Source: Indolivaga alginatilytica
Lineage (GTDB): Bacteria; Bacteroidota; Bacteroidia; Bacteroidales; Dysgonomonadaceae
Direction of reading: 5' to 3'
Assembly (NCBI RefSeq): GCF_003201355.1
Contig: NZ_QICL01000003.1
Span: 114,574 to 178,573 of the forward strand
DNA length: 64,000 bases
Made by a program: the position numbers and the translations under genes. Below, one piece after another: positions 1-64,000 of this stretch. Below the pieces are notes generated by a model that saw only the letters and a list, made by a program, of their open reading frames with translations, searched no databases and was not told the origin of the DNA. Each line of letters opens with the position of its first letter. The first letter of the stretch is position 1.

Positions 1-2504
1 AACGTAAAATGCGCCAATGGTGTTTGCGTGTTTCTGCATATGCTCAACGTTTGTTGGATGGACTTGAAAAAATAGATTGGACTGACTCAATCAAAGAAAC
101 TCAGAAAAACTGGATCGGAAGATCGGAAGGTGCTGAAATGAAATTCAAGATACACCGCCCCCTAGCCCCCTCCAAAGGAGGGGGAATAGAATTACCTCCA
201 AATTATACTACTAACAAGCTGGACTGGCATTCTAATATAGATAATGCTAAGGAAATGCGATCTAACCCAACTGAATATGAGTCGATTCTTTGGGAAGCTC
301 TTCGTAATAAGGGAATTGGTTATAAATTTAGGAGGCAGCATTTAATAGATCAATTTATTGTCGATTTTGTTTGTCTTGAAAAAAGTGTAATAGTTGAAGT
401 GGATGGTAAATATCATAACGATCCCAATCAGCAGGAATTAGATAATCAAAGGTCAGAAATATTAAGAGACTTAGGATATAAAATAATCAGATTTACGAAT
501 GATGAAGTGGTCGTAGACTTTGATAAAGTAGTATCAACGATAAAGGCTTTCTGCGATCAGCAAGTCTCTTCCTTTGGAGGAGATTTAGAGGAGGTGTGCG
601 TCTTCACCACCCGTGCCGATACTGTATTTGGTGTGACTTTTATGGTACTTGCTCCTGAAAGTGATTATGTGCCACAATTAACAAGTGCAGAACAAAAAGC
701 GGAAGTTGATGCTTATTTAGCTGCAACTAAAAAACGTACAGAGAGAGAACGTTTAGCGGATAAAAAAATATCGGGTGTGTTTACAGGGTCGTATGCTATC
801 AATCCGATGAACGGTAAAGAAATACCCATCTGGATTTCAGACTATGTACTTGCCGGATATGGTACAGGTGCTATAATGGCTGTGCCTGCACACGATAGCC
901 GTGACTACGCTTTTGCAAAATATTTCAGTTTACCTATTATTCCTCTTGTTGAAGGATGCGATATATCGGAAGAAAGCTATGATGCCAAAGAAGGTATTGT
1001 AACTAATTCTGATTTCTTAAATGGCTTGACAGTAAAAGAAGCTATTGAGAAAGCAAAAGAATATATCAAAGAAAAGAATTTGGGTCATGTAAAAACCAAT
1101 TACCGCTTGCGTGATGCTATATTCTCGCGTCAACGTTATTGGGGAGAGCCTTTTCCTGTGTATTACAAGGAAGGTTTGCCTTATATGTTACCTATTGATA
1201 AATTACCCCTAGAATTACCCGAAGTAGATAAATTTTTGCCTACTGAAACAGGTGAGCCTCCATTAGGGCGTGCAACCAATTGGGCTTGGGATACTGTGAA
1301 TGAAAAAACAGTATCTGTTACCGAAATAAATAATACAACTATCTTCCAATTGGAATTGAATACTATGCCCGGATTCGCAGGATCTTCTGCATATTATTTG
1401 AGATACATGGATCCGCATAATGATAAGGCTTTGGTTTCAAAAGAATCCAATGAGTATTGGAGAAGTGTCGATTTATACATTGGAGGAACAGAGCATGCTA
1501 CAGGTCACTTGATTTATAGCCGTTTCTGGAATAAATTCTTATATGATATTAATGTATCGTGTGAGGATGAGCCTTTCAAGAAGTTGATTAATCAGGGAAT
1601 GATTCAGGGGAGAAGCAATTTTGTGTATCGTATCAATGGTACAAATAAATTTGTGTCTTTAAATCTGAAAGATCAATATGAAACGACTTCTATCCATGTT
1701 GATGTGAATATTGTAGATAACGATGTTCTGGATGTTGAGAAATTTAAAGCTTGGCGTCCTGATTATGCTGAGGCTGAATTTATATTGGAAGATGGTAAAT
1801 ACATTTGTGGATATGGCGTAGAGAAAATGTCTAAGTCATTACATAACGTTGTAAACCCCGATGATATTGTTGAAAAATATGGTGCTGATACACTTCGTTT
1901 ATATGAAATGTTTCTAGGGCCATTAGAATTATCTAAACCTTGGGATACAAATGGTATCGATGGGGTACATAGGTTTTTACGCAAACTTTGGTCTTTATTC
2001 TATAAAGGAGAAGAATTTGTTGTTGTGGATGAAGCTCCAACGAAAGATGAATTAAAAGCTCTTCATAAATTAATCAAGAAAATATCTTTTGATATTGAGA
2101 ATTTCTCATTCAATACATCTGTATCCGCTTCTATGATTTGCGTGAATGAGCTTACTGCTCTTAAATGCAGTAAAAAAGCAATATTAAATGAATTAGTTGT
2201 TCTTTTAGCTCCTTTCGCTCCTCATATTGCAGAAGAACTGTGGCATTCATTAGGAAATACAACAACCGTATGCGATGCTGTATGGCCTCAATGCAATGAA
2301 GAGTATTTAGTTGAAAGTGTAATTAACTACACCATTTCCTTTAATGGTAAAGCACGCTTTACAATAGAATTTGCTGCCGATGCAACAAATGAGGAGATTG
2401 AGAGCACGGTATTGGCACATGCCAATTCTGTAAAATGGTTGGAAGGTAAGACACCTAAGAAAGTAATTATTGTACCTAAGAAAATTGTAAATATTGTACT
2501 CTGA
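1..2504 (+). CDS. leuS: Leucyl-tRNA synthetase with an in-frame DUF559 nuclease insertion, 5'-truncated
   Basis: Leucine--tRNA ligase charges tRNA-Leu in the cytoplasm. The frame is open from base 3, and the text before the first ATG (base 9) reads like internal LeuRS sequence, so the true start lies upstream of the window. Visible landmarks, numbered from the ATG at 9: NWIGRSEGA (34-42), which normally leads into the CP1 editing domain; the editing motif TTRADTVFG (200-208); KMSKS (bases 1824-1838); and a C-terminal anticodon-binding region. Between residues about 48 and 194 lies foreign sequence, a complete DUF559 (Vsr-like, PD-(D/E)XK) nuclease domain with D119, E130 and D132. The frame stays open through it and the LeuRS motifs on both sides are intact, so a functional fusion is likely. 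The stop is TGA, and yitT follows 11 bases later. Confidence 0.96.
152..597 (+). mobile_element. DUF559 endonuclease-domain insertion element inside leuS
   Basis: The segment encodes about 147 residues absent from ordinary LeuRS. They match the DUF559 pattern: E..LW..LR, KFRRQ, a strand with IVDF, then EVDG..H, then D..R...L...GY..IRF.N.EV. The ends form an imperfect inverted repeat of about 30 bp. The left end begins ACACC and the right end finishes GGTGT. Each end carries its own hairpin: left arms 166-173 and 177-184 with loop AAA, right arms 565-572 and 576-583 with loop TTT. Differences between the ends are mostly transitions that would still pair as G:U. The exact borders and any target duplication cannot be fixed without an uninserted relative. 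DUF559 genes flanked by such C-rich/G-rich palindromes are known to me from Bacteroidota genomes, but this is recollection, not a search. Confidence 0.8.
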
Positions 2505-2515
2505 CAAAATAGAAT

Positions 2516-3382
2516 ATGCCGAAAAAATATCTTAAAGAGTTTTACTGGAGAGACTACGTTTATATTACATTGGGTCTCGCCTTGTATGCAATAGGCTTGG
2601 TTGGTTTCATTAAACCACAGGGTATTGTTGTCGGCGGATCTACAGGTATTGGTCTGGTTATTGAGTATGCGACAGCCATCCCTTTTCAGTATACCTATCT
2701 GTTTATTAATAGTATTCTTTTTGTTATTGCACTTAAAGTTTTAGGACTTAGGTTTATGATAAAAACCATTTACGGGGTGCTTACTCTAACTCTGCTTATA
2801 ACCATTTGTGAGAAAATAATTAGTGAACCATTTGTAGAGAATGAACCTTTACTTTCGGGTTTGATAGGTGGTATTATATGCGGAGTAGGTGTCGGTCTCG
2901 TTCTTAGTGTAAATGGAAGTACAGGAGGATCGGATACACTTATAGCGATTATAGGTAAGTATAAGAATATCTCTTTTGGACGCGGAGTCCTCCTTTTTGA
3001 TTTTGTAGTTATTTCATCTTCATTCTTTATTTTCCACGATTATCAAAAAATTGTAGCCGGACTCATTGTATTGGGTGTTATGTCGTACGCTATGGATATG
3101 GTCATCAATGGCTCGAGGCAATCGGTGCAATATCTTATTATATCCGAGAAATATGAGATTATTGCTGATGCTATAAATAAAGAATTACATAGAGGCTGTA
3201 CGTTATTGGAGGGAATGGGATGGTACACGAAAAAGTCAACCAAAGTTATTTTAGTTCTTGCCAAACGTAGTGAGTCTATTGAAATGTTTCGGCTTATAAG
3301 AAGTATTGATGAAAAGGCCTTTATCTCGCAAAGTACTGTTCGTGGAGTATATGGCGAAGGGTTCGACAAAATAAAAGGATAA
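2516..3382 (+). CDS. YitT family membrane protein with C-terminal DUF2179
   Basis: Integral inner-membrane protein of 288 residues. About five or six hydrophobic helices fill residues 12-200, including the glycine-rich segment GLIGGIICGVGVGLVLSVNGSTGGSD typical of the YitT/DUF161 family in two parts (GGIICGVGVGL and NGSTGGSD). A soluble C-terminal DUF2179 domain follows from about 205 (SVQYLIISEKYEIIADAI) to the end (VRGVYGEGFDKIKG). The transported substrate or role of the family is not established. It starts 11 bases after leuS. The last 34 codons have a second copy at 4104-4202, showing that a related gene once followed. Confidence 0.9.
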   Translation: MPKKYLKEFYWRDYVYITLGLALYAIGLVGFIKPQGIVVGGSTGIGLVIEYATAIPFQYTYLFINSILFVIALKVLGLRFMIKTIYGVLTLTLLITICEKIISEPFVENEPLLSGLIGGIICGVGVGLVLSVNGSTGGSDTLIAIIGKYKNISFGRGVLLFDFVVISSSFFIFHDYQKIVAGLIVLGVMSYAMDMVINGSRQSVQYLIISEKYEIIADAINKELHRGCTLLEGMGWYTKKSTKVILVLAKRSESIEMFRLIRSIDEKAFISQSTVRGVYGEGFDKIKG

Positions 3383-3385
3383 ATA

Positions 3386-4105
3386 ATGATAGTAAAGGAG
3401 GCATACTGTAAGAACTGTAATACTCAAGTGACAGATAACTATTGTGCGAGGTGTGGACAACCCAGCAAGACTTCGCGCATCGACCGACATTATCTTTTGC
3501 ACGAAATTCAGCATAGCATATTGCATGTAGACAAAGGTATATTATATACAATCAAGGAATTGCTTGTAAGACCCGGATATACAATAGAGAGATATTTAGA
3601 TGGCAAAAGAATAGAGCATTTCAAACCTTTTGCGTTTGTGCTTATGGTAGCCGCTATTTACAGTTTTTTAGTTCATTTTTTTCAAGCATACCCGGGAGAA
3701 ACTATTGAAGTGGATCAGACTAAAGGTCTTTTCAATTCTATTTACTCTCATTACTCTTTATTCCTTTTAATAAGCATACCCTTGTTTGCTTTGTCGTCCT
3801 TTCTTGTCTTCCGAAAAAAAGGTTATAACTACATAGAGCACCTAATAATAAATTCATATATAGTAGGTATAAGGATATTTATATCAATCATATCTTATCC
3901 CATATATTATATGTTTCCCTCCGTATCCATTTTTTGGATAATTAATATTTTATCTATTTGTTATAATATTTGGGTGCTGACCCAACTGTTTAAAACTAAG
4001 AATTGGGTTTTGACATCTATGAAAGCCTTATTTAGTATATTATCAGTGATGATATTTGGCACTTTCATAGCAACTGTGATATTAATATTATTTTTTTTAA
4101 AATGA
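3386..4105 (+). CDS. DUF3667 zinc-ribbon membrane protein
   Basis: Protein of 239 residues. It opens with a CxxC..CxxC zinc ribbon (CKNC and CARC within the first 25 residues) followed by the family signature in which a short amphipathic segment leads to LYTIKELLVRPGYTIERYL. Four or five hydrophobic helices occupy residues about 85-239. This is the DUF3667 family, common in Bacteroidota and without an assigned function. The start lies 3 bases after the yitT stop, which suggests co-transcription. The stop codon TGA (4103-4105) overlaps the first codon of the yitT-tail remnant, so this gene seems to have been placed between a yitT gene and the fragment of a second one. Confidence 0.85.
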   Translation: MIVKEAYCKNCNTQVTDNYCARCGQPSKTSRIDRHYLLHEIQHSILHVDKGILYTIKELLVRPGYTIERYLDGKRIEHFKPFAFVLMVAAIYSFLVHFFQAYPGETIEVDQTKGLFNSIYSHYSLFLLISIPLFALSSFLVFRKKGYNYIEHLIINSYIVGIRIFISIISYPIYYMFPSVSIFWIINILSICYNIWVLTQLFKTKNWVLTSMKALFSILSVMIFGTFIATVILILFFLK

Positions 4106-4202
4106 AATGTTTCGGCTTATAAGAAGTATTGATGAAAAGGCCTTTGTCTCGCAAAATATTGTCCGTGGGGTATATGGTGAAGGTTTCGATAAAATCAGGT
4201 GA
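4104..4202 (+). pseudogene. 3' remnant of a second yitT-like gene
   Basis: These 33 codons repeat the last 34 codons of the yitT gene (3281-3382). Read in frame they give EMFRLIRSIDEKAF, then VSQNIVRGVYGEGFDKIR and a stop. Only about five residues differ, and most other base differences are at third positions, so the copy descends from a gene that was under protein-level selection and not from a recent duplication of non-coding DNA. The upstream part of that gene is gone and the DUF3667 gene stands in its place. Confidence 0.8.
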
Positions 4203-4233
4203 TATAATTAAATATTCAGTGTAAAATATATAT

Positions 4234-5871
4234 ATGGAATTTCAGAGTTATATGTTTGTTCAAATTGCTTTTTTTATAGGAGTATTATTATTCTTATATA
4301 AGGAAATGACCGTAGCACAAAAACTGTCGGATCGAACTGAAAGGAAACAGTTTTATTTACTTCAGTTTATATTATTTATAGGGGTTTTTGTCCGATTGTT
4401 CAATCTCTCTTATCCCGACGGTGTTTTTATTGATGGGGCTCAGGGAGCTTTTGATTCTTGGTGCTTGGCAAATTTCGGGATCGATAGTAATCTCGCTTCG
4501 TATCCTGTATACCTTAAGTCATGGGGGACAGGACAAAGTGCATTATATGCCTATTTTGCTTTACCTTTTATAAAGGTATTTGGTTTGTCGGCAGAAGCAT
4601 ATCGTTTACCAATGTCGCTAATCGGTTGCTTTACCCTTTTGTTTTTTTATTGGACTTTACGAAAAACACAAAAAAATAAACTGCTGGTATTCTGTCTTGC
4701 AGCTTTTCTTGCAATAAATCCATGGCACATAATTAAATGCAGATTTGCCGTAGATTGTAATATCTTTCCTGATCTGCTTTTTATTGGTATTTGTTTTATT
4801 ATACTAGCCTGTTACTCAACTTTTAGCCGTAAACAATCGCTGTTTTATATTATTGGTTTTGGCATTATTTCATTTAGTGCTTATGGATATGCCGTGTCCT
4901 GGTTTGCTTTACCATTCTTATATCTTCTCATGTTATGGTATTTGTTTAAAGCAAAAAAAATAGATAAGAGCACGGGTATAATAAGTGTTGTGACCTCATT
5001 TCTAATTGTTGTTCCATTACTCTTATTTGTTTATGTTCTATTTTTTGATGGAGATCAATTCCAAATAGGAAAAATGACTATAACAAAGTTAAGCACAGGG
5101 AGGCATGAAAGCACTACATTGCTGGGAGCAGAGAATGTACTTTCGGCCTTTCTGAAGAATATAAAGGATATGGGGCGTTTGCTTATTTTTGGTGTTGATA
5201 ATATGTCTACAAGCACACTTCCTGTATATGGTGAATTTTATAATGTAATTTCGTTGCCATTCCTTGCGTTTGGTATATACAGACACTGGAAGTTAAAAGA
5301 TAAAGAACCTGTTTTTGTTATCTTTTTTATTTGGCTCGTTTCTTGTTTTTTAGTCGTTTTATTGGTTGCGCCTAATGTTAATCATTGGAATATATTATGG
5401 TTCCCCATTACAGCTTTTACGGCTTACGGGATTCATCTGTTTGCAGAAAAATCGAAAGAAAACCAAATTTTATTTTTCTCAATCTACAGTATTATATTTG
5501 CCGTGTTTTTGTATACGTATTTTGATAAGAGGATATATAATCCATTTAATTCTTATACATTTAAGGATGAGATTATATTTTCTCAGGAACAAAATCTGGA
5601 CAAAGTATATTACCCTCGTGATATGCAACATCCTTTTATCCTTTTCTATAAACCTGTTGCTCCCCTTCAATTTGCAACAACGTTGGATCGTGATTCGATA
5701 ACACTTCGTTATAAATCTTATGATAATGTTATATTGGGGCTTCCTGAGCATATAGAGCCTAAGCCTAAAACAGGCTATCTTATTCCGAACGATTTGTTGA
5801 AGTATATCGATTTGTCTCAGTTTAAGATCAAACGAGGGAAATATTATTATTCGTTTATCTGGAATGATTGA
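4234..5871 (+). CDS. GT-C fold glycosyltransferase-like membrane protein (ArnT/PMT-like), copy 1
   Basis: Protein of 545 residues with about 11-13 hydrophobic helices and a soluble C-terminal tail from about 425. The first large outer loop carries FIDGAQGAFDSW, with acidic residues where GT-C enzymes of the ArnT/PMT type hold their catalytic Asp. Conserved patches shared with the paralogue at 6766 include WGTGQSALYAY, RLPMSLIG and INPWHI.KCRF. Enzymes of this fold move sugars from polyprenyl-phosphate donors on the outer face of the inner membrane. Donor and acceptor cannot be told from sequence. The stop TGA touches the ATG of the SDR gene, so the two are probably translated together. Confidence 0.82.
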   Translation: MEFQSYMFVQIAFFIGVLLFLYKEMTVAQKLSDRTERKQFYLLQFILFIGVFVRLFNLSYPDGVFIDGAQGAFDSWCLANFGIDSNLASYPVYLKSWGTGQSALYAYFALPFIKVFGLSAEAYRLPMSLIGCFTLLFFYWTLRKTQKNKLLVFCLAAFLAINPWHIIKCRFAVDCNIFPDLLFIGICFIILACYSTFSRKQSLFYIIGFGIISFSAYGYAVSWFALPFLYLLMLWYLFKAKKIDKSTGIISVVTSFLIVVPLLLFVYVLFFDGDQFQIGKMTITKLSTGRHESTTLLGAENVLSAFLKNIKDMGRLLIFGVDNMSTSTLPVYGEFYNVISLPFLAFGIYRHWKLKDKEPVFVIFFIWLVSCFLVVLLVAPNVNHWNILWFPITAFTAYGIHLFAEKSKENQILFFSIYSIIFAVFLYTYFDKRIYNPFNSYTFKDEIIFSQEQNLDKVYYPRDMQHPFILFYKPVAPLQFATTLDRDSITLRYKSYDNVILGLPEHIEPKPKTGYLIPNDLLKYIDLSQFKIKRGKYYYSFIWND

Positions 5872-6645
5872 ATGGATATACATAATAAAAATATCGTTCT
5901 TACAGGAGCTTCGTCAGGAATTGGTTTGGCTGTTTTGAAACTTTTACTTGATTATAAAGGTGTGAGAATCGTAGCCGTAGCACGACATATTGAAACTATT
6001 CCGTCTATAGACGGAATAGTTTTTCCATTTTCGGCAGACCTAAGTAATAAAAGAGGTGTTGATAGTTTATTTGAATACGCTCAGTCGGTTTTTGTTGAGA
6101 TTGATGTTTTTATAGCCAATGCAGGATATGCCTTTTTAGAAAAATTATCCAATCCGGATTGGAAACATACCGAAGATATTTTTGCGTTGAATACGTTCTC
6201 TCCAATTTACTCTTTGCAGAAATTCGCAGAATCCGGTACGAATAAGCCCAGATGCTTTGTTGGTACTATTTCGGCGGTAGCACAAGTTCCTTTGCCATAT
6301 TACTCATTGTATTGCTCTACGAAAGCTGCTCTGCATCAATTTATAGAGGCATTCAGATACGAAGCTGCTTCTGATTTGCAGGTGATGGCTGTGTATCCGG
6401 TAGCTACACGAACTGCTTTTTTTGAAAAAGCAGCGAACGGAAAGCAACCTCTTATTCCTTTTCTTTCACAAACTGCAGAAACTGTTGCGAAAGCAATTGT
6501 AAAAGGAATAGAACAGGATAAGAAGCGAGTGTACCCCTCCTTTTTGTTTCGTATATTTAAACTTTTCGGGGGAATTTTTCCTTTTATATTCCCTTTATAT
6601 TCAGCCTTGGAGAAAAGAAAAGTGGATAAAAGATACCACTTATGA
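5872..6645 (+). CDS. Short-chain dehydrogenase/reductase (SDR)
   Basis: Classical SDR of 257 residues. The NAD(P)-binding motif TGASSGIG is at 11-18, NAG at 83-85, the catalytic Ser at 134 and the YxxxK pair at Y147/K151. A hydrophobic C-terminal segment (FRIFKLFGGIFPFIFPLYSA) suggests membrane association. The ATG follows the stop of the glycosyltransferase without a gap. Substrate unknown; the neighbourhood of glycosyltransferases and a flippase hints at a sugar- or lipid-precursor step. A decayed copy of the 5' part of this gene follows the second glycosyltransferase at 8398. Confidence 0.9.
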   Translation: MDIHNKNIVLTGASSGIGLAVLKLLLDYKGVRIVAVARHIETIPSIDGIVFPFSADLSNKRGVDSLFEYAQSVFVEIDVFIANAGYAFLEKLSNPDWKHTEDIFALNTFSPIYSLQKFAESGTNKPRCFVGTISAVAQVPLPYYSLYCSTKAALHQFIEAFRYEAASDLQVMAVYPVATRTAFFEKAANGKQPLIPFLSQTAETVAKAIVKGIEQDKKRVYPSFLFRIFKLFGGIFPFIFPLYSALEKRKVDKRYHL

Positions 6646-6654
6646 TATATTGAC

Positions 6655-6662
6655 TAAATTTG
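6655..6662 (+). promoter_or_regulatory. Candidate -7 box for the second GT-C gene
   Basis: TAAATTTG matches TAnnTTTG and is followed by GC, as usual in Bacteroidota. It starts 10 bases after the SDR stop and about 110 bases before the ATG. No TTG was seen at the proper distance upstream, so this rests on the -7 box alone. Confidence 0.4.
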
Positions 6663-6765
6663 CAGTCTGTTGCCATAGACCTGTCTGTTATTTTGCGGAT
6701 TTTTGTTAAGTGTTTAATTCTGTGGTGTTTGTTTAGGTGTTTTCTAAAATAAGATAATATAAAGA

Positions 6766-8397
6766 ATGGAGTTTCAAAATTATATGTTCGTTCAGATAAT
6801 CTTTCTGTTGGGAGTTTTGTTATTTCTGGGCAGAGAAATTTTTCTTGCGAAAAAGAGGTTGGATTTAGTTGAAAGGAGACAGCTTTACTTCCTTCAATTG
6901 ATACTATTGATAGGAGTTTTGGTTCGAAGTTTTAATTTGCTGTTGCCATATGGCTCGTTTATTGATGAACCGATGGGGGCATACGACTCTTGGTGTCTGG
7001 CAAATTTTGGCGTTGATAGTAATCTGGCATCCTATCCGGTATATCTTAAATCATGGGGAACAGGACAAAGTGCTCTGTATGCTTATTTAGCGCTTCCTTT
7101 CATAAAGTTATTTGGTCTTAGCGAAGAAAGTTACCGTTTACCAATGTCTCTGATTGGTAGTTTCGTTATACTCTTTTTTTACTGGACATTAAGGAAAACA
7201 CAGAAGAATGTACTTTTGGTATTTTGCCTTTCAGCATTCTTGGCTATAAATCCGTGGCATATTATGAAATGCCGATTCGGGTTGGACTGTAATATATTTC
7301 CGGATATTTTACTTATCGGTATCTGTTTCATCGTGCTAGCGTATAATGCAAGGACTCAAGCAAAACAATTTATATCTTATCTGCTGGCTTTTTCTTTTTT
7401 ATCCATAAGTGCCTATGGATATGGTGTGAGTTGGTTTATGTTGCCGTTTTTGTTTGTTTTTCTTCTCTTCTTTTTAATAAAGAAAAAGAGAATTAGCACA
7501 CAAGCTTGTATTGTTAGTTTAGTGGTTTCTTTATTAATTGTTTTTCCTTTAATCTTGTTTGCATTTTCGTTGTTTACAGGTGGAGAACAATATCAGATTG
7601 GTTTTATTACAATAACTCAACTGGAAGCGGGCAGACATAATGCGACCACTATTTTCGGAACAACAGATATCTATCAGACTTTAATAGATTATTTAAAAAT
7701 CTCATTTAAAATATTTGTATGGGGTATTGACGGGGTAAGGTTGAATTCATTTTTTCCATATGGTGTGTTTTATAATATAATTTCATTACCGATGTTTATT
7801 ATTGGATTGTATTATGGGAAAAAAGAAAAAGATCTCTTGAGTATATTGTTTGGAGCAATTCTAATATCTTCTATACCGATTGTTTTATTTGTCGAACCTT
7901 CTGTCTGGCATTGGAATGTGCTTTGGTTTCCTGTTATTTATTTTACTGGTTTGGGTATTTATAAAATTTGTCAGAATAAACTATTGCAGTGGACTTTTTT
8001 ATGTATTTATATTACGCTGTTTTCGAGTTTCATATATATGTATTTCGATAAAAGAACATATGTTCCTTTCTATTCATATAACTTTAAGGAAGATGTTAAA
8101 TTTGTTCAGACCTTAGATGTTGATAAAGTGTATTATCCGGCGGAGATTAATCATGCTTATGCCTTGTTCTATGCTCCGGTGAGCCCTTATATTTTTGCCA
8201 AAACAAGGATCGATGAAGGTTGGCCTATTAAGGTTGCTAAATCTTATGGCAATGTTGTAATCGGATTACCTAATGAGATAGTGCCTACACCTAAAACAGC
8301 CTATGTTATTCCTAATGATTTATTGAAGTATATTGATCCTGCTGAATTTAAGATAAGACGAGGAAAACATTATTATACAGTTATTTGGAATGATTAA
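6766..8397 (+). CDS. GT-C fold glycosyltransferase-like membrane protein (ArnT/PMT-like), copy 2
   Basis: Protein of 543 residues and clear paralogue of the 4234-5871 product: same start (MEFQxYMFVQI), same length, long identical stretches such as the region around WGTGQSALYAY and the end YVIPNDLLKYID. The first outer loop reads FIDEPMGAYDSW, giving an extra Glu next to the catalytic-loop Asp compared with copy 1 (FIDGAQGAFDSW), so the two copies may differ in donor or acceptor. The middle outer loops (about residues 270-340) diverge most. After its stop lies a decayed SDR, so the glycosyltransferase-SDR pair was duplicated as a unit. Confidence 0.82.
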   Translation: MEFQNYMFVQIIFLLGVLLFLGREIFLAKKRLDLVERRQLYFLQLILLIGVLVRSFNLLLPYGSFIDEPMGAYDSWCLANFGVDSNLASYPVYLKSWGTGQSALYAYLALPFIKLFGLSEESYRLPMSLIGSFVILFFYWTLRKTQKNVLLVFCLSAFLAINPWHIMKCRFGLDCNIFPDILLIGICFIVLAYNARTQAKQFISYLLAFSFLSISAYGYGVSWFMLPFLFVFLLFFLIKKKRISTQACIVSLVVSLLIVFPLILFAFSLFTGGEQYQIGFITITQLEAGRHNATTIFGTTDIYQTLIDYLKISFKIFVWGIDGVRLNSFFPYGVFYNIISLPMFIIGLYYGKKEKDLLSILFGAILISSIPIVLFVEPSVWHWNVLWFPVIYFTGLGIYKICQNKLLQWTFLCIYITLFSSFIYMYFDKRTYVPFYSYNFKEDVKFVQTLDVDKVYYPAEINHAYALFYAPVSPYIFAKTRIDEGWPIKVAKSYGNVVIGLPNEIVPTPKTAYVIPNDLLKYIDPAEFKIRRGKHYYTVIWND

Positions 8398-8515
8398 TCA
8401 GTATCAATAACGAAATATTGTTCTTACAGATGCCTCTTTGTAGAATGGTTTGGCTATTTTGAATCTTTTCATGATATATAAGCTGAAGTTGTAGTCTGTT
8501 CGTCAGAAACTTAAG
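8398..8515 (+). pseudogene. Decayed 5' fragment of an SDR gene
   Basis: Directly after the second glycosyltransferase, the sequence aligns with the first ~120 bases of the SDR gene at 5872. Shared words include TTCTTACAG, GGTTTGGCT and TTTTGAA.CTTTT. The ATG has become ATC and several indels break the frame. It occupies the same position relative to the glycosyltransferase as the intact SDR, which shows a two-gene tandem duplication with loss of the second SDR. Confidence 0.78.
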
Positions 8516-8613
8516 AGCATGGATTTTATATTACTTTGGCAACAGATAACAATAGCGATTTACCTTTATGAGAATAATACATAGTTGGGATTACTTATAA
8601 ACAGTTAAGCGAT

Positions 8614-10092
8614 TTGGCGACAGATAAGACAGATAATAAATCATATAAGCAAATTCTGAAATCGACAAGTGTTTTTGGCGGTTCACAGATTATAACTATT
8701 CTTATCGGTATAATCCGGAATAAGATTTTGGCTATTCTGTTAGGTGCTGCCGGTGTGGGATTGATTAGCATATACCAATCTACATTGGACATGATTAAAT
8801 CTATGTCGAGTTTAGGTATCGAAACTACAGGTGTACGAGAAATTGCTGCTATCCATGAAGATGACAAGAGCCGGCTCTACCATATCATATCAATAATAGA
8901 CCGTTGGGCATTAATCTTTGCCACATTGGGAGCAGGCATTTGTTTAGTTCTTTGCTACCCTATTAGTTTGTGGGTGTTTGGAGACTCTTCTCATTCTTTT
9001 GAATTCGCATTGCTTTCCATTTCTATGTTTTTTACTATTCTGGCTGCCGGACAAGCGGTTGTTCTGCAAGGGCTTAGAAGGATATCATATATGGTAAAAT
9101 CTGCCATTCTTTGGAATACTCTTGGCTTGCTTATTTCAGTGCCTCTGTATTATTTTTACCGTTTAGATGGAATTGTCCCTGTGTTTATTATTGTAAGTAT
9201 TGCCATGTTTTTAAGTGCATACTTCTACAGGAGAAAGATCGATCTGGAATCCGTACCTGTATCTTTTGACCAGCTAAAAAAGAAAGGTGCTTCTGTGTTG
9301 CGGGTAGGTATATTTATTGTTTTGGCTTCCATTCTGACCTCCTTTAGCTTTTTCCTTGTCAGAGCTTTTCTTTCCAAGAATGCCGGACTGGAATCGATAG
9401 GGTTATTTCAGGCGGCATGGACTATAACCAATGTTTATTTGATGCTGATACTGAAGTCAATGGGTTCCGATTTTTATCCCCGTTTATGTGCTATTATCGC
9501 AGATAATACAAAAACCAAACTTTTGATAAATGAACAGACTTATATAGTTCTCATAGTGGCTGTTCCTATGATAGTTTTATTGTTATTATCTTCTAAGGTC
9601 GTTTTATCTTTATTATACTCTTTTGATTTTGAGAATGCAGCCGCCATTCTCAACTGGCAGATTTTAGGAACTTTCTTTAAGGTCTTGTCATGGCCTTTGG
9701 GTTTTATTCTCCTGGCTAAAGGAAAAGGACTTATCTATTTCTTTTCGGAGACTTTATTTCTTCTGATATATATAGGAAGTATGTATTGTTTATTTCCATT
9801 CTATAATTTCGATTCGGTTGGTATGGCGTATCTTATCGCTTACTCCCTATATTTACCTTTGGTATTTGTGTTAGGACGAAAGTTAAGCCGTTTTGAATGG
9901 ACTAATGAAAATCTTACAATAGGTTTTATTAGTTTTATTCTAGTTTTATTAGCTTTTTGTATTGTTAAATATGCACCAAATTATATTATCATTGCAGGAA
10001 TACCTCTTTGGGTGTTGTCACTTCTGTTTTCGTTGTATAAATTGAATAAGGTTTTTCGTTTGAAATCTTTATCAGGTTTGTTCAGTAAGTAG
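8614..10092 (+). CDS. Wzx-like polysaccharide flippase (MATE/MOP superfamily)
   Basis: Membrane protein of 492 residues with 12-14 predicted helices. The N-terminal pattern KSTSVFGGSQIITILIG followed by RNKILAILLGAAGVGLISIYQS is typical of O-antigen/lipid-linked oligosaccharide translocases, which flip undecaprenyl-linked sugars to the outer face. The only canonical in-frame start before conserved sequence is TTG at 8614; the first ATG would remove about 58 residues including helix 1. A stop lies 39 bases upstream in frame. The gene follows the glycosyltransferase block, which fits an envelope-glycan role. Confidence 0.85.
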   Translation: MATDKTDNKSYKQILKSTSVFGGSQIITILIGIIRNKILAILLGAAGVGLISIYQSTLDMIKSMSSLGIETTGVREIAAIHEDDKSRLYHIISIIDRWALIFATLGAGICLVLCYPISLWVFGDSSHSFEFALLSISMFFTILAAGQAVVLQGLRRISYMVKSAILWNTLGLLISVPLYYFYRLDGIVPVFIIVSIAMFLSAYFYRRKIDLESVPVSFDQLKKKGASVLRVGIFIVLASILTSFSFFLVRAFLSKNAGLESIGLFQAAWTITNVYLMLILKSMGSDFYPRLCAIIADNTKTKLLINEQTYIVLIVAVPMIVLLLLSSKVVLSLLYSFDFENAAAILNWQILGTFFKVLSWPLGFILLAKGKGLIYFFSETLFLLIYIGSMYCLFPFYNFDSVGMAYLIAYSLYLPLVFVLGRKLSRFEWTNENLTIGFISFILVLLAFCIVKYAPNYIIIAGIPLWVLSLLFSLYKLNKVFRLKSLSGLFSK

Positions 10093-10145
10093 TGTGGTGA
10101 TAAATATTTTACAGCAGTTCTAATTAGTCATAACTCAAAACATCG

Positions 10146-10153
10146 TACTTTTG
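10146..10153 (+). promoter_or_regulatory. Candidate -7 box before the Ig-like lipoprotein gene
   Basis: TACTTTTG matches TAnnTTTG and ends 21 bases before the ATG at 10175. It overlaps the TTG at 10151, which argues that translation starts at the ATG and not at that TTG. No clear -33 TTG was seen. Confidence 0.45.
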
Positions 10154-10174
10154 TCTAAAATAGATAAACTCCAT

Positions 10175-12166
10175 ATGCTTAAATATTCAATCACGAGTGT
10201 GAGAAAAGACGTGATCCGTAATTTAATATTAGTCGTGTCCGGTATAATTGTTATATCGTGTGCGAGTATCGGGTCACCTTCGGGGGGCGATTATGATTTT
10301 GATCCGCCTAAGGTTCTATCGTCAACGCCTCAGCCTAATCAGACATTCGTGAAAAGTGGCAAAATCCAAATTGTGTTCGATGAGCTTGTGCAAATCGAAA
10401 AACCGATGGAGAAGGTGATCGTAACACCTCCTCAAAAGAATTTCCCTATAATTCGTGCTCAAAATAACAGGGTAATAGTCGAATTAAAAGACACGTTAAT
10501 TGCTAATACCACTTATACCGTTGATTTTACGGATGCTATTGTCGATAATAATGAAAAGAATGCATTGGAGAACTTTGCTTTGTCTTTTTCTACAGGAGAG
10601 ATTGTAGATACTCTCTCTATCTCGGGTAAAGTGCTCTCCGCATATAATCTGGAGCCTGTATCGGGAATGTATGTGGGTATACATTCCGATTTGTCGGATA
10701 CGGCATTCACTAAATTGCCATTTAAGAGAATTTCGAGAACTAATGAGTTAGGTCGATTTACCATAAAAGGTATAGCTCCCGGAGAATACAAACTATACGC
10801 CCTGGATGATGTAAACAGAGATTATAAATATGATAATCCGGCTGAGGCCATTGCCTTTTTAGAGACCATTATTGTACCAACGGTTCAAGGGGCTGTTCGC
10901 GAGGATACTATTTTCAATAAAGATTTGACAGTTGATACTATACGTACCGTAAACTATACGAAGTTTTTACCGGATAATGTTGTATTACGGTCTTTTACGT
11001 CGGATTTCAAACGACAATATTTGCAAAAACATGAACGATTAACAGACGATATAATTTCTATTTATTTTGGATCAGCTACAGAAATGCCGAAAATTGAACC
11101 TTTGGATGTTCCATATGGAATATCGGAATGGACGGTACTCGAACGGACAGCCGGTAATGATACTTTGAAATTCTGGATAACAGAAAAGGCTATCGCTGAT
11201 ATGGATACTATAAATTTGAAAGTGTCTTATAATAAGACCGATTCTTTGAATTTATTACAATCCGTAACTGATACGTTGAAATTTATAAACAGGACTAAGA
11301 AAAAGACACCTCCTAAAGACGAGAAAAAGAAAGGTAAAGAGCCGGAAATAACATTCTTAGCTCTTACTACTAATATTGCTCAGACTTTTGATGTATACAG
11401 AAATATTGATATTGAATTTGATTTTCCGGTAAAGGATTTCGATAAGAGTAAAATCCGTTTAGGCCTCAAAGCTGATTCCACATATTCGGATGTAAATTAT
11501 ATCCTGAAACAGGATACTTTAAACCCTCGTAAATATCAGCTGCAACATAAATGGAGATTCGGAGAAGAATACCGGTTTGCAGTAGATTCGGGAGCAATAC
11601 ATAGTTATTCCGGATTATGGAATGATAGATTGGAGGCTCTTTTTAAAATAAAAAAACTGGATGAATACGGATCATTTATATTCTCCATGTCGAATTTGCC
11701 GGATAGTGTACCTGCTTTCGTCGAATTATTAGATAAATCGGATAAAGCAATGTATCAGGCGCCGGTCAAGGATGGTGCTGCATCTTTCGAGTTTATTAAT
11801 CCCGGGATATATTATGCGCGGGCCATAGTGGATAATAATGGAAACGGAAAATGGGATACCGGAGAATATTCGGAAATGAGGCAACCCGAGATGGTGTATT
11901 ATTATTCTAAGGCTCTTGATCTTAAACCATTCTGGGAGATAAAGGAGTATTGGGATGTTCTTTGGGCACCATTGGATAAGCAAAAACCGTTGGATATCAC
12001 CAAGAATAAACCGAAGGATGACGAGAAACGCAAGAAAGCGATGGAGCGTAGAGATGCCCAGAACGAAAAAAGAGAATCTCAACAAAAATCGAATAGGAAT
12101 AATGCAAATGGGATGAATCAAAACCAGAATCAGAATACTGGTGCTAATTATAATCAATCGTATTGA
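10175..12166 (+). CDS. Lipoprotein with N-terminal bacterial Ig-like (Big_5) domain
   Basis: Exported protein of 663 residues from the ATG at 10175. An N-terminal hydrophobic segment ends in a lipobox (VISC, Cys29). The glycine-rich stretch after the Cys (GSPSGGDYD) resembles export signals of Bacteroidota surface lipoproteins. Residues about 40-140 form an SbsA-type Ig-like domain (PPKVLSSTPQPNQT ... FSTG). A carboxypeptidase-regulatory-like segment follows (SGKVLSAYNLEPVSGMYVGI ... GRFTIKGIAPGEYKLYAL). The last 50 residues are Lys/Arg- then Asn/Gln-rich and probably disordered. Function unknown, presumably outer-membrane or surface. The DUF3108 gene starts 28 bases downstream. Confidence 0.85.
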   Translation: MLKYSITSVRKDVIRNLILVVSGIIVISCASIGSPSGGDYDFDPPKVLSSTPQPNQTFVKSGKIQIVFDELVQIEKPMEKVIVTPPQKNFPIIRAQNNRVIVELKDTLIANTTYTVDFTDAIVDNNEKNALENFALSFSTGEIVDTLSISGKVLSAYNLEPVSGMYVGIHSDLSDTAFTKLPFKRISRTNELGRFTIKGIAPGEYKLYALDDVNRDYKYDNPAEAIAFLETIIVPTVQGAVREDTIFNKDLTVDTIRTVNYTKFLPDNVVLRSFTSDFKRQYLQKHERLTDDIISIYFGSATEMPKIEPLDVPYGISEWTVLERTAGNDTLKFWITEKAIADMDTINLKVSYNKTDSLNLLQSVTDTLKFINRTKKKTPPKDEKKKGKEPEITFLALTTNIAQTFDVYRNIDIEFDFPVKDFDKSKIRLGLKADSTYSDVNYILKQDTLNPRKYQLQHKWRFGEEYRFAVDSGAIHSYSGLWNDRLEALFKIKKLDEYGSFIFSMSNLPDSVPAFVELLDKSDKAMYQAPVKDGAASFEFINPGIYYARAIVDNNGNGKWDTGEYSEMRQPEMVYYYSKALDLKPFWEIKEYWDVLWAPLDKQKPLDITKNKPKDDEKRKKAMERRDAQNEKRESQQKSNRNNANGMNQNQNQNTGANYNQSY

Positions 12167-12194
12167 AAATAGAAACAGAAATTTACAACAGACA

Positions 12195-13013
12195 ATGAAG
12201 CTATTAAATAAACTGACAATTTTATTGGCAATGTCGTTATTGACGATAACCAATGCGTCGTCGCAGTGTAGTGTTGATAATAAATACTTTGATGCAGGCG
12301 AACAATTAAGCTATGACCTTTATATAAAATTTGCGGCTACTATTAAAGGTGGATATGCAACACTGTCTACTCAAAATATAAAATATGCGGGTAATGATGC
12401 ATATAAAATGACTCTGATCTCGGAATCACAAGGATTTGCCCGAAAAGTATTTGAATTAAGCGATACTCTGGCTTGTTATACAACAAAAGGGATATTGCCA
12501 TTGGCATACTTCAAGGATGCACATGAAGGAGGCGACTATACTAAAGAACGATTAACGTACTCATACCCGGGTGGTAATGATGTGAAGATTCGTGCCATAC
12601 GACATAAAAACGGAGATTTCAAATTTGATGAGACTCTTAGCTTTTCGGGTTGTACCTATGATTTGATGAGTGTCCTTTTCTATGCTCGTACTCTGAACTA
12701 TCCGCAGATGAAAATTGGAACGGAGACAAAAGTCAATTTTGTAACAGGGAAGTCAAAAGTGAGTATGCGAATTGTATACAATGGAAAAGAGGCTGTAAAG
12801 GCTAATGATGATAAGAAATATAATTGCCTGAAATTGACACTATACATTCAAGATGATGCTTTTGATGGAGGTAAAGAGGCTATGAAAGTATATATTACCG
12901 ACGATAACAATCGTATGCCTGTTAAATTAGAAACAAAACTAAAGGTCGGCTCTACCCGTGCAGTCTTGAAAAGTTATAAAGGGGTTAAGCATCCTGTAAA
13001 TATTGTAAAATAA
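12195..13013 (+). CDS. DUF3108 secreted protein
   Basis: Protein of 272 residues from the ATG at 12195, which begins a clean signal peptide (KLLNKLTILLAMSLLTITNASSQ). An upstream in-frame start would put charged, non-signal sequence in front and overlap the previous gene. The mature part matches the DUF3108 pattern: FDAGEQLSYDLYIKF near the start, GYATLST, and a beta-rich body ending in a Lys-rich region. It probably binds or sits in the periplasm or outer membrane; no biochemical role is established. It forms a pair with the upstream Ig-like lipoprotein. Confidence 0.85.
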   Translation: MKLLNKLTILLAMSLLTITNASSQCSVDNKYFDAGEQLSYDLYIKFAATIKGGYATLSTQNIKYAGNDAYKMTLISESQGFARKVFELSDTLACYTTKGILPLAYFKDAHEGGDYTKERLTYSYPGGNDVKIRAIRHKNGDFKFDETLSFSGCTYDLMSVLFYARTLNYPQMKIGTETKVNFVTGKSKVSMRIVYNGKEAVKANDDKKYNCLKLTLYIQDDAFDGGKEAMKVYITDDNNRMPVKLETKLKVGSTRAVLKSYKGVKHPVNIVK

Positions 13014-13077
13014 GATAATACAGATTTTTAGAGCTTTATCCATTTTCTATTTATAGAAAAAAGTTGTAAAAAAATTC

Positions 13078-13085
13078 TATCTTTG
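13078..13085 (+). promoter_or_regulatory. -7 box of the ahcY promoter
   Basis: TATCTTTG fits TAnnTTTG exactly. Transcription would begin near 13092, giving a leader of about 120 nt that contains a full copy of the dispersed repeat (13103-13192). Confidence 0.6.
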
Positions 13086-13102
13086 TAAAGAATACTTGGA
13101 TA

Positions 13103-13192
13103 ACTAATAATAAGTATTTTTGTAACATTTCAAGAAATAACTATCAGTTGCAATTATACTTACCCAATTAACAAATAGGTCTGAGACCTTAA
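13103..13192 (-). repeat. Dispersed palindromic repeat, copy in the ahcY leader
   Basis: Reverse-orientation copy. The palindrome AGGTCTGAGACCT (13177-13189) is preceded by ACTTACCCAATTAACAAAT and by tail sequence (TAATAAGTATTTTTGTAAC). It sits between the -7 box and the ahcY ATG, so it is transcribed as part of the leader. Confidence 0.7.
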
Positions 13193-13210
13193 TAAGAACA
13201 ATAACAATTT

Positions 13211-14629
13211 ATGTCAAAAGAATTATTGCCCAATTTACCATACTTGGTTGCAGACATTAGTCTGGCTGACTTCGGTAGAAAAGAAATAGAGATAGGTGAG
13301 CATGAGATGCCGGGTTTAATGGCTCTTCGTGAAAAATACGGAGATTCTAAACCTTTGAAAGGTGCTCGCATTATGGGATCGCTTCACATGACTATCCAAA
13401 CGGCGGTTTTGATAGAAACATTGACAACGCTGGGGGCAGATGTTCGCTGGTGTAGTTGTAATATATTTTCTACGCAAGATCATGCTGCTGCTGCAATAGC
13501 TGCGTCTGGTGTTCCTGTATTTGCTTGGAAAGGCGAAACATTAGAAGAATATTGGTGGTGTACCGAGCAGGCTCTTAATTTCCCCGGAGGTAAAGGTCCT
13601 AATTTGATTGTTGACGATGGAGGTGATGCTACATTGTTGATTCATTGGGGATTCAAAGCCGAAGATGATGCTAAAACAATAGATCGTAAAGGAGGTAATC
13701 ACGAAGAACAAGTTATTCTTGATACTCTAAACAAAATCTTAAAAGAAGATAGCCAGAGATGGCATCGTACAGTAGCCGATTGGAAAGGAGTTTCGGAAGA
13801 AACAACTACAGGTGTACACCGTCTTTATCAGATGATGGAGCGTGGCGAATTATTGATTCCTGCTATCAATGTAAATGACTCGGTTACTAAATCGAAATTC
13901 GATAATCTGTACGGATGTCGTGAATCATTGGCTGATGGTATCAAACGTGCTACGGATGTAATGATTGCCGGAAAAGTTGCCGTTGTTGCCGGTTATGGTG
14001 ATGTCGGTAAAGGTTGTGCGCATTCATTACGCTCATACGGAGCTCGTGTGATTGTTACTGAGATCGATCCTATTTGTGCGCTACAAGCTGCTATGGAAGG
14101 TTTTGAAGTGACAACTATGGAAGAGGCTGTAAAAGAAGGTAATATTTATGTAACTACAACTGGTAACAAAGATATTATTACAATAGACCACATGAAAGCC
14201 ATGAAAGATCAGGCTATCGTTTGTAATATCGGTCACTTCGACAACGAAATACAAGTAGATAAGCTGGTTACTTTTGCAGGTGTTAAGCATACAAATATTA
14301 AACCTCAGGTAGATAAATATACTTTCCCAACAGGTAATTCGATATTCTTATTGGCAGAAGGTCGTTTGGTTAATTTAGGTTGTGCAACAGGTCACCCCTC
14401 ATTTGTGATGAGTAACTCATTTACAAACCAAACATTGGCTCAAATAGAATTATGGCAAAAAGATTATGCAGTAGGTGTATATCGTTTGCCTAAGCATTTG
14501 GATGAAGAAGTTGCACGTTTACACTTAGCTCAAATCGGTGTTAAGCTGACTAAACTTACCCCGGAGCAAGCTGCTTATCTGGATGTGCCGGTAGATGGTC
14601 CATTCAAGGCAGACCACTATAGATATTAA
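13211..14629 (+). CDS. ahcY: Adenosylhomocysteinase
   Basis: S-adenosyl-L-homocysteine hydrolase, 472 residues. It splits SAH to adenosine and homocysteine in the cytoplasm and so removes the product inhibitor of methyltransferases. Visible landmarks: [15 protein letters not shown], the substrate segment [14 protein letters not shown], the NAD-binding Rossmann motif [25 protein letters not shown] and the C-terminal KADHYRY that closes the NAD site of the neighbouring subunit. Length and motifs are complete. A strong terminator follows directly. Confidence 0.98.
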
Positions 14630-14647
14630 TTCTGTTTTATAATATAG

Positions 14648-14686
14648 AAAGCCGCCGGATCATATTTGATCCGGCGGCTTTTGTTT
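14648..14686 (+). terminator. Rho-independent terminator of ahcY
   Basis: A 12-bp perfect stem (14651-14662 with 14667-14678), loop TATT, followed by TTTTGTTTT. Confidence 0.9.
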
Positions 14687-14696
14687 TGTAAATTGT

Positions 14697-14704
14697 TATA
14701 TTTG
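14697..14704 (+). promoter_or_regulatory. -7 box for the DUF488 gene
   Basis: TATATTTG, just after the ahcY terminator and 42 bases before the ATG at 14747. Confidence 0.55.
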
Positions 14705-14746
14705 TTTCCAGCTAATCTATGTATAACGATACAATTTACTTTAAAT

Positions 14747-15115
14747 ATGACATCAATTAACATTAAGCGTGTTTATGAAGACTTCGACGAAAGTGATGGT
14801 TTCAGAATTTTAGTTGACCGTTTGTGGCCAAGAGGTGTAAAGAAAGAAAACCTGCATTATGATCTTTGGGCTAAAGATATAACACCTTCTTCTTCACTTC
14901 GTAAGTGGTATCACCAGAGCATTGATAGAAATTGGGAGGCATTTGTTATTGCTTATCAGAAAGAGTTGGCTAATGCGCCTGACATGCGTACCTATATTGA
15001 TGAAATAGAACTTCACCCTATTGTAACGTTATTATATGCGGCTAAAGATCCTGTGCATAATCATGCAATAATTCTCAAAAAATATTTGGAGACTCTGTTG
15101 CAAAGTAAAAGCTGA
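14747..15115 (+). CDS. DUF488 family protein (YeaO-like)
   Basis: Small cytoplasmic protein of 122 residues. The family signature is plain: VYEDFDESDGFRILVDRLWPRG, then LWAKDITPSSSLRKWYHQ and, near the end, LLYAAKDPVHNHAIIL. Members resemble E. coli YeaO and have no proven function. The ATG at 14747 is chosen because an upstream alternative begins inside the ahcY terminator. It has its own -7 box and appears monocistronic. Confidence 0.88.
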   Translation: MTSINIKRVYEDFDESDGFRILVDRLWPRGVKKENLHYDLWAKDITPSSSLRKWYHQSIDRNWEAFVIAYQKELANAPDMRTYIDEIELHPIVTLLYAAKDPVHNHAIILKKYLETLLQSKS

Positions 15116-15280
15116 TATAATTGGTGAATAAGTAGTCTGTATTTAAAGGAGGTTTTTCTAGATCTCTTTTTTTGTGTTCTAAAATGTTCGAATATTCAAT
15201 TTTTCTTATTGTTTGCTTTAACATAATTAAACAAAATTGCATATCACTATTTTATCCCTTTATTTGCAGGACATCTTACT

Positions 15281-15298
15281 GTATATAGTACAATATAC
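15281..15298. promoter_or_regulatory. Candidate operator 1 for the xylose Nudix-type regulator
   Basis: GTATATAGTACAATATAC is an 18-bp palindrome with two mismatches and GTAC at its centre. The second site 32 bp downstream differs at only two positions. The 32-bp spacing is three helical turns, so both face the same side of the DNA. Binding by the adjacent regulator is inferred. Confidence 0.6.
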
Positions 15299-15312
15299 TC
15301 GCTATTCTTATT

Positions 15313-15330
15313 GTTTATCGTACAATATAC
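15313..15330. promoter_or_regulatory. Candidate operator 2 for the xylose Nudix-type regulator
   Basis: GTTTATCGTACAATATAC, the partner of the site at 15281 with the same GTAC centre. It lies about 50 bases upstream of the regulator promoter, which fits autoregulation or looping. Confidence 0.6.
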
Positions 15331-15378
15331 AATAAATTGTGTTTCAAATATTTAACTAGATATTATATTCGTATATGT

Positions 15379-15407
15379 TTTGTGGTTGAAGTTATTTTGT
15401 ATATTTG
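15379..15407 (+). promoter_or_regulatory. Promoter of the Nudix-type regulator
   Basis: TTTG at 15379-15382 and TATATTTG at 15400-15407 with a 17-base spacer. The start of transcription would be near 15413, about 40 bases before the ATG at 15453. Confidence 0.55.
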
Positions 15408-15452
15408 TTCAAGCCTAATCATATAGATATAACTTTTAGTTTAAGATATACC

Positions 15453-16178
15453 ATGAAGACCAATTTTATACATACCTATGTCTCTGTTGATTGTGTTGTC
15501 TTTGGTTTTGACGATGAGCAATTGAATATACTTTTGGTTCAGCGTAACAACATAGATGAGAACGATCCTAAAAGATTAAAACTTCCCGGTAGTCTTATTT
15601 TTGATAATGAAGATGTTGATGATGCAGCTTCGCGTGTCTTGTACGAACTTACAGGCATAAGACGTATGACTTTGAAACAGTTCCGTTGTTTTGCTGCACC
15701 CGACAGGGCGAGTAACCCTCAAGATATAAAATGGCTGGATCAGGCATACAAGCCCGATATTGACAGACTGATAACTGTAGCTTACTTTTCGCTCTGTAAA
15801 ATTGGAAGAAAACTTAACGTAAGCAATATAACTAAATATAAAGCAGTAGAGTGGTGCCCGTTGAGCGAACTTCCCGATATGCCATTTGACCATAATAAAA
15901 TAGTTGAAGCCTCTTTAATTGATATACGCCGTTGGATTGAAACCGATCCGGTTATCGTATTCGATTTACTCCCTCAAAAATTTACGATTAGCCAATTGCA
16001 TCGCCTGTACGAGTCTATTTATAATAAGAAAATTGATATTCGTAATTTTCATAAAAAAGTGGCTACTATGACTTATGTTCTGCCTTTGGCTGAAAAACAA
16101 CTAGGAGTATCACATCGTGCAGCACGTTATTATAAGTTCGATAAAAAAGCATACAATAGATTGAAAACAAGCATCTAA
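15453..16178 (+). CDS. Nudix-type transcriptional regulator of xylose genes (NrtR/AraR-like)
   Basis: Protein of 241 residues from the ATG at 15453. The N-terminal half is a Nudix fold (DCVVFGFDDEQLNILLVQR ... LPGSLI) but the catalytic REUxEE box reads RVLYELTGI, so hydrolase activity is probably lost and the domain would act as an effector sensor. The C-terminal third, about 155-241, is a winged helix ending in KLGVSHRAARYYKFD-like sequence (LGVSHRAARYYKF). NrtR-family regulators of arabinose and xylose use are known in Bacteroides. Placed just upstream of xylB-xylA-xylE, it most likely controls them in response to a pentose or its phosphate. Confidence 0.85.
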   Translation: MKTNFIHTYVSVDCVVFGFDDEQLNILLVQRNNIDENDPKRLKLPGSLIFDNEDVDDAASRVLYELTGIRRMTLKQFRCFAAPDRASNPQDIKWLDQAYKPDIDRLITVAYFSLCKIGRKLNVSNITKYKAVEWCPLSELPDMPFDHNKIVEASLIDIRRWIETDPVIVFDLLPQKFTISQLHRLYESIYNKKIDIRNFHKKVATMTYVLPLAEKQLGVSHRAARYYKFDKKAYNRLKTSI

Positions 16179-16195
16179 ATATGCAAACCGATTTC

Positions 16196-16234
16196 CTTAC
16201 TTAATACTGATAAACAAACTGGTCTGTGACCTTA
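16196..16234 (-). repeat. Dispersed palindromic repeat, short copy before xylB
   Basis: Reverse-orientation copy reduced to the core: CTTACTTAATACTGATAAAC leading into the palindrome GGTCTGTGACC (16221-16231) and CTTA. It lies 24 bases upstream of the xylB ATG. Confidence 0.65.
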
Positions 16235-16257
16235 ATAACCATAAACACATAAAATAT

Positions 16258-17733
16258 ATGTATCTATTAGGATATGACATAGGTAGTTCTTCTGTGAAAG
16301 CCTGCTTGGTTGAAGCTGCTTCGGGCAAGATAATAGCTTCGGATTTTTATCCGAAAGAAGAAATGAAAATTACAGCGGTTAAACCGGGTTGGGCAGAGCA
16401 AGAGCCCGAAGAGTGGTGGGACAATCTGAAAAATGCCCATCAATCAATCATGTCAAAATCGGGCATCAAGGGTGAGGACATCAAAGCGATAGGTATCACA
16501 TGGCAGATGCATGGATTGGTACTTGTTGATAAAGATCAGAAAGTACTTCGCCCTTCTATTATCTGGTGCGATAGCCGTGCGGTTCCTTATGGGGAGAAAG
16601 CTTTCAATGCTATAGGACACGAAAAATGCCTTTCTCATCTACTTAACTCTCCCGGAAATTTCACTGCTTCTAAATTAGCTTGGGTGAAAGAACATGAGCC
16701 CGAGATATTCCAAAAGATAGATAAATTGATGCTTCCCGGTGATTATATCGCCATGAAACTATCGGGTGATGCCGTTATGACTATCGAAGGATTGTCGGAA
16801 GGTATGTTCTGGGATTTTAAGAATAAATGCCTGTCGGAGGATGTCTTGAATTATTACGGGATACCTAAAAGTTTTTTTCCCGAGATCAAACCTATATTCG
16901 GACTTCAAGGCGAAGTTTCAGCTACGGCAGCAAAAGAACTTGGCTTGAAACAAGGTACTCCAATTACATACCGTGCAGGCGATCAACCGAATAATGCACT
17001 GTCCTTAAATGTGTTCAACCCCGGTGAAATTGCATCTACTGCCGGAACTTCGGGGGTAGTTTACGGAGTATTGGATCAATTGGATTATGATAAAAAATCG
17101 CGTGTAAATACATTTGCACACGTCAATTATACCGAAGAGCAGACCCGTCTGGGTGTTCTCCTTTGTATCAATGGTACAGGTATTCTTAATTCATGGTTAA
17201 GACGAAATCTGGCATTGGACGGATTGTCTTATGGTGATATGAATAATCTGGCAGCACAATCGTCCATAGGGGCTAACGGTGTATCTATTATACCATTCGG
17301 TAATGGGGCAGAACGTGTTTTAGAAAACAAAGAAGTGAATTGCTCTATTCACGGAATCAACTTTAATGTTCATAATAAATCCGATTTATTACGTGCAGCT
17401 CAGGAAGGAATTGTCTTTTCATACGAATATGGTATGGAGATTATGAAAGAAATGGGTATGAACATCCATCTTATAAGAGCAGGTTATGCCAATATGTTTT
17501 TGAGTCCTCTTTTTGCACAGACTTTGGCTAGTGTAAGTGGTGCAACTATCGAACTGTTTAATACAGATGGGGCTGCGGGTGCTGCTAAAGGTGCAGGTAT
17601 GGGAGTCGGAATTTATGCTTCTAACGATGAAGCTTTCGGTTCTCTTGAGAAACTATCAGTTGTGGAGCCTGAGTTAGATAAGACGAGTCAGTACAGAGAT
17701 GCTTATCAACGTTGGAAAGAATTAATCAAATAA
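16258..17733 (+). CDS. xylB: Xylulokinase
   Basis: FGGY-family sugar kinase of 491 residues; it phosphorylates D-xylulose to xylulose 5-phosphate. It starts with the ATPase motif GYDIGSSSVKACLV and carries TWQMHGLV (sugar-binding), LPGDYIAMKLSG, YRAGDQPNNAL with the catalytic Asp, and the C-terminal ATP-binding motif GAAGAAKGAGMG. Together with xylA 57 bases downstream it forms the D-xylose catabolic pair. Confidence 0.96.
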   Translation: MYLLGYDIGSSSVKACLVEAASGKIIASDFYPKEEMKITAVKPGWAEQEPEEWWDNLKNAHQSIMSKSGIKGEDIKAIGITWQMHGLVLVDKDQKVLRPSIIWCDSRAVPYGEKAFNAIGHEKCLSHLLNSPGNFTASKLAWVKEHEPEIFQKIDKLMLPGDYIAMKLSGDAVMTIEGLSEGMFWDFKNKCLSEDVLNYYGIPKSFFPEIKPIFGLQGEVSATAAKELGLKQGTPITYRAGDQPNNALSLNVFNPGEIASTAGTSGVVYGVLDQLDYDKKSRVNTFAHVNYTEEQTRLGVLLCINGTGILNSWLRRNLALDGLSYGDMNNLAAQSSIGANGVSIIPFGNGAERVLENKEVNCSIHGINFNVHNKSDLLRAAQEGIVFSYEYGMEIMKEMGMNIHLIRAGYANMFLSPLFAQTLASVSGATIELFNTDGAAGAAKGAGMGVGIYASNDEAFGSLEKLSVVEPELDKTSQYRDAYQRWKELIK

Positions 17734-17790
17734 GGCTTTAAACCTAATAGATAAGAAATTAATCATTTAAATATTACAAAAATCTAGATC

Positions 17791-19119
17791 ATGGAAATTT
17801 TAAAAGGAAGTAAAGAGTTTTTCCCAAATATCGGAAAAATCAAATTTGAAGGAAAAGAAAGTAAAAATCCACTGGCGTTTCGTTATTATGACGAAAAACA
17901 AATAGTAATGGGCAAGTCTATGAAAGACTGGATGCGTTTCGCTATGGCTTGGTGGCATACATTGTGTGCTGATGGCGGCGATCCGTTTGGCGGCCCCACT
18001 ATTCATCATCCTTGGAAAAACGGTGCTGATGCACTTAGCCGTGCTAAATATAAAATGGATGCAGGTTTTGAGTTCATGACTAAAATGGGCTTCGGTTTTT
18101 ATTGCTTCCACGATGTGGATTTAATTGAGCCGGGCAACAATTGGGTGGAGTACGAAAAAAATCTTCAGGCTATTGTAGAATACGCTAAAGAGAAACAAGC
18201 GGCTTCGGGTATCAAATTACTGTGGGGTACTGCCAATGTGTTCAGTAACGAACGCTATATGAATGGGGCGGCTACAAACCCTAATTTTGATGTGGTTGCA
18301 TGCGCAGGTACTCAAATCAAAAATGCGATTGATGCTACTATTGCTCTTGATGGTGCAAATTATGTATTCTGGGGAGGACGCGAAGGTTATATGAGCCTTT
18401 TGAATACAGATATGAGGCGTGAAAAAGATCACTTGGCTCGTATGCTTATTATGGCTCGTGACTATGCTCGTAAACAAGGTTTCAAAGGAACATTCCTTAT
18501 CGAGCCTAAACCAATGGAACCAACTAAACATCAATACGATTTTGATACTGAAACAGTAATTGGTTTTATCCGTCATTATGGTTTAGAGAATGATTTCAAA
18601 GTAAATATCGAAGTGAATCATGCTACATTGGCAGGACATACTTTCGAACACGAATTACAAGCAGCTGTTGATGCTGGTCTATTAGGTAGTATCGATGCTA
18701 ACCGTGGAGATAATCAAAACGGATGGGATACAGACCAATTCCCTATCGACTTGTATGAATTGGCTCAAGCGTGGTTAGTAATGCTTCCTGCGGGTGGTGT
18801 TGGTAACGGCGGTGTGAACTTCGATGCTAAAATTCGTCGTAACTCAACAGATGCCGAAGATTTGTTTATCGCTCATGTATCGGGTATGGATACATTTGCA
18901 CGTGGTTTGTTGATTGCTGCCGACGTACTTCAAAACTCAGATTATACAAAAATGCGTGAAGCTCGTTATGCTTCATTCAATGGCGGTAATGGTAAAGCAT
19001 TTGAAGATGGAAAACTGACTCTGGAAGATTTACGCACTATTGCTCATAAATCGGGCGAGCCTGCACAAATCAGTGGTAAGCAAGAGCTTTATGAAGCTAT
19101 TGTAAACATGCATATCTAA
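17791..19119 (+). CDS. xylA: Xylose isomerase
   Basis: Class II xylose isomerase of 442 residues; it converts D-xylose to D-xylulose with two divalent metals. Catalytic His107-Asp108 lie in FCFHDVD-type sequence (YCFHDVD). Metal-binding signatures are [31 protein letters not shown] and the Asp cluster [19 protein letters not shown] in two parts ([15 protein letters not shown]). Length is normal for the long class found in Bacteroidota. A hairpin follows before the transporter gene. Confidence 0.97.
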
Positions 19120-19132
19120 TAATGATTTAAAA

Positions 19133-19167
19133 TAAACAAGCAAGACCAAAGGAGTCTTGCTTGTTTA
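19133..19167 (+). terminator. Strong hairpin between xylA and xylE
   Basis: A 14-bp perfect stem (19133-19146 with 19154-19167) with a 7-base loop. The U-run after it is poor, so it may be a partial terminator or an mRNA-stabilising hairpin that lowers xylE expression relative to xylBA. Confidence 0.7.
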
Positions 19168-19201
19168 TAATAGTTTCTATATACCTTTTAATACCATTTT
19201 A

Positions 19202-20758
19202 ATGAAAAACGAAGCTAGTAAATCATATACCATCGGGCTAACTGTTATAGCTACTCTCGGAGGATTGCTTTTCGGATACGATACGGCAGTAATTTCGGGT
19301 ACGGTGGAATCTCTCCGTCATTTTTTTATTGATCCTATGGGTTTGCCAACCAATGAGGCAAACGCTATGGAAGGATTTGTTATTAGTAGTGCTTTGATCG
19401 GATGTATATTCGGAGCTGCTATTGCAGGATGGGTAAGTCAGCAATTTGGTCGTAAGAAGGCTTTATTTGCGGCAGCTATCCTCTTTTTGTTTGCTGCTAT
19501 AGGCTCAGCGTGGCCTGAAATAGGCTATCATATGCCCGATGTACAGGATCATACATTTGTGTACCATTTCGTTTTTTACCGTATCATCGGTGGAATAGGG
19601 GTTGGTATTGCTTCTATGGTATCTCCTATGTATATTGCCGAAATAGCTCCTCCTGAGAAACGAGGCAGCTTAGTCGCTCTCAATCAATTTGCCATTATAT
19701 TTGGTATGTTGGTTGTGTACTTTGTTAATTACTTTATAGCAAAACAAGGCGATACTCAATGGTTGCATGCAATGGGCTGGAGATGGATGTTTGCCTCATT
19801 GGCAATTCCTTCGGGTCTATTCTTTGTACTGTTGTTCTTTGCTCCTGAGACTCCAAGATGGTTGATAATGAAAGGGCATAAAGAAAAAGGTCTCGATATT
19901 CTGACTAAACTTGTTGGAGCTACTGCTGCCAAGAAAGAAATGGATGAAATCCAATATAGTTTTGACAAAGATGAAACAGCCTCATTAAAACCATATTATA
20001 AGTTTATGATGACATGGTTAGTTTTGTTCGTTGTCGGTCTTTTGGCTCTTTCCCTTGCGGGAGTACCAAGTGCTCTTGAAATATCAATGATCTGTAGTTT
20101 TATAATAGCTCTGTTTGTACCTATCCGTTCTTATGGATTCCTTATCATTATAACTGGGGTGTTACTTTCTGCTTTCCAGCAGTTTGTAGGAATCAATGTT
20201 GTGTTGTATTATGCTCCTGAGATTTTCAAGAGTATGGGATCGGGAACAGATTCGGCTTTGTTACAAACCATCATTGTCGGTATAATAAACTTGTCGTTTA
20301 CAGTATTGGCAATTATGACTGTGGATAAATTCGGTCGTAAACCCCTGTTGATTATTGGTGCATTGATTATGGCTGTATCTATGTTAGGATTGGGAACCTC
20401 ATTCTCTCAAAACCTGAATGGAACTTTGAAATTGATTTTTATGTTGACATACACTGCAGGGTTTGCCATGTCATGGGGACCTGTTTGCTGGGTTATGTTG
20501 TCTGAAATATTCCCGAACTCAGTACGATCGTCTGTGATGTCCATCGCAGTTGCTGCACAATGGGTGTCGAATTTTCTTATTTCGTGGACTTTCCCTATTA
20601 TGGATAAGAATGAAACTTTAGTAAGTACATTCAACCATGGATTTGCTTATTGGATATACGGTGCTATGTCTGTGCTGGCTGCTGTGTTTGTTTGGAAATT
20701 CCTTCCTGAAACAAAAGGTAAGACTTTAGAGGATATGGAACAGCTTTGGAAAAAATAA
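19202..20758 (+). CDS. xylE: D-xylose/proton symporter, MFS sugar porter
   Basis: Sugar-porter family MFS protein of 518 residues with 12 helices. Landmarks: GGLLFGYDTAVISG in helix 1, FGRKKAL between helices 2 and 3, RIIGGIGVG, PETPRWL after helix 6, FQQFVGINVVLYYAPEIF in helix 7, DKFGRKPLL, and the C-terminal PETKGKTLEDME. The ATG at 19202 is chosen because an upstream TTG falls inside the preceding hairpin and the sequence from the ATG runs directly into helix 1. Substrate xylose is inferred from context. Its stop codon TAA is the first triplet of a dispersed repeat. Confidence 0.92.
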   Translation: MKNEASKSYTIGLTVIATLGGLLFGYDTAVISGTVESLRHFFIDPMGLPTNEANAMEGFVISSALIGCIFGAAIAGWVSQQFGRKKALFAAAILFLFAAIGSAWPEIGYHMPDVQDHTFVYHFVFYRIIGGIGVGIASMVSPMYIAEIAPPEKRGSLVALNQFAIIFGMLVVYFVNYFIAKQGDTQWLHAMGWRWMFASLAIPSGLFFVLLFFAPETPRWLIMKGHKEKGLDILTKLVGATAAKKEMDEIQYSFDKDETASLKPYYKFMMTWLVLFVVGLLALSLAGVPSALEISMICSFIIALFVPIRSYGFLIIITGVLLSAFQQFVGINVVLYYAPEIFKSMGSGTDSALLQTIIVGIINLSFTVLAIMTVDKFGRKPLLIIGALIMAVSMLGLGTSFSQNLNGTLKLIFMLTYTAGFAMSWGPVCWVMLSEIFPNSVRSSVMSIAVAAQWVSNFLISWTFPIMDKNETLVSTFNHGFAYWIYGAMSVLAAVFVWKFLPETKGKTLEDMEQLWKK

Positions 20759-20800
20759 GGTCACAGACCTTTTTATTACTCAGGCGAGTATAGCGATTAA
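20756..20800 (+). repeat. Dispersed palindromic repeat after xylE
   Basis: Forward copy: TAAGGTCACAGACCTTTTTA then TTACTCAGGCGAGTATAGCG. The leading TAA is the xylE stop codon. Confidence 0.7.
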
Positions 20801-20805
20801 AAAAG

Positions 20806-20847
20806 AAACGGACGAAAAGCAATATTTAGCTTTTCGTCCGTTTTTTA
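20806..20847. terminator. Bidirectional terminator between xylE and queA
   Basis: A 15-bp perfect stem (20806-20820 with 20829-20843), 8-base loop, T-run on the + side and A-rich sequence before it, so it can serve both convergent genes. Confidence 0.88.
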
Positions 20848-20873
20848 TGATGTATGACAAAATGTCTTGTTTC

Positions 20874-21923
20874 TTAAAGAATTAGCATCGAGTCGCCATA
20901 AGTTCCGAAACGGTATTTCTCTTTTACAGCTTCTTCGTACAATTCCATTACTTTATCATATCCGCCAAATGCAGCAGTCATCATAAGTAGTGTTGATTGT
21001 GGAAGGTGTAAGTTTGTTACCATGGCATCAGCAATGTTAAACTCATAAGGAGGGAATATAAACTTGTTAGTCCATCCCTTGCTTGCTTTTAACTGATGGT
21101 CGGTACTTACGATCGTTTCTATAGCTCGCATAGATGATGTACCTACGGCACAGATCTTAGCCCCATTCGCTTTTGCTTTATTTACAATATCGGCAGCATG
21201 TTGTGTAACTTCCATTTGCTCCGAATCCATTTTGTGCTTGGTAAGGTCTTCTACATCAATTTCTCTGTAGTTGCCTAATCCTGAGTGCAAAGTGATATGA
21301 GCAAAATCAATCCCTTTTATTTCCATACGCTTCAGCAATTCACGGCTGAAGTGCATACCTGCCGCAGGAGCTACAACGGCACCTTCGTTTTTTGCAAATA
21401 TGGTTTGGTATCTGTGTTTGTCATCTTCTTCCTCCTGACGACCCAGATACTTAGGAATTGGTGTTTCTCCTAAAGAATAAAGAGCTGTCTTGAATTCTTC
21501 TGCCGGACCATCATATAAGAACCTTAGTGTACGTCCGCGTGAAGTTGTATTGTCAATTACTTCGGCTACCATCGAATCATCATCGCCAAAATACAATTTA
21601 TTGCCTATTCTTATTTTACGGGCGGGATCAACCAATACATCCCAAAGATGGAATTCTTCGTTGAGTTCACGTAATAAGAAAACCTCGATTTTTGCTCCTG
21701 TTTTCTCTTTATTGCCGTAAAGACGTGCAGGAAATACTTTCGTGTCGTTGAAAACAAAAACATCTTTATCATCGAAGTACTCAAGGATGTCCTTAAATTG
21801 CTTATGTTCGACTTGACCGGTCTTTCGGTCGAAAACTAACATTCGTGATTCATCTCTATTCTTGTTAGGATGACTAGCAATTAGTTCCTCTGGAAAATCG
21901 AATCTAAATTGTGAAAGTTTCAT
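20874..21923 (-). CDS. queA: tRNA preQ1(34) S-adenosylmethionine ribosyltransferase-isomerase
   Basis: 349 residues. It transfers and isomerises the ribosyl part of SAM to preQ1 at the tRNA wobble position, making epoxyqueuosine. Family features from the N-terminus: [33 protein letters not shown], a beta-rich insert, then [17 protein letters not shown] and [13 protein letters not shown]. Length and motifs are complete. The window also holds queD and queE at 42827-43751, so the organism probably makes queuosine de novo. Confidence 0.97.
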
Positions 21924-22234
21924 ATTTATATATCTGTTTATTTATTTCTTATTATTATTTATGCCTATCAAAGCTTTAAAATCTCTACCATAAAGACTCA
22001 TTAGTCGCAAAAAGTAAACAAAATAAGTAACAAAAGTTACTCGTAAATGAGTAATAAGTGTCACTTTTTTCACTTTCATAAGTGATTGTTAATCAAAAGA
22101 TACTGATAAAAAAGGTGACAAAAGTGACAAAAGTAACACTTTTTCTACTGTCTTATTATCTCTTTTTTTACTGTTTACTTTTTCCTGATTCGGGCAGACA
22201 CACAAGTCAGCCTCTACGGTATCCTGTCAGCTGT
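21924..22234. other. Gene-free region between queA and truB
   Basis: 311 bases with no convincing gene. It holds short direct repeats of AAAGTGACA (three units at 22112-22138) and an inverted partner around 22055-22076 (TGTCACTTTTTTCACTTT). Small reading frames across it are products of these repeats. No promoter could be fixed. Confidence 0.5.
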
Positions 22235-22915
22235 TTACTGATAGATAATATTATCTATATCTTCTGCCTTCATACATTGATCTAGAGTAACTTCTCCAAT
22301 CCGGGTACGTATAAGAGCTGTAAGATGTCCTCCTGATTGAAGTGCTTCACCAATATCTCGTGCCAAAGCTCTGATATAAGTGCCTTTACTGCATACTACG
22401 CGTATTTTAATACTGTCTTTGGCGAAATCGAGTAACTCTATCTCATCTATAACAAGTACTTTCGGTTTTAGTTCTACCTCTTCACCGTTACGTGCCAGAT
22501 TATAAGCTCTTTCACCGTTTACTTTGCAAGCCGAATATGCCGGGGGAATCTGCTCGATCCGTCCAACAAATGACTTAAGTGTTTCCTCGACCAGCTCTTT
22601 TGTTATATGCGCGGTCGGAAAGGTTTTATCTACTTCCGTTTCCAAATCGAAAGAAGGAGTAGTGGCGCCTAGTTTAATAGTAGCTACATATTCCTTTCCC
22701 TGATACTGGAAAGTCTCGATAAGTTTGGTCTTTTTTCCGGTACATATAATCATTACCCCTGTTGCCAAAGGGTCTAATGTTCCGGCATGACCAACTTTCA
22801 GTTTCTTTATATTCAAACCTCTACATAATTTACTACGCAATTTCCGTACCAAATCAAAAGATGTCCAGTTTAAAGGTTTATCTATATATATAATTTCTCC
22901 CGAAATGAAATCCAT
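22235..22915 (-). CDS. truB: tRNA pseudouridine(55) synthase
   Basis: 226 residues. It makes pseudouridine 55 in the T-loop of tRNAs. Motifs: YIDKPLNWTSFDLV, the catalytic segment HAGTLDPLATGVM with the nucleophilic Asp, YVATIKLGATTPSFD, PPAYSACKVNGERAY and the C-terminal SKGTYIRALARDIG. It lacks the extra C-terminal PUA extension of some bacteria, which is normal for the phylum. It starts the minus-strand stretch that continues from uppP, 156 bases upstream of it in transcription. Confidence 0.96.
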   Translation of the reverse strand: MDFISGEIIYIDKPLNWTSFDLVRKLRSKLCRGLNIKKLKVGHAGTLDPLATGVMIICTGKKTKLIETFQYQGKEYVATIKLGATTPSFDLETEVDKTFPTAHITKELVEETLKSFVGRIEQIPPAYSACKVNGERAYNLARNGEEVELKPKVLVIDEIELLDFAKDSIKIRVVCSKGTYIRALARDIGEALQSGGHLTALIRTRIGEVTLDQCMKAEDIDNIIYQ

Positions 22916-22974
22916 CTGTTTTTTTATAATAGCAAGTATTTAATGATCTTTTTAAATTTACGAGCCTCAAAGTT

Positions 22975-23040
22975 TGTTTACTCATATACCTGTTAACTAT
23001 TTTTATACTTGCCAAAGCAATAAATAGGTCTGTGACCTTA
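22975..23040 (-). repeat. Dispersed palindromic repeat, first of a tandem pair
   Basis: Reverse copy. The core unit 23008-23040 reads CTTGCCAAAGCAATAAATAG then GTCTGTGACCTTA, preceded by tail-like TTAACTATTTTTATA. Confidence 0.72.
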
Positions 23041-23074
23041 CTTGCCAAAGTAATAAATAGGGTCTGTGACCTTA
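23041..23074 (-). repeat. Dispersed palindromic repeat, second of a tandem pair
   Basis: Head-to-tail with the previous copy, differing by one substitution and one inserted G. Its last triplet TTA is, on the minus strand, the TAA stop of uppP. Confidence 0.75.
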
Positions 23075-23866
23075 TAGAATATTCAGGTCGTGACCTGTAA
23101 GTAAGTAAATAAGAATTCCTAGTCCTAAAACGATTCTGTACCAGCCAAATAGCTTGAATCCGTATTTGGTTACATAGCCGATAAAGAATTTAATGGCTAG
23201 CATAGCTACAACAAATGCAACTAAATTACCAATGATTAAGGTTGACATATTGTCTTGTAGAATCTGAGCCCCGTCAGGTTGCATCAGTAGCTTTAGTAAT
23301 TTATATCCTGTTGCCGCTGCCATAGTAGGCACTGCAAGAAAGAAAGAAAATTCGGCAGCCGATTTACGTGTCAGTTTTTGACTCATACCTCCGACAATAG
23401 TTGACATTGAGCGGGATACGCCGGGAATCATAGCAATACATTGGAAACATCCAATAATAAATGCATTCTTATAGGTGATTTCTTTGTCCTTGTCGGGAGA
23501 GTTAAACCATTTATCAACGAATAGCATAACAATACCTCCTAAAACCAAAGTTGTAGCTACTACATATACGTTTTCGAGCATATCATCAATAACATCATTG
23601 AATAAAAGCCCCAAAATAGCAGCAGGTATAAATCCGATTAATAATTTAATGTAGAAATCCCACGATTGGAAGAAACGTTTCCAATAAAGAACTAATACAG
23701 ATAATATGGCTCCGAATTGGATGATAACTGTAAATGCTTTAACGAAATCGGTACTCTCGATGCCTAATAGCTTCTCAGCTATAATCATGTGACCGGTCGA
23801 TGATATTGGTAGAAACTCTGTAAGCCCTTCTACAATGGCTATAATAATAGTCTGTAGTGTATCCAT
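23072..23866 (-). CDS. uppP: Undecaprenyl-diphosphatase (BacA family)
   Basis: Inner-membrane enzyme of 264 residues that dephosphorylates undecaprenyl pyrophosphate, recycling the carrier for peptidoglycan and other surface glycans. Signature motifs are [15 protein letters not shown] near the N-terminus and [14 protein letters not shown] in the middle; about eight hydrophobic helices. It follows the DUF3098 gene by 44 bases and the stop codon lies within a dispersed repeat. Confidence 0.96.
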
Positions 23867-23910
23867 TCTTTAAATAGTACGTTTTATTTTATATTTTCCG
23901 GTGTGTTATG

Positions 23911-24174
23911 TTATGCTTTGGGGGAATCCTGAGCTAAAGAATCGTCTTTTTGCTTGTTCGGGTATAATATTCCGACTATCATCAGTAAGAAACCAAAAAA
24001 AGAAAACATGGGACCTGCAACAATACGTCGCGTGCTAAAAATATCAGGTTGAAAACCGCTTTCGATACTGGTTGACGAGCCTGTCATTAATAAAAAACCA
24101 ATCATAATAATCGCAAACGATGCTGCACATATTATGTAATTAAGTTTGCCTAATGCAAAATTTTTCTTTTCCAT
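23911..24174 (-). CDS. DUF3098 small membrane protein
   Basis: 87 residues with two hydrophobic helices (about 12-33 and 50-70) around the family signature TRRIVAGPMFSFFGFLLMIVGI. The family is typical of Bacteroidota and is regularly found between ftsX and uppP, as here. Function unknown, but the context points to the cell envelope or division. Confidence 0.9.
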   Translation of the reverse strand: MEKKNFALGKLNYIICAASFAIIMIGFLLMTGSSTSIESGFQPDIFSTRRIVAGPMFSFFGFLLMIVGILYPNKQKDDSLAQDSPKA

Positions 24175-24224
24175 CTTCTTTTTTAGTTTACTCGTTTTAC
24201 TTGCCCACTTGTTTACTTTTTATA

Positions 24225-25103
24225 TTAAGCGTGATACAAGTTATTTGTATTCATATTTAAATATCGGTTTACTGCCGATGTGGTTGCCAAAAGCGGAAGG
24301 ATTATACCTAATGCCAAAACAACAACATAGAGGATAACCAGATTCTGCATCCTTATTATCGAGATGATTTCAGGAAACTCTTTAGCCAGCATATATATCA
24401 ATGCAGTGATTCCGATATTTGCGATGATAGCAGCTATCACACCATATACTATTGCTTTAATGACAAAAGGTTTACGAATAAAACCATTTGTGGCACCAAC
24501 CAATTGCATGGTGTTTATTAAAAAACGTTTGGCATAAATGTTAAGCCGGATAGTGTTTCTGATAAGAGTGAATGATATAAACATCAATATAACGGCTAGT
24601 ATCAATAATCCTGTTCCTACCTTCGATAGGTTCGAGTTGATCATCTCTATCGTATCTTCGCTATATAAGAAACTCTTTACAATTTTTTGTCCTTTAAGGC
24701 TTTTCTCAACCACCTTGATGCTGTCGATATTGGCATATTCGGATTTTAGAGTAATGTCAAAATAATTTGATGCCGGTGTATATCCCAGTATTTCTTCAGG
24801 GTCACCGCCTAACTCTTCTATCAGTTCCTTTTTAATTTCATCTTTACTGATGAAGGTTACCGATTTTATATAAGGCTTGGCATTAAGCTGTTTTTGAAGT
24901 TTTGCAGCGGCGGCATCTGTTGTGTCGTCTGATAACTCTATCGTTATACTGAGGTTCTCTTTTATAAATGATGAGATTTCGCGTCCCATAACTCCTACAA
25001 AAAAAGTCAATCCCAGTAAAAATAAAACTAAGGTAATACTTACAGTTGTAGTTACACCGGTTCCAAATAGAGATGTAGTCTTTAGTTGACGATTTTTTGA
25101 CAT
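24225..25103 (-). CDS. ftsX: Cell division permease-like protein FtsX
   Basis: 292 residues with the FtsX layout: short cytoplasmic N-terminus, helix 1 (about 17-40), a periplasmic domain with SITIELSDD and KEELIEELGGDPEEILGY, then three helices with the FtsX core in the C-terminal half. With FtsE it forms an ABC-type complex that activates peptidoglycan hydrolases at the septum. ftsE is not next to it. It heads the ftsX-DUF3098-uppP-truB group. Confidence 0.92.
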   Translation of the reverse strand: MSKNRQLKTTSLFGTGVTTTVSITLVLFLLGLTFFVGVMGREISSFIKENLSITIELSDDTTDAAAAKLQKQLNAKPYIKSVTFISKDEIKKELIEELGGDPEEILGYTPASNYFDITLKSEYANIDSIKVVEKSLKGQKIVKSFLYSEDTIEMINSNLSKVGTGLLILAVILMFISFTLIRNTIRLNIYAKRFLINTMQLVGATNGFIRKPFVIKAIVYGVIAAIIANIGITALIYMLAKEFPEIISIIRMQNLVILYVVVLALGIILPLLATTSAVNRYLNMNTNNLYHA

Positions 25104-25426
25104 AAAATATTTACTCTGCTTTTATTTTTGTATCTTCGATATGAGTGATTTAGATACTTCACGCCTTAATTTGGTGCAAAGAAACAAAATATAATGCTGT
25201 TTTGTAGCATTTTTTATGTTTTTTAATTATAAAAATCCAGAATACCGGGTAATATGATTATTAGAATGTCTTAATTTTGCCGATCAATATCTCGATTTTA
25301 TTATAGCTAGAACAAACCCTCTTGGCTGATTGTTTTCATATATGTGTAATCTTTTATATATTCGCATATATAATAGAAAGGGTTTATTATTAAAAATATC
25401 AATTGTACTAAAGGATTAAATATAAA
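25104..25426. other. Divergent promoter region between ftsX and sufB
   Basis: 323 bases without a gene. On the + strand TAATTTTG at 25272-25279 is a possible -7 box for sufB with a leader of about 140 nt. On the minus strand TTTGCACC-type sequence near 25180 may belong to an ftsX promoter. Neither has a clear -33 box. Confidence 0.4.
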
Positions 25427-26875
25427 ATGCAAGAAGATCAAGATACAATATTGGATGAGATAACATCCGGTGATTATAAATATGGTTTCGTAACCGATAT
25501 AGAAAACGAATCCATTGGTAAGGGTTTGAATGAAGATGTGATCAGGCTGATTTCATCTAAAAAAAATGAACCCGAATGGTTGTTGGAATACAGACTGAAT
25601 GCTTACAGACATTGGCTTACAATGAAAATGCCTGAATGGGCACAGTTAGATATTCCTGAGATTAACTATCAGGATGTAATTTATTATTCGGCTCCAAAAC
25701 AAAAAATAGCTCCCGAAAGTTTAGATCAGGTAGACCCCGAATTATTGAAGACATTCGATAAATTAGGTATTTCTATAAACGAGCAAAAAAAATTAGTAGG
25801 AATGGCTGTGGATGTTGTAATGGACAGCGTTTCAGTAAAAACGACATTCAGGGATGTATTGTCCGAAAAAGGAATTATCTTTTGTTCTTTCGGTGAAGCC
25901 GTGCAGGAATATCCTGACTTGGTTAAGAAGTACTTAGGGACGGTTGTTCCATCCAAGGATAATTATTTTGCGGCTTTAAACTCGGCTGTATTTAGTGACG
26001 GTTCGTTCGCTTATATTCCAAAGGGAGTTCGTTGCCCGATGGAGCTTTCGACTTACTTCCGTATCAATGCAGCTAATACAGGTCAGTTCGAAAGAACTTT
26101 ACTTGTTGCCGATGACGATTCGTATGTGAGTTACCTGGAAGGCTGTACTGCTCCTATGAGGGACGAAAACCAGCTGCATGCTGCTATTGTTGAGATAGTT
26201 GCTATGGATCGTGCAGAAGTGAAATATTCGACTGTTCAAAACTGGTATCCGGGTGATAAAGAGGGTAAAGGCGGTATCTACAACTTTGTAACTAAACGTG
26301 GAATCTGTAAAGGAGAATCATCTAAAATATCGTGGACTCAGGTTGAAACAGGTTCAGCTATAACATGGAAGTACCCGTCTTGTATATTGGTCGGAGATAA
26401 CTCAAGCGGAGAATTCTACTCGGTTGCAGTTACTAACCATCATCAGCAAGCAGATACAGGAACGAAGATGATTCACATTGGTAAAAATACCCGAAGCCGT
26501 ATTGTTTCTAAAGGTATCTCGGCAGGACAAAGTCAGAACTCTTATAGAGGATTGGTAAAGGTGTCTCCAAAGGCTGAGAATGCCCGTAATCACTCACAAT
26601 GTGATAGTTTATTGCTCGGTGATAGATGCGGTGCCCATACATTTCCGTATTCCGAAATAGCTAACTCTTCAGCTATTATAGAACACGAGGCTACAACTTC
26701 CAAGATTAGCGAAGATCAGGTTTTTTATTGTAATCAACGAGGTATAGCCACCGAAGATGCAGTAGGATTGATTGTAAACGGTTATGCAAAAGAAGTTATG
26801 CAAAAACTTCCTATGGAATTTGCGGTAGAAGCTCAGAAATTACTCCAAATTAGTTTAGAGGGTAGCGTCGGTTGA
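25427..26875 (+). CDS. sufB: Fe-S cluster assembly protein SufB
   Basis: 482 residues, full length. SufB is the scaffold of the SUF iron-sulfur assembly complex SufBC2D in the cytoplasm. Family sequence is clear throughout, including [29 protein letters not shown] with a conserved Cys, [21 protein letters not shown] in two parts, and the C-terminal [14 protein letters not shown]. It ends at a strong terminator, and no sufC, sufD or sufS lies beside it, which is unusual. Confidence 0.96.
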
Positions 26876-26901
26876 TCGAAATAATTTATACTATATAAAT
26901 G

Positions 26902-26937
26902 AAAAGAGTATTTCAATTAGAAATACTCTTTTTTTTG
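26902..26937 (+). terminator. Rho-independent terminator of sufB
   Basis: A 12-bp perfect stem (26902-26913 with 26921-26932), 7-base loop and a T-run. Confidence 0.9.
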
Positions 26938-26939
26938 CT

Positions 26940-27000
26940 TTGTAGGGGCGTATTGCATACGCTCTAAAAAATTACGGGCGTATGCAATACGCCCCTACAA
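26940..27000. repeat. Perfect 23-bp inverted repeat next to tyrA
   Basis: Arms 26940-26962 and 26978-27000 are perfect reverse complements with a 15-base A-rich loop; the outer part is TTGTAGGGGC/GCCCCTACAA. The repeat touches the tyrA stop codon. A relative with the same TGTAGGGG ends lies at 30800-30860. Such TGTAGGGGC palindromes are frequent in several bacterial genomes as small non-autonomous repeats. It may also help end transcription from both sides. Confidence 0.85.
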
Positions 27001-27774
27001 CTATTCTATATTTTTTCTCACTTTCGTTAAGAATTCTAACATTTCACCGGCATCTTTCTTTTCGATGATTGAAAGCAATTGTCCCAGTTCTTCTCTTATC
27101 TGTTCCACTTGTTGTGGAGTATATGGGTTGAATAAAATCTCAGTCAAAAGGAAATCGTCTTCCGACAAAAGACCTTTGGCAATATCCATGTGTCTTTTGA
27201 AAGTAGTTCCTGGAGCTTCCTGATGTTTCATAACCGAGGCAAATACCAGAGTTGAAGCAAAAGGTATAGATAGCGAATAGGCTATCGTTTGATCATGCTC
27301 ATCGAAGCTGTATTCAAATACTTGAAGGTGTAGGCTTCTGTATAAATCCAGAAAGAACTCTTTACCCTTTTCCGATGATTCTGATATAACAATGGCACTT
27401 TGGGTGCTAAGGTTCCGCAGATCGGCAAAGGTAGGTCCGAACATAGGGTGTGAAGAGGCAAAAGGTTGTTTTATGGATGCGTAAAATTCCTGTAAGCCTG
27501 TTTTTACCGATGCTATATCCGAGATAATACAAGTTTCGCTAATGTATGGCAGAATAGTTTTGAATGCATCAATAGTATATTTTACGGTTGCCGCATTGAT
27601 AACTAACTCCGGATTGAATTCCGAAATTTCTTTCGGATCACTCATCCTTACCACATTGTAAGCGAATTTTAATCGATCGGGGTTTGTGTCAAATATCGCA
27701 ACCTCATGATTGGAACTCAGTACATCAGAAAAGAAAGATCCCATCTTTCCTGCACCTAATATTAATATTTTCAT
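27001..27774 (-). CDS. tyrA: Prephenate dehydrogenase
   Basis: 257 residues; oxidises and decarboxylates prephenate to 4-hydroxyphenylpyruvate for tyrosine. An NAD-binding motif GAGKMG lies at residues 7-12, SDIASVKTGLQEFY and SSHPMFGPTF give the conserved prephenate-binding part, and the C-terminal half is helical. No ACT domain is present. It is the last gene of the Phe/Tyr operon, 82 bases after the DAHP synthase gene. Confidence 0.9.
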   Translation of the reverse strand: MKILILGAGKMGSFFSDVLSSNHEVAIFDTNPDRLKFAYNVVRMSDPKEISEFNPELVINAATVKYTIDAFKTILPYISETCIISDIASVKTGLQEFYASIKQPFASSHPMFGPTFADLRNLSTQSAIVISESSEKGKEFFLDLYRSLHLQVFEYSFDEHDQTIAYSLSIPFASTLVFASVMKHQEAPGTTFKRHMDIAKGLLSEDDFLLTEILFNPYTPQQVEQIREELGQLLSIIEKKDAGEMLEFLTKVRKNIE

Positions 27775-27856
27775 AACTGTGTATTATAAAATATAGCCAG
27801 TTGTTTATTGATTTATCAACTGGCTATTTAATTTTTATAAAGAGGTCTTCCGACTT

Positions 27857-28918
27857 TTATTTATTTAAAATATCCAGTTGCACTCTTACTGATTCTTCGT
27901 GTATAGCTTCTAGTATAACACGCATAAATTCAGGATTCATACCCATTTCAGTAGCTTGAGCAATACGTTTAGTCAGAATTTCATCATAACGATCGGTTTG
28001 TACGATAGTCATATTATGCTCTTTTTTGAAAGTGCCGATCTCTTTGGAAACACGCATGCGTTTAGCTATAAGTTCGAGTAACTGATCGTCTGCTTCATCA
28101 ATTTGACGGCGAAGAGCTGATAAATCTTCAGTTGTTTGTTTACCTTCACGTATAATTAATGCACCTAGTATTTCCTTTAATCTCTCAGGTGTTACTTGTT
28201 GAGAAGCATCACTCCAAGCAGAATCGGGGTTGCAATGTGTTTCGATGATCAGACCTTCGAAATTCAAATCCATAGCTTGTTGAGAAAGCGGTTGAATCAA
28301 ATCGCGTTTTCCTCCGATATGGCTAGGGTCGCAAATGATCGGAAGATCAGGGTAACGACGTTTCAATTCGATTGGTATATGCCATTGTGGAAGGTTACGG
28401 TATATCTTTTTGTCGAAAGAACTGAATCCTCTGTGTATAGCTCCCAGTTTAGTTAAACCAACATTGCTTAAACGTTCCAGTGCACCGATCCATAATTCGA
28501 GATCAGGATTTACAGGATTCTTTACTAGTACAGGAATATCGACTCCTTGTAAAGCTTCTGCAATTTCTTGTACAGCAAAAGGGTTTGCAGTTGTACGTGC
28601 ACCGATCCAAAGTAAATCTACTCCGTATTTAAGAGCTTCGTATACATGTTTTTGAGTGGCAACTTCTGTAGAAACATACATTCCCGTTTCTTTTTTCACT
28701 CTCTTCAACCAAGCTAAGCCTTCGCTTCCGATACCTTCAAAACCTCCGGGTTTAGTACGGGGTTTCCATATTCCGGCACGCATTACTTTAATACCGTCAG
28801 CTGCCAGTTGTTTGGCAGTTTCCATTACTTGGTCTTCAGTTTCGGCACTGCAAGGTCCTGCAATAACGAAAGGTCTTTTCGGGTCTACTCCCGGAAGTAA
28901 AATTGATTCTAATTTCAT
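27857..28918 (-). CDS. Bifunctional DAHP synthase / chorismate mutase
   Basis: 353 residues. Residues about 1-255 are a class I-beta-type DAHP (KDO8P-like) synthase with FVIAGPCSAE, KPRTKPGGFEG, IGARTT and DPSHIGG, catalysing the first step of the shikimate pathway. Residues about 265-353 are an AroQ-type chorismate mutase (LSALRRQIDEADDQLLELIAKRM). The fusion joins the entry and branch steps of Phe/Tyr synthesis, and the mutase domain often provides feedback control. It lies between the GNAT gene and tyrA. Confidence 0.94.
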   Translation of the reverse strand: MKLESILLPGVDPKRPFVIAGPCSAETEDQVMETAKQLAADGIKVMRAGIWKPRTKPGGFEGIGSEGLAWLKRVKKETGMYVSTEVATQKHVYEALKYGVDLLWIGARTTANPFAVQEIAEALQGVDIPVLVKNPVNPDLELWIGALERLSNVGLTKLGAIHRGFSSFDKKIYRNLPQWHIPIELKRRYPDLPIICDPSHIGGKRDLIQPLSQQAMDLNFEGLIIETHCNPDSAWSDASQQVTPERLKEILGALIIREGKQTTEDLSALRRQIDEADDQLLELIAKRMRVSKEIGTFKKEHNMTIVQTDRYDEILTKRIAQATEMGMNPEFMRVILEAIHEESVRVQLDILNK

Positions 28919-29019
28919 CTTGTTTTTTATTTTAATTATTGATTATTACTTTTTTTGTTTACATACAGAGGTCACAAAGGTATATCACAGAGTTGAGTTT
29001 ATAAAGAATCATGCCTCTA

Positions 29020-29577
29020 TTAAATATTCGCAACCTTTAATGTCATTGTTATCTCATCTACATATTCATCAGATGATAGCTTAATAAAATCGGGATGCCT
29101 TCCAATCTCTGTAAAACCGAATTTATGATAGAGTGCAATTCCATTTTTATTGGTTACGTATGTTCCCAGCCAAAGAATTTCTATCGATGGATTTTCTTTA
29201 GCCCATTTTATTGCAGCCTCAAAAAATGCTGATCCAACTCCTTTGCCCCTCCATGATGCAAGCATACCTATACCAATGCAAGAGGTGTGTTTCATCATTT
29301 CTCTTTGGGCTCCGTTAAGGCTTATATTCCCAATGATCCGATTATCGTATGTTGCTACTAATAGCAGGCTATTTTTGCTGTCGATAAGAGATTTGATCCA
29401 TGTGGCTTCTTCATCCGCCGTAAGGTTAAATTCTCCTTGAGTGTAGGGTATAAATTCACTCTCTTCAACATATTCCTTTACAACAGCTACCAGCTCTTCG
29501 GCATCGTTCATTCGGGCTTCACGGATAACTATGGTTTCTCCGTTCTTTAAGACTGATTCTATTGCTTCAAATTTCAT
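29020..29577 (-). CDS. GNAT family N-acetyltransferase
   Basis: 185 residues with a RimI-like GNAT fold. The acetyl-CoA site is RGKGVG within GIGMLASWRGKGVGSAFF, followed by GTYVTNKNGIALYHKFGFTEIGR, the usual motif B. Substrate unknown. It sits inside the aromatic amino-acid operon, 12 bases after the aminotransferase, although nothing ties it to that pathway; it may simply share the transcript. Confidence 0.85.
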   Translation of the reverse strand: MKFEAIESVLKNGETIVIREARMNDAEELVAVVKEYVEESEFIPYTQGEFNLTADEEATWIKSLIDSKNSLLLVATYDNRIIGNISLNGAQREMMKHTSCIGIGMLASWRGKGVGSAFFEAAIKWAKENPSIEILWLGTYVTNKNGIALYHKFGFTEIGRHPDFIKLSSDEYVDEITMTLKVANI

Positions 29578-29589
29578 GTCTGATAGAAT

Positions 29590-30762
29590 TTAAGCCAGTT
29601 TTTTTATTCTTTCCAAAGCCTCTTTCAGCATTTGCTCATTGCAGCAAAGAGAGATGCGGATGTATCTTTTGCCTTTATCGCCGAATATAAATCCGGGGGT
29701 AAGGAATACATTTGCTTCATATAGAATTTTGTCTGCCAGTTCAGCACTGTCTTTGTACGTATCAGGAATTTTTCCCCATAAGAACAGACCTACTTGCTTC
29801 GGATCAAAAGTACAGCCTAAGGTATCCATTATTTGCTCTGCATACTTGCGGCGGGCCGTGTATAAGTTGATATTATTCTCTATATGCCATTCTTCCGAAT
29901 TGTTGAGTGCTGCAATAGCTGCTAATTGAACAGGTTTAAACTGACCGCTGTCGATATTACTTTTCACTTTCAGTATCCATTGTACAAATTGCGGATTGGA
30001 TGCCAACATAGCCATACGCCACCCCGGCATATTGTGCGATTTGCTGAGCGAATTCATTTCAATACAAATATCTTTAGCCCCTTCTATTTGCAGGATGCTC
30101 AATCTGTTTGTATTTAAAATAAAGCTATATGGATTATCATTGACGATTACAATTCCGTGTTTCTTACCGAACGCGACCAAACGCTCATATAATTCTACTG
30201 TTGCATTTGCTCCGGTAGGCATATTGGGATAATTAACCCACATCAATTTTACATTCGACAAGTCTGTTTTTTCGAGAGCCTCAAAATCCGGCTGCCAATT
30301 ATTGTTCTCATCCAGATCGTAAGTATGTATTTTGGCTTGCACCAGATTACTAACTGATGTATATGTCGGGTAACCGGGATTTGGGATGAGTACACCATCT
30401 CCGGGATTAAGAAATGTAAGTGAAATATGTAAGATTCCTTCCTTAGATCCTATAAGCGGCTGAACTTCCCGAGAAGGGTCTAAATCTACCTTATACCATT
30501 TCTTGTACCAATCAGCGAAAGCACAGCGTAGTTCGGGTATACCTACGTAAGGCTGATATCCGTGTACGTCTGGTTTTACAGCCGATTCGCATAGAGCCTC
30601 TATCGTCTCTTTGGAAGGAGGCAGATCGGGGCTTCCTATGCCCAGGCTTATTACATTTTTGCCTGCTGCATTCATCTCGGCAACTTCTTTAAGTTTTGTC
30701 GAGAAATAGTATTCGCTAATAGAATTGAGGCGCTCTGCCGGAGTAATCTGTTTCGTGCTCAT
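29590..30762 (-). CDS. PLP-dependent aminotransferase of the Phe/Tyr operon
   Basis: 390 residues, fold-type I (class I/II) aminotransferase. Landmarks: SLGIGSPDLPPS, NPGYPTY, VNYPNMPTGA, the PLP lysine in NSLSKSHNMPGWRMA, and the carboxylate-binding Arg near the C-terminus (RYIRISL). Its place between pheA and the DAHP synthase suggests it makes Phe and/or Tyr from the keto acids, but sequence alone also allows LL-diaminopimelate or alanine-type activity. Confidence 0.88.
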   Translation of the reverse strand: MSTKQITPAERLNSISEYYFSTKLKEVAEMNAAGKNVISLGIGSPDLPPSKETIEALCESAVKPDVHGYQPYVGIPELRCAFADWYKKWYKVDLDPSREVQPLIGSKEGILHISLTFLNPGDGVLIPNPGYPTYTSVSNLVQAKIHTYDLDENNNWQPDFEALEKTDLSNVKLMWVNYPNMPTGANATVELYERLVAFGKKHGIVIVNDNPYSFILNTNRLSILQIEGAKDICIEMNSLSKSHNMPGWRMAMLASNPQFVQWILKVKSNIDSGQFKPVQLAAIAALNNSEEWHIENNINLYTARRKYAEQIMDTLGCTFDPKQVGLFLWGKIPDTYKDSAELADKILYEANVFLTPGFIFGDKGKRYIRISLCCNEQMLKEALERIKKLA

Positions 30763-30799
30763 ATTTCTAAGTAAAGTTACAATTTAATGATAATTCCGG

Positions 30800-30860
30800 T
30801 TGTAGGGGCAGACCTGCGTATCTGGCTTTTGTAGGTGAACATATAGTTCACACCCCTACA
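30800..30860. repeat. TGTAGGGG-type inverted repeat between pheA and the aminotransferase
   Basis: Outer ends TGTAGGGG (30801-30808) and CCCCTACA (30853-30860) pair. Inside lie a second TGTAGG and a hairpin GTGAAC/GTTCAC (30835-30840, 30846-30851). It is a degenerate relative of the perfect repeat at 26940-27000. Confidence 0.7.
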
Positions 30861-30890
30861 CCAAAGTAATGAAAAGGTATCGAACCTTTA
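30859..30890 (-). repeat. Dispersed palindromic repeat at the pheA stop
   Basis: Reverse copy with an altered but still self-complementary head: AAAGGTATCGAACCTTTA (AAAGGT pairs with ACCTTT). CACCAAAGTAATG precedes it. Its final TTA is the pheA stop codon on the minus strand. Confidence 0.65.
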
Positions 30891-31733
30891 TAGTTCACTT
30901 TGTCTTCCTTCAGGGTAATCTCCCAATATTTTCAAATCGCTGATTAATGGACGTATTGCTGTCAGTGATTGTTGATATCGTTCATAATTATCGAATTTTA
31001 TATCTACATAAAACTGATATTCCCATTCTCTGCCAATAATAGGAAGCGATTGTATCTTAGTCAGGTTTACATGATAGAATGAAAGTACAGATAGTACCTG
31101 CGATAAGCTTCCCTCGCTGTGAGGCACTGTAAAAACAATAGATGATTTATTTAATACTTCGTCTTTCTGTATTTCGTCTACAATCCATCGGTTGCCAAAA
31201 ATAAGAAAGCGAGTAAAATTGTGCTTGTTAGTTTCAATTCCCCTCGCTAGTATATCTAATCCGTATATTTCGGCTGCTCTTGTACTGCATATGGCTGCTG
31301 TGCCTACTAGGTTTTTATCGGCAATATCTTTTGCTGCAAGTGCTGTATCCTCGTGTTCCACTACTTTTACTTTAGGTAAAGTTTCTAAGAAATCGACACA
31401 CTGCATCAATGCAATAGGGTGAGATGTTACTTCTTTAATGTCATGTATACTTTGTCCGGGTAATGCAGCCAGGCAATGCGATACACGTTGTTTGTATTCA
31501 CCGGCAATAGGTAGCTTATTTGTCTTTAGCAATTCATAGTTTTGTAGGAGACTACCTGCAATTGTATTCTCAATAGCCATGATCCCGATTATATTCGGAT
31601 CTTTCTTGATAGAGGTAAAAATATCTTTAAATGTGATACAGGGAACGATTTCAACCTCTTCTCCTACAAAAAAGTTTTCTGCTGCTATCCCGTGATATGC
31701 TCCGAGTCCTCCTTGAATTGCTACCTTTCTCAT
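30888..31733 (-). CDS. pheA: Prephenate dehydratase
   Basis: 281 residues; converts prephenate to phenylpyruvate. The N-terminal catalytic part carries IENTIAGSL, SHPIALMQC and the catalytic TRF motif at 174-176 (HNFTRFLIFG). A C-terminal ACT domain from about 195 (GSLSQVLSVLSFYHVNLTKIQS) would sense phenylalanine. No chorismate mutase domain, in agreement with the separate DAHP synthase fusion. First structural gene of the operon, 128 bases after the attenuator terminator. Confidence 0.95.
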   Translation of the reverse strand: MRKVAIQGGLGAYHGIAAENFFVGEEVEIVPCITFKDIFTSIKKDPNIIGIMAIENTIAGSLLQNYELLKTNKLPIAGEYKQRVSHCLAALPGQSIHDIKEVTSHPIALMQCVDFLETLPKVKVVEHEDTALAAKDIADKNLVGTAAICSTRAAEIYGLDILARGIETNKHNFTRFLIFGNRWIVDEIQKDEVLNKSSIVFTVPHSEGSLSQVLSVLSFYHVNLTKIQSLPIIGREWEYQFYVDIKFDNYERYQQSLTAIRPLISDLKILGDYPEGRQSEL

Positions 31734-31767
31734 TTGAGTAATTTCTATTATTTGTTTGTATATGACT

Positions 31768-31838
31768 TAATATCTGAGACCTTTTCTTGCTTTGACAAGT
31801 ATAATATCTATTGATTATTATAGCTTCTAAATACTTCA
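31768..31838 (+). repeat. Dispersed palindromic repeat in the pheA leader
   Basis: Degenerate copy: TAATATCTGAGACCTTTTC, then TTGCTTTGACAAGTATAAT and a TTATAG segment. It lies between the attenuator terminator and the pheA start. Confidence 0.6.
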
Positions 31839-31860
31839 TTCATTTTTCCGGAATACTTAA

Positions 31861-31894
31861 AATGAAAAAATCCCGTCAGGCTTGACAGGATTTT
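31861..31894 (-). terminator. Attenuator terminator of the Phe/Tyr operon
   Basis: On the minus strand a 12-bp stem (31894-31883 with 31878-31867), loop AGCC, then TTTTTT. One pair (31874/31887) is C:A on the + strand but G:U in the minus transcript, which shows which strand is used. The 5' arm is also complementary to the segment 31929-31939 just after the leader stop codon. Confidence 0.9.
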
Positions 31895-31928
31895 ATATAT
31901 CTATTATGTTGTTTTCTTTACTACATAC

Positions 31929-31939
31929 AAAATCCTGTC
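31929..31939 (-). promoter_or_regulatory. Antiterminator arm of the Phe/Tyr attenuator
   Basis: GACAGGATTTT begins immediately after the leader peptide stop and pairs perfectly over 11 bases with AAAATCCTGTC, the 5' arm of the terminator. A ribosome at the stop codon would cover it and allow termination; a ribosome stalled at Phe or Tyr codons would leave it free. Confidence 0.85.
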
Positions 31940-31996
31940 TTACCTTTTAAAGTAAAAGTAAAAAAAGAAGTAGTATGCAAAAGAAAAATTTCTCAT
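31940..31996 (-). CDS. Phe/Tyr leader peptide of the attenuator
   Basis: An 18-codon frame reads MRNFSFAYYFFFYFYFKR and ends in TAA. Seven residues are Phe and four Tyr, including a run Y-Y-F-F-F-Y-F-Y-F. It starts about 20 nt downstream of a consensus promoter and stops one base before the antiterminator arm. The operon below makes exactly Phe and Tyr. Composition, position and the competing hairpins together are the standard picture of ribosome-mediated attenuation. Confidence 0.9.
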   Translation of the reverse strand: MRNFSFAYYFFFYFYFKR

Positions 31997-32023
31997 TGTT
32001 CTGTTTTTCGTAAAATGATTTGA

Positions 32024-32052
32024 CAAAAGTAATATTTTTTTGACAAATGCAA
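32024..32052 (-). promoter_or_regulatory. Promoter of the Phe/Tyr operon
   Basis: Minus strand: TTG at 32052-32050, an 18-base spacer, then TACTTTTG at 32031-32024. The transcript would start near 32017, about 20 nt before the leader peptide ATG. Confidence 0.7.
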
Positions 32053-32633
32053 TTCTTTTTTCATATTTTTTTATTGATCACTTATATATACTGTATTTTG
32101 CAGTCTTTTTTTGTGGATATATAAATGTCTTTTTGAAGTTTTTTAGGCGTATTTTCAATCATTAATTATTGCTTTATATAAAACTATAGTATTTGTAAAT
32201 TTCTAATCTTGTATTTCACTCTGTTTTTATACCTTCTTTTAGATGTTATAAATGCTGTTTTTTGTTGATTTTTTTATTTTTATTATTTCTAGTGTTATGT
32301 TTGTCTAATAGAATATAGTATTTGTAATATCTTATATAATAAGGTATTGTATTTTATGTTTTTGTGAAATTGCTTATTAATTATAGTGTCCCTATGTTCT
32401 ATATAAATATATGATATAATGATTTTATTTGAAGTTATCTATGATCATTTTAATGGTTTATGTAGGCTTATAAAGGGTGGTTTTTTGCTATTACTTACTT
32501 CCATTTTATATGAGAAAACACTTGTTCTTTTAAGAGATATTCTTGTTAGGTAGAATTATTCTGTTTAGTAATAATGTTTGACTCTAAAATATATCACCTA
32601 TGATAAAAAAATGGAGAATTAAAGAATTAGATA

Positions 32634-32641
32634 TAACTTTG
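32634..32641 (+). promoter_or_regulatory. -7 box for dusB
   Basis: TAACTTTG fits TAnnTTTG; about 95 bases before the dusB ATG. The leader would include the repeat at 32692-32723. Confidence 0.5.
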
Positions 32642-32691
32642 TCTTCGATTTTTTAGATATAGTAGGTTCTAATAACGTTTTTCTTAGACTG

Positions 32692-32723
32692 CTTGCTGAA
32701 ATAATAAATAGGTCTGTGACCTA
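32692..32723 (-). repeat. Dispersed palindromic repeat in the dusB leader
   Basis: Reverse copy: CTTGCTGAAATAATAAATA then the palindrome GGTCTGTGACC (32711-32721). Confidence 0.7.
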
Positions 32724-32737
32724 AATCAATTAAAGTA

Positions 32738-33724
32738 ATGAAAATTAGCAATATAAATTTTACAGACCAACCGGTCTTTCTGGCTCCAATGGAAGATGTT
32801 ACGGATATGGATTTCAGAGTTTTGTGTAAAGAATTTGGAGCAGACATGGTTTATACGGAGTTTGTTTCGAGCGATGCTTTGATAAGACATGTAAATAAGA
32901 CCAAAGAAAAGCTGATTATCTGCGAAGCTGAGCGTCCTGTTGCCATACAAATATATGGCAGGGAGGTTGAGGCGATGGTAGAGGCTGCCAAAATCTGTGA
33001 GGAAGCTCAGCCTGATATTATCGATATAAACTTTGGCTGTCCCGTAAAGAAGGTTGCTGGAAAGGGTGCAGGTTCGGGTATGATGAAAACGCCGGAACTT
33101 ATGGTTGAAATAACACGTGAAGTTGTAAAGGCTGTAAATTTGCCTGTTACGCTGAAAACCCGTTTAGGCTGGGATCATGACTCGAAAATAATTGTAGAAC
33201 TTGCCGAGCAATTGCAAGATGTGGGTATACAGGCTTTGACCATTCACGGCAGAACCCGTAGTCAAATGTATAGAGACAATGCTGATTGGTCTTTGATTGC
33301 AGATGTGAAGAACAACCAGCGTATGCACATTCCTATTATCGGTAATGGCGATGTTACTACCCCTGAAGAATGCAAATTTCGATTTGATCAAACGGGTGTA
33401 GATGCAGTGATGATAGGCCGTGGTGCTATCGGTAACCCATGGATATTTAAAGAAGTAAAACATTTCCTTAAAACGGGAGAGTTGTTGCCTGATGAATCAT
33501 TTGTCTGGTATTTAAATATTCTGAAAGACTATATTAAAAAGAATGTAGACCATTCGGGAGAGCGAGGAGGCATTATTCATAGCCGCAGGCATTTAGCGGC
33601 AAGTAACTTGTTTAAAGGTATCCCCGATTTCAAAAAGACCCGTATTGCTATGCTGAGGGCTGCAACTCTTGACGAATTATTTTCTATATTGGATTCTATC
33701 CCGGGAGAGTTTGGTCTTGAATAA
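32738..33724 (+). CDS. dusB: tRNA-dihydrouridine synthase
   Basis: 328 residues, FMN-dependent TIM-barrel enzyme reducing uridines in the tRNA D-loop. Motifs: APMEDVTDMDFR near the N-terminus, IDINFGCPVKKVAGKGAGS with the catalytic Cys, LKTRLGWD, IHGRTRSQMY, GNGDV and MIGRGAIGNPWIF. The DusB-type assignment rests on overall pattern and length. Its promoter and leader carry a dispersed repeat. Confidence 0.94.
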   Translation: MKISNINFTDQPVFLAPMEDVTDMDFRVLCKEFGADMVYTEFVSSDALIRHVNKTKEKLIICEAERPVAIQIYGREVEAMVEAAKICEEAQPDIIDINFGCPVKKVAGKGAGSGMMKTPELMVEITREVVKAVNLPVTLKTRLGWDHDSKIIVELAEQLQDVGIQALTIHGRTRSQMYRDNADWSLIADVKNNQRMHIPIIGNGDVTTPEECKFRFDQTGVDAVMIGRGAIGNPWIFKEVKHFLKTGELLPDESFVWYLNILKDYIKKNVDHSGERGGIIHSRRHLAASNLFKGIPDFKKTRIAMLRAATLDELFSILDSIPGEFGLE

Positions 33725-33751
33725 GCCATTTTGTGATATCCTGAAAATAAA

Positions 33752-33786
33752 GAGTCGAATACTGGTTTCACAACTGGTATTCGACT
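33752..33786 (+). terminator. Hairpin after dusB
   Basis: AGTCGAATAC pairs with GTATTCGACT over 10 bases around a loop of about 14. It lies between convergent genes. The U-run is weak. Confidence 0.6.
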
Positions 33787-33810
33787 ATAATTGAGTTAGT
33801 AGTAAAAATT

Positions 33811-34275
33811 TTATCTTGAACTAAAGTCGGAAACTAATACCCCTTTATCTCCAATGTTCAGGTAATCTATAGTGAGTAGCTGACCTTCCGAACCATAGGT
33901 GTACATTGCGTATTTTATTTCATTTTCCCACATTTCATTTGATTCATTGAATGTTGTATAAGACAGTATTTGGAGTTGTCCATTAGTACTGTACTCATAT
34001 TGGTATTTCTGAATCGCATTCCATTTCGATTGATTAGAATTCCATACAGATAATACTCTCTCCCGAAGATTTCCATTGTTGTCATACTTATTCTCGTATT
34101 GCTTAATAAGTATGAGATTTTTGTCGTCTTCACCTTTGCAAACAGTTGTTTTTACTATTTGCCCTTGTTTATTTACTTCATTGTTTTTATAGAGACTTTC
34201 TTTGCCGGAGGCGTTTTCAATATTGGCTATCAGTGCAAGAGCTGAAATAGCTAAGGTAATTATGATTGTTTTCAT
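33811..34275 (-). CDS. Secreted DUF3836-like protein
   Basis: 154 residues with a signal peptide (about 1-24, ending NASG). The mature part has repeated Tyr/Asp/Gly units (KYDNNGNL, YEYSTNGQL, YTYGSEGQL) of the kind seen in DUF3836 and YD-type proteins from Bacteroidota, with W residues between them (WNSNQSKWNAIQKYQY). Probably exported; function unknown. Family assignment is by resemblance only. Confidence 0.65.
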   Translation of the reverse strand: MKTIIITLAISALALIANIENASGKESLYKNNEVNKQGQIVKTTVCKGEDDKNLILIKQYENKYDNNGNLRERVLSVWNSNQSKWNAIQKYQYEYSTNGQLQILSYTTFNESNEMWENEIKYAMYTYGSEGQLLTIDYLNIGDKGVLVSDFSSR

Positions 34276-34474
34276 GATCTTGAGTATTTGTAATTAAAGG
34301 CTGTTTAGATATAAGACTCCTCGAAGAGGTTATTTGTTACAATCCAATGCTTTTTAGTATATTTTCTCTTTTTTTTAGAGAGCTGTTTGCTAGGGACGGT
34401 GATTACCCCGTCCGTTATATAAAAGGATGACAGCATTGAGAGTTACTCCTGTACTTATGTACCTTGTTGATTAC

Positions 34475-35893
34475 TTAGTCGTTATCCCAGTAGTCAGAAA
34501 AATGGTGACGATAATTAATCGGTTCATCTATTATTACTGTCTTATTAAGAGGACTGTTTATCTCGATTTCAAATAATTCTCTGTTCCACGGATGATTTCT
34601 GTTGTACAAATGAGGTTTGAGCAGTACCAGTGAATCGTGTATATTATAGCTGAATTTAGCATCCGTTGCTTTTGCTTTTGCTGCCTGAAAACTCCTGTCA
34701 AAGGCCGTCTTTTTTATTTTTATTTCAAAATTTTTATAGATAGTATCCTGATTTACCCGAACTTTTGGAAAAACAAACCAAGATTTAGGATCGCCGTCTA
34801 AAGTATATAGTTCATTTTCATTTTTTCCCCAATGATATGCACTCTGTAAATCGGGATGAAGCCTTACATGCAGCGTATCGGATGTGGTATTTATATGGAC
34901 TCTTTCTGTGAAATCGGCATCTTCGTAATAATTTTTTGCCTGTTTGGTTGATATTATTCCTATATAAGAGCCTGCACCAATCCATATCAGAAATGCAATA
35001 CCAAATATGACGAAATCTTTAGGGGTGATTTTTGTGTATATTATAATCCCTAAGTATATTAAACAGATTGCAGGTAAGAACCATAAAATTGCCAATGCAA
35101 TATTGATATTACTGGAGTAGAAGCCAAATATGATTAAGAAGTCGCCAACAGAAGGAAGGTCTACTATCGCAGGAAAGAATATTGCAAATCCTCCAAGTAG
35201 AATTATTCCTATTCCAATCATGAATATGATAGTTCCACACACTGCTTTAATAATAGAACCTAGTACAGATCCCATGTGGCTTTCTCTTTTTCTTGGAATT
35301 TTGGCTGTCCTGTTTTCTATAGCTTCTATACTTGGATCTTCTCCCGACATAGCCAGTTTTTGAGCCATAGTTCTGGCTTTGGGCATGGCTATCCATAATA
35401 GAAAGTAGGAAGCAAGGAGATAACCGGCCAGTTTATCCGTAGCAAAACCTGCTAACGCAATACTGGCTGCGTATGCAACTCTGACTATGACAGGATCGAG
35501 GTGGAAAAATTTTGCCAGTCCGGCGCAAACCCCTCCGAGAACTCCGTTTTCTTTATCTCTGTATAATTTTTTGCGGATTGTTGTATTCTCAGGCTTTTCG
35601 GGTTGGCTGTTATTATCAGTGTCTGTTGCTTCTTCCTCAAAATCAACAGGATTCCCCATGATACCTATAATGCTGTTAGCATCTTCCAGCGTGATTATAT
35701 TTTCACTTTTACTTGCTTTCATTTGCAGGAGTTCGCACATACGAGCTTCTATGTCTGCAATAATCTCAGTGCCGTCTTCTTTGTTCTCGAAATGGAGCTT
35801 CAGATTATCAAGATAAGATTTCAATATCTCGTATGCGTCTGCATCTAATGTGAATGCGTATCCTCCTATACTGGCTTTTATTGTCTCTTTCAT
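34475..35893 (-). CDS. PspC domain protein, long form
   Basis: 472 residues. Residues 1-90 form a soluble domain (KASIGGYAFTLDADAYEIL ... DIEARMCELL) shared with the shorter paralogue at 36454. A PspC domain follows at about 108-175 (KLYRDKENGVLGGVCAGLAKFFHLDPVIVRV). Three or four further helices lie between 210 and 315, and the C-terminal 150 residues are periplasmic and beta-rich. PspC proteins act in envelope-stress responses. The PadR gene is 33 bases upstream, so the module is probably self-regulated. Confidence 0.88.
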   Translation of the reverse strand: MKETIKASIGGYAFTLDADAYEILKSYLDNLKLHFENKEDGTEIIADIEARMCELLQMKASKSENIITLEDANSIIGIMGNPVDFEEEATDTDNNSQPEKPENTTIRKKLYRDKENGVLGGVCAGLAKFFHLDPVIVRVAYAASIALAGFATDKLAGYLLASYFLLWIAMPKARTMAQKLAMSGEDPSIEAIENRTAKIPRKRESHMGSVLGSIIKAVCGTIIFMIGIGIILLGGFAIFFPAIVDLPSVGDFLIIFGFYSSNINIALAILWFLPAICLIYLGIIIYTKITPKDFVIFGIAFLIWIGAGSYIGIISTKQAKNYYEDADFTERVHINTTSDTLHVRLHPDLQSAYHWGKNENELYTLDGDPKSWFVFPKVRVNQDTIYKNFEIKIKKTAFDRSFQAAKAKATDAKFSYNIHDSLVLLKPHLYNRNHPWNRELFEIEINSPLNKTVIIDEPINYRHHFSDYWDND

Positions 35894-35926
35894 TTTGGTA
35901 CTTTGTTAAGTTGTAGTTATTTGTTA

Positions 35927-36292
35927 TCAACTATTTGATTCAGGGACATTCAGAAATTGATTTTTCCGGATGCGGGCAATCGTATTTACCAGATCTGCCC
36001 ATACATTGTCGAGCTCTGCTAATACTGCTTTGCCTCTCTCTGTGATAGAGTAATACTTACGGGGTGGCCCTTGAGTAGATTCTTCCCATCTGTACGACAG
36101 TAACTCCTGATTCTTTTGTCTGGTTAACAGGGGATATAAAGTTCCTTCAACCACTATCATTTCCGATTCTTTCAACTCATTGATGATCGAAGATGCATAG
36201 GCGTCACCTTCTGAAAGGATGCTTAAGATGCAATACTCGAGAATGCCTTTTCTCATCTGAGCTTTTATGTTGTCTACATTAATTGGTTCCAT
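35927..36292 (-). CDS. PadR family transcriptional regulator
   Basis: 121 residues from the ATG at 36292; an upstream alternative start would add about 43 residues without family resemblance. The winged helix has the family hallmark VEGTLYPLLTRQKNQELL followed by GPPRKYYSITERG. PadR repressors commonly control membrane-stress or transport genes next to them. It lies between two PspC genes on the same strand. Confidence 0.92.
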   Translation of the reverse strand: MEPINVDNIKAQMRKGILEYCILSILSEGDAYASSIINELKESEMIVVEGTLYPLLTRQKNQELLSYRWEESTQGPPRKYYSITERGKAVLAELDNVWADLVNTIARIRKNQFLNVPESNS

Positions 36293-36453
36293 ATTCTGAT
36301 TTTTTAATGCGTTAGTTATAATAAGTAACGTTAAATAGTTGAAGCGATGCCTTATCGCTATAATTGCCTTTGAATATTTTATATACCAAGGTAATAAGAA
36401 AGTCCGAGGCCTTGGATGCAATATTGTTTGTCACAAAAGAGAGATCTGTGGCT

Positions 36454-37008
36454 TTATTTGCTGTAATTTCTAAGATTTTCGGGAGTTATAGGTTCTCCGT
36501 TCATTTCCATCTTTTGGATAACGGTTTCAGCTTTCGGCATAATTACCCAAAGGATAATATAGGCGAGCAGGGCAGAACCGCCGAAGAAGAATACAAGAAC
36601 AAAGATGGCTCTGATTATTGTTGTGTCTATTTCGAAATAGGAGGCAAGACCTCCGCAAACGCCAGCAAAGACTTTGTCTTCCATGTTGCGATATAGTTTC
36701 TTATTTGTTTTCATTTTTTTACTTGTTTTTTGTTGTGAATTACTATTCGAATTTATAGTTGAGTCTATTTCCCCAAGACATTGAATAACGACTCTTACTG
36801 AATCTTCTCCAATGACCTGATTGGGATATTTTATTTCTTTCTGAAATATTTCGGCAACTCTGGCTTCTACATCTTCCATTATTTCTTTTGCATCTTCTTT
36901 TGGTAAGGATGCTTCGAATCTCGATAAATATGCTTTCAATTGAATGTAAGCATCATCTTCAATTGTGAAATTGATTCCTCCGATATTGACTTCTACTACT
37001 TTTTTCAT
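36454..37008 (-). CDS. PspC domain protein, short form
   Basis: 184 residues from the ATG at 37008, chosen because it aligns with the start of the long paralogue (MKKVVEVNIGGINFTIEDDAY). An N-terminal soluble domain is followed by a Lys-rich linker and a PspC domain from about 112 (KLYRNMEDKVFAGVCGGLASYFEIDTT) with two helices. It is the first gene of the PspC-PadR-PspC set and has a good promoter. Confidence 0.9.
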   Translation of the reverse strand: MKKVVEVNIGGINFTIEDDAYIQLKAYLSRFEASLPKEDAKEIMEDVEARVAEIFQKEIKYPNQVIGEDSVRVVIQCLGEIDSTINSNSNSQQKTSKKMKTNKKLYRNMEDKVFAGVCGGLASYFEIDTTIIRAIFVLVFFFGGSALLAYIILWVIMPKAETVIQKMEMNGEPITPENLRNYSK

Positions 37009-37053
37009 ATCTGTAATTTTTAGCTTTTCTCCTATGCAATGATTTATGTTATG

Positions 37054-37085
37054 CAAATATATGTAATAATTTTAGTACTATGCAA
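37054..37085 (-). promoter_or_regulatory. Promoter of the PspC-PadR operon with TATGCAA repeats
   Basis: Minus strand: TTG at 37085-37083, 21-base spacer, TATATTTG at 37061-37054. The + strand word TATGCAA occurs at 37033-37039, 37050-37056 and 37079-37085, two of them overlapping the promoter boxes; these could be PadR sites. Confidence 0.6.
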
Positions 37086-37202
37086 TACATAATACCTTCT
37101 TGTGGATTGTACTAGGTTTTGTGTTTTGGTTTAATGTGTTGTGATACAGATTTTTATTGTGTTTTTCTTATTTGTTTATTTAACTTTATTTAACTGTGAA
37201 GG

Positions 37203-37240
37203 GCGAAAAAAAGAGGAAGTGCATTAGATACACTTCCTCT
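37203..37240 (-). terminator. Terminator of argS
   Basis: A 10-bp stem (37212-37221 with 37231-37240), followed on the minus strand by CTTTTTTT. Confidence 0.85.
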
Positions 37241-37241
37241 C

Positions 37242-37292
37242 TGAGGCTATTATTTTTATTGAGACTAATCAATAAAAGGGTCTGAGACCCTA
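37242..37292 (-). repeat. Dispersed palindromic repeat at the argS stop
   Basis: Reverse copy: ATTGAGACTAATCAATAAAA then GGGTCTGAGACCC (37278-37290). Its last bases CTA are the argS stop TAG on the minus strand. The extra outer G:C pair is matched on both arms. Confidence 0.7.
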
Positions 37293-39089
37293 CATTCTGT
37301 CAGGAACCTCGATACCTAATAACTGCATACCTGTTTTAACTATTTTGGCCACATTAGCGGACAAGGTTAATCGTAATTCTTTTATGTTCTTATCTTCTTC
37401 TTTTAAGATAGAGTGATCGTGATAAAACTGATTATACTCTTTTACCAGCTCATACACATAATTTGCAATAAGTGCAGGATTATATTCGTCTCCCGCCTGT
37501 TTGAGGGTGCTTGCAAATTCGGCAATCAGTTGTATAAGCGCAGTTTCTTTTTCGGTAAGGTTTGTTTCTTTCTCTAAACTTTGAGGGATACTCAATCCTT
37601 GCTCCGCAGCCTTTCTTAATACCGATTGTATACGCGCATATGTATATTGAATGAATGGACCCGTGTTTCCGTTGAAATCTATCGACTCAGCCGGATTGAA
37701 TACCATATTCTTTTTAGGATCGACTTTCAGGATGAAGTATTTCAAAGCACCCAGACCAACTATACGTGCGATATTAGCAGCTTCTTCATCCGTGCAATTG
37801 TCAAGTTTGCCCAATTCCTCAGAGGTTTCCCGTGCAGTAGTTATCATGTCTTCAATCAGATCATCGGCATCTACTACAGTTCCTTCTCTCGATTTCATTC
37901 GTCCCATACCTTTGGGTAGTTCAACCATTCCGTAGGAGAAGTGAACTAAGTCTTTCCCAAATTGAAAGCCTAATTTATCAAGAATGATAGATAATACCTG
38001 AAAATGATAATTTTGCTCATTTCCTACTACATAGACCATCTTGTCTATAGAAAAATCTTTGTAACGTTGCTCGGCAGTACCGATATCCTGAGTCATATAC
38101 ACGGATGTGCCGTCGCCACGAAGCAGTAGCTTTTGGTCGAGGCCTTCCGCTGAAAGATCAACCCATACCGATCCGTCTTCTTTTTTGTAGAATATATTTT
38201 TTTCGAGACCTTCAAGAACTTTCTCTTTTCCGTCCAGATAGGTTTCCGATTCGTAGTATATCTTGTCGAAGTCTACACCTAATACTTTGTAGGTTTCACC
38301 AAACCCTGCATATACCCAACTGTTCATGGTTTTCCATAACTCTACGGTTTCGGTGTCTCCTGCTTCCCACATTCTAAGCATCTCACGTGCTTCCGCCATT
38401 AAGCTCGATTTTGCTTCTGCTTCTTCCTTGCTAAGCCCTTCGCTTTGAAGTTTGTCCAGTTCAGCTTTGTAATGTTTGTCGAATAGAACATAATATTCAC
38501 CTACAAGGTGATCTCCTTTTTCTCCCGTAGATTCAGGAGTTGCCCCATTACCCCATTTTTTCCAGGCAAGCATCGATTTACATATATGTATACCTCTATC
38601 ATTTACGATGTTGGTTTTCTTTACATTTAATCCGTTTGCTTTCAGTACTTCTGCAAGAGCGAATCCCAAGAGGTTGTTACGGATATGTCCTAAATGGAGA
38701 GGTTTATTGGTATTGGGCGATGAGTACTCGATCATTACCAACGGCGAATTATCGGTTGGTTGTACTATCCCGTAATTTTCCTCGGAGTTTATATCAGAAA
38801 GCAACCCGACCCAGCATGATGAGTTTATTTCGAGATTTAGAAAACCCTTTACAACGTTAAAGTCTGCAACTTCGGGACTGTTTTCTTTCAGCCATTCTCC
38901 AATTTCCTGACCTGTTTGTTCGGGTCCTTTTTTCGAAATTTTCAGAAAAGGAAATGCAACAAGTGTAAGATGTCCTTTAAATTCCTTTCTTGTTTTTTGG
39001 AGCTGAACCAAAGAGCTATCTACTTCCGTATTATATAAATGTTTGATTGCCGAAATAATACTTGTCAGTATTGTTTGTTCTACTTTCAT
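37290..39089 (-). CDS. argS: Arginyl-tRNA synthetase
   Basis: 599 residues, class I synthetase. The HIGH motif is HLGHIRNN, preceded by IEYSSPNTNKPLHLG-type sequence (YSSPNTNKP). The N-terminal Add1 tRNA-binding domain covers about 1-115, the MKSREG segment takes the place of KMSKS, as often in ArgRS, and a DALR anticodon-binding domain ends in GIEVPDRM. Complete. A terminator and a dispersed repeat follow; the stop codon is in the repeat. Confidence 0.97.
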   Translation of the reverse strand: MKVEQTILTSIISAIKHLYNTEVDSSLVQLQKTRKEFKGHLTLVAFPFLKISKKGPEQTGQEIGEWLKENSPEVADFNVVKGFLNLEINSSCWVGLLSDINSEENYGIVQPTDNSPLVMIEYSSPNTNKPLHLGHIRNNLLGFALAEVLKANGLNVKKTNIVNDRGIHICKSMLAWKKWGNGATPESTGEKGDHLVGEYYVLFDKHYKAELDKLQSEGLSKEEAEAKSSLMAEAREMLRMWEAGDTETVELWKTMNSWVYAGFGETYKVLGVDFDKIYYESETYLDGKEKVLEGLEKNIFYKKEDGSVWVDLSAEGLDQKLLLRGDGTSVYMTQDIGTAEQRYKDFSIDKMVYVVGNEQNYHFQVLSIILDKLGFQFGKDLVHFSYGMVELPKGMGRMKSREGTVVDADDLIEDMITTARETSEELGKLDNCTDEEAANIARIVGLGALKYFILKVDPKKNMVFNPAESIDFNGNTGPFIQYTYARIQSVLRKAAEQGLSIPQSLEKETNLTEKETALIQLIAEFASTLKQAGDEYNPALIANYVYELVKEYNQFYHDHSILKEEDKNIKELRLTLSANVAKIVKTGMQLLGIEVPDRM

Positions 39090-39135
39090 TATTAAAAAAG
39101 TTTCGTCTTTTATTTTCTATTGTAAATTTAAGGTG

Positions 39136-39143
39136 CAAAGCTA
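39136..39143 (-). promoter_or_regulatory. -7 box of argS
   Basis: TAGCTTTGC on the minus strand, about 47 bases before the ATG. No good -33 box. Confidence 0.5.
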
Positions 39144-39251
39144 CAAAAAAGGATTGAAAAGGTAAGGTGTCAGGTTGTTTTATTACTTGGATAAGCGCAT
39201 TAGTCGAAGCTTATTATACTCTGAAAATGGAATGCTTTTTATTGGTGTCTT

Positions 39252-39335
39252 TTAAGTCTGCAAAATTATTTATTGCTTTGGTCGGGCAAAACGCCGGTAG
39301 ATAGTTATGTTTATTAAATATTTTCCTTTACTTAT
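39252..39335 (+). repeat. Dispersed palindromic repeat, degenerate head
   Basis: The head is eroded (TTAAGTCTGCAAAATT), but TTATTGCTTTGGT, TAGTTATG and the tail TAAATATTTTCCTTTACTTA are clear. Confidence 0.6.
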
Positions 39336-39349
39336 AATATCATAAGCGC

Positions 39350-39383
39350 ACATAAAAAAAGGAAAAGATTACAGATCTTTTCC
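39350..39383 (-). terminator. Terminator of the HU gene
   Basis: GGAAAAGAT pairs with ATCTTTTCC (39361-39369 with 39375-39383), and a T-run follows on the minus strand. Confidence 0.8.
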
Positions 39384-39411
39384 CTCTTTTCTAAATCTTT
39401 GTGCTCTGATT

Positions 39412-39678
39412 TTACAGGTCAGATAATTCAGCTCCGGCTTTGAATTTAACCACTTTTTTTGCTGGAATATCAATAGCTTCTTTAGTTCTGGGATTGATAC
39501 CCTTTCTTGCAGCTTTTTCTGATACAGAATATGTACCGAAGCCCACAAGAGCAATTTTTTCACCTTTTTTCAATTCGGCACCTACTGTTTCAATAAATGC
39601 ATCTAGTGCTTTTTTAGAGTCAACTTTGCTTAGTCCAGCTTTTTCTGAAATAGCATTAATCAGTTCAGTTTTATTCAT
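39412..39678 (-). CDS. HU family DNA-binding protein
   Basis: 88 residues, typical HU/IHF: MNKTELINAISEKAGLSKVD at the N-terminus, VGFGTYSV, and the DNA-arm signature ARKGINPRTKEAIDIPAKKV. It bends and compacts DNA as a dimer. It stands alone with a consensus promoter and terminator. Confidence 0.96.
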   Translation of the reverse strand: MNKTELINAISEKAGLSKVDSKKALDAFIETVGAELKKGEKIALVGFGTYSVSEKAARKGINPRTKEAIDIPAKKVVKFKAGAELSDL

Positions 39679-39748
39679 AATATTGCAATAAAAAAATAAA
39701 TTAATTAATTAAACTGTATTTTAACGACTTACTTACATATTTAAACAC

Positions 39749-39780
39749 CAAATATAGATTATAGTTTAGTAACTATCAAA
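39749..39780 (-). promoter_or_regulatory. Promoter of the HU gene
   Basis: Minus strand: TTTG at 39780-39777, 20-base spacer, TATATTTG at 39756-39749. This is an exact Bacteroidota consensus. Confidence 0.8.
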
Positions 39781-39907
39781 AAAAAAGATAAAAAAACAGC
39801 CCTTAAAAGGGGTTTTGATCTAAAAAAATACCAAACTAAGCCTCTTAGAGCTGTGCTAACGAAAAATATACGTAAATTTGCCTAAAATTAGAGTATAGAA
39901 AAATATA

Positions 39908-40000
39908 TAAGGTCTCAGATTTATTTATTACTTTGGTTAGTATAATAGCGAGAGATACTTGTAGTTTCAAAATGTAAAAATAATATTTACTGTTACTTAT
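39908..40000 (+). repeat. Dispersed palindromic repeat before the rhomboid genes
   Basis: Forward copy: TAAGGTCTCAGATTTATTTA, TTACTTTGGTTAGTATAAT, and the tail TAATATTTACTGTTACTTAT reaching the rhomboid ATG. The right arm of the head is partly lost. Confidence 0.72.
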
Positions 40001-40762
40001 ATGAATCAGAGTAGAGGAGGAATGTTTGCATCGGTGCCACCGGTAACATTGAATATAATTATTATAAATGTGTTGTTCTGGCTTGTACAGGTTGTATTTG
40101 CCAATAAAGGAATAGATATTTCGACTTATCTGGGACTCCATTATTTTAAGTCGGATTTGTTTTATCCTCACCAACTCTTCACATACATGTTTTTGCACGA
40201 TCCTTCAGGAATCACGCATGTGTTTTTTAATATGTTTGCCGTTTTTATGTTCGGCAGAACATTGGAGATGATATGGGGAGGGAAACGATTCCTTTTTTAT
40301 TACATTACGACAGGTATCGGAGCTGCATTATTTAATATGTTGGTTGTGTATATACGTATCAATTCGGCAGAAAGTGCATTGTCTCCCGATATTCTTGCGG
40401 AGATATATAAAAATGGAGCGGAACTGATCAGTACGGGTCGAAACTATGCCGATCCATTGTTGGGCAATTTCAATGCCTTGTTAAATCAGACAATGGTGGG
40501 GGCATCGGGTGCCGTTTTTGGGATTCTTGTCGCATTCGGGATGTTATTCCCTAATGTTGAATTGATGCTTCTGTTTTTTCCTGTTCCTATTAAAGCCAAA
40601 TACTTTGTTATTCTTTATGGAATTATGGAACTATTTATGGGAGTATGGGATAGAGCCGGAGATAATGTAGCACACTTTGCTCACTTGGGTGGATTGTTGA
40701 CAGGGTTTATACTGGTATTATATTGGAGGAGAAATAATAAGAGGGATGGGAAATTCTATTAA
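40001..40762 (+). CDS. Rhomboid family intramembrane serine protease (first of pair)
   Basis: 253 residues, six or seven helices. The catalytic Ser169 is in VGASGAVFG and the catalytic His228 in NVAHFAHLGG. A FLHDPSGITHVFFNMFA-type loop gives the family HxxxN motif (HVFFN). It would cleave membrane proteins within the bilayer; substrates unknown. It overlaps the next rhomboid gene by 17 bases, a sign of translational coupling. Confidence 0.92.
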   Translation: MNQSRGGMFASVPPVTLNIIIINVLFWLVQVVFANKGIDISTYLGLHYFKSDLFYPHQLFTYMFLHDPSGITHVFFNMFAVFMFGRTLEMIWGGKRFLFYYITTGIGAALFNMLVVYIRINSAESALSPDILAEIYKNGAELISTGRNYADPLLGNFNALLNQTMVGASGAVFGILVAFGMLFPNVELMLLFFPVPIKAKYFVILYGIMELFMGVWDRAGDNVAHFAHLGGLLTGFILVLYWRRNNKRDGKFY

Positions 40763-41630
40763 AACAATATTTAATAACATAAAATACCGCGATTCATTGT
40801 CACAATTGATAATTGTCAATGTGGCTGTGTTTCTTGTTATTGGATTATTGAGAGTGTTCGCAGTTTTATTTGAGCTGCAAACTCCCGATTTGCAGGCGTA
40901 TATCGAGGTGTCTTCTAATATCGGTACTACAGCCAAACATATTTGGGTGTTGTTTACGTATATGTTTGTTCACTACGAGATATTGCATATTCTGTTTAAT
41001 ATGCTTATGCTGTATTGGTTCGGACGTATATTTTTGACTTATTTTACACCCAAAAATTTGGTTGCCCTCTATGTGTTGGGCGGGCTTGCCGGTGCACTCT
41101 TTTATATTTTGACATTTAATACGATACCTTATTTCCTGAAAATGAATCCTTCATCTATGATCGGAGCCTCGGCTTCGGTTATGGCAATTATATTCGGAGC
41201 TGCTTTTTACAATAAAGATCAGGAAGTGATGATGCTCCTGTTTGGACGTGTGAAAATTATATACATTGCAATATTTATATTTGTCCTTGATTTTCTGGCT
41301 TTGGGCGGAAGCTCTAATGTCGGAGGACATATTGCTCATATAGGAGGAGCTTTGATCGGTTATTATTACGCAATTCAGTACCGAAAAGGAAAAGATATTA
41401 CACGTTGGATTAATCTTTTGATCGATAAGATTGTTAATCTATTTAAAGCTAAGCCAAAGATGAGGGTTACGCGTAATAATTATAATTCGAAAGACGATGC
41501 AAGTTATAATCAGCGTAAGCATAGCGAATCTCTGGAGGTAGACCGTATCTTGGACAAGATAAAACAGTCTGGCTACAATAGCTTGAATGATGATGAAAAA
41601 AAACGATTATTTGATGCCAGTAACAAGTAA
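40746..41630 (+). CDS. Rhomboid family intramembrane serine protease (second of pair)
   Basis: 294 residues. The catalytic Ser142 is in MIGASASVM, the catalytic His198 in GGHIAHIGG, and HILFN supplies the family HxxxN motif. A soluble C-terminal tail of about 70 charged residues (RVTRNNYNSKDDASYNQRKH...) is absent from the first copy. Both genes keep full catalytic residues. Its end overlaps the next gene. Confidence 0.92.
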   Translation: MGNSIKTIFNNIKYRDSLSQLIIVNVAVFLVIGLLRVFAVLFELQTPDLQAYIEVSSNIGTTAKHIWVLFTYMFVHYEILHILFNMLMLYWFGRIFLTYFTPKNLVALYVLGGLAGALFYILTFNTIPYFLKMNPSSMIGASASVMAIIFGAAFYNKDQEVMMLLFGRVKIIYIAIFIFVLDFLALGGSSNVGGHIAHIGGALIGYYYAIQYRKGKDITRWINLLIDKIVNLFKAKPKMRVTRNNYNSKDDASYNQRKHSESLEVDRILDKIKQSGYNSLNDDEKKRLFDASNK

Positions 41631-42741
41631 GCAGATATTTGAATATTTAAGACGTACCTTTCGATCTTTTGTTCTTGGGGTAAATATATTTACCTTACTA
41701 TTGCTGTTAAGCTCTTTTCTTAGTTGGAGTATTTCGCCTGCCCGAACTCTTATATTTGCTTATTTAGGTTTGGCTTTCCCTTTTATATTGGTAGCTAATT
41801 TATTGTTACTTGTTTTCTGGTGCATTGCATCAAGATGGAAAGTGGTGCTGTTGAATATCGTGGTTTTGGTTATATGTTATAGTCCGATTATCACTTATTT
41901 CCCTGTTAATATATTTCGGAGTAGCCCCCCTGAAGGAAGTATTAAGATATTGTCTTATAATGTAAGAGGGTTTAATTGGGAACTGGACAAGAAGTGGACG
42001 GCAGATATGCCTGTGGTTCAATATCTGAAATCGGTAGATGCCGATATCATATGTATGCAGGAGTACATGGCTTCTACCAGTGATAAGCATGCCAGTACGA
42101 GAAACTTACAGAAGGTACTGAAAGTGTATCCCTATTATTCGGTGATACCTTTGCGTCCGACTAATGGAGGGTATGCTTATGGTTTGGCTTGTTTTTCTAA
42201 ATACCCGATCAAAGCTATTCAGAGTATTCCTATTGTTTCCTCAGACAACGGAGTTGCGATGTATAAGATAGATGTAAATGGTAAGATAATCACTGTGATA
42301 AATAATCATTTGGAATCTAATAGATTAACAATGAAGGATAAAAAGCTTTATAGAGATTTTCTTAGAGTCAGAGATTCCCGTAAATTTGATGAAGTTGCTC
42401 AAAATCTGGATAATAAACTAGGTTTGGCATACAGGAAGCGAGCCCCTCAGGTGGATATGGTAGCTCGCTATGTGGCAGAGCAAACTACTGATGCGGTAAT
42501 TGTTTGTGGAGATTTTAATGATAGTCCGATATCTTATTCGTATAAAACAATAAAGAAGGATTTATTGGATTCATATGCTGAAACAGGTTTTGGACCGGGA
42601 ATAACTTATCACGAGAATTATTTTTGGTTCAGAATAGATTTTATCATGCATTCGAAGAATTTGAAAGCGTATCAATGTACAGTAGATAAAGTTAAACTTT
42701 CGGACCATTATCCCGTTTGGGCTTATTTAAGTTTTAAATAA
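41587..42741 (+). CDS. Endonuclease/exonuclease/phosphatase (EEP) family membrane protein
   Basis: Up to 384 residues. Three hydrophobic helices (about 30-120) precede an EEP domain with the catalytic set ILSYNVRGFN, CMQEY, NNHLES, CGDFNDSP and SDHYPVWAY. The catalytic domain would be periplasmic. It could act on phosphodiesters of DNA, RNA or lipids; the substrate is not known. The start at 41587 overlaps the rhomboid by 44 bases; ATG 41614, nine codons later, would overlap by 17 bases, the same as the previous gene pair, and is a credible alternative. The TAA stop is part of a repeat. Confidence 0.88.
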   Translation: MMMKKNDYLMPVTSKQIFEYLRRTFRSFVLGVNIFTLLLLLSSFLSWSISPARTLIFAYLGLAFPFILVANLLLLVFWCIASRWKVVLLNIVVLVICYSPIITYFPVNIFRSSPPEGSIKILSYNVRGFNWELDKKWTADMPVVQYLKSVDADIICMQEYMASTSDKHASTRNLQKVLKVYPYYSVIPLRPTNGGYAYGLACFSKYPIKAIQSIPIVSSDNGVAMYKIDVNGKIITVINNHLESNRLTMKDKKLYRDFLRVRDSRKFDEVAQNLDNKLGLAYRKRAPQVDMVARYVAEQTTDAVIVCGDFNDSPISYSYKTIKKDLLDSYAETGFGPGITYHENYFWFRIDFIMHSKNLKAYQCTVDKVKLSDHYPVWAYLSFK

Positions 42742-42795
42742 GGTCTTAGATCTGGTTTTTTATTGAATGCTTAGGCTGGTTAGAGCAATTTAATA
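42739..42795 (+). repeat. Dispersed palindromic repeat, degenerate, after the EEP gene
   Basis: TAAGGTCTTAGATCTGG then TTTTTTATTGAATGCTTAGG. The TAA is the stop of the EEP gene. Confidence 0.55.
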
Positions 42796-42826
42796 ATCAG
42801 TGAATATTTATTTTCAAAAAAAAGTT

Positions 42827-43180
42827 ATGTATAAAATTAGTAAACAGTTTGCTTTTTCAGCATCTCATATATTAGAAGGACTTTCCGAAGATCATCCTTG
42901 TTCAAGATTGCATGGGCATAACTATATTATTACCGTTCATCTTAAGTCGGAGACTTTAAATGAGGTCGGTTTTGTAAAAGATTACAGAGAGTTGAGTATT
43001 ATAAAAGAATATATAGACAACACTTTAGATCACAGGCACCTGAATGATGTGTTTTCAGTAAATCCTACAGCCGAAAACATAGCACGTGAGTTGTATACTA
43101 TTTTCGTGAAAGAAATTCCGCAGATATATGCTGTCGAAGTTTGCGAAACACCTAAAACATCTGCTATATATGAAGCTTAA
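42827..43180 (+). CDS. queD: 6-carboxytetrahydropterin synthase
   Basis: 117 residues from the ATG at 42827. It makes 6-carboxytetrahydropterin from dihydroneopterin triphosphate, the first committed step to queuosine. Zinc ligands are His14, His29 and His31 (SASHIL, RLHGHNY), and the catalytic Cys25 is in HPCSRLHG. The C-terminal TLDHRHLND and VCETPKTSAIYE complete the family pattern. It overlaps queE by 11 bases. Confidence 0.95.
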   Translation: MYKISKQFAFSASHILEGLSEDHPCSRLHGHNYIITVHLKSETLNEVGFVKDYRELSIIKEYIDNTLDHRHLNDVFSVNPTAENIARELYTIFVKEIPQIYAVEVCETPKTSAIYEA

Positions 43181-43751
43181 CGTAAATGAAATATTTTATT
43201 CATTGCAGGGTGAAGGGGGTAGAGTAGGAGAGCCTTCTATATTTATCAGACTGACCCAGTGTAATCTGACATGTTCTTTTTGTGATACAGATTTTGCAGA
43301 AGGTGATGATATGACTTTGGATGAGATAGCTGAGGCTATTGCTGTATACCCTTGTAAATGGATTATCTGGACGGGTGGTGAACCTACTATTCAGTTAAAA
43401 GATGAGCATGTGGCTTTCTTTAGAGATAAAGGTTATAAACAAGCCATAGAAACAAACGGTACACGACGCGTACCATCTCTGATAGATTATATTACGTGCA
43501 GTCCTAAAATGAAATATGAGGACATTCGTAAGAAGATTCCTGTGGTAAATGAAATCCGTATTCCAATTGAAAGAGGGAATATATTGCCAGATGTATCGGT
43601 ATTTCCAAAAGCTGATAAATATTTTGTGAGTCCTATATTCGATGGGGATAAGATTAATCCGGATAATGTCAGTTACTGTGTTGACTTGGTGAAAGAGAAT
43701 CCGCAGTGGAGTTTAAGCCTGCAGGTGCATAAATTGATACATATCGAATGA
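43170..43751 (+). CDS. queE: 7-carboxy-7-deazaguanine synthase
   Basis: 193 residues, radical SAM enzyme. The [4Fe-4S] motif C31-x3-C35-x2-C38 lies in RLTQCNLTCSFCDTDF, preceded by the family start FYSLQGEGGRVGEPSIFIRL in two parts. It converts carboxytetrahydropterin to CDG. The ATG at 43170 overlaps the end of queD by 11 bases and is chosen over upstream starts, which would add residues outside the family. It overlaps rnz by four bases. Confidence 0.95.
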   Translation: MKLNVNEIFYSLQGEGGRVGEPSIFIRLTQCNLTCSFCDTDFAEGDDMTLDEIAEAIAVYPCKWIIWTGGEPTIQLKDEHVAFFRDKGYKQAIETNGTRRVPSLIDYITCSPKMKYEDIRKKIPVVNEIRIPIERGNILPDVSVFPKADKYFVSPIFDGDKINPDNVSYCVDLVKENPQWSLSLQVHKLIHIE

Positions 43752-44662
43752 ATAAATTTGAATTACATATATTGGGTTGTGGCTCAGCTTTGCCAACCAT
43801 GCAACATGCTCCCACAGCACAAGTTTTAAATGTCAGAGAAAAATTATTCATGATAGATTGCGGTGAGGGTACTCAGCTGCAATTCAGAAGAGCCCGTTTA
43901 CGTTTCAATCGTCTGAATCAAATATTTATCTCTCATTTACATGGTGACCATTGTTTTGGTTTGATCGGCTTGATATCTACTTTGGGCTTATTAGGTAGAA
44001 CCGGTGATTTAGTTATACATGCGGTTGCCGATCTGGAGAAACTTTTACGTCCTCAATTAGACTATTTTTGTAAAGATTTATCGTTTCAGGTAATAATAAA
44101 GCCCTTTGATCATACCAAACATGAAGTAATTTATCAGGATCGATCTGTAAAAGTTTCCACTATACCATTAGATCATCGGGTTGCTTGTGCGGGATTTCTT
44201 TTCGAAGAAGCTGAGAATGATTTACATCTGGATGGAGCAGCTATTAAATTTTATAATATTCCGATAAAAGATCTGGCAGGTATAAAAAAAGGTGCGGATT
44301 ATATTGCAGAGGATGGTCAAGTTATTCTCAACAATAGATTGACTAAACCGGCGGATGCTTCCCGTAAATATGCATTCTGCTCAGATACAGCATACAAGGA
44401 GGATATAATTCCGATTATACAGGGAGTGGATTTGTTGTATCATGAGGCTACTTTTCTGGAAGAGGATAAGGCTCGTGCAAGAGATACCAGACACACAACG
44501 GCAAGGCAGGCTGCACAGATTGCTTTGAAGGCCAATGTGAAGAAATTAATGCTGGGTCATTACTCGTCAAGATACTCTGACGACAGCTTGTTTTTGGATG
44601 AGGCAGTGAAGATTTTTCCTCATACTATTCTTGCTAACGAATTATTATTGGAAAAATTGTAA
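43748..44662 (+). CDS. rnz: Ribonuclease Z
   Basis: 304 residues, metallo-beta-lactamase fold. The metal motif HxHxDH is at 63-68 (SHLHGDHCFG). Further ligands are in FCSDTAY and GHYSSRY, and the exosite region lies around residues 150-200. It trims tRNA 3' ends or removes mistakes there. The start ATGA overlaps the queE stop, so the three genes form a compact operon. Confidence 0.95.
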   Translation: MNKFELHILGCGSALPTMQHAPTAQVLNVREKLFMIDCGEGTQLQFRRARLRFNRLNQIFISHLHGDHCFGLIGLISTLGLLGRTGDLVIHAVADLEKLLRPQLDYFCKDLSFQVIIKPFDHTKHEVIYQDRSVKVSTIPLDHRVACAGFLFEEAENDLHLDGAAIKFYNIPIKDLAGIKKGADYIAEDGQVILNNRLTKPADASRKYAFCSDTAYKEDIIPIIQGVDLLYHEATFLEEDKARARDTRHTTARQAAQIALKANVKKLMLGHYSSRYSDDSLFLDEAVKIFPHTILANELLLEKL

Positions 44663-44687
44663 AACGCTGAAAAAAAAAGTGTTTTAC
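44659..44687 (+). terminator. Weak hairpin at the end of rnz
   Basis: GTAAAACGC can pair with GTGTTTTAC with one G:U, loop A-rich, starting at the stop codon. No U-run follows, so termination is uncertain. Confidence 0.35.
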
Positions 44688-44690
44688 CAG

Positions 44691-44719
44691 TTGAATTTAA
44701 CTAAAAAGCATTATATTTG
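44691..44719 (+). promoter_or_regulatory. Promoter of the T9SS-domain protein gene
   Basis: TTG at 44691-44693, 18-base spacer, TATATTTG at 44712-44719, 19 bases before the ATG. Confidence 0.7.
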
Positions 44720-44738
44720 TAAGCATCTAATTTAACAA

Positions 44739-45044
44739 ATGGAAAAGATAATAAAAATATTAATACTGGCAGCCTTCTTTGCTTTGCCTTTCGTGGGGTT
44801 CTCTCAAGATAGGAAAGATGGGTTTGACTCTGAAAAACAAGGAGTTGAACTAACCATCAATGGCGAAAAGTTTGTAGTAGAAAACCTGCCACAAGATGGT
44901 ACTATAGAGGTTTTTAATATTTTGGGAACTAAAGTTATGACTTTCAACGTTAATAGTGGAACAAATTCCAACCGTGTAAATCTTCCTAAAGGATATTATA
45001 TCCTCAAATCAGATAATGTAACAAAGAAAGTGGTAGTTAAATAA
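44739..45044 (+). CDS. Small secreted protein made almost only of a T9SS-type C-terminal domain
   Basis: 101 residues. A signal peptide (about 1-22, ending GFSQ) is followed by a short linker and a domain resembling the type A sorting domain of the type IX secretion system: GTIEVFNILGTKVMTFNV, then VNLPKGYYILKSDN and a basic end KKVVVK. Normally this domain is attached to a large cargo, but here no cargo exists. It could be a remnant, a small surface protein, or a non-T9SS relative of the fold. Confidence 0.75.
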   Translation: MEKIIKILILAAFFALPFVGFSQDRKDGFDSEKQGVELTINGEKFVVENLPQDGTIEVFNILGTKVMTFNVNSGTNSNRVNLPKGYYILKSDNVTKKVVVK

Positions 45045-45086
45045 CCGCTTTTTCTGATTTTATCACCTCTCCATTTCCTATCTAAC

Positions 45087-45120
45087 AAAAAATAACCCTA
45101 TAATGTATTATTATAGAGTT
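45087..45120 (-). terminator. Terminator of murI
   Basis: An 11-bp stem (45120-45110 with 45104-45094) on the minus strand with one U:G pair, loop of 5, followed by ATTTTTTG. Confidence 0.7.
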
Positions 45121-45169
45121 CAATTTGTATGTGTAAAGTATTCGACAAAATAGCCAAAGACTTTGTATT

Positions 45170-46006
45170 TTATTCTATGTTGACTCTTTCTACTTCTATT
45201 TCCTTATTTAGAAATATGGATGCAGACTCTTTGAACTTAGATGCAGATTCTGTCGTGTAATATTTAGTTTCTCCATGTTTAGTGCAGTTTTCCTCTATCT
45301 CAGGGTGGCGGTTAAGGTAGTTTTCGAGGCTTTCAGCGATATATTTCCCCTGAGTTAATATCTGTAACCCGGATGGTGCATATTGTCTGATTTTATCAAG
45401 TAAAAGAGGGTAGTGGGTGCATCCTAATATAAGCGTGTCTATAGATTCATCTTTGCTTAAGATACTATTCATATCTTTCTGTATAAAATAATCGGCTCCG
45501 GGGCTATTAAATTCGTTATTCTCTACTATTGGAACCCACATAGGGCAAGCATGGGTGTTAACTATAATGTCAGGATATAATTTATTTATTTCTATCGAAT
45601 ACGATTCCGATTGTATAGTTCCGGGAGTTCCTACAATACCTATATGACGGGTTTTACTTATATTACCTATAATTTCGGCAGTAGGACGTATTATTCCAAG
45701 TACTCTTTTGTTCGGATTGATATGGGGCAGGTCGTTTTGTTGGATTGTTCTCAACGCCTTTGCTGAGGCTGTGTTGCAAGCCAGTATAACAAGGTTGCAG
45801 CCTTGCTCAAAGAGAGCTAAAACAGCTTGCTTCGTAAATTCATATACTACATCGAATGATCGGGTTCCGTAAGGTGCCCTCGAGTTATCGCCCAAGTAAA
45901 TATAATCGTATTGAGGAAGTAGCTTTTGTATTTCGGAGAGAATGGTTAATCCTCCGTATCCTGAGTCGAATACTCCGATTGATCCTGGAGTGAGATTCTT
46001 TTTCAT
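45170..46006 (-). CDS. murI: Glutamate racemase
   Basis: 278 residues from the ATG at 46006; an in-frame start nine codons earlier would add residues not seen in the family. It supplies D-glutamate for peptidoglycan. Motifs: GVFDSGYGGLT, YLGDNSRAPYG, the first catalytic Cys in ILACNTASA and the second in LGCTHYPLL. It lies 44 bases after the Skp-like gene. Confidence 0.94.
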   Translation of the reverse strand: MKKNLTPGSIGVFDSGYGGLTILSEIQKLLPQYDYIYLGDNSRAPYGTRSFDVVYEFTKQAVLALFEQGCNLVILACNTASAKALRTIQQNDLPHINPNKRVLGIIRPTAEIIGNISKTRHIGIVGTPGTIQSESYSIEINKLYPDIIVNTHACPMWVPIVENNEFNSPGADYFIQKDMNSILSKDESIDTLILGCTHYPLLLDKIRQYAPSGLQILTQGKYIAESLENYLNRHPEIEENCTKHGETKYYTTESASKFKESASIFLNKEIEVERVNIE

Positions 46007-46049
46007 AATTGAGCCTCTTTGATCTGGGGGCAAGTAAAATCCGATGGAT

Positions 46050-46592
46050 TTATCTTCTGTTTGATTGTAATCTGGCTTTTACCAATGGATTTGCATCGAT
46101 AGCGTTGGGCGTAAGGAATGCAATAGCAGGATTAGCCCTGTCATATATGCAGGTATATCCTTGCTCTATTCCTATCTGATTAACAACCTCTTTTAGTCTC
46201 TCGCGGAGGGGAGCGATCAATTGTGCTTCCTGACTTTCAACGTCTTCCTGAGCTACTTTCATGAAACGGTTTATATTCTGTTCCAATTCATATAGTTCCT
46301 GCATACGTCTCAACTTAATGCTTTCGGCTAATTTATTTTGGTTGGATAAAAAGTCGGTATACTTATTATTGTAATCATTTTGCATTACCGCCAGTTCATC
46401 TTTGTATTTCTGATTCAATTCGCTGATTGCTTTGGAAGCGGCTACCTTACCTGGGATTGTCTCCAGTAATTCAATAGAATTGATGTATGCAGTTTTTTCG
46501 CTAGTCGTCTGAATTGACTGTGCTGAAATAGTATGGATGAATGTAATTGATATAATAAGTAATGCAGAAAGAAATATTCTTTTGGCCATCAT
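46050..46592 (-). CDS. OmpH/Skp family periplasmic chaperone
   Basis: 180 residues with a signal peptide (about 1-24, SAQS). The mature protein begins KTAYINSIELLETIPG, as in OmpH/Skp, and continues with a long coiled coil (about 50-130, rich in Glu, Gln, Lys). Skp-like chaperones hold unfolded outer-membrane proteins in the periplasm. A second ATG one codon later (46589) is equally possible. Confidence 0.88.
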   Translation of the reverse strand: MMAKRIFLSALLIISITFIHTISAQSIQTTSEKTAYINSIELLETIPGKVAASKAISELNQKYKDELAVMQNDYNNKYTDFLSNQNKLAESIKLRRMQELYELEQNINRFMKVAQEDVESQEAQLIAPLRERLKEVVNQIGIEQGYTCIYDRANPAIAFLTPNAIDANPLVKARLQSNRR

Positions 46593-46623
46593 AATAGAAT
46601 GAAAATTAATATTATTGAATGGT

Positions 46624-46718
46624 TAAGGTCTTAGACCTTTTTGTTGCTTTGGTAAGCATAACAGCAATAGTCTGTTATAATTCGAAAGTATTTAATGATA
46701 TACTTTCCTTTACTTAAT
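46624..46718 (+). repeat. Dispersed palindromic repeat upstream of the Skp-like gene
   Basis: Full-length forward copy: TAAGGTCTTAGACCTTTTTG, TTGCTTTGGTAAGCATAAC, GTCTGTTATAAT and the tail TTTCCTTTACTTA. The head palindrome is perfect. Confidence 0.78.
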
Positions 46719-46763
46719 ACAAAGATTCAGCGTAGATTTATCGGGCCTCTACCGCCGTACCTG

Positions 46764-46844
46764 ATTGATAGTTGTGTGTTTTCGGTGGTATATTTTGTGG
46801 GATACCACCGATCAAGGCATGATTGCTTGGTTACAACTATCAAT
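46764..46844 (-). ncRNA. Candidate structured RNA with a three-way junction
   Basis: Three nested stems: an outer perfect 12-bp stem (46764-46775 with 46833-46844), a perfect 10-bp stem (46782-46791 with 46802-46811) and a 6-bp stem with one bulge (46813-46829). A minus-strand -7 box TATATTTG lies at 46872-46865, which would start a transcript near 46858 running through the structure. Strand and existence as RNA are inferred; it could instead be the remnant of a palindromic mobile element or the 3' region of the infB mRNA. Confidence 0.45.
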
Positions 46845-46886
46845 TGGTTCTTAGGTTATGGTTACAAATATAATAAAATCTTTTTA

Positions 46887-49856
46887 TTATAATGTTTTCT
46901 TTACTTCAATTTGTTCAAACGCTTCAATTATATCTCCAACTTTCAGGTCATTGTAGTTGTGAATGTTCAGTCCACATTCGTATCCGAATGCAACTTCTTT
47001 CACATCGTCTTTGAAACGTTTCAATGAGCCCAGATCCCCGGAGTAGATCACGATACCATCGCGGATGATACGTATCTTATTAGAGCGTTTAATCTTACCT
47101 TCTTTCACCATACAACCGGCAACTGTACCGACTTTGGTAATTTTGAATACTTCACGTACTTCAACGTTTGCAGTGATCTCTTCTTTGATATCGGGTGATA
47201 ACATACCTTCCATTGCAGCAGTAATCTCTTCAATCGCATCATAGATGATAGAGTATAAACGAATTTCGACTCCGTCTTTTTCTGCTATTCTTCTGGCGGC
47301 AACCGATGGACGTACCTGGAAACCAATTACAATTGCATCAGATGCTGCGGCAAGTGTAATATCCGATTCGGAGATAGCTCCTACTGCTTTGTGAATAACA
47401 TTCACTTGTATTTCTTCGGTAGACAGACGTATTAAAGAGTCGGAAAGTGCTTCAACCGATCCATCCACGTCACCCTTCACAATTACATTTAATTGTTGGA
47501 AGTTACCGATAGCAATACGACGGCCTATATCGTCAAGTGTAAGTATTTTCTGAGTACGTAATCCTTGTTCACGTTGCAATTGTTCGCGTTTGCTGGCAAT
47601 ATCTCTTGCTTCTTGTTCCGATTCCAAAACGTGAAACATGTCTCCCGCCTGAGGTGCTCCGTTTAATCCTAAGATTAATACGGGTGCAGATGGTAAAGCT
47701 GTTTCGATTCGTTGATTACGTTCGTTAAACATTGCTTTTACACGTCCAAAATAAGTTCCTGCTAAAACAATATCTCCTTGTTTTAATGTTCCGTTCTGAA
47801 CAAGTATAGTGGAGATGTATCCACGTCCTTTATCCAGAGAGGATTCTATAACAGAACCTGTTGCACGTTTGTTAGGATTGGCTTTTAATTCAAGAAGTTC
47901 AGCTTCTAACAATACTTTTTCTAAAAGTTCATCAATACCTATACCTTGTTTGGCTGAAATCTCTTGCGATTGGTATTTTCCTCCCCACGATTCTACAAGG
48001 TAGTTCATGTTTGCAAGAGTTTCTTTTATTTTTTCAGGATTTGCTCCCGGTTTATCTATTTTATTGATGGCAAAAACCATTGGTACACCGGCTGCGGCAG
48101 CATGGTTGATTGCTTCTATTGTCTGAGGCATAACGTTATCGTCAGCTGCAACAATGATAATCGCAATATCCGTTACTTTAGCACCACGGGCACGCATCGC
48201 TGTAAAGGCTTCGTGACCCGGAGTATCGAGGAATGTCATCGGTCTGCCGTCTTTAAGCTTTACATTGTATGCTCCGATGTGTTGAGTGATACCACCCGCT
48301 TCACCTGCAATAACATTAGTTTGACGGATTCTATCCAGTAATGAAGTCTTACCGTGGTCAACGTGTCCCATTACGGTAACGATTGGTGCACGTGGCTCTA
48401 AGTCTTCTTCATTATCTTCTTCTTCAGAGATTGCTTCAACTACCTCGGCGCTTACGTATTCAGTCTTAAATCCGAACTCTTCGGCAACGATATTGATTGT
48501 TTCTGCATCTAAACGTTGGTTGATAGATACCATCATACCGATGCTCATACAAGTTGAGATTACTTTAATTACCGGAACATTCATCATGTTAGCTAAGTCA
48601 TTAGCTGTAACGAATTCGGTAATCTTCAGAATTCTGCTCTCTTGTTCTTGTTGTTCAAGCTCTTCTTGTTGACGTTGAGAAACAGCGTCTCTTTTTTCTT
48701 TACGATATTTAGCTCCTTTGGCCTTACCTCCCTTGTTGGTTAGTCTGGCAAGAGTTTCTTTTATTTGTTTTTGAACGTCCTCTTCTGTTACAGCTGCTTT
48801 AGGTGTAAGAATTGGTCTGCGTACATTTGTATTGACTTGTTTTGCCTTGTTATCTTTTTGAAGGTGAGGATTTGTTCCTCCGGGAGCAGCAATACCTTTC
48901 TCGATATCCACTTTCCCTTTTTTGATACGGGCTCTTTTCTTTCTTGCAGGATCATCCGGATCGTCAAGCTTAAGAGTTTTCTTTTGTTCGTCTACGCTTT
49001 CTTTCTTCAAAAGTTTAACGGTATTCTCTTTTACTTTCTTCGTGTCAGATAATTCTTTATCAATACGTTCTTTTCTCTTTTCTGCTTTTGTCTTTTTAGC
49101 AGGACGAGTTTTGTCGTTAATTGCACTAAGGTCAATAGTACCTTTTAGCACAATATTCGATTTAATAGAAGGATTATTAAGTCGGAATACATCATCGTCA
49201 CCTTCCGGCGAATTCGATTGACCTGCTTCTGTTGTGTTTTCTTCTGTTACAACAACCTTAGCTTCTTCTTTAACTTCAGCAACCACTACCGGTTCTGCAA
49301 TTATCGGTTCTTCTACGGTTTTTTCAACTTTCTCTGTTTTCTCAACTTCAGGTGCTTTTGCAGCAACTTTCTCTTCCTGTTTTTCCAGCTCTTCTTTTTG
49401 AGCAACAGGTTTGCTTTCTTCTTTTTCAACATGTAGAGGCTCAACTACCTCTGTCTTTTCTTCTTTTGTCAAAGTTGAACTTTTACTTTTGTTTAGATTG
49501 TCCAAATCGATTTTGTCTACAATCTGAATATGTGGTTTTATATCTTCCGGTACAACTGTTTTTATTTCCTCAACCTTTCTGTGTTGTGGAATTACCACAT
49601 CATCCTCATCTTCTTCTTCCGAAGAATCGTCATGAGTAGCTTTCTTCTTTTCCTTTTGTAACTCTTTGTTTCTATCGGAGGCTAGTTTTATTTTCTTGTC
49701 TTTGCCAAATTCATTTACAAGAAGGTCATACTGTTCATCGTCAATCTTCGTATTAGGATTTGCTTCGACAGCAAAGCCTTTCTTCTGCAGGAATTCAACA
49801 AGACTATTGATCCCTACATTCAAATCCTTTGAAACTTTAATTAATCTTATAGACAT
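46887..49856 (-). CDS. infB: Translation initiation factor IF-2
   Basis: 989 residues. An N-terminal IF2_N helix domain is followed by a long, low-complexity charged region (about 70-400, rich in Glu, Lys and Val). The G domain holds [28 protein letters not shown] and NKIDKPGA, and the C-terminal domains end in the fMet-tRNA-binding region. It positions initiator tRNA on the 30S subunit. The 200-base gap to nusA, unusual inside this operon, contains a dispersed repeat. Confidence 0.97.
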
Positions 49857-49924
49857 ACGTTTTTTTTAAATCATGAAAATTGAACAGGCTGAAAAGAATA
49901 AATTTTTGAGCATCCGTCAAATAC

Positions 49925-50007
49925 TTAGGGTCTCAGACCTTTTTATTGCTTTGGTAAGCACAATAATCAAAGTTAATTATAATTGCAAAATAAAATATTT
50001 TACTTAA
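49925..50007 (+). repeat. Dispersed palindromic repeat between nusA and infB
   Basis: Full-length copy: TTAGGGTCTCAGACC, TTTTTATTGCTTTGGTAAG, CACAATAATCAAAG and the tail AAATATTTTACTTAA. It interrupts the nusA-infB spacing. Confidence 0.78.
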
Positions 50008-50056
50008 CTCGGATTATACAAAAGTATTAAGAAATCATAGAATTACCAAATAAGAG

Positions 50057-51313
50057 TTATTCTTCATCTTCAAACTCTGCTCGTAAAATAGCAAAAAGCT
50101 CCTCAACGGTATCTTCTTCCAGATCGGCTTCTTTTGCAATTGTCTCTTTACTGGCTGCAAGAATACTCTTGGCAGTTACATATCCCAGTTTCTTAAGTTG
50201 CTCGATTACCCACTCGTCTATTTCGTCTCCGAATTCGTCCAGGTAGATATCCTCCTCGTCAACTTCATCGATGTCACGATATACGTCGATGGTGTATCCT
50301 GTAAGCATACTAGCCAGTTTGATGTTTAGTCCACCTTTACCGATGGCAAGAGAAACCTCTTCGGGGCGAAGGAATACCTCAGCTTTTCTCTCTTCATCAT
50401 TCAGTTTGATAGTAGTGATTTTAGCAGGGCTTAAAGCTCTCTGTATATACAGGTTCATGTTCGATGTGTAGTTGATGATGTCGATGTTTTCGTTTCTCAA
50501 CTCACGAACGATACCATGTATACGTGATCCTTTCATTCCCACACAAGCTCCTACGGGGTCGATGCGGTCGTCGTACGATTCTACGGCAACTTTAGCTCTT
50601 TCGCCCGGTATGCGTGCTATTTTCTTTATTGTTATTAATCCGTCGTTTATTTCGGGAACTTCAAGTTCGAATAATCTTTCCAAGAATACAGGAGAAGTTC
50701 TCGAAAGAATGATCTTAGGATTATTATTCTTATTGTCAACTCTTTCTACTACAGCTCTCACGTGCTCTCCTTTTCGGAAAAAGTCACTTGGGATTTGTTC
50801 TGTTTTAGGTAGTAAAAGTTCCTCTTTATCGTCATCTAAAAGAAGGATTTCTTTTTTCCAGATTTGGTATACCTCTCCGGAAACAATCTCTCCAATCTTT
50901 TCTTTATATTTATTATAAAGGCTGTCTTTTTGAAGTTCAAGAATTTTTGAAGCCAAAGTTTGGCGTAAGTTTAAGATCGCCCTGCGTCCGAAGTCTTCAA
51001 AGAAAACTTCATCGGTAACATCTTCACCGACTTCAAAATCTTTATCTATTTTTTTAGCTTCGGAAAGAGAAATCTCTATATTTGGATCTTCCAGTGCATC
51101 ATCTTCTACTATCGTACGATTGCGCCAGATTTCCAAGTCTCCTTTGTCAGGATTGATAATGACATCGTAATTCTCGTCTGTCCCAAACATTTTCGCAATC
51201 ACATTGCGGAATGAGTCTTCAAGAACACTTATCATTGTCATACGGTCGATATTTTTCAGGTCCTTAAATTCTGAAAAGGTATCAATCATGCTTATAACTT
51301 CTTTCTTAGCCAT
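50057..51313 (-). CDS. nusA: Transcription termination/antitermination protein NusA
   Basis: 418 residues. The N-terminal RNAP-binding domain, an S1 domain (about 135-200) and two KH domains (with GMKGSRIHGIVREL and AIGKGGLNIKLAS) are complete. A short acidic C-terminal region (AILRAEFEDEE) replaces the repeats found in proteobacteria. It binds RNA polymerase and modulates pausing and termination. It follows rimP by two bases. Confidence 0.96.
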   Translation of the reverse strand: MAKKEVISMIDTFSEFKDLKNIDRMTMISVLEDSFRNVIAKMFGTDENYDVIINPDKGDLEIWRNRTIVEDDALEDPNIEISLSEAKKIDKDFEVGEDVTDEVFFEDFGRRAILNLRQTLASKILELQKDSLYNKYKEKIGEIVSGEVYQIWKKEILLLDDDKEELLLPKTEQIPSDFFRKGEHVRAVVERVDNKNNNPKIILSRTSPVFLERLFELEVPEINDGLITIKKIARIPGERAKVAVESYDDRIDPVGACVGMKGSRIHGIVRELRNENIDIINYTSNMNLYIQRALSPAKITTIKLNDEERKAEVFLRPEEVSLAIGKGGLNIKLASMLTGYTIDVYRDIDEVDEEDIYLDEFGDEIDEWVIEQLKKLGYVTAKSILAASKETIAKEADLEEDTVEELFAILRAEFEDEE

Positions 51314-51315
51314 AG

Positions 51316-51783
51316 TTATTTAAATCTGATTAGATATTTTGTATATTTTACTTCATCGTATTTGAAAGACAAATCTTCTTCAACAGCTACTTTACGTTTA
51401 GCTCCTTCGGGCTTTTCCATTTTGGTGATAGTCACGGTAAATGCACTGTCATCGCAGCTTTTGAGTACTCCTGTCGTTTTTTGTCCTCCTTTAGTCAAAA
51501 CTTCGACCTCATTGCCTATGTTTACCTCATATTGTCTGGTTATCTTGAAGGGAGAGGTTACTCCTGCAGATCCCACTTCCAGTTCAAAATCTTCAGCATC
51601 ACGGTCAAGTTTCGATTCAATATGTTTACTTAACTTAATGCAATCTTCCAGGCTGACTCCTTCTTGGCTGTCAACTTCTACAATAATAATATTTCCGGGT
51701 CTTATGATTACGTCTACTAAAAACGTATCGGAGTTTACCAGAAAGTCTTCGGCGATATCTCGTATTTCTAATTTATTAATCAT
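51316..51783 (-). CDS. rimP: Ribosome maturation factor RimP
   Basis: 155 residues, YhbC/RimP family. The N-terminal domain (INKLEIRDIAEDFL ... FLVDV) and the SH3-like C-terminal domain (FKITRQYEVNIGNEVEVLTKGGQKTTGVL) are recognisable. It helps 30S maturation. First gene of the usual rimP-nusA-infB operon. The start is ATT-flanked in the raw sequence, with ATG at 51783-51781. Confidence 0.93.
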   Translation of the reverse strand: MINKLEIRDIAEDFLVNSDTFLVDVIIRPGNIIIVEVDSQEGVSLEDCIKLSKHIESKLDRDAEDFELEVGSAGVTSPFKITRQYEVNIGNEVEVLTKGGQKTTGVLKSCDDSAFTVTITKMEKPEGAKRKVAVEEDLSFKYDEVKYTKYLIRFK

Positions 51784-51847
51784 CTGTATTTATATCAACG
51801 AATGAAAAAGGAGAAAGCTTTAGCCTCCTCCCCCTTTAATATTGATG

Positions 51848-51879
51848 CAAATATAATGGAAAATATATCACATTCCAAA
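51848..51879 (-). promoter_or_regulatory. Promoter of the rimP-nusA-infB operon
   Basis: Minus strand: TTTG at 51879-51876, 20-base spacer, TATATTTG at 51855-51848. The leader of about 55 nt contains an imperfect GGAG/CTCC hairpin followed by TTTTT, which might attenuate transcription. Confidence 0.78.
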
Positions 51880-51921
51880 TTTTAAGACTTTTTTATTTTC
51901 GAATCATTAACTAACAAAGAC

Positions 51922-53688
51922 TCACTTAAACTGTTCTTCATACAGCGAATAATATTTTCCTTTCATCTCCAATAATTCTTTGTGACTGCCTTGTTCTATA
52001 ATCTGCCCGTGTTCGAGGACTAATATTCTGTCTACATTCCGAACTGTGGAAAGCCTATGGGCGATAATAAAGCTGGTTCTGCCTTCCATTAACTTATCCA
52101 GTCCTCTCTGTATGAGAAGTTCGCTTCTGGTATCAATGTTGCTTGTGGCTTCATCCAAGAGTAGTATTGCAGGATTGGCTACAGCGGCTCGGGCGATGTT
52201 AAGTAATTGTCGTTGTCCCTGACTTAGATTCGCTCCATCATTCTCAAGCATAGTGTCATATCCGTGTGGCAGGCGTTTTATAAAAGAGTGGGCAGCGGTT
52301 AGTTTTGCAGCTTCTTCGACCTCTTGGTCTGTAGCTTCCAATCGGCCAAATCGGATATTTTCGCGTACGGTACCTGTAAATAGATGTGTATCTTGTAAAA
52401 CGATTGCCATTGATTGCCTTAGGTTTTCGCGTTTTATTTCTTTTGTGGAAATACCATCAATAGTAATCTCTCCTGATTTGATGTCAAAGAAACGGGGAAA
52501 CATGTTTAATATTGTCGTTTTTCCTGCGCCTGTAGTTCCGACTAATGCTATTTTTTCTCCCGGTTTTGCTTCTAGAGAGATTCCTTTTAATATTATTTTC
52601 TCAGGCTTATATCCAAAATAAACATCTTTCATAACTACATCGCCTTTTATATGGGGGAGTGTAATCGCATTAGGTGAATCTTCCGGTTCGGGAGCTTCGT
52701 CTATCACTTCGAAGATACGTTCAGCACCTGCTATTGCAGCCTGTATGTTGTTATATAGACTGGCAAGTTCATTAATCGGACGTCCGAATTGTCTTGAATA
52801 TTGAAGAAAGGCAGCTAATCCGCCAACATCAAAACCTCTGAAAATGGCAAGTAATGCTCCGACGATAGTAATAATTACATAGTTCAACGTACTCAGGTTT
52901 TGCATGATAGGCATCATCATACCTGAATATAATTGAGCTTTTTCGGCTTTTCCTCTTAGGTTTTGGTTCAGTGTATCGAAATCGGCTTCTACTTTTTTCT
53001 CATGCCCGAATACTTTGATAACTTTCTGTCCGCTTATCATTTCTTCTATATAGCCGTTTACCTTGCCTAATTTTTCTTGTTGGGCTTTGAAGTATTTCTT
53101 ACTCTGCTTTACAATCAGTTTAGCACTCAGAAACATGAGGGGGACAGTGATCATACTTACCAATGTGAGAACAGGACTTATGTAAAGCATCAGGCAAATG
53201 ATACCTATAAGAGTCAGTGCACTAGATAGTAAGTCGGATAGACTATCGGTTAAGACATCGCTAATCTTATCTATATCGTTGGTGTAGCGGCTCATTAAGT
53301 CACCATGCTGATGTGTGTCAAAGTATTTTATAGGCAAGATCTCCATTTTTTTGAATAGCTCCATTCGAAGACGTGTAACTGTTCGTTGTCCTATTTTATT
53401 TAGCAGTCTGTATTCTATATATGTGGCAATTACACCGACTAAATATATAACAGCAAGTAATAAAAGTATTTTGAACAATCCCGGTATATTGCCCGGTATT
53501 ATATAGTCGTTGATGATAGGGCGGAGCATATACGACCCTAAGAGGCTCGATATAATACTCACTATAATAAGGAGAGCAATAATATATAAAAGGCTACGGT
53601 CGCATGATAAATACGACATCAGGCGAAGGAAAGTTTTTTTTCCTTCCTTCGCTTCTTCTATGGGTTTTGAGTGATCTCCGTGTGCCAT
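51922..53688 (-). CDS. ABC exporter subunit with intact ATPase site (permease-ATPase fusion)
   Basis: 588 residues from the ATG at 53688; a TTG two codons earlier is less likely. Six helices in residues about 30-330, then an ATPase domain with Walker A GTTGAGKTT, signature LSQGQRQLL, Walker B AILLLDEATSNID with the catalytic Glu, and the H-loop AHRLST. With the next gene it forms a likely heterodimer: this partner has the full catalytic Glu. Substrate could be lipids, drugs or peptides. Confidence 0.92.
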   Translation of the reverse strand: MAHGDHSKPIEEAKEGKKTFLRLMSYLSCDRSLLYIIALLIIVSIISSLLGSYMLRPIINDYIIPGNIPGLFKILLLLAVIYLVGVIATYIEYRLLNKIGQRTVTRLRMELFKKMEILPIKYFDTHQHGDLMSRYTNDIDKISDVLTDSLSDLLSSALTLIGIICLMLYISPVLTLVSMITVPLMFLSAKLIVKQSKKYFKAQQEKLGKVNGYIEEMISGQKVIKVFGHEKKVEADFDTLNQNLRGKAEKAQLYSGMMMPIMQNLSTLNYVIITIVGALLAIFRGFDVGGLAAFLQYSRQFGRPINELASLYNNIQAAIAGAERIFEVIDEAPEPEDSPNAITLPHIKGDVVMKDVYFGYKPEKIILKGISLEAKPGEKIALVGTTGAGKTTILNMFPRFFDIKSGEITIDGISTKEIKRENLRQSMAIVLQDTHLFTGTVRENIRFGRLEATDQEVEEAAKLTAAHSFIKRLPHGYDTMLENDGANLSQGQRQLLNIARAAVANPAILLLDEATSNIDTRSELLIQRGLDKLMEGRTSFIIAHRLSTVRNVDRILVLEHGQIIEQGSHKELLEMKGKYYSLYEEQFK

Positions 53689-53740
53689 ATTCAATAGTTA
53701 CAAGTAATTAGTTACGAGTTACAAGTCCTGTTTTTTTGTG

Positions 53741-53757
53741 AAAAAACCGTGACCTTA
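53741..53757 (-). repeat. Half copy of the dispersed repeat at an ABC exporter stop
   Basis: CCGTGACCTTA, with the TTA being the stop (minus strand TAA) of the gene at 53755. Only the head remains. Confidence 0.45.
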
Positions 53758-55479
53758 GAATGCTAATTGTTGCGAGTTGTATATTTCCTTATATACTTTT
53801 GATCTTTCCATCAATTCGGACGGTTTACCTACTGCATCTATCTCTCCGTCTTCGAGAACTATAACCCTATCTGCCGATTGCATAGTGTTGATTCTCTGGG
53901 TTATGATAAATACTGTTGTGTTTTGTAACATTCTATTGAGGTTGGTTCGTATTTTCTGTTCAGTATCTGAATCAACAGCGCTTGTACTGTCATCCATAAT
54001 CAATATTTTAGGTTTCCTCAATAAAGCCCGTGCAATGCATATGCGTTGTTTTTGCCCTCCTGATAAATTGATACCTCCTCTTCCTAATTTTGTGTTGTAC
54101 CCATCTGTAAACGAAGAAATGAAATCGTGAGCTTCTGCCGCTTTGGCTGCTTCTATTATCTCTTCGTCCGTTGCATCGGGTTTACCCCACCTTAGGTTTT
54201 CTATAATTGTACCCGAGAAAAGTTCGTTCTTTTGTAGAACCATCCCTATCTTGGCATGTATTTCGTCCAGATTATAGTCTTTTACATTTACTCCGTCGAT
54301 CAGTATTTTGCCCGAAGTGGCATCGTATAACCGGGGGATGAGTTGTATCATAGAGCTTTTGGCCGATCCTGTAGCTCCTACAATGGCAATGGTCTCACCT
54401 TGTTTGATCTGAAAATTGATATTCCGCAGAACATCATTCTCGCCTCCATAATGGCGAAAGCTGACATTGTGAAAAGCGACTTCTCCTTTTTCTATTTTGT
54501 GAATGTTTTGCAAGCCTTTGGGAGTATTTGTCAGAGACCGTTCGGTCTCCATTACTTCAAGGATTCGCTTTGAAGAGGCAGATGCCCGTGCAAATGCCAT
54601 AATTGTCATCGATAGCAGCATCAGTGATAGGAGTATTTGTGATAGATAATTGACAAAAGAAATGAGCTCGCCTACTTTCAAGTTCCCTGATATTACCTTT
54701 TGACCGCCTATCCATAAAATCAAGATGACTGAGATGTTCATTATTAATTGCATAACGGGAAATACCGAAACTACAATATTGGATGCCCTGATAACCATAT
54801 CCCGCAAGTCTTCGCTGCTGTTGGCGAATTTCTTTGCTTCGAAATCTTCTCTGACAAATGATTTTACAACACGTATATTTATCAGATTTTCACGAACTAT
54901 ACCATTGAGATGATCTACTTTTTGCTGTACTTTTATAAACAAGGGAAAACCCTTGCGCAGTATAAGATATATGCTAATGCTCAGCACGGGAATTACTCCG
55001 ATAAGTACCAGTGCTAAATCTGCATTTATTTTGATGACAAAAAATATGGCAAGGAAAAGTATTAATGGAGATCGTAACAGTATACGCATCGATATCAGTA
55101 TCACCTGCTGAATTTTGGTAATGTCGTTGGTGAGACGTGTAATTAATGATGCGGAGTTGAAACGGTCTATATCCGAAAAGGATAAGTGCTGTATCTTATT
55201 GAAAAGTTCGGTTCTCAGGTCTGTACCAAATCCAATGGAAGTTCGCGATGAAACATATATGTTGAGTATACTTGCAACTAACCCCACTATTGAAATCAGT
55301 ATCATGTATCCGCCGATTCCAGTAATGACTGAAAGGTTTCGGGGCATGACTCCATTATCGATAATATCGGCCATAAGTAGAGGTTGCACTGTTTCGCACA
55401 CTACATAAATCAGAACCAGAAAAGGACTGATTATTAAGCTAAGTTTGTATTTCTTCAGGATTTGCCAGTATCTTTTCAT
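53755..55479 (-). CDS. ABC exporter subunit with degenerate ATPase site
   Basis: 574 residues from the ATG at 55479; a TTG five codons earlier would overlap the epimerase gene. Six helices, then an ATPase with Walker A GATGSAKSS (Ala for the usual Gly), signature LSGGQKQR, and Walker B ILIMDDSTSAVD, in which Asp stands in place of the catalytic Glu. The neighbour at 51922 has the normal Glu. One degenerate and one full site is the hallmark of heterodimeric exporters such as TmrAB, BmrCD and LmrCD. The genes are separated by about 60 bases. Confidence 0.92.
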   Translation of the reverse strand: MKRYWQILKKYKLSLIISPFLVLIYVVCETVQPLLMADIIDNGVMPRNLSVITGIGGYMILISIVGLVASILNIYVSSRTSIGFGTDLRTELFNKIQHLSFSDIDRFNSASLITRLTNDITKIQQVILISMRILLRSPLILFLAIFFVIKINADLALVLIGVIPVLSISIYLILRKGFPLFIKVQQKVDHLNGIVRENLINIRVVKSFVREDFEAKKFANSSEDLRDMVIRASNIVVSVFPVMQLIMNISVILILWIGGQKVISGNLKVGELISFVNYLSQILLSLMLLSMTIMAFARASASSKRILEVMETERSLTNTPKGLQNIHKIEKGEVAFHNVSFRHYGGENDVLRNINFQIKQGETIAIVGATGSAKSSMIQLIPRLYDATSGKILIDGVNVKDYNLDEIHAKIGMVLQKNELFSGTIIENLRWGKPDATDEEIIEAAKAAEAHDFISSFTDGYNTKLGRGGINLSGGQKQRICIARALLRKPKILIMDDSTSAVDSDTEQKIRTNLNRMLQNTTVFIITQRINTMQSADRVIVLEDGEIDAVGKPSELMERSKVYKEIYNSQQLAF

Positions 55480-55484
55480 CTTAC

Positions 55485-56492
55485 TTATAGCCAACCGTTT
55501 TCTTTGTACCAGTTTACCGATTCCGTTAAGCCACGCTCAAGGTTGTACTGAGGTGTAAAACGCAAATCCTGTCTTAAAGGTTCAATGTCGCATACCCAGT
55601 TGCGTTGTTTCATTATCTTGTATTTGTCACGATTGAGTGTAGATGGTTTCTTTGTTATCCGCGCGATACTTTCTGCTACGATTGAGACAAGTTTCAATAT
55701 CCAAAGTGGTATTTTGATGCTTAGGACATGTTTCTTACCTAATACTTTTTTTACTAAAGCAGTGTATTCTTTGTCGGTATGTACGTCGCCGTCAGCTACA
55801 AAATAACTCCGATTGGAAAGTGGGCTTTCCAATGCCAAAAAAGCGGCATCTACCAAATCTTTTACATAGATGAAAGTCAGATGCTGAGGTTTGAATCCTG
55901 CGCCGACGTCTAATCCCGATTTTACGGTTTTCAACATCAGAAAGTAATCTTTTTCCCGAGGGCCGTAAACTCCGGTCGGGAGGAGTATCATATATGGGAA
56001 ACCGGTAGTGTTTTGCAAATATTGTTCCGCTTTTAGTTTGCTGATACCATATGCTGTATTAGGATGCGGTGTATCAGTCAATTTGATAGGAGTGTAATTA
56101 ATTTCATCACCAACGCCAAAAGAACTGAGACTGCTCATTAAAAGAAATTTCGATGGAACACAGTCTGCCTCTTGCAATGCTTCTACAAAGTTTACTGTAT
56201 TTTGATAATTGATACGATCGAAATCTTTTGGATCAAGACATTTGGTTATGCCTGCATTGTGAATGATATAATCAATATGCCCAAACAGATCTTTAAATTC
56301 TTTTAATTGCTCAACCAGTTTTTCTTTATTGCCAAAGTTCAGTTCTATAAACAATATATTGCTGTCTTGTAGATATTCTCGACTGCTGCTTTTCCTTACA
56401 CCGGCCCATGTTTGAAATCCAAGCTTCAAAGCCTTTTCCACCAAGAAACTACCAATAAAACCGCTGGCTCCTGTTATTATTATTTTTTTCAT
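55485..56492 (-). CDS. NAD(P)-dependent epimerase/dehydratase family protein
   Basis: 335 residues, extended SDR. The dinucleotide motif GASGFIGSFLVEKAL is at 8-22, the catalytic YxxxK in AYGISKLKAEQYL, and the Ser in LMSSLSSFG. The rest resembles nucleoside-diphosphate-sugar epimerases and 3-beta-hydroxysteroid/dihydroflavonol-type reductases. Substrate uncertain. Located five bases upstream of the ABC exporter gene on the same strand. Confidence 0.9.
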   Translation of the reverse strand: MKKIIITGASGFIGSFLVEKALKLGFQTWAGVRKSSSREYLQDSNILFIELNFGNKEKLVEQLKEFKDLFGHIDYIIHNAGITKCLDPKDFDRINYQNTVNFVEALQEADCVPSKFLLMSSLSSFGVGDEINYTPIKLTDTPHPNTAYGISKLKAEQYLQNTTGFPYMILLPTGVYGPREKDYFLMLKTVKSGLDVGAGFKPQHLTFIYVKDLVDAAFLALESPLSNRSYFVADGDVHTDKEYTALVKKVLGKKHVLSIKIPLWILKLVSIVAESIARITKKPSTLNRDKYKIMKQRNWVCDIEPLRQDLRFTPQYNLERGLTESVNWYKENGWL

Positions 56493-56539
56493 TTGTGCAT
56501 GACTTGTTGAAATTTCTTAAAACATGCAAAAGTACAAAC

Positions 56540-57727
56540 TTATTTTTGTCCGATCCATGTAAGTTTGTGCCATATTTTCTCAAGCGGTCCTTGTTTGTGC
56601 GATTTTTGCCACCATTTGCAAAACTGCAATTGAAGAGCAACAATGATACATCCTACGATCAAGCTGTTAGTGAAACCACAATAAGGAGAGAGGTTTAATC
56701 CGATAGGGAAAAATATAAGTGCCCCTATAAACGATTGGGATATATAATTGGTAAGACTCATTTTTCCATAAACTCGAAACCATGATATTTTTTTCTGAAA
56801 GGCTTCTTTCTGATAAAGGATAATAAAAGAGGCGATAAGCACAAATGTGAATAATAGTTTTTGCCACATATCGAAGATTACACCTACCGTGTTTTTTATA
56901 AACAGGTCACTATTTGTGTCTAATAATTCAACTTTTAATTGATACATCGGAGCAAATAGAATTGCACAGACAATTAGAGTTTTAGTCCAGAATTTTATAT
57001 TCTCAGGAGTTGAATTAAATAGTTGTCTGCGAGAAATGAGTAATCCTAAAAGAAACAATCCTGCAGTTTGTAAGAAGCGCCCGCCTTCTACAGCCCATAA
57101 AAAACTGGCTAATTGCCCTGTAGTGATATTTGCCCAAATGAAAGGGAGGAATTCTCCTGATTTATTGATTTCTATAATTTGAGCATAAAGAGCTCCATTG
57201 ATTTGTTCGGGTAAAGTGAACTCAGGGTTGACAAGTCCGGATATGTAATAAAACCATTGCATAGGTTGTAATAAAAGAAGTATGGTAACAATGAAGATGG
57301 CTTTATCGTTCCATTTCCTGACCACAAAAAGAATTACACCTACAATTGCATATAAAAGCAAAACGTCTCCACCTGGAAAAAACATAGCGTTTAATGTCGC
57401 AAATCCTGCAAGAAGTAATAATCGCCATAAAAAACGGACTCCAAAATCGTTGCCTTTATTTTGTTGGTTTCTGAATTGAATTGCAAAAGTAAACCCGAAA
57501 AGAATAGAGAAAATAGCATAACCTTTTCCGGCAATTAAAGAAAATATAACGCTGAAGACTCCTTTGTCGAGGATATTAAGCCACTCAGGTTGTGTTATAG
57601 GATCAGGATAAACGGGATAGATAAAATGTTCGACACTGTGGATTAATACTATTGCTATTACGGCAAATCCGCGTAATGCATCTACCATTTCTATACGAGG
57701 TGTTTTTCCTGCTAATTCTTGCTGCAT
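56540..57727 (-). CDS. DUF418 membrane protein
   Basis: 395 residues with about ten helices. The start RIEMVDALRGFAVIAIVLIHSVEHF is characteristic of DUF418/acyltransferase-like membrane proteins, and the C-terminal part (YGKMSLTNYISQSFIGALIF) is the DUF418 domain itself. A role in surface modification is often proposed but unproven. It precedes the epimerase gene by 47 bases and runs opposite to rnr. Confidence 0.9.
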   Translation of the reverse strand: MQQELAGKTPRIEMVDALRGFAVIAIVLIHSVEHFIYPVYPDPITQPEWLNILDKGVFSVIFSLIAGKGYAIFSILFGFTFAIQFRNQQNKGNDFGVRFLWRLLLLAGFATLNAMFFPGGDVLLLYAIVGVILFVVRKWNDKAIFIVTILLLLQPMQWFYYISGLVNPEFTLPEQINGALYAQIIEINKSGEFLPFIWANITTGQLASFLWAVEGGRFLQTAGLFLLGLLISRRQLFNSTPENIKFWTKTLIVCAILFAPMYQLKVELLDTNSDLFIKNTVGVIFDMWQKLLFTFVLIASFIILYQKEAFQKKISWFRVYGKMSLTNYISQSFIGALIFFPIGLNLSPYCGFTNSLIVGCIIVALQLQFCKWWQKSHKQGPLEKIWHKLTWIGQK

Positions 57728-57879
57728 ACAAATACGTGTTTTTTAGGTTTAATAATAATCGGTTTGGAACTGTTATCTGATAAGGTTTGTCAAATGTATT
57801 AAAAAAAATCTATACGGTTAATTATTGAAGTTAAGATAGACTTTGTGAGCGATTGTAAGTCAGAATAAATCCGAATGAT

Positions 57880-57887
57880 TATATTTG
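57880..57887 (+). promoter_or_regulatory. -7 box of rnr
   Basis: TATATTTG, 30 bases before the ATG at 57918. It overlaps an in-frame TTG at 57885, which therefore cannot be the start codon of this transcript. Confidence 0.55.
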
Positions 57888-57917
57888 TATTTATTAAAAA
57901 TAGAAAATACACATTGT

Positions 57918-60065
57918 ATGAGCATAGATAAGATACCTCAAAAGACAGCGCCAAGGAGAAAGAAAAGCGATATAGTTGCTGCTACTATCGCCTTTTTCAA
58001 TAATAATACAAGCAATTCTTACAATTATAAACAAATCGGAGCCGAAATAGGCATCAAGAAACAACCAGAGCGTTTGATGTTGATGTCTATACTCGAAGAT
58101 TTGGTAGAGGATGCCTTTATAACAGAAACAAGCAAGGGCAAGTATAAATCGAATACCAGAGGAGTTTTACTCGAAGGTAAATTTGAGAGACGAAGCAATG
58201 GCAAAAACTTTTTTGTACCCGAAGATGGCAGCGAAAATGTATTTGTAGCCGAACGTAATTCGGCTCATGCCATGAATGGAGACAAAGTTCGCATTCAGAT
58301 GTTGGCTAAGCGTAAAGGCAGAGGTTCGGAAGGAGAGATTGTTGAGATATTAGAAAGAAAACAAACTCGTTTTGTAGGAACTCTTAATGTTCAAAAGCAT
58401 TTTGCTTTTCTCGAAATGGATAGTAAAATTCTGGCTAATGATATTTTTATTCCCAGAGAGAAACTTAAAGGGGGGAAAACCGGAGATAAAGCTTTGGTGG
58501 AAATTGTTGAATGGCCTGAACGTGCTAAAAATCCGGTAGGGGAAGTATTGGATGTATTGGGAGAAGCAGGAACCAACAATGCAGAAATGCACGCTATCTT
58601 GGCTGAGTTTGGTTTGCCTTATAAATATCCTGAAAATGTAACAGCTGAGGCTGAGAAAATATCGGATGTAATAACCGCAGAAGAAATTGCGAAACGCGAA
58701 GATTTCCGTTCGGTCACTACATTCACTATTGACCCTCGTGATGCGAAAGACTTTGATGATGCTCTTTCTATCCGTCAATTGGAAAATGGAAACTGGGAAA
58801 TCGGTGTGCATATTGCCGATGTAACTCATTATGTAATTCCGGGAGGTATTATCGATAAAGAGGGTGAAGAACGTGCAACCTCTGTTTACTTGGTTGACCG
58901 TACCATCCCTATGTTACCCGAAAGATTGAGTAATGGATTATGTTCGCTTCGTCCGAATGAAGAGAAATTGTGCTATTCGGCTATCTTCGAATTGAATGAT
59001 AAAGCGGATATCAAAAAATACAGAATCGGACGTACTGTTATCAACTCAGACAGAAGATTCACTTACGAAGAGGCTCAAGATATAATAGAGACAGGAAAAG
59101 GAGATTTCAAAGACGATGTTCTTAAGTTGGACGAATTGGCGAAAAAATTGCGTGCAAAACGCTTCGAAAACGGATCTATCGCTTTTGAACGTGAAGAAGT
59201 TCGTTTCGAAATCGACCCTGATGGAAAACCTTTGAGTGTATATTTCAAAGAGCAAAAAGATTCTAATAAACTGATTGAAGAGTTTATGCTTCTTGCTAAT
59301 AGAACTGTAGCCGAATTTATCGGAAAAGTAGCTAAGGGCAAAAAAGCAAAAACATTTGTATACCGTATACATGATGTACCTAATCCTGAGAAGATGGAGA
59401 GTTTGGCACAATTTATACGTCGCTTTGGATATAAAGTGAAAATTGACGGCAGTAATACAGCTGTAGCAAAATCGATCAATCAACTATTGGATGATGTACA
59501 TAATAAGCCGGAAGAAAACTTAATTTCTACAATTGCCATTAGGGCAATGGCTAAGGCTGTATATTCGACCTCTAATATTGGTCACTACGGATTGGCATTT
59601 GATTATTATACTCACTTTACGTCACCTATCCGCCGTTATCCAGATATGATGGTGCATCGTCTGTTGACTCATTACATGGAAGGTGGACGCAGTGTGAGCG
59701 AACAACAAACCGAGAATGAGTGTAAGCATTGTTCTGATATGGAACAATTGGCAGCGAATGCCGAGCGTGCTTCTATCAAATACAAGCAGGTAGAATACAT
59801 GTCGGACAAAATAGGGCGTGTGTTTAAGGCTGTGATTTCGGGAGTTGCAGAGTGGGGTGTTTATGCCGAAATAGAGGAGAATAAATGTGAAGGATTAGTA
59901 CCTATGCGTGAACTTGATGATGACTTCTATGAATTCGATGAGAAGAACTATTGTCTGAGAGGTCGCCGTACCCGCAAAGAGTATCGTTTGGGTGATGAGA
60001 TCAATGTGAAGGTGGTCAGGGCTAATCTGGAAAGAAAGCAATTGGATTTTACTATTGTAGAGTAA
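57918..60065 (+). CDS. rnr: Ribonuclease R
   Basis: 715 residues, start at ATG 57918. A winged-helix domain (about 10-75), two cold-shock domains (about 80-230), the RNB catalytic domain with TIDPRDAKDFDDALSIR holding the metal-binding Asp cluster and HFTSPIRRYPDMMVHR, and an S1 domain from about 630 (GRVFKAVISGVAEWGVYAEI). It degrades structured RNAs 3' to 5'. Complete. Confidence 0.96.
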   Translation: MSIDKIPQKTAPRRKKSDIVAATIAFFNNNTSNSYNYKQIGAEIGIKKQPERLMLMSILEDLVEDAFITETSKGKYKSNTRGVLLEGKFERRSNGKNFFVPEDGSENVFVAERNSAHAMNGDKVRIQMLAKRKGRGSEGEIVEILERKQTRFVGTLNVQKHFAFLEMDSKILANDIFIPREKLKGGKTGDKALVEIVEWPERAKNPVGEVLDVLGEAGTNNAEMHAILAEFGLPYKYPENVTAEAEKISDVITAEEIAKREDFRSVTTFTIDPRDAKDFDDALSIRQLENGNWEIGVHIADVTHYVIPGGIIDKEGEERATSVYLVDRTIPMLPERLSNGLCSLRPNEEKLCYSAIFELNDKADIKKYRIGRTVINSDRRFTYEEAQDIIETGKGDFKDDVLKLDELAKKLRAKRFENGSIAFEREEVRFEIDPDGKPLSVYFKEQKDSNKLIEEFMLLANRTVAEFIGKVAKGKKAKTFVYRIHDVPNPEKMESLAQFIRRFGYKVKIDGSNTAVAKSINQLLDDVHNKPEENLISTIAIRAMAKAVYSTSNIGHYGLAFDYYTHFTSPIRRYPDMMVHRLLTHYMEGGRSVSEQQTENECKHCSDMEQLAANAERASIKYKQVEYMSDKIGRVFKAVISGVAEWGVYAEIEENKCEGLVPMRELDDDFYEFDEKNYCLRGRRTRKEYRLGDEINVKVVRANLERKQLDFTIVE

Positions 60066-60084
60066 AATGAATTTTTTAATTTTG
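60055..60084 (+). promoter_or_regulatory. Consensus promoter at the 3' end of rnr
   Basis: TTG at 60055-60057, 19-base spacer, TAATTTTG at 60077-60084. It would start transcription near 60091, just before a strong hairpin. Confidence 0.65.
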
Positions 60085-60097
60085 CAGTCTCATAGAT

Positions 60098-60142
60098 AAG
60101 ATCACAAATTTAATCTGTGTAACAAATTAAGTTTGTGATCTT
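60098..60142 (+). terminator. Long hairpin after rnr
   Basis: A 17-bp stem (60098-60114 with 60126-60142) with one G:U pair and an 11-base loop. It can end rnr. Because a consensus promoter lies just upstream, the hairpin may also be the body of a short RNA. T-runs after it are at 60143-60147 and 60167-60174. Confidence 0.75.
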
Positions 60143-60172
60143 GTTTAAGTGCTTTGAGTTTTTTTATGGTAT

Positions 60173-60268
60173 TTAAGCTCGCAGAGCTTTTTATTGCTTT
60201 GTCAACTATGACAACCAAAGGCAGTTATAGTTTAAAGCATAGCAATAAATATTTACTATTACTTATCT
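60173..60268 (+). repeat. Dispersed palindromic repeat with a compensated head
   Basis: TAAGCTCGCAGAGCTTTTTA: both arms changed together compared with the consensus, so AAGCTC still pairs with GAGCTT. Then TTGCTTTGTCAACTATGAC, GGCAGTTATAG and the tail AATATTTACTATTACTTAT. Confidence 0.78.
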
Positions 60269-60279
60269 AAGAACACTGA

Positions 60280-61716
60280 ATGTTATTTAACTCGGCCGGA
60301 TTCGCTGTATTCTTTATTTTTGTATTTTTTCTTTATTGGTTTGTTCTTAACAAATCATTAAAATGGCAGAATATATTTCTAGCAGTTTGTAGCTATTTCT
60401 TTTATGGTTGCTGGGATTGGCGTTTTATGTTTTTGCTTGCATTTTCTACTTTTCTGGATTACGTCTCCGGATTGAAAATCGCTGAAGCTAGTGGAACTTC
60501 GAAAAAGAAATTCTGGCTAATTTTGAGTGTCGGGCTAAATTTAGGATTTCTCGGCTTTTTTAAGTACTACAATTTTTTTATTGAATCATTTGCCGAATTA
60601 CTGTCGTCTGCAGGTTTCACGCCTCATATGACTACTCTTAATATTATCCTACCTGTAGGTATTTCGTTCTACACATTTCATGGACTGTCGTATGTGTTTG
60701 ACATTTATTTCGGGAAAATAAAGCCAACCCGTAACTGGATCGATTATTCGCTGTTTGTGAGTTTCTTCCCCTTATTGGTTGCAGGCCCTATCGAAAGAGC
60801 TACGCATTTACTTCCTCAGGTAGAAAAGCCTCGTGTATTTCATTATTCGAAAGCTGTAGACGGCTTGAGACAAATTCTTTGGGGTTTGTTTAAAAAAGTA
60901 GTGGTAGCGGATAATTGTGCAGAACTGGCAAATATGATATTCAATAATCATGAACAATATTCAGGCAGTACGTTAGCTCTCGGAGCTATGTTGTTTGCCA
61001 TTCAGATATATGGCGATTTTTCGGGGTATTCCGATATTGCTTTAGGATCGGCTCGTCTATTAGGATTTGAGTTGTTACAGAATTTCCGTTTTCCTTATTT
61101 CTCCAGAGATATTGCCGAATTTTGGAGACGTTGGCACATTTCGCTATCTTCCTGGTTTAGAGATTATTTATATTTTCCATTAGGAGGTAGCCGTGGAGGT
61201 ATGGCTAAGACTGTTCGTAATACATTTATTATCTTTTTAGTCAGTGGCTTCTGGCATGGAGCTAATTGGACATTTCTTGCTTGGGGTGGATTGAACGCTT
61301 TGTTTATTATGCCTTCCATCCTATTTAAGACCAATCGGAAAAATTTGGATACAGTTGCCGAAGGACGAATTCTTCCGTCTATAAGAGAATCCTTTCAGTT
61401 GATTTTGACTTTTTGCTTAGCCAGTTTAGCATGGGTGTTTTTTAGAGCTGAGTCTATAACGGATGCTTTTTTATATATCAAAGAAATCTTTTCTGCATCT
61501 TTATTCCAGAAACCGGATGTCATATCAGGAAAAGTGATACTGATAGTGGTTGTATTTATGGTTATCGAATGGTTGGGACGGGAAAATAAATATGCTCTGG
61601 AGAAACTTACATTAACGTGGAAGCGTTCTATTAGTTGGACTTTCTATTATTTAATTATACTCGCTATACTTTGTTTAAGCGGTAGTGAGCAACAGTTTAT
61701 ATATTTTCAATTTTAA
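60280..61716 (+). CDS. MBOAT family O-acyltransferase (AlgI-like)
   Basis: 478 residues, about 10-12 helices. Family landmarks: GCWDWRFMFLLAFSTFLDY, ILPVGISFYTFHGLSYVFD, VAGPIERATHLLPQ, the catalytic-region RRWHISLSSWFRDYLYFPLGG (in two parts) and the conserved His in SGFWHGANWTFLAWG. AlgI-type proteins pass acyl groups across the membrane to a periplasmic partner that acylates a polysaccharide. The next gene encodes a fitting SGNH-like partner. Its TAA stop is part of a repeat. Confidence 0.94.
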   Translation: MLFNSAGFAVFFIFVFFLYWFVLNKSLKWQNIFLAVCSYFFYGCWDWRFMFLLAFSTFLDYVSGLKIAEASGTSKKKFWLILSVGLNLGFLGFFKYYNFFIESFAELLSSAGFTPHMTTLNIILPVGISFYTFHGLSYVFDIYFGKIKPTRNWIDYSLFVSFFPLLVAGPIERATHLLPQVEKPRVFHYSKAVDGLRQILWGLFKKVVVADNCAELANMIFNNHEQYSGSTLALGAMLFAIQIYGDFSGYSDIALGSARLLGFELLQNFRFPYFSRDIAEFWRRWHISLSSWFRDYLYFPLGGSRGGMAKTVRNTFIIFLVSGFWHGANWTFLAWGGLNALFIMPSILFKTNRKNLDTVAEGRILPSIRESFQLILTFCLASLAWVFFRAESITDAFLYIKEIFSASLFQKPDVISGKVILIVVVFMVIEWLGRENKYALEKLTLTWKRSISWTFYYLIILAILCLSGSEQQFIYFQF

Positions 61717-61801
61717 GGTCTCAGACCTTTTTACTGCTAAGGTTAGTATTACAACCAAAGATAGTTATAGTGATAAAAAGCATAATTATTTAGATTACTT
61801 A
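61714..61801 (+). repeat. Dispersed palindromic repeat between the MBOAT gene and its partner
   Basis: TAAGGTCTCAGACCTTTTTA, CTGCTAAGGTTAGTATTAC, AACCAAAGATAGTTATAG and the tail ATTTAGATTACTTA. The TAA is the MBOAT stop codon. Confidence 0.78.
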
Positions 61802-61805
61802 AAGA

Positions 61806-62801
61806 ATGGTGACTTTCTTAAAAAAAGTATTACGTTTTCTGGTCTTACCGATAATAATCTTTGTATTGTTAGTGGCTGGGTATATTGTATACGACCCCTT
61901 TAAAGTAGTACAATCTTATGATCGTTATTCTTCTCTTCAGGTAAACCGGGGGTATATCTCTACTGAAATGTTTTTGAAAAACTATAAAAAAGAAAATTAT
62001 AATTCATTTATTTTTGGTAGTTCGCGTATATTCGGATATAATATAGATTCATGGAAGCAGCATCTGGGTGCAGATGCAAAAGTGTATTCTTTTGATGCAT
62101 ATGGAGAGAAAATTCAGGGTATGTATCATAAATTAAGATTTTTGGATTCATTAGATATTGATATTAAAAATGCCCTTATAGCTATTGATGTAGATTTTAC
62201 TTTTAATAATACATTAAGCGATCCTTGGTTTTTATATGTTGAGCATCCTTCATTGTCAAGGGAAAGTTGGTACGACTTTCACAAGATTCATTTTCTGTCC
62301 TATCTTGACCCCGGCTTTATTATTTCACTTTATGCTAATCGTATTTTCGGAATAAATAATAGTTATACCCGGAAACACTATTATACAGTTGAAGCAACAT
62401 TTGACCCGAAAACGAATCGTCCGTTTAGATCGGATTTGGAAAAACGGATTGAAAACGAGCCTGATTATTATGATTCGCCCTTGTTTTATACTGTAACTGA
62501 TAGCTTGATAATAAGTCCTTTTACCCGAATAGACCCACTCCATAAAGAGGCTCTTCGTGGAATTAAAGAGATTTTATTGAAACATAATACGAAATACAAA
62601 GTAGTTATTAATCCGCTTTATTCTCAGGTGAAATTTAATCCTAAGGATATGGAAGTGATCTGGGAGGTATTTGGAAGTGATAATGTTTACGATTTCTCAG
62701 GAAGAAATAAGTTTACTACCTCTAAATACAATTATTACGAAGAGTCGCATTTCAGACCTTTTATCGGGGATAGTATTATGAATATAATTTATGGGAAATG
62801 A
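61806..62801 (+). CDS. SGNH-like periplasmic partner of the MBOAT acyltransferase
   Basis: 331 residues with one N-terminal membrane anchor (about 10-30). The motif IFGSSRIFGYN resembles the nucleophile block of SGNH/AlgJ-AlgX-DltD-like proteins, with a possible catalytic Ser in GSSR, and the C-terminal ESHFRPFIGD could supply the His. It does not match a named family that I can recall for certain, so the SGNH role is inferred from these blocks and from its place 89 bases after the MBOAT gene. Confidence 0.7.
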   Translation: MVTFLKKVLRFLVLPIIIFVLLVAGYIVYDPFKVVQSYDRYSSLQVNRGYISTEMFLKNYKKENYNSFIFGSSRIFGYNIDSWKQHLGADAKVYSFDAYGEKIQGMYHKLRFLDSLDIDIKNALIAIDVDFTFNNTLSDPWFLYVEHPSLSRESWYDFHKIHFLSYLDPGFIISLYANRIFGINNSYTRKHYYTVEATFDPKTNRPFRSDLEKRIENEPDYYDSPLFYTVTDSLIISPFTRIDPLHKEALRGIKEILLKHNTKYKVVINPLYSQVKFNPKDMEVIWEVFGSDNVYDFSGRNKFTTSKYNYYEESHFRPFIGDSIMNIIYGK

Positions 62802-62896
62802 TAAGGTTTCAGACCTTTTTACTGATTTGGTAAGTGCTATAATCATAGATTGTTATAGACATAAAATGTAACATTAAATATTTTACATTACTTGCC
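62802..62896 (+). repeat. Dispersed palindromic repeat after the SGNH-like gene
   Basis: Directly after the TGA stop: TAAGGTTTCAGACCTTTTTA, CTGATTTGGTAAGTGCTAT, GATTGTTATAG and the tail AATATTTTACATTACTTGCC. Confidence 0.78.
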
Positions 62897-62949
62897 TATT
62901 GCGATATTTTCTAATTATGACTAATTTTGATAAATATGCCGCTGAGGCA

Positions 62950-62970
62950 TTAGACAGGTCTATGACCTTA
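62950..62970 (-). repeat. Short copy of the dispersed repeat before gpmA
   Basis: TTAGACAGGTCTATGACCTTA, head only. Its TTA merges with a TATTTTTG box (62969-62976) that may be the -7 element of gpmA. Confidence 0.5.
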
Positions 62971-63002
62971 TTTTTGAAGAAAACCTAAAACAAAAAAAAG
63001 AT

Positions 63003-63749
63003 ATGAAAAAAGTTGTATTGATCCGCCACGGTGAAAGTGTTTGGAATTTAGAAAACAGATTTACCGGTTGGACTGATGTTGATTTAACAGAAACAGGTAC
63101 TAAAGAGGCAATCAAAGCCGGAAAACTTTTGAAAGAACAAGGGTTTAAATTTGAAAAAGCGTATACTTCATATTTGAAGAGAGCTAATAAAACATTGAAT
63201 ACCATCTTAGATCAAATGGATTTAGACTGGATTCCTGTTGAAAAATCGTGGCGTTTGAACGAAAAGCATTACGGTATGCTTCAAGGTTTAAATAAAGCTG
63301 AAACTGCTGAAAAGTATGGCGATGAGCAAGTACTTATCTGGAGACGCAGCTACGATGTTCCTCCAACAGCTTTGGATGCTGACGATCCTCGCTCTCCTTA
63401 TCTTGATCCCCGTTACAAAGACGTAGATAAAAAAGATCTTCCATTAACAGAGTCTCTAAAAGATACGGTAGAAAGAATCCTTCCTTACTGGAATGATGTC
63501 ATTTTCCCGTCATTGAAAAATCATGATGAGATTATTGTTGCTGCTCATGGTAACAGCCTTCGTGGTATTATCAAACATTTAAAAGGAATTTCTGATGCAG
63601 ATATCGTTTCATTGAATTTGCCTACTGCTGTTCCTTATCTATTCGAGTTTGATGATAACTTCAATCTTGTAAACGATGAGTTCTTAGGTGATCCAGAAGA
63701 AATCAAAGCTTTGATGGATGCTGTAGCTAATCAAGGAAAAAAGAAATAA
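63003..63749 (+). CDS. gpmA: 2,3-bisphosphoglycerate-dependent phosphoglycerate mutase
   Basis: 248 residues. It interconverts 3- and 2-phosphoglycerate. The histidine phosphatase motif [18 protein letters not shown] (phosphorylated His9) opens the protein. The second catalytic His is in [12 protein letters not shown], and [19 protein letters not shown] is the cofactor-dependent mutase block. Complete, with its own terminator. Confidence 0.97.
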
Positions 63750-63775
63750 GTTTTAGAGACTTTTCAAGCCTCAGG

Positions 63776-63810
63776 AAAGCCGTTACTTAAATAGGTAACG
63801 GCTTTTTTAT
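63776..63810 (+). terminator. Terminator of gpmA
   Basis: An 11-bp perfect stem (63776-63786 with 63795-63805), 8-base loop, then a run of Ts. Confidence 0.9.
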
Positions 63811-63960
63811 TTAGTGAATATATAGTCTAGGTATTTGGTTTTATTTATGATGGGTTATTATTTTATAAATAAAACCAATCATTAATTATTTGTGATCAAA
63901 AGGCTTTATATCAGAGTCTTGTCCTTTTAGTGAAAAACAATTAAAGATTATTTATTTTAA

Positions 63961-64000
63961 ATGGCCGGATATCTTCAACAAATCACTAATTTAGATGTTC
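63961..64000 (+). CDS. Possible start of a gene cut by the window edge
   Basis: An ATG at 63961 opens a frame (MAGYLQQITNLDV) that runs off the window after 13 codons. It follows an AT-rich stretch typical of starts in this genome. Too short to identify. Confidence 0.4.
   Translation, partial: MAGYLQQITNLDV

Follow-up and report, generated by a model that had tools for sequence, protein, structure and literature searches.

The 64-kb stretch of Indolivaga alginatilytica DNA analysed here (the window) contains, on its minus strand, an operon for phenylalanine and tyrosine biosynthesis preceded by a short open reading frame (ORF) rich in Phe and Tyr codons, which raises the question of whether a translating ribosome governs transcription of this operon. 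The attenuator mechanism is classical, and the E. coli pheL leader has alternative hairpins as does the window element. Compared with E. coli pheL-pheA, the leader in the window mixes Phe and Tyr codons, its operon, with tyrA and DAHP synthase among its genes, serves the synthesis of both amino acids, and it combines a Bacteroidota-type promoter with the lack of an Rfam match. A leader peptide rich in the end product and a terminator before pheA are likewise features of the E. coli pheL-pheA and pheST attenuators, as treated in the relevant passages of PMC11802643.

The preliminary description proposed a promoter, an 18-codon peptide with 7 Phe and 4 Tyr residues, an antiterminator arm directly after the stop codon, a terminator whose 5' arm pairs with that arm over 11 bases, and a downstream operon making Phe and Tyr. 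All of these elements were recovered at the positions given for them, as follows.

32024-32052, minus strand: promoter, with the -7 box TACTTTTG (TAnnTTTG) at 32031-32024 and TTG at 32052-32050, 18 nt upstream; from the sequence
31940-31996, minus strand: leader peptide ORF encoding MRNFSFAYYFFFYFYFKR, with ATG at 31996 and stop codon TAA at 31942-31940; conserved in relatives
within the leader ORF, minus strand: proposed regulatory codons 8-16, YYFFFYFYF; from the sequence
31973-31981, minus strand: arm 1, 5' side of the competing 1:2 helix, TTTGCATAC, codons Phe-Ala-Tyr; from covariation
31929-31939, minus strand: arm 2, the 5' arm of the antiterminator, GACAGGATTTT, its first base directly after the stop codon; from sequence and covariation
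31920-31928, minus strand: 3' side of the 1:2 helix, GTATGTAGT, pairing with arm 1; from covariation
31884-31894, minus strand: arm 3, AAAATCCTGTC, common to antiterminator and terminator; from sequence and covariation
31867-31877, minus strand: arm 4, the 3' arm of the terminator, GACGGGATTTT; from covariation, a terminator-like site also being called separately
31861-31866, minus strand: T-rich tract, predicted 3' end of a short leader RNA; from the sequence
30888-31733, minus strand: pheA, prephenate dehydratase, first gene of the operon (PF00800, E 2.7e-53)
29590-30762, minus strand: aminotransferase class I/II (PF00155, E 7.1e-62)
29020-29577, minus strand: GNAT acetyltransferase, between the aminotransferase and DAHPS/CM genes (PF00583, E 2.9e-15)
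27857-28918, minus strand: DAHP synthase / chorismate mutase fusion, DAHPS/CM (PF00793 and PF01817)
27001-27774, minus strand: tyrA, prephenate dehydrogenase (PF02153, E 5.9e-8)

Eleven of the 18 codons specify Phe or Tyr, and arm 2 (31939-31929) begins at the next base after the TAA. Arms 2, 3 and 4 are each 11 bases long, and arm 3 is complementary to arm 2 at 11/11 positions and to arm 4 at 11/11 positions, which together with the covariation described below indicates a mutually exclusive terminator and antiterminator with a common arm. The separate terminator call at this locus gave a 12-pair terminator, and the fold of the 150 nt from 32010 to 31861 is better than those of shuffled versions (z = -6.3, 0/200 as good). 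As expected of an attenuator, the ORF, a predicted one and presumably translated, is short and rich in codons for the end products, and the downstream operon, running from pheA to tyrA by its Pfam domains, makes the sensed amino acids. The window pheA is 97% identical to that of Dysgonomonas sp. HGC4, the nearest named relative returned. The T-rich tract is separated from pheA by 127 nt (31734-31860), a gap that exceeds the one in the close relative L002 by 90 nt. Within the operon, the GNAT gene gave tblastn matches in 20 loci, including repeats from the same genome and many from Dysgonomonas, most loci extending too little downstream for its absence to be judged, and the gap between pheA and the aminotransferase gene contains an inverted-repeat-rich stretch (30780-30870) that occurs once in the window.

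The -7 box belongs to what is taken here to be the Bacteroidota-type promoter motif, a primary source for which is cited in PMC2864571. TAnnTTTG lies no more than 90 nt upstream of the leader ATG in 160 of 186 leaders (13.3 expected from shuffles), and is accompanied by TTG 20-25 nt further upstream in 139/186, with 1.0 expected.

A T-rich leader could by chance happen to read as Phe and Tyr, and seven-codon F/Y runs do occur at chance level genome-wide: the 5.1-Mb genome contains 18 such runs and 17 of the reversed control pattern. The Phe/Tyr run alone is thus no evidence. The seven-codon run was also tried as a finder of further leaders in 54 genomes and was rejected, the matches listed being about as many as for the reversed-pattern control. 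In a scan of both strands of the window, no site other than the leader reaches 8 F/Y in 10 codons. Chance can be tested by conservation at one place and on the sense strand. Upstream of pheA, at least 7 F/Y in 10 codons were found on the sense strand in 177 of 195 regions of the class and on the opposite strand in 0/195; with at least 6 F/Y in 10 codons the numbers were 184/195 and 4/195, respectively. Because the Phe/Tyr leader is conserved at one place on the sense strand, chance is excluded as an explanation for practical purposes, its probability being negligible.

For these counts a leader was defined as at least 6 F/Y in 10 codons, with an ATG or GTG start, within 400 nt of pheA. The family set consisted of 88 regions from 86 of the 88 pheA-bearing genomes (of 101 in total), G062 and G067 being excluded as their pheA genes are cut by contig ends; the other families of the order were represented by 26 loci, 40 hand-picked regions and 24 further loci, the other orders of the class by 26 loci, and other classes by 20 hand-picked regions and L198. 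Repeats or second copies (L090, L311, L312, L313, L315, L330), regions with less than 200 nt upstream (L056, L323) and one with an unplaced start (L238) were dropped. A Phe/Tyr leader precedes pheA in 85/87 regions in the family (3 on the opposite strand), 73/82 regions in other families of the order (1 on the opposite strand), 26/26 regions in other orders of the class (0) and 2/21 regions in other classes (0); over all four groups the opposite-strand control at this threshold is 4/216. The two regions of the family that fail the definition are L053, in which a version starting with TTG is present, and L064, which showed none. Seven of the nine misses in the order are solitary pheA genes, the other two being L105 and L260. 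The element is therefore present beyond Dysgonomonadaceae, in most of the regions tested across the class. Leaders were also found in L198 (genome G404) and L262 (G455), which bear other-class labels. Horizontal transfer is suggested for these two, since their pheA scores are closer to Bacteroidia than those of most members of their class label.

For coding and structure, 56 sequences hand-picked from 84 distinct family leaders were aligned (alignment A1). All gaps in the codon region (11/11) are exactly 3 nt, and those in the spacer have many lengths. Pairwise differences in codons 6-15 comprised 1761 synonymous, 1527 F-Y and 2491 other changes, with no stops; replacements outside F/Y are thus the commonest codon difference, which counts against the attenuator model. 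The 1:2 helix is paired in 89.3% of cells across the 56 sequences, with double-sided changes in 6/9 pairs. The antiterminator 2:3 helix is paired in 97.5% of cells, with double-sided changes in 4 of the 10 pairs counted, the outermost pair of arm 2 (its first base), which forms in only 38% of sequences, being omitted. For the terminator 3:4 helix, 99.8% of cells are paired and double-sided changes occur in 4/11 pairs. Double changes in the 1:2 and 2:3 helices together (10/19 pairs) exceed the 4.3 found in shuffles, of which 0/500 were as high, and those in the 3:4 helix exceed a shuffled value of 2.0, reached by 16/500. All five structure measures are above the slid controls, and shuffles never reach the observed values save for 16/500 in two terminator measures, with the caveat that related sequences can beat shuffles without structure. 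Among the clear compensations, a GC pair joining an Ala/Thr codon to the downstream arm is replaced by AU in 15 sequences, and a CG pair at a Tyr third base by UA in 15 sequences.

An alignment-free comparison covered 251 of 280 upstream regions, those in which both a core and a terminator could be identified, with redundant records included. It gave a mean pairing with the arm 2 region of 24.0 for the region's own arm 3, 18.7 for the arm 3 of other species and 12.4 for shuffled arm 3. Foreign arm 3 paired as well as the own one at an average frequency of 0.198, which counts against the attenuator model. RNAalifold independently returned the terminator and an inner hairpin formed by the last codons and the stop region. 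Comparison with relatives had been put forward as a check of the attenuator, and the conservation of both peptide and stems, judged by counts, alignment and covariation, came out in its favour.

These data also bear on the possibility that the ORF encodes a small hydrophobic peptide with a function of its own, the terminator ending its transcript and pheA having another promoter. The sequence is indeed conserved and hydrophobic, and the 127-nt gap between the terminator tract and pheA in the window is long. However, arms 2 and 3 covary, which a plain terminator would not need, the amino acid content changes with operon content (see below), and in 15 of the 16 examples listed the terminator and pheA are separated by 9-55 nt, the window being the exception with 133. 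An independent peptide is accordingly held to be very improbable.

The attenuator reading makes predictions about the position of the ribosome, which were examined by masking the ribosome footprint and folding the rest of the leader at equilibrium. In the window leader the antiterminator (11/11 pairs) is predicted with the A-site at each of codons 8-16, a run over all codons giving the ON state at codons 7-16, and the terminator is predicted at codons 5, 6 and 17-19 and also without a ribosome (9/11 pairs). When the RNA extends only up to arm 3, the antiterminator is predicted without a ribosome and at codons 5 and 6 (11/11), and with 8/11 pairs at codon 17. Among 186 leaders, 185 are OFF at the last codon and 183 are OFF without a ribosome. 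ON positions comprise 483 of 1823 F/Y codons versus 148 of 2131 other codons, and the 483 compare with 298 +/- 9 in shuffled peptides. Against the model, at equilibrium 1340/1823 F/Y positions are OFF and 107/186 leaders have no ON position; the mechanism must therefore rely on kinetic, co-transcriptional folding, in which the antiterminator forms before arm 4 is transcribed.

The correspondence between switch positions and codons is relevant to another explanation, namely that the arms are switched by a ligand, a protein or an uncharged tRNA (a riboswitch, an RNA-binding protein or a T-box) and the ORF is incidental. A structured 5' region with a terminator and an antiterminator would suit such a switch. 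Nevertheless, the Rfam scan of the window gave 0 families at or above gathering score, the Phe leader and T-box being among the Rfam families; moreover, gap lengths protect the reading frame, the switch positions in the window coincide with F/Y codons, and the leader residues track the pathway, as described below. This explanation appears extremely improbable.

It is very likely, then, that the leader in the window is a ribosome-mediated transcription attenuator sensing charged tRNA-Phe and charged tRNA-Tyr, and the following sequence of events may be proposed from the promoter, the arms and the folding predictions. RNA polymerase would start just upstream of the leader ORF. When both charged tRNAs are plentiful, the ribosome would reach the stop codon and cover arm 2, leaving arm 3 to pair with arm 4, and transcription would stop near 31861. 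When either amino acid is short, the ribosome would stall in codons 8-16 and mask arm 1; arm 2 would thereby be freed and would capture arm 3 before arm 4 is made, and with the antiterminator formed the polymerase would continue into pheA-aminotransferase-GNAT-DAHPS/CM-tyrA. With no ribosome, or with a very early stall, the long 1:2 hairpin would favour the terminator. That the 1:2 helix wins in time is an assumption only, since even with no ribosome the antiterminator is the predicted fold of the nascent window transcript once arm 3 has been made. Termination, stalling and the cellular response to Phe or Tyr are all, in this scheme, predictions from sequence. In some relatives (L009, L011, L016, L020, L193 and other Bacteroides loci) the ORF lacks a stop ahead of arm 2 and exceeds that of the window by 6-10 codons. 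Because the ORF of these relatives reads through arm 2, the requirement for a stop immediately ahead of this arm is not conserved, and the masking of arm 2 must work differently there.

If the leader measures the products of the genes behind it, its codons should follow the content of the operon, and genomes with a rearranged pathway allow this to be seen. Solitary pheA genes were found in 11 genomes: no aminotransferase, DAHPS/CM or tyrA match lies within the 2-6.5 kb downstream of pheA in G123, G305, G225, G366, G197, G114 and G188, or within 1.5 kb downstream in G635-G638. The leader is kept in 4 of the 11 and absent in 7. Those kept read RFFFFFAFFF in G123 and G305 (0 Tyr each), FFTHFFFFF in G114 (0 Tyr) and MYFDFVFGFLFCF in G188 (1 Tyr). 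In 7/7 genomes examined, the separated tyrA operon has a leader that contains 4-6 Tyr codons and is accompanied, as judged by eye, by a terminator, G188 having two such leaders in tandem. The ratio Y/(F+Y) is 0-0.14 in the solitary-pheA leaders versus 0.36-0.62 in the separated tyrA-operon leaders; among 183 other leaders, taken irrespective of operon structure, its median is 0.4, with one value no higher than 0.15 and 40 values of 0.5 or more. Most tyrA-operon leaders are thus found towards the upper end of the normal range and not outside it. The tyrA-operon leader of G366, at 0.36, is not Tyr-rich. Solitary pheA genes occur in four family labels (f24, f98, f15 and f89). Since other members of f98 and f15 retain pheA beside the aminotransferase gene or tyrA, the operon splits look to have been derived more than once. 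In G136, pheA, the aminotransferase and DAHPS/CM genes stand together without tyrA and the leader is mixed Phe/Tyr, as expected because these three genes serve both products. Trp codons are present in 28/186 leaders, for instance in SFWFYFYF, in genus g9 (e.g. L034, L043) and others, and possibly reflect Trp sensing, as the operon holds DAHP synthase.

Like the promoter motif, the ORF, the covarying arms and the conservation in most of the class sampled, the match between codons and operon content is a direct observation. This match supports the earlier suggestion that a single leader reads both amino acids, and together with the conservation of peptide and stems and the covariation it supports the interpretation of the locus as a Phe/Tyr transcription attenuator.

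Whether the Tyr codons take part in sensing deserves separate consideration. In Corynebacterium glutamicum, AroR, a leader with Phe and Tyr codons before the aromatic-pathway gene aroF, resembles the present case, and according to the passages of PMC11802643 concerned this mixed leader answers Phe limitation and not Tyr limitation. Tyr codons need not mean Tyr sensing, because AroR is reported to ignore Tyr limitation. The attenuator might on this precedent be effectively a Phe-only sensor, with the Tyr codons as passengers kept by RNA structure or codon similarity. Phe codons outnumber Tyr codons (means of 5.3 versus 3.47 in 186 leaders), and a preference for TAC among Tyr codons (132 versus 61 TAT in the 56 aligned leaders, compared with 48 versus 64 in nine window genes) hints at a structural constraint. 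The loss, or near loss, of Tyr from solitary-pheA leaders and its frequency in separated tyrA-operon leaders argue against this alternative, which is considered unlikely. AroR also differs from the window element in that it has Phe-Tyr-Phe (PMC11802643, same passages), whereas the window leader has nine consecutive F/Y codons and the codons of its relatives track operon content. Sensing of both charged tRNAs remains the preferred interpretation.

In some lineages two Phe/Tyr leader-terminator units stand in series before pheA. Such an arrangement was found in 10 regions (L096, L099, L104, L107, L108, L235, L254, L255, L258 and L259), after 11 of 237 distinct upstream regions had scored two units and L215 was set aside for a weak match 536 nt upstream. 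In 18/20 comparisons arm 3 of a tandem unit shows better pairing with the arm 2 region of its own unit than with that of the other; the second units of L108 and L255 do not, and L235 does so by 0.2 only. L102 and L195 appear tandem-like by eye and failed the criteria. No tandem leader attenuators of amino acid operons were found among the published matches listed; a tandem case in Salmonella mgtCBR, as presented in part of PMC3641672, belongs to a different system.

Taken as a whole, the distribution makes it reasonably likely that Bacteroidia possess an evolvable, codon-programmed aromatic sensor whose ancestral leader was mixed, containing codons for Phe as well as Tyr since both amino acids are products of its operon; after a split the pheA leader would become Phe-only and the tyrA leader Tyr-containing, usually Tyr-rich, and some lineages would have acquired two units in series, mostly with separate pairing arms. 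If this is true, the polymerase in the tandem lineages must pass two ribosome-gated terminators, and the response would be steeper.

The preliminary description held that such control is less described in this phylum, a view that needs qualification in the light of earlier notices. One of them concerns Bacteroides thetaiotaomicron, which is taken here to belong to the same order as the window genome. For its genes pheA > hisHb > aroAIbeta-aroQ > tyrA, a putative attenuator, in origin a database prediction, was listed in 2005 in Table 7 of PMC1173090, the passages concerned giving no leader peptide, arms or conservation for it. As the gene order is the same in a member of the same order, compared by description and not by sequence, this putative attenuator is probably the same element. 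Clues to leader-peptide attenuation at amino acid operons of Flavobacteriaceae are given in section 19 of PMC9723704, which reports that the 5' region ahead of pheA in Flavobacterium psychrophilum holds a structured element, conserved in other Flavobacteriaceae genera; neither a peptide nor a Phe/Tyr duality nor any connection with Bacteroidales is mentioned there. Two candidate upstream ORFs (uORFs) with Phe and Tyr at shikimate genes, thus in the same pathway, come from a five-genome survey (PMC6429828, section 15 and Fig. 6b) and are likened to the present leader by description only. Leader-peptide-like small ORFs (sORFs) of B. thetaiotaomicron are mentioned in PMC7366714, from whose main text, in the part considered, pheA is absent, and the main text of PMC2965389 contains none of Bacteroid, pheA, phenylalanine and tyrosine. 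Beyond the papers cited, no published Phe/Tyr leader peptide in Bacteroidota was found among the matches listed, in which subscription papers are thinly covered. Apart from the two prior notices in PMC1173090 (Table 7) and PMC9723704 (section 19), as far as these parts go, little was found, and to this extent the earlier view stands. In the literature searched, no earlier account was found of a Phe/Tyr leader peptide occurring throughout Bacteroidia, of the way it alters when operons split, or of the tandem units.

Regarding other amino acids, Bacteroid-trp (RF01692), presumably a trp leader, is a different RNA family from the window leader and has no match in the window. It is over cut-off in 7 of 13 genomes searched (G001, G002, G022, G029, G243, G319 and G376) and not over cut-off in the genome of the window. 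The relevant part of PMC2864571 presents it as a cis-regulatory RNA motif of Bacteroidetes. A search for His-run leaders in ten genomes, which could detect only runs of at least five consecutive His codons, gave no leader with a terminator among the 8 of 18 loci inspected.

Bacteroidota are major gut bacteria, and little on their amino acid regulation was found among the published matches listed. A compact and predictable sensor of Phe and Tyr supply, present through most of the class, would provide a testable control point in tractable strains, and the element would merit an entry as an RNA family and annotation as a small ORF family. It also illustrates how, in evolution, leader codons appear to be rewritten so as to keep in step with the genes of the operon.
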